Of a stretch of DNA of 8,052 bases, positions 1 to 8,052 are shown one piece after another (position 1 is the stretch's first letter; the number at the start of each line of letters is the position of its first letter). The stretch is from an uncultured Fibrobacter sp. (lineage in GTDB: Bacteria > Fibrobacterota > Fibrobacteria > Fibrobacterales > Fibrobacteraceae): contig CAMZFJ010000064.1 of assembly GCA_947306025.1 (NCBI GenBank), forward strand, positions 1-8,052. Reading direction: 5' to 3'. The translations under genes and the position numbers were made by a program. The notes below the pieces were generated by a model. That model saw only the letters and a program-made list of their open reading frames with translations. It was not told where the DNA came from and did no database searches.

Positions 1-1
1 T

Positions 2-1261
2 ACGATTGACATTAACCAGCGCTATGTGCTTGTGGCGCTCCCGTTGTTTGCGCTTTTGATGGCGCTTGGCCTTTATGATGCGCTCGTCTTCACGACGAAG
101 ATGAAGGAAGATGCAGCTGCAAAGATTGTGGCTGGCGCCGCTTGCTTGTTGTCGGTAGGGCTCATGCTTTACCATGCTCCGAGCTACAAGTCGAACATGC
201 TCTATTACAAGAACAAGCTCTTGGCCGAAGAGGATTTCTTGAATACAGAACTGGCGAAGTATCCGAAAAATTCTGTGTTCATTTACGCAAGGCCTTGGCA
301 GATGCTAGCCTCGGGGCATACTTCGTTTAGCGAAAGTTCGTTCAAGAGCTGGAGCACCGAACAGTTTGCCGAATGGATGCAAAAGTCGGGCGGGAATATT
401 TATCTCGTACGCGGTCAGGACGGCTATGGAAAAGTCAACCGCGCAAGCCGCGTGGTGGGCTTCAAGACGACCGACCAGATTGATGACATCCTCAGCGGTT
501 TCAAGAATGAACGCGTGCTGATGAATGCTCGCGATTTCGGTTACGGGCTTGCCATTTACAAAATTATTTCGAAGAAGGGTGTGTCGCATTACGCGCAGAA
601 CTTCATGGTGACCGAAGAATCGAACGGCATGATTGTTGTGAACAAGCGCTTCCCGGAATCGATTGCCTGCGATTACAAGGTGAACGATATGGATCAGGGC
701 GAAATGCTCGTTTCTAGCAATGCCGATACGTTGCTTCTGGATTCTGCAAAAATCCGCACGGGCATGAACCGCGTGGTATTGAGCTGCTCCATGCCGGACG
801 AAGATACGCTTGTCACGTACAGGGACTTCTTTATCGAAGGCGAAAACGTGGCGCTCCTCTCTAGGCTTAAAATGCAGCGCTTTATGCAGGAATGGGGCGA
901 ACCGCAGATGGATGCAACTGTGGATCATCACAAGTTGACGCTTGATGGCGAACCGTTCCGTTATGGCATCGGTAGCCATGCCAATTCGTCCTTGGAATAT
1001 ACGCTTTCGCGCAGCTACGATTGGTTCAATGCCGTCGTTGGCCTTGATGACGAAAGTGCCTGCGGCGATGGTGCTTACTTTGTTGTTGAAGCGGATGGTC
1101 GAGAAATTTACCATTCCAAGAAGCTTTATACGACAGACAAGGAACGCTTGAGACTCAATATCAAGGGCGCAAAAACACTCAATTTGCGTGTGCTGATGGG
1201 CAATGACAAAGATTGCGACCATGGCGATTGGGCTCACGCATGGCTAGAGGCGGAAAATTGA
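2..1261 (+). CDS. GT39-like membrane glycosyltransferase with C-terminal NPCBM domain (5' end outside window)
   Basis: The frame is open from the window edge, so the gene begins upstream and the GTG at 26 is probably internal. The visible part starts inside a membrane segment reading QRYVLVALPLFALLMAL, which resembles the 'RYLLPALPxLALL' helix near the end of GT39/ArnT-type (GT-C) glycosyltransferases. A second membrane helix follows at about residues 30-51 counted from base 26 (KIVAGAACLLSVGLML). Then comes a soluble, presumably periplasmic, region and a C-terminal domain from about residue 280 to the end. That domain fits NPCBM (PF08305): GIGSHANSSLEYTL, a VGLDDE strand, FVVEADGREIYHS, LNLRV and a closing DHGDWAHAWL. 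GT-C enzymes transfer sugars from polyprenyl-phosphate donors on the outer face of the membrane; NPCBM domains are associated with carbohydrate recognition. The next gene overlaps this one, suggesting an operon. The NPCBM call is firm; the catalytic class is inferred, because the active-site loops lie outside the window. Confidence 0.8.
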   Translation, partial: TIDINQRYVLVALPLFALLMALGLYDALVFTTKMKEDAAAKIVAGAACLLSVGLMLYHAPSYKSNMLYYKNKLLAEEDFLNTELAKYPKNSVFIYARPWQMLASGHTSFSESSFKSWSTEQFAEWMQKSGGNIYLVRGQDGYGKVNRASRVVGFKTTDQIDDILSGFKNERVLMNARDFGYGLAIYKIISKKGVSHYAQNFMVTEESNGMIVVNKRFPESIACDYKVNDMDQGEMLVSSNADTLLLDSAKIRTGMNRVVLSCSMPDEDTLVTYRDFFIEGENVALLSRLKMQRFMQEWGEPQMDATVDHHKLTLDGEPFRYGIGSHANSSLEYTLSRSYDWFNAVVGLDDESACGDGAYFVVEADGREIYHSKKLYTTDKERLRLNIKGAKTLNLRVLMGNDKDCDHGDWAHAWLEAEN

Positions 1262-2475
1262 AAGTCCTTGTAGCTCCGTTGGATTGGGGTCTTGGGCACG
1301 CAACGCGTTGTGTGCCCGTTATCCGCGAGTTCTTGCGGGCTGGTGCCGAGGTGGAACTTGCCGTCGTGAAGGCGAATGCCGGTTTTTACCGTGAGGTGTT
1401 CCCGGAACTCAGGCAACGTCTTGCTCCGAGCTACAATATCGTGTATCCAAAGCATGGCTACAACATGGCGCTTTGGCTACTCAAAAACAGCATGCACTTG
1501 AATGCCGTGATGCGTTTCGAACATCATTTTGCTGAAGAAATGGTCGAACGCTATGGTTTCGATGTGCTGTTTTCGGATAATCGTTTTGCATTTTATTCGA
1601 AAAGAGCGTATAGCATTTACATGACGCACCAGCGCCGGATTGCGTTCCCGAAAATCTTTTCGGCGTTTGAACGCCTTGGTGTCATGTGGCATTCAAATGT
1701 GATGCGCAAGTTCGATGAAGTCTGGGTGCCGGATATGGAATTTTTCCCGGGTTATGCAGGTTCGCTTTCGCATTCTGGTGCAACCCCGGGCAATAAGCCG
1801 ATGTATTACGTTGGGCCGCTTTCAAGATTTTCTGAAAATGCGATGCTTGTTCCGCGTGAGAAAAATCCGCCGATTCCAAAGGATGTCGATCTCGAACGCG
1901 ATGTGGACTTGATGAGCGTGTCTGAATTTATGGCTCGCACGGCAAGCGTGGAATGGAATGTTTCTGATCCGTTGCCAAGTTCGAGGGATTTTTCGAGGTT
2001 CAAGGTTGTCGCTGTTGTGTCGGGTGTGGAACCTGCGCGCACGCAATTCGAGTTGCAACTGCGCGAAGCGCTTTTGAAAATTCCCGGTCGTCATGTGATG
2101 ATTCTTGGGAAGCCTTCGGCTGGGTATAAGACGTGGACCGAAGGAAATATCGAGTTCCACACGCATTTGGCAACGGCAGAATTTGCGGATGTCGTAAACC
2201 GGGCCGATTATGTGGTCAGTCGAGGCGGCTACAGCACTGTGATGGATATGGCGGAACTCGGTGCAAAATGTATTTTTGTGCCAACTCCGGGGCAGTTTGA
2301 ACAGATTGTCCTTGCGCATGATTTGTCAAAAGAGGGCTATGCTGTTGAAATCAAGGCGGAAGAGCTTTCTGCCGAAACGCTAGCCAAGGCTTTTGAATCA
2401 TGCGTTAAAATGCCAAAATGGAGTAACCCGAACTTGCTCCGCACGGCGATTGAAAGCGTTGTTCGAAAATTTTAA
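1258..2475 (+). CDS. GT28/MurG-like glycosyltransferase (GT-B fold)
   Basis: A cytoplasmic GT-B glycosyltransferase of about 405 aa. It opens with a strand and glycine loop, KVLVAPLDWGLGHATR, typical of MurG-like enzymes. The C-terminal half carries VVAVVSGVEPARTQFE (about residues 250-265) and the nucleotide-sugar binding block SRGGYSTVMDMAELG (from residue 321) followed by FVPTPGQFEQ, the usual GT28 C-terminal signature. Acceptor and donor cannot be read from the sequence. The chosen start is TTG 1258: it has AGAGGCGG about 5 nt upstream, overlaps the previous stop as TTGA (4 nt, typical of translational coupling), and puts the first beta strand right after the initiator as in relatives I know. 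ATG 1240 is the alternative, adding six residues but with no good Shine-Dalgarno. Residues of about 195-245 form a charged insert rich in Asp, Glu and Arg. The neighbouring GT-C/NPCBM gene suggests both act in one surface-glycan pathway. Confidence 0.88.
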   Translation: MKVLVAPLDWGLGHATRCVPVIREFLRAGAEVELAVVKANAGFYREVFPELRQRLAPSYNIVYPKHGYNMALWLLKNSMHLNAVMRFEHHFAEEMVERYGFDVLFSDNRFAFYSKRAYSIYMTHQRRIAFPKIFSAFERLGVMWHSNVMRKFDEVWVPDMEFFPGYAGSLSHSGATPGNKPMYYVGPLSRFSENAMLVPREKNPPIPKDVDLERDVDLMSVSEFMARTASVEWNVSDPLPSSRDFSRFKVVAVVSGVEPARTQFELQLREALLKIPGRHVMILGKPSAGYKTWTEGNIEFHTHLATAEFADVVNRADYVVSRGGYSTVMDMAELGAKCIFVPTPGQFEQIVLAHDLSKEGYAVEIKAEELSAETLAKAFESCVKMPKWSNPNLLRTAIESVVRKF

Positions 2476-2487
2476 AGAGAGTTGAAT

Positions 2488-3180
2488 ATGAACCAGTTTG
2501 TTCTTGCATTCCCGATTCCTGTAGCCGTTGATGAAATTTTTGCCATTACCGAAAACGTCAAGGTCGCTGCCGATACAAAAACGGTGATGATTCCCGGTTG
2601 CAGCGTGCTGTTTAACGTCGTACGCCAGCCGGCTTCGCCTGATGTTTTGGATATTTTCAAGGAACGCAATGATTTGACGGAAGACGAAGAAAAGGCAATA
2701 GTTGCGCACAAGTCGCTTTTGTTCTTGCTCGGGAATGTAAAAAGCATGAACGATGTCGAAATGGTGAATATTGCTATTTCGAAGATGTTTGCCGCAGGGG
2801 CTACAGGCGTTTATATGCAACAATCTGGAACGGCATGGACCGCCGATGCGTTCGAAGACCAGTTTGGCGATGGCGAATATCCGATGGATGCCTGGATTAA
2901 CATTATCGAAGGCGAGGACGAAAAGACTTTCTACACGCTTGGACTTGCAACATTCTCGCTTCCGGATTTGTGCATCTCGACTTCTATCGAAGACCCGGAA
3001 GAAGCGCTGTTGATGGCTGCGGATAGCTTGTTCGGTGACGGGATCCCTGCAAAGTCGGGGAGTGTCATTGATTGGGGCGAGGGTGAAAAGTATGTGCTTC
3101 GCCAGGAACTCAAGGGCCTGTTCTCTAAAGACGCTCCCGAATACAATAAGCAAGGCTTGCTTAGAATTTTGAAGAAATAG
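2488..3180 (+). CDS. Hypothetical 230-aa protein, weak DUF4261-like resemblance
   Basis: An acidic, soluble protein of 230 aa with no signal peptide or membrane helix. ATG 2488 is chosen because GAGAG at 2477-2481 lies 6 nt upstream; the TTG at 2482 would abut that site. The gene starts 12 nt after the glycosyltransferase stop and is probably in the same operon. I do not recognise a catalytic motif. The segment GATGVYMQQSGTAWTADAF (from about residue 104), then PMDAWINI, then FYTLGLATFSLPDLCIS and an EDPEEALLMAADSL helix resembles in order the C-terminal part of DUF4261 proteins (a 'GAxGVY' strand, 'LPLDLW', 'YTxGLxxFGKxE'). This is pattern memory, not an alignment, and the function of that family is itself unknown. 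The reading frame has codon use and base composition like the upstream gene, supporting that it is real. Confidence 0.8.
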   Translation: MNQFVLAFPIPVAVDEIFAITENVKVAADTKTVMIPGCSVLFNVVRQPASPDVLDIFKERNDLTEDEEKAIVAHKSLLFLLGNVKSMNDVEMVNIAISKMFAAGATGVYMQQSGTAWTADAFEDQFGDGEYPMDAWINIIEGEDEKTFYTLGLATFSLPDLCISTSIEDPEEALLMAADSLFGDGIPAKSGSVIDWGEGEKYVLRQELKGLFSKDAPEYNKQGLLRILKK

Positions 3181-3181
3181 T

Positions 3182-3242
3182 AATACTATATAACCCATAT
3201 GGGCTATGGGAGTATTGTAGGCGCTTGTCTAAATTTGCGCCT
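3182..3242 (+). promoter_or_regulatory. Two consecutive hairpins just after the 2488-3180 gene
   Basis: Starting one base after the stop codon, AATACT (3182-3187) pairs with AGTATT (3211-3216), enclosing a second stem CCCATA (3194-3199) with TATGGG (3205-3210). Right after it, AGGCGC (3219-3224) pairs with GCGCCT (3237-3242) around a 12-nt loop. Neither is followed by a T-tract, so they are not classical intrinsic terminators. They could protect the 3' end of the upstream operon message, assist termination, or belong to the leader of the next gene. Confidence 0.4.
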
Positions 3243-3265
3243 GTATGTTAAAAAACGCAACATTT

Positions 3266-3271
3266 TATACT
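3266..3271 (+). promoter_or_regulatory. Possible -10 box for the large secreted-protein gene
   Basis: TATACT matches the sigma-70 -10 consensus at five of six positions and sits in an AT-rich stretch after the two hairpins. No convincing -35 hexamer is found 16-18 nt upstream. If used, transcription would begin near 3278 and give a leader of about 115 nt that includes the terminator-like hairpin at 3335-3354. This is a weak call. Confidence 0.25.
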
Positions 3272-3290
3272 TCCGTTCAGTTGTATCTCA

Positions 3291-3300
3291 CACAATTGTG
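3291..3300. promoter_or_regulatory. 10-bp perfect palindrome CACAATTGTG
   Basis: CACAATTGTG is its own reverse complement and lies in the leader between the possible -10 box and the terminator-like hairpin. Such a site could bind a dimeric regulator, but a 10-bp palindrome in AT-rich DNA may also be chance. No other copy was noticed in the window. Confidence 0.2.
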
Positions 3301-3322
3301 GGCTTCTTTGTATAAACGTTGT

Positions 3323-3367
3323 AAAAAAAATTGTCCTGTCGGTATTCCGTCAGGCTTTTTGTTTTTT
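3323..3367 (+). terminator. Terminator-like hairpin in the leader of the large gene (possible attenuator)
   Basis: An A-run (3323-3330) is followed by the stem CCTGTCGG (3335-3342), loop TATT, and CCGTCAGG (3347-3354). Seven of eight pairs match, with one central T-T mismatch. The T-rich tract CTTTTTGTTTTTT (3355-3367) follows. This is the normal layout of an intrinsic terminator. It ends only 24 nt before ATG 3392, leaving no room for a promoter after it. It is therefore either an attenuator for the downstream gene or the terminator of the upstream operon with partial read-through. CTTTTT at 3355-3360 can also pair with AAAAAG at 3372-3377, beside the ribosome site, giving an alternative fold. 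Confidence 0.55.
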
Positions 3368-3391
3368 AAAGAAAAAGAAGGAATGCAAAAA

Positions 3392-6300
3392 ATGAATATT
3401 TTGAATGTAATTACAAAGGTGCGAGTGGGTTTAATCCTACTCGTGATGTTTTTAATCTCTTCAACCGCATGGGCCGTGGCGACCCCCGTCAGGTACATTG
3501 ACGAGAATGGCGATGTACAGGAAATTTCGGATTATACCAAAGTGGCTGTTAATAAAGACGGGGCCCTTAATATTAAGGGAAGTGGTTGGTATGTGGTCAA
3601 AGGCTCGATTTATGCAACGAAGGCCGTCGATATCAACACCGATGTAAACCTAGTTCTTACCGATAGCTCGGAACTTACCATTGATATTTCTGCTGATAGT
3701 ACAGATAACCAAACTGTTTTCAATGTTGGTCGATTGGCTATTTATAGTCAAGAGGATCAATCGGGTAAATTGACTTTAGAAAGTAGTGCTAATGTTGAAA
3801 CTTCCTATGGTATTACTGCTTTTGGGGATGTGATTATTGCGGGTGGTTATGTAGAATCAACCGCAAGATATGCAATATATACTGTAGGAAAAACAATTAG
3901 AATTATTCGTGGTACTGTTTCTGTGGACGCACCAGCAAACATAATTAGCTCTAAAGGCCTTAATAGTAAAAACATAATCATTGATGGGGGTAGAATATTT
4001 GCTAACAGTACTACTGGCTTTTTCGCTGAAAATAATCTTTCTATTAATGGTGGCTATATAGATATTACGGGCAAGGACTGTGGTTGCTTTGTTAGAAATG
4101 ATTTCTTTATGACGGATGGTTCAATTAAAATACAAGCGGAAAATAAAGGCATTAATTCCTATAATGGCAATATCTATATTTCTGGAGGCTCTATAGATGC
4201 GACCGCTTCACATTATCAAGGCACGGGTCTTATTGCGAATAAAGGAAAAATCGTTGTTTCCGGTGGCTCTATAGACTTATCTGTACAGCAGTATATTAAG
4301 GGAATTTCTGCAAAAGATTCTCTAGTTCTCGGATGGACGAATACCTACGATTATATCAAATCTCCGGGTTTCTCTAGTGGCAAGGCTGTTGTTGTTGGTG
4401 CTTATGACAAGGATGGAGCGCTCGTGCTTAATAGCATATCGTTCAAGGACGAAGAAGGCAATGGGTACACCGGCGATATTACTGGAAATCTTAAAGAAAT
4501 CCAAAACAAGAAGCTTACACCGGCTTTTAAGATTGCTCTTGAAACTGGCGATGAAAATGTGGTTGTCGATCCGCTGTTTGTTGGTGCCTACGGAACATCG
4601 ACAAAACCTGCAGACCCAAAACGCAATGGCTATAAGTTTGTAGGCTGGTACACCGATAAAGATTTTAAGACGGAATTTGACTGGAATGAAAAAATTTCAC
4701 AGGATATTACGGTGTATGCCAAATGGAAAAAAGAGTTGCCTCCTGTCGAGTATCTTGATGAAAAAGGCGAGACGAAGACTATTACAGATTACATCGAGCT
4801 TACCGGTGACGAATCTCCGGACGATCCGATGTTCAAGAATGGCGGCTGGTTTGTGGTCAAGGGCGAAGTGACGTATGATGAAGTCCAGGGGAATTATTTG
4901 CCGTTCGAGTTGCAAATTGACAAAGATTGGAACCGTTTGGGACCGGATGTCAACCTGATTCTTGCAGACGGCGCCAAGCTGACTGTGAAGAATGAGGATT
5001 ACGATATGTCGTTTAGGAATCTGGCCGTCTATGCCCAGAGCACTGGCGAAAATATGGGAAAGTTCGAGGTCTATGCGAAAAATAGCACCGCTATAGATGT
5101 ATTTAATGCATTTACCGTTTATGGAGGCTCTGTCAAGGCTGTTTCGGAAGAAAGTGATGGTATTTGGGCTCGAGAAATCGTGATTAACGGTGGCATAGTC
5201 GATGCTGCTGGTACTTCTTCAGCTGATTATTCAGGTTGTGGTATTTATGCTAGCGATGAGAACGTTATCGTCAATGGCGGTTCTGTTACCGCAGCTGGTT
5301 TCAGAGGAATTTTGGGTTCTGGAGGAATCGAAATTAACGGAGGCGATGTCGATGCGACCGCGACAGGAGTTTCCGATGAATACAATTTCAGTTATGCTAT
5401 TGGTTCTTGGTATGATGTTAATGTAAATGGAGGCTCTCTTACTGTACATGCCAAAGACAAAAGCAGTTATGGCGTGTATGTGAGTGGCTCTGTAGCACAT
5501 TTAAATGCTGGTGAGGTCTTTGCCGATGGTGAAGGTAGTGGCTTTGCTGCACGACCCTCATGTTCGTCTTCTGGTGTTGAACTTGCTGGGGCTACCGTCA
5601 CGACTAACCGCTATACTTATATTGATGATTTGGGGCCTAAAAGTGATTTCTTTGTTAAAGTAGCAGTAAATGTTCTCTACACCGATGGCGAAGGCAATGT
5701 TTTTGAAGGTTCCATTTTTAAATGGGATGATTTGGTTGGTGAGTTTATTGACAAGCTTGACGTTGTCGCTGGCAAAACGTTGCGTCCGGTCAAGCCGAAT
5801 ATCGTCGTTACACAAGACGGTGAGGGTAAGATCCATGCCGAAATCAACGGAAACTACATCGGGGAAGATGATTTCATAATAACGGATAGAATTGAAGTTG
5901 ACGAAGTGAAGTTTGAACGCGATTTTACGACCGAAGGCTATTCTACCATAGTGCTTCCGTTCAACATAAAGACAAGCCTTTTAGTTGGTGTTGATTCTGT
6001 TCTTTCGTTTAATGGCATTGTCTTGGATGAAAATAAAAAGAAGGCCGTGGCCATGCAGGTTGTATGGGAAAAATCAATGGAAGAAGTTGAATTGCAAGCT
6101 TACACTCCGTATATGATCAAGATGAGCGACAAGTCTCTTGAAATTCTTGGCTCCGTAGTCTTGGAAACGACTCGCGATGCCGTTACCGAAAAGGATGGCT
6201 GGGAATTCCGTGGAACATATTCTTTCATGAAGTGGACCGAGGACAGTCCGGATTTGGGCCGAGTCTATGGCTTTGCCGCTTCTTCTGAAGGTGACGTGTC

Positions 6301-6640
6301 TGTAGGTCAGTTTGTTAAAATCGCTGCTGGGGCCAGTATCCGTCCGCTGCGTGCTTACTTGATTCACAATGTGCCGAGCACGGTTCGCGCTAATGGCTAC
6401 TATGCGAACCGCAACGTGGCTTCTATAAAGGATGAACTTCCGGAACAGATGAATTTGGTCATTGTGGGTAAAGACAAGAACGGCGAAGAACACACGACTG
6501 TCATTGGCCAGTTCAATACTCGCAGTGGAGAATTCCGTGCGAATAGCGTAAAGCGCGTGTACGACCTCAAGGGTCGTCCTGTGGACAAGGATGCTCGAAA
6601 GGTACGTGGTGCTTATTACAGAAAAAATTTGCTACATTAA
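3392..6640 (+). CDS. Large secreted beta-helix surface protein with duplicated module and sorting-like tail
   Basis: ATG 3392 is chosen because AGAAGGA (3376-3382) lies 9 nt upstream and it places a classic signal peptide at the N terminus: basic start, hydrophobic LILLVMFLI, cleavage after SSTAWA (residue 28). The mature protein has two homologous modules at about residues 32-390 and 451-810. Each opens with PV-x-Y-[IL]-DE-x-G, then GGW/GSGW-[FY]-VVKG, then DVNL-[VI]-L, then an array of about 20-25-residue turns with 'NGG' or 'SGG' corners. The turns resemble right-handed beta-helix repeats of the carbohydrate-binding Cthe_2159-like family. Residues of about 392-446 (GYKFVGWYTD ... ITVYAKW) are an InlB/Flg_new-type repeat. 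Residues of about 836-993 form a domain with GYSTIVLPFNI and AYTPYMIKMSDKS, a pattern I know from Bacteroidota surface proteins. The tail RVYDLKGRPVDKDARKVRGAYY resembles a type IX secretion sorting tail. Role unknown; surface adhesion or polysaccharide binding is an inference. A 45-aa peptide gene follows. Confidence 0.88.
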   Translation: MNILNVITKVRVGLILLVMFLISSTAWAVATPVRYIDENGDVQEISDYTKVAVNKDGALNIKGSGWYVVKGSIYATKAVDINTDVNLVLTDSSELTIDISADSTDNQTVFNVGRLAIYSQEDQSGKLTLESSANVETSYGITAFGDVIIAGGYVESTARYAIYTVGKTIRIIRGTVSVDAPANIISSKGLNSKNIIIDGGRIFANSTTGFFAENNLSINGGYIDITGKDCGCFVRNDFFMTDGSIKIQAENKGINSYNGNIYISGGSIDATASHYQGTGLIANKGKIVVSGGSIDLSVQQYIKGISAKDSLVLGWTNTYDYIKSPGFSSGKAVVVGAYDKDGALVLNSISFKDEEGNGYTGDITGNLKEIQNKKLTPAFKIALETGDENVVVDPLFVGAYGTSTKPADPKRNGYKFVGWYTDKDFKTEFDWNEKISQDITVYAKWKKELPPVEYLDEKGETKTITDYIELTGDESPDDPMFKNGGWFVVKGEVTYDEVQGNYLPFELQIDKDWNRLGPDVNLILADGAKLTVKNEDYDMSFRNLAVYAQSTGENMGKFEVYAKNSTAIDVFNAFTVYGGSVKAVSEESDGIWAREIVINGGIVDAAGTSSADYSGCGIYASDENVIVNGGSVTAAGFRGILGSGGIEINGGDVDATATGVSDEYNFSYAIGSWYDVNVNGGSLTVHAKDKSSYGVYVSGSVAHLNAGEVFADGEGSGFAARPSCSSSGVELAGATVTTNRYTYIDDLGPKSDFFVKVAVNVLYTDGEGNVFEGSIFKWDDLVGEFIDKLDVVAGKTLRPVKPNIVVTQDGEGKIHAEINGNYIGEDDFIITDRIEVDEVKFERDFTTEGYSTIVLPFNIKTSLLVGVDSVLSFNGIVLDENKKKAVAMQVVWEKSMEEVELQAYTPYMIKMSDKSLEILGSVVLETTRDAVTEKDGWEFRGTYSFMKWTEDSPDLGRVYGFAASSEGDVSVGQFVKIAAGASIRPLRAYLIHNVPSTVRANGYYANRNVASIKDELPEQMNLVIVGKDKNGEEHTTVIGQFNTRSGEFRANSVKRVYDLKGRPVDKDARKVRGAYYRKNLLH
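3482..5830 (+). repeat. Tandem duplication of a roughly 370-aa module, seen at protein level
   Basis: Copy A (from 3482) and copy B (from 4742) align in the same order: PVRYIDENGD with PVEYLDEKGE; GSGWYVVKGSI with GGWFVVKGEV; DVNLVLTDSSELTI with DVNLILADGAKLTV; LAIYSQ with LAVYAQ. 'GG' turns follow in both. The linkers after the helices also correspond: FKDEEGNGYTGDI with YTDGEGNVFEGSI. The copies are well diverged at DNA level, so this is an old duplication. Only copy A is followed by the InlB-type repeat (about 4565-4729). Confidence 0.75.
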
Positions 6641-6668
6641 CCCCCAAACCATTAATCATTGAATACAA

Positions 6669-6806
6669 ATGAATATGAAAAAAGAACAAAACCAGAAAAA
6701 AGAATACACATCTCCCGAGATGGAAATTGTTGAATTGCGCCATGAAACCAACCTGCTGCAAGGAAGCGGTTCTGAACCACCTCCTTGGAGTGACCAGCTC
6801 GGCTAG
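6669..6806 (+). CDS. 45-aa small peptide with Y-x-x-P and LL-x-G-S-G motifs
   Basis: This short frame starts 28 nt after the large gene's stop and ends 19 nt before the terminator stem, so it is probably the last cistron of that transcript. The peptide has a Lys/Gln/Glu-rich start (MNMKKEQNQKKE), a central Y-T-S-P-E-M-E-I-V-E-L segment, then NLLQGSG and a short tail SEPPPWSDQLG. The layout (basic start, Y-x-x-P, alternating hydrophobics, LL-x-G-S-G, variable tail) matches small orphan peptides I recall from Bacteroidota and Fibrobacter, often named only as hypothetical. No cysteine, signal peptide or membrane helix is present. Nearby starts are ATG 6669 and ATG 6675; neither has a clear Shine-Dalgarno. 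The 'GSG' junction could mark a leader/core boundary as in modified peptides, but no modification or export gene is in the window. Function unknown. Confidence 0.7.
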   Translation: MNMKKEQNQKKEYTSPEMEIVELRHETNLLQGSGSEPPPWSDQLG

Positions 6807-6825
6807 TCTATTGTAAGGACTGTGT

Positions 6826-6860
6826 AAACCCCGAAAGTTTTTAAGACTTTCGGGGTTTTT
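6826..6860 (+). terminator. Strong intrinsic terminator
   Basis: AAACCCCGAAAGT (6826-6838) and ACTTTCGGGGTTT (6846-6858) form a perfect 13-bp stem around a 7-nt loop, with the T-run extending to 6860. It ends the transcript carrying the large secreted protein and the small peptide. The minus-strand side has only a short T-run, so it acts mainly on the plus strand. Confidence 0.92.
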
Positions 6861-6873
6861 ATGTATAAATGTT

Positions 6874-6901
6874 TTGAAATTGTAATGGATTTCGTTATAT
6901 T
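6874..6901 (+). promoter_or_regulatory. Sigma-70-like promoter of the phosphatase gene
   Basis: TTGAAA (6874-6879) and TATATT (6896-6901) are separated by 16 nt and lie between the preceding terminator and the Shine-Dalgarno AAGGGGA (6911-6917). Transcription would start near 6908, giving a very short leader. Position and spacing fit well; no experiment supports it. Confidence 0.55.
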
Positions 6902-6922
6902 AGACTTGTAAAGGGGACTTTT

Positions 6923-7732
6923 ATGGCAAATATTTTGAATTTTGAATGTATCGATAACGCTAGACAACTTGGAGGCATCTTGGCGGGGGGCCGTCGTGTC
7001 AAGCATAATATGCTTTTCCGCAGTGGAAACCTGTCGCTAGCGACCGAAAACGATTTGCACCGTCTGCGTGACGAGTTTGGCATTCGTTTGGTTATAGACT
7101 TGCGTTCGGACTTTGAATATATGCGCAAACCGGACAAACTTCTCGATGGTATGTCGGTGGTCTCGATTCCTGTTTTAGACGAATTGTTGCGCAATAGCGC
7201 GCTGCAAAAGGAACAGATTATGCCTGCGAAAGGGGAGGGAATGATGGAACTCCTCTTTAAGGTTGCGCGCTTCCCGTGGGCCACTAAGTTAAAGGATGTA
7301 CTTTATAATTACTTTGCTGAAGGCGAGTATGCGCATCGCCAATTTGGGGAATTCTTTAAGACGGTGCTTGCGCAAAAAGGCGCGCCAGTTCTATGGCATT
7401 GCACTTCGGGCAAGGATCGTTGCGGCTTTGGTGCGGTGCTGTTGCTGGCGGCGCTTGGCGCCGATGACGATGCTGTTTTGGATGATTACGCCGAATCAGG
7501 AAATTCGTACCGCAAACAGCTCGAATTGATGACAGCGAAAGGCCGAGCGGCAGGAATGACGGATACGCAATTGGACGTGTTGCATTTCTTGGTGAGCGTT
7601 AAGCGCGAGTATATGGAAACTCCAGTGAAGCTCATTAACGCGAAATATGGCTCGCTATTGAATTTTATCCGGCAAAAAATCGGCGTATCGCAATCTGAAA
7701 TTGATACGCTTAGAGAATATTATTTGGAGTAG
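6923..7732 (+). CDS. Protein-tyrosine-phosphatase-like enzyme (CX5R, Y_phosphatase3/IphP type)
   Basis: A cytoplasmic 269-aa protein with no signal peptide. ATG 6923 has AAGGGGA 5 nt upstream. The N-terminal NARQLGGI corresponds to the 'N-x-RDLGG' motif of this family. It is followed by VIDLRSDFEYMRKPD, matching the 'DLRS-x-x-E-x-x-x-PD' block. The catalytic P-loop is HCTSGKDRCG with Cys160 as nucleophile and Arg166 binding phosphate; Asp165 sits in the loop as in other CX5R enzymes of this class. All key residues are present, so an active phosphatase is expected. Substrates may be phosphotyrosine proteins, phosphoinositides or other phosphate esters and cannot be told apart here. The gene has its own promoter, stands between terminators and seems to be monocistronic, with no functional link to its neighbours visible. 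Confidence 0.9.
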   Translation: MANILNFECIDNARQLGGILAGGRRVKHNMLFRSGNLSLATENDLHRLRDEFGIRLVIDLRSDFEYMRKPDKLLDGMSVVSIPVLDELLRNSALQKEQIMPAKGEGMMELLFKVARFPWATKLKDVLYNYFAEGEYAHRQFGEFFKTVLAQKGAPVLWHCTSGKDRCGFGAVLLLAALGADDDAVLDDYAESGNSYRKQLELMTAKGRAAGMTDTQLDVLHFLVSVKREYMETPVKLINAKYGSLLNFIRQKIGVSQSEIDTLREYYLE

Positions 7733-7767
7733 TCCCGGAACGAGGGAAAAGTGGCTTCGCGAAAAGC

Positions 7768-7793
7768 AAAAAACGCAGACCCGAAAGTCTGCG
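7768..7793 (-). terminator. Intrinsic terminator for the convergent minus-strand gene
   Basis: CGCAGAC (7774-7780) pairs with GTCTGCG (7787-7793) around the loop CCGAAA. Read on the minus strand, the stem is followed by six T residues (7768-7773) and then more T-rich sequence. On the plus strand the following bases are only CGTTTAAAT, so it works best for transcription entering from the right, though it may also help end the phosphatase message. Confidence 0.7.
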
Positions 7794-7810
7794 CGTTTAA
7801 ATGCGTCTTT

Positions 7811-7910
7811 GTGGATCCTATCGGTAACCTTCGGCTCCCTCCAGGATGACAGCGTCCATAACGTCATGGCTGATGAAGCATCGTCATGCCCGACTTGATC
7901 GGACCTCTCC
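7811..7910. repeat. Composite REP-like intergenic repeat
   Basis: Two sequence types known to me as dispersed intergenic repeats are joined here. The first is GTGGATCCTATCGG ... CTCCAGGATGACAG (7811-7852), where ATCCT and AGGAT form inverted ends. The second is CGTCATGCCCGACTTGATCGG (from 7882), where CCGA (7890-7893) and TCGG (7899-7902) enclose CTTGA. The right arm ends GGACCTCTCC instead of the fuller GGGCATCTCC I would expect, so this copy looks decayed. CGTCATG also occurs at both 7862 and 7882. Copy number elsewhere in the genome cannot be seen from here. Confidence 0.5.
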
Positions 7911-7987
7911 ATTGACTACAGCCTACTGCTCAGAGCGCAAAGCGCGACTTCACCCCTCAAAGGGCGAAGCCCGTGCTCATACCTCTA
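7911..7987. other. Non-coding remainder with small hairpins
   Basis: No gene is supported in this stretch. It holds GCGC-AAA-GCGC (7935-7945) and GGGC-GAA-GCCC (7962-7972), two tight hairpins just downstream of the minus-strand stop codon. They lack adjacent T-runs on either strand. The stretch may be part of the same repeat as 7811-7910. Confidence 0.4.
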
Positions 7988-8052
7988 TTACAGTTCGGGC
8001 TGCTTGCCGGTGAGGCGCACGAAGATTTCTTCGTACTTGGCGAGCGTGTTCT
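7988..8052 (-). CDS. 3' end of a convergent gene, probably PurC (SAICAR synthetase)
   Basis: On the minus strand the last 20 codons read NTLAKYEEIFVRLTGKQPEL and end in TAA at 7988-7990; the rest lies beyond the right edge. The pattern 'KY-x-x-[IL]-[FY]-x-x-LTGK' near a C terminus resembles the longer form of phosphoribosylaminoimidazole-succinocarboxamide synthase (PurC), which condenses aspartate with CAIR in purine synthesis. The coding-like codon use and the minus-strand terminator further left support a real gene. With only 20 residues, the identity stays a probable guess. Confidence 0.55.
   Translation of the reverse strand, partial: NTLAKYEEIFVRLTGKQPEL

Follow-up and report, generated by a model that had tools for sequence, protein, structure and literature searches.

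A surface protein gene and a short last gene

Fibrobacter is a genus of fibre-digesting gut bacteria, and the stretch analysed here, 8,052 nucleotides of a contig from an uncultured Fibrobacter sp. (hereafter the window), carries a large gene followed closely by a very short one, both on the forward strand, as are all features of the window described below. The large gene, an open frame at 3245..6640, encodes a secreted surface protein with Cthe_2159 and List_Bact_rpt domains; its true start is probably an in-frame ATG near 3383 or 3392, just ahead of a signal-peptide-like stretch, start and secretion both being judged by eye. Its C-terminal module (5768..6637) is common to most of the proteins paired with peptides of the kind described in this study. 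After 28 nt follows the frame of a 45-aa peptide (6669..6806, ATG to TAG), for which a second in-frame ATG at 6675 offers an alternative start, and then a stem-loop of 15 pairs (6826..6858) that resembles an intrinsic terminator and would close the unit of surface protein and peptide. This stem-loop is the longest terminator-like site of the window, where a scan found 11 such sites against 8.3 expected, a count not above chance.

The original prediction regarded the short frame as a real last cistron and described a Lys-rich start, the sequence YTSP, alternating hydrophobic residues, NLLQGSG and a tail with Pro and Trp, all of which are present in the translation. In a search of 5.8 billion proteins, 14 of 14 candidate relatives matched the peptide at E ≤ 1 (best 2.9e-21), the residues Y13, S33 and W40 were invariant across the 15 aligned sequences (window peptide plus the 14 database relatives), and the frame was open in all four loci compared (window and three relatives). 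Neither a lack of homologues nor broken frames, the two outcomes named in advance as contrary to the prediction, was encountered. Judged by these homologues, by the intact frames and by its position before the longest terminator-like stem of the window, the 45-aa frame is a real gene. A chance ORF in a 3' untranslated region, which the shortness of the frame and the lack of an obvious ribosome-binding site before it (by eye) might suggest, was rejected as next to impossible given the homologues, the conserved open frames and a family-wide motif at fixed spacing.

The original prediction also called for a comparison of the first 30 residues with the tail. Among the 14 relatives from the database the tail does differ, with WAGEVG, LPPWED and a loss of three residues as examples, and it differs strongly between paralogues. 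In the four loci compared, the last 15 residues are identical and the first 30 vary. In the two relatives that have lost three tail residues (P0012 and P0013), the Ser is still found at the same distance from the Tyr. The window peptide had no match at E ≤ 1 in Pfam, NCBIfam or PHROG, 50 family members gave weak matches only to known families, and the peptide alignment had no confirmed match on reference-genome or viral contigs.

Comparison of loci also bears on the status of the two genes in the genome. The neighbouring phosphatase matched Fibrobacter contigs at 73-87% in the genome scan. One related locus (L001) keeps the pair with a shorter surface protein (676 vs 1131 aa as open frames), and in two others (L002 and L003, one of them labelled F. 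succinogenes) the surface protein and the peptide (window 3180-6923) are absent and the flanking DUF4261-like and phosphatase genes adjoin, with no gene between. By this comparison, surface protein and peptide are an accessory unit. The orthologous surface proteins (window 3245-6640, L001, L040 and L041) have open frames of between 676 and 1516 aa and nearly identical C-terminal ends.

A predicted leader and core and a separate enzyme cassette

Relatives of the peptide were found throughout the genus, in line with the resemblance to small Fibrobacter peptides mentioned in the original prediction. With a broader alignment (E ≤ 0.01) the family is present in 74 of 80 Fibrobacter genomes and in 75 of 167 Fibrobacterota genomes (the same 74 and one other, G151), with up to 13 precursors per genome, counts that include many fragmented genomes and ignore shared descent; the first, narrow alignment matched 76 of the 80 at E ≤ 1. 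Two different peptides often lie in tandem (L045, L056, L058, L088, L089, L091 and L106), and in the tandems of L088 and L106 one tail resembles VIIVPRP or FDVIIKDRP and the partner ends in DPLA.

Across 71 distinct peptides, a leader motif K-K-x-Y-x-x-P-x-M...L-L at fixed spacing precedes a Ser and a variable acidic tail. Relative to the Tyr (present in all 71), Lys stands at -3 in 68 peptides and at -2 in 67, Met at +5 in 61, Leu at +16 in 70, Leu at +17 in 58 with Met there in 10, and Ser at +20 in 68; Pro at +3 occurs in 71/71 by construction, as rows were anchored on [YF]xxP. These counts cover 71 of 72 distinct peptides, the remaining one having no Lys before its YxxP, and they are not independent of selection since the family was collected by profile; besides, the L027 peptide was dropped from alignment A2 because its start is unclear, and the L053 peptide was given a later start. 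The tails span 12 to 31 residues, with 24% Asp/Glu and 5% Lys/Arg/His, and some short ones carry several Cys. This rigid spacing together with variable acidic tails points to a leader-and-core layout, which lends good support to the leader-plus-tail peptide that had been one of the options proposed, and at the level of sequence the anatomy of the family is that of a RiPP precursor.

In the window peptide, the predicted leader comprises residues 1-30 (6669..6758), with K10, K11, Y13, P16, M18, L29 and L30 at the family positions, and its YxxPxM (Y13, P16 and M18; 6705..6722) is the presumed RRE-binding motif. The predicted core, QGSGSEPPPWSDQLG (6759..6803), is the segment identical in the four loci, and its third residue, Ser33 (6765..6767), is the presumed phosphorylation site. 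Double-glycine leader peptides, which are exported by C39 transporters, carry G-G/A/S before the cut. The Fibrobacter family does not show this pattern, as the residue before the Ser varies widely in the 71 distinct peptides (G 24, A 12, D 8, C 7, E 6). A Pfam scan of one cassette exporter gave no match to PF03412 (C39).

A putative machinery for such a precursor is encoded in a cassette known from related Fibrobacter genomes rather than from the window's own, which consists of a PqqD-type RRE, an HprK-like kinase, a signal-peptidase-like protease, an NTP_transf_5 nucleotidyltransferase and an ABC exporter. Within 6 kb of 20 RRE genes, at least four of whose loci were chosen for a nearby peptide, ABC genes were found in 20, an S24/S26 protease in 19, the HprK-like kinase in 18, NTP_transf_5 in 13 and a peptide in 9. 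One locus (L107 of genome G002) has RRE, ABC and NTP_transf_5 genes and neither kinase nor protease nearby, though that genome has a peptide. A strong PF05402 match (E below 1e-8, counted by eye) occurs in 72 of the 80 genus genomes, and PF05402 is over its cut-off in 74, the remaining two being inside longer frames. The occurrence of the peptide coincides with that of a strong stand-alone RRE in 74 of the 80 genomes (70 with both, 4 with neither; Fisher p = 6e-4, counted by eye and without kinship correction), four genomes having peptides without a strong RRE and two an RRE without peptide.

The enzymes retain the residues expected of their classes in alignments that include three non-Fibrobacter rows. 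The protease conserves S34 (22/22), H76 (22/22) and D91 (21/22) and is over the cut-off of Pfam S24 or S26 in both cases scanned, with signal peptidase I models below cut-off. The kinase conserves H145 (21/21), K166 (21/21), D185 (20/21) and D186 (21/21), consistent with the His-Lys-Asp-Asp set described for lasso-peptide kinases in the parts of that literature available to us, a comparison made by residue kind. HprK-related models match it below cut-off (PF07475 weakly, E 0.007 and 0.07), and its predicted structure (pLDDT 92) has a PEPCK/HprK-like fold; Foldseek matches of this model include HprK chains, and the 50 entries listed by VIA are PEPCK, with no HprK among them. By sequence, no solved structure matched the kinase or the protease at E ≤ 0.1, and the best match of the RRE was TfuB1 (E 0.26, weak). 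The NTP transferase belongs to PF14907 (E 2.9e-41), and the exporter combines ABC_membrane and ABC_tran.

In genome G046, which holds an orthologue of the window peptide, the RRE lies at 221 kb of contig C3 and the 11 peptides of this genome are distributed over contigs C1, C2 and C6 and at 13, 35, 389 and 437 kb of C3. From these positions the cassette would act in trans, a single one seemingly providing for as many as 13 precursors scattered over a genome. Additionally, an NTP_transf_5 copy lies within 300 nt of a peptide in seven of eight fully listed genomes, G046 being the exception (7 of 19 copies, with coordinates compared by eye).

Other genes were observed around the cassettes. At L095:900-3933 and L099:16607-20000, radical SAM genes (PF04055) lie beside the cassette. 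They adjoin several 190-214 aa frames, one of them truncated where the locus ends, which begin like lipoproteins, are rich in Ser in the middle and have a common tail like SMVTTFE; this is possibly a second modified-peptide system. A database protein of 555 aa (P0062) matches the kinase profile with two HprK-like stretches and is perhaps a tandem kinase, and a DUF5662 protein (Pfam identity from L089 only) recurs near the cassette in L089, L090, L091, L103 and L104.

Comparison with known phosphorylated peptides

With this separate cassette, which is not visible in the window, the peptide looks like an LPP-like RiPP precursor. Linear polyphosphorylated peptides (LPPs) were published from Bacillota and have a YxxP leader (precursor consensus YxxPxVLxHQxIxFETxxS), a phosphorylated Ser at core position 3 and a leader cut by a signal-peptidase-like enzyme; in the accessible parts of the article, their role is given as unknown by the authors, who confine LPPs to Bacillota at one point and elsewhere describe the peptidase cluster as mainly from that phylum (Popov et al., 2026; PMC13381572). 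As far as those parts describe them, five enzyme kinds are common to both systems, namely a discrete RRE, an HprK-like kinase, a signal-peptidase-like (SpI-like) serine protease with Ser/His/Asp, an NTP transferase and an MsbA-like exporter, and the Fibrobacter peptides likewise combine a YxxP leader with a variable core and a Ser at predicted core position 3. In contrast, they do not follow the published consensus beyond the common Y, P and Ser: the distance from Tyr to Ser is 20 rather than 18, the presumed cut follows LL (xLL) instead of FET, and their leaders read YxxPxM against YxxPxV in LPP and YxxPxL in lasso leaders. Because leader spacing and consensus differ, we name the system LPP-like and not a member of the LPPs. 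Relative to the published description, the Fibrobacter system also differs in its host phylum, Fibrobacterota, in having one cassette for numerous scattered precursors and in the pairing of these precursors with surface proteins. None of the titles and abstract openings covered by our literature search, thin on subscription journals, describes such a system in Fibrobacter.

Phosphorylated lasso peptides of the paeninodin and Bsf types also resemble the Fibrobacter system, having, in the sources available, a His-Lys-Asp-Asp kinase, an RRE, a nucleotidyltransferase and a leader of the YxxPxL type. They differ in that the Ser of paeninodin is described as its C-terminal residue, whereas the conserved Ser of Fibrobacter lies near the start of the predicted core. 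That the window peptide is itself a lasso-peptide precursor could draw on this similar motif, on weak matches of 3 of 50 family members to the paeninodin-family model (best E 0.033) and on lasso-type PqqD models, which match the RRE below their cut-offs. However, the B2 leader protease (PF13471) is over cut-off in none of the 80 Fibrobacter genomes (sub-threshold matches at E ≤ 0.01 in 8), and the protease beside the RRE is of the signal-peptidase type. We rejected this explanation as highly improbable, with no B2 protease over the cut-off. Pseudomycoidin, a Bacillus lasso peptide for which the passages available mention no tie to a surface protein, serves as a model for what a kinase and a nucleotidyltransferase can do, as PsmK and PsmN place a phosphate and then a hexose on Ser (PMC9266682).

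The kinase search of plasmid records gave three matches outside Fibrobacterota. The record of Prevotella sp. F0039 carries consecutive kinase, protease and RRE genes. At another place it has a 65-aa frame whose Y, P, LL and Ser keep the exact Fibrobacter spacing (profile E 0.083, weak) and which precedes a protein of at least 386 aa. In Phocaeicola massiliensis, RRE, NTP_transf_5, ABC and kinase genes lie behind a 1089-aa frame and a 38-aa YxxPxV peptide with Ser at +19 and no LL, and Butyrivibrio fibrisolvens pNP243 carries a kinase, a 59-aa YxxPxL frame, an RRE, a protease and NTP_transf_5. The Fibrobacter peptide profile matched nothing in the whole Phocaeicola and Butyrivibrio records, and a profile built from the peptides of Prevotella and Phocaeicola recovered nothing beyond its own two seeds. 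These single cases, found after the fact, are leads only, the first two offering possible counterparts for the resemblance to Bacteroidota peptides mentioned in the original prediction.

Pairing with surface proteins and the proposed pathway

The pairing of the peptides with surface proteins is the strongest signal in these genomes. Such a protein lies upstream of 59 of 72 distinct peptides, with a median gap of 17 nt (largest 333), and in a survey of 21 loci it is the only neighbour seen repeatedly right next to peptides. Among 25 proteins of the neighbour cluster, 23 have a C-terminal end in common with 21 or 22 others, and their N-terminal parts mostly differ. In eight genomes with 56 full modules, a peptide begins within 200 nt behind 47 of them (a reciprocal count that leaves out 10 partial matches of 66, one of which precedes a peptide), and a module lies at most 400 nt upstream of 59 of the 70 peptides, so that nine full modules have no peptide behind them and 11 peptides no module upstream. 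A relaxed search behind the nine modules found no peptide, and four peptide-less genomes also lack a full module, two of them having three short matches between them. The proposal that the peptide is a partner of the surface protein was thus sustained as regards gene pairing, which is as far as these counts carry it.

Over 47 pairs, distances were correlated between core and module (r 0.55), leader and module (0.49) and leader and core (0.39), each unequalled in 2000 permutations of a Mantel test that leaves out pairs with gaps of 60 nt or more or with a short core; between distant modules (1024 comparisons), the core-module r was only 0.13. This correlation shows shared descent at least, not interaction. 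A type IX secretion signal was considered for the module and rejected, as nothing matched over cut-off (one member with a weak CHU_C match, E 0.11), and a structure predicted for the module (pLDDT 73.7) matched nothing in the PDB at E ≤ 0.001.

Since module pairing (59/70 peptides) is stronger than proximity to the cassette (9/20 RRE loci with a peptide within 6 kb), the peptide might serve the surface protein as a small partner without being modified, for instance as a chaperone or a translational tail, and resemble RRE leaders by coincidence. We consider this improbable, because Leu-Leu and Ser stand at a fixed distance from YxxP in nearly all members, peptides without an upstream module exist, and peptides do occur close to NTP_transf_5 in seven of eight genomes and beside the cassette in those nine loci. 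A more serious contender, though still unlikely in our view, is that the pathway yields a diffusible bacteriocin or signal, with the surface protein as no more than a convenient co-transcribed neighbour or a receptor: the short variable tails, some with several Cys, and the many paralogues per genome would fit it, whereas the identical core of the four loci, the pairing with one protein module and the recurrence of the surface protein as direct neighbour (in a survey not aimed at immunity genes) argue against it.

Taken together, we consider it likely that the 45-aa peptide is made by the ribosome as a precursor, which an LPP-like pathway turns into a modified peptide. From the gene family, its motif, the cassette of related genomes and the pairing we infer a route in which a stand-alone RRE protein would grip the leader through YxxPxM, the HprK-like kinase would phosphorylate Ser33, the nucleotidyltransferase may attach another group to this phosphate, the signal-peptidase-like serine protease would cut after Leu30 and the ABC transporter would export the 15-residue core. 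All of these enzymes would come from a single cassette at a different place in the genome, shared by numerous scattered precursors. Cleavage after Leu30 and phosphorylation of Ser33 are proposed by analogy, mainly because a leader ending at Leu+17 makes the near-invariant Ser the third core residue, as in LPP, and the added group may be a sugar, as the available passages on pseudomycoidin suggest (PMC9266682). As the precursor gene usually lies behind that of a large secreted protein with the common C-terminal module, probably on one transcript, the cell surface is the most likely place for the exported peptide to act, jointly with that protein.

As read from these genomes, an LPP-like system is near-universal in Fibrobacter and its precursors are mostly paired with one class of surface protein; its occurrence outside Bacillota, the use of one cassette for numerous scattered precursors and the surface-protein pairing would be the new elements. 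A tentative extension, which we hold as possible without favouring it, is a genus-wide surface-tagging system, in which one cassette would phosphorylate, and perhaps glycosylate, many exported peptides, each mature peptide being dedicated to the surface protein encoded upstream and docking on its C-terminal module as an anchor, a cap or a link to surface glycans. If so, LPP-like peptides would belong to the structure of the cell surface and would not be natural products that diffuse away. Overall, the pairing turns the function of phosphate-modified linear peptides into a testable question, namely whether the mature peptide binds or modifies its surface partner.
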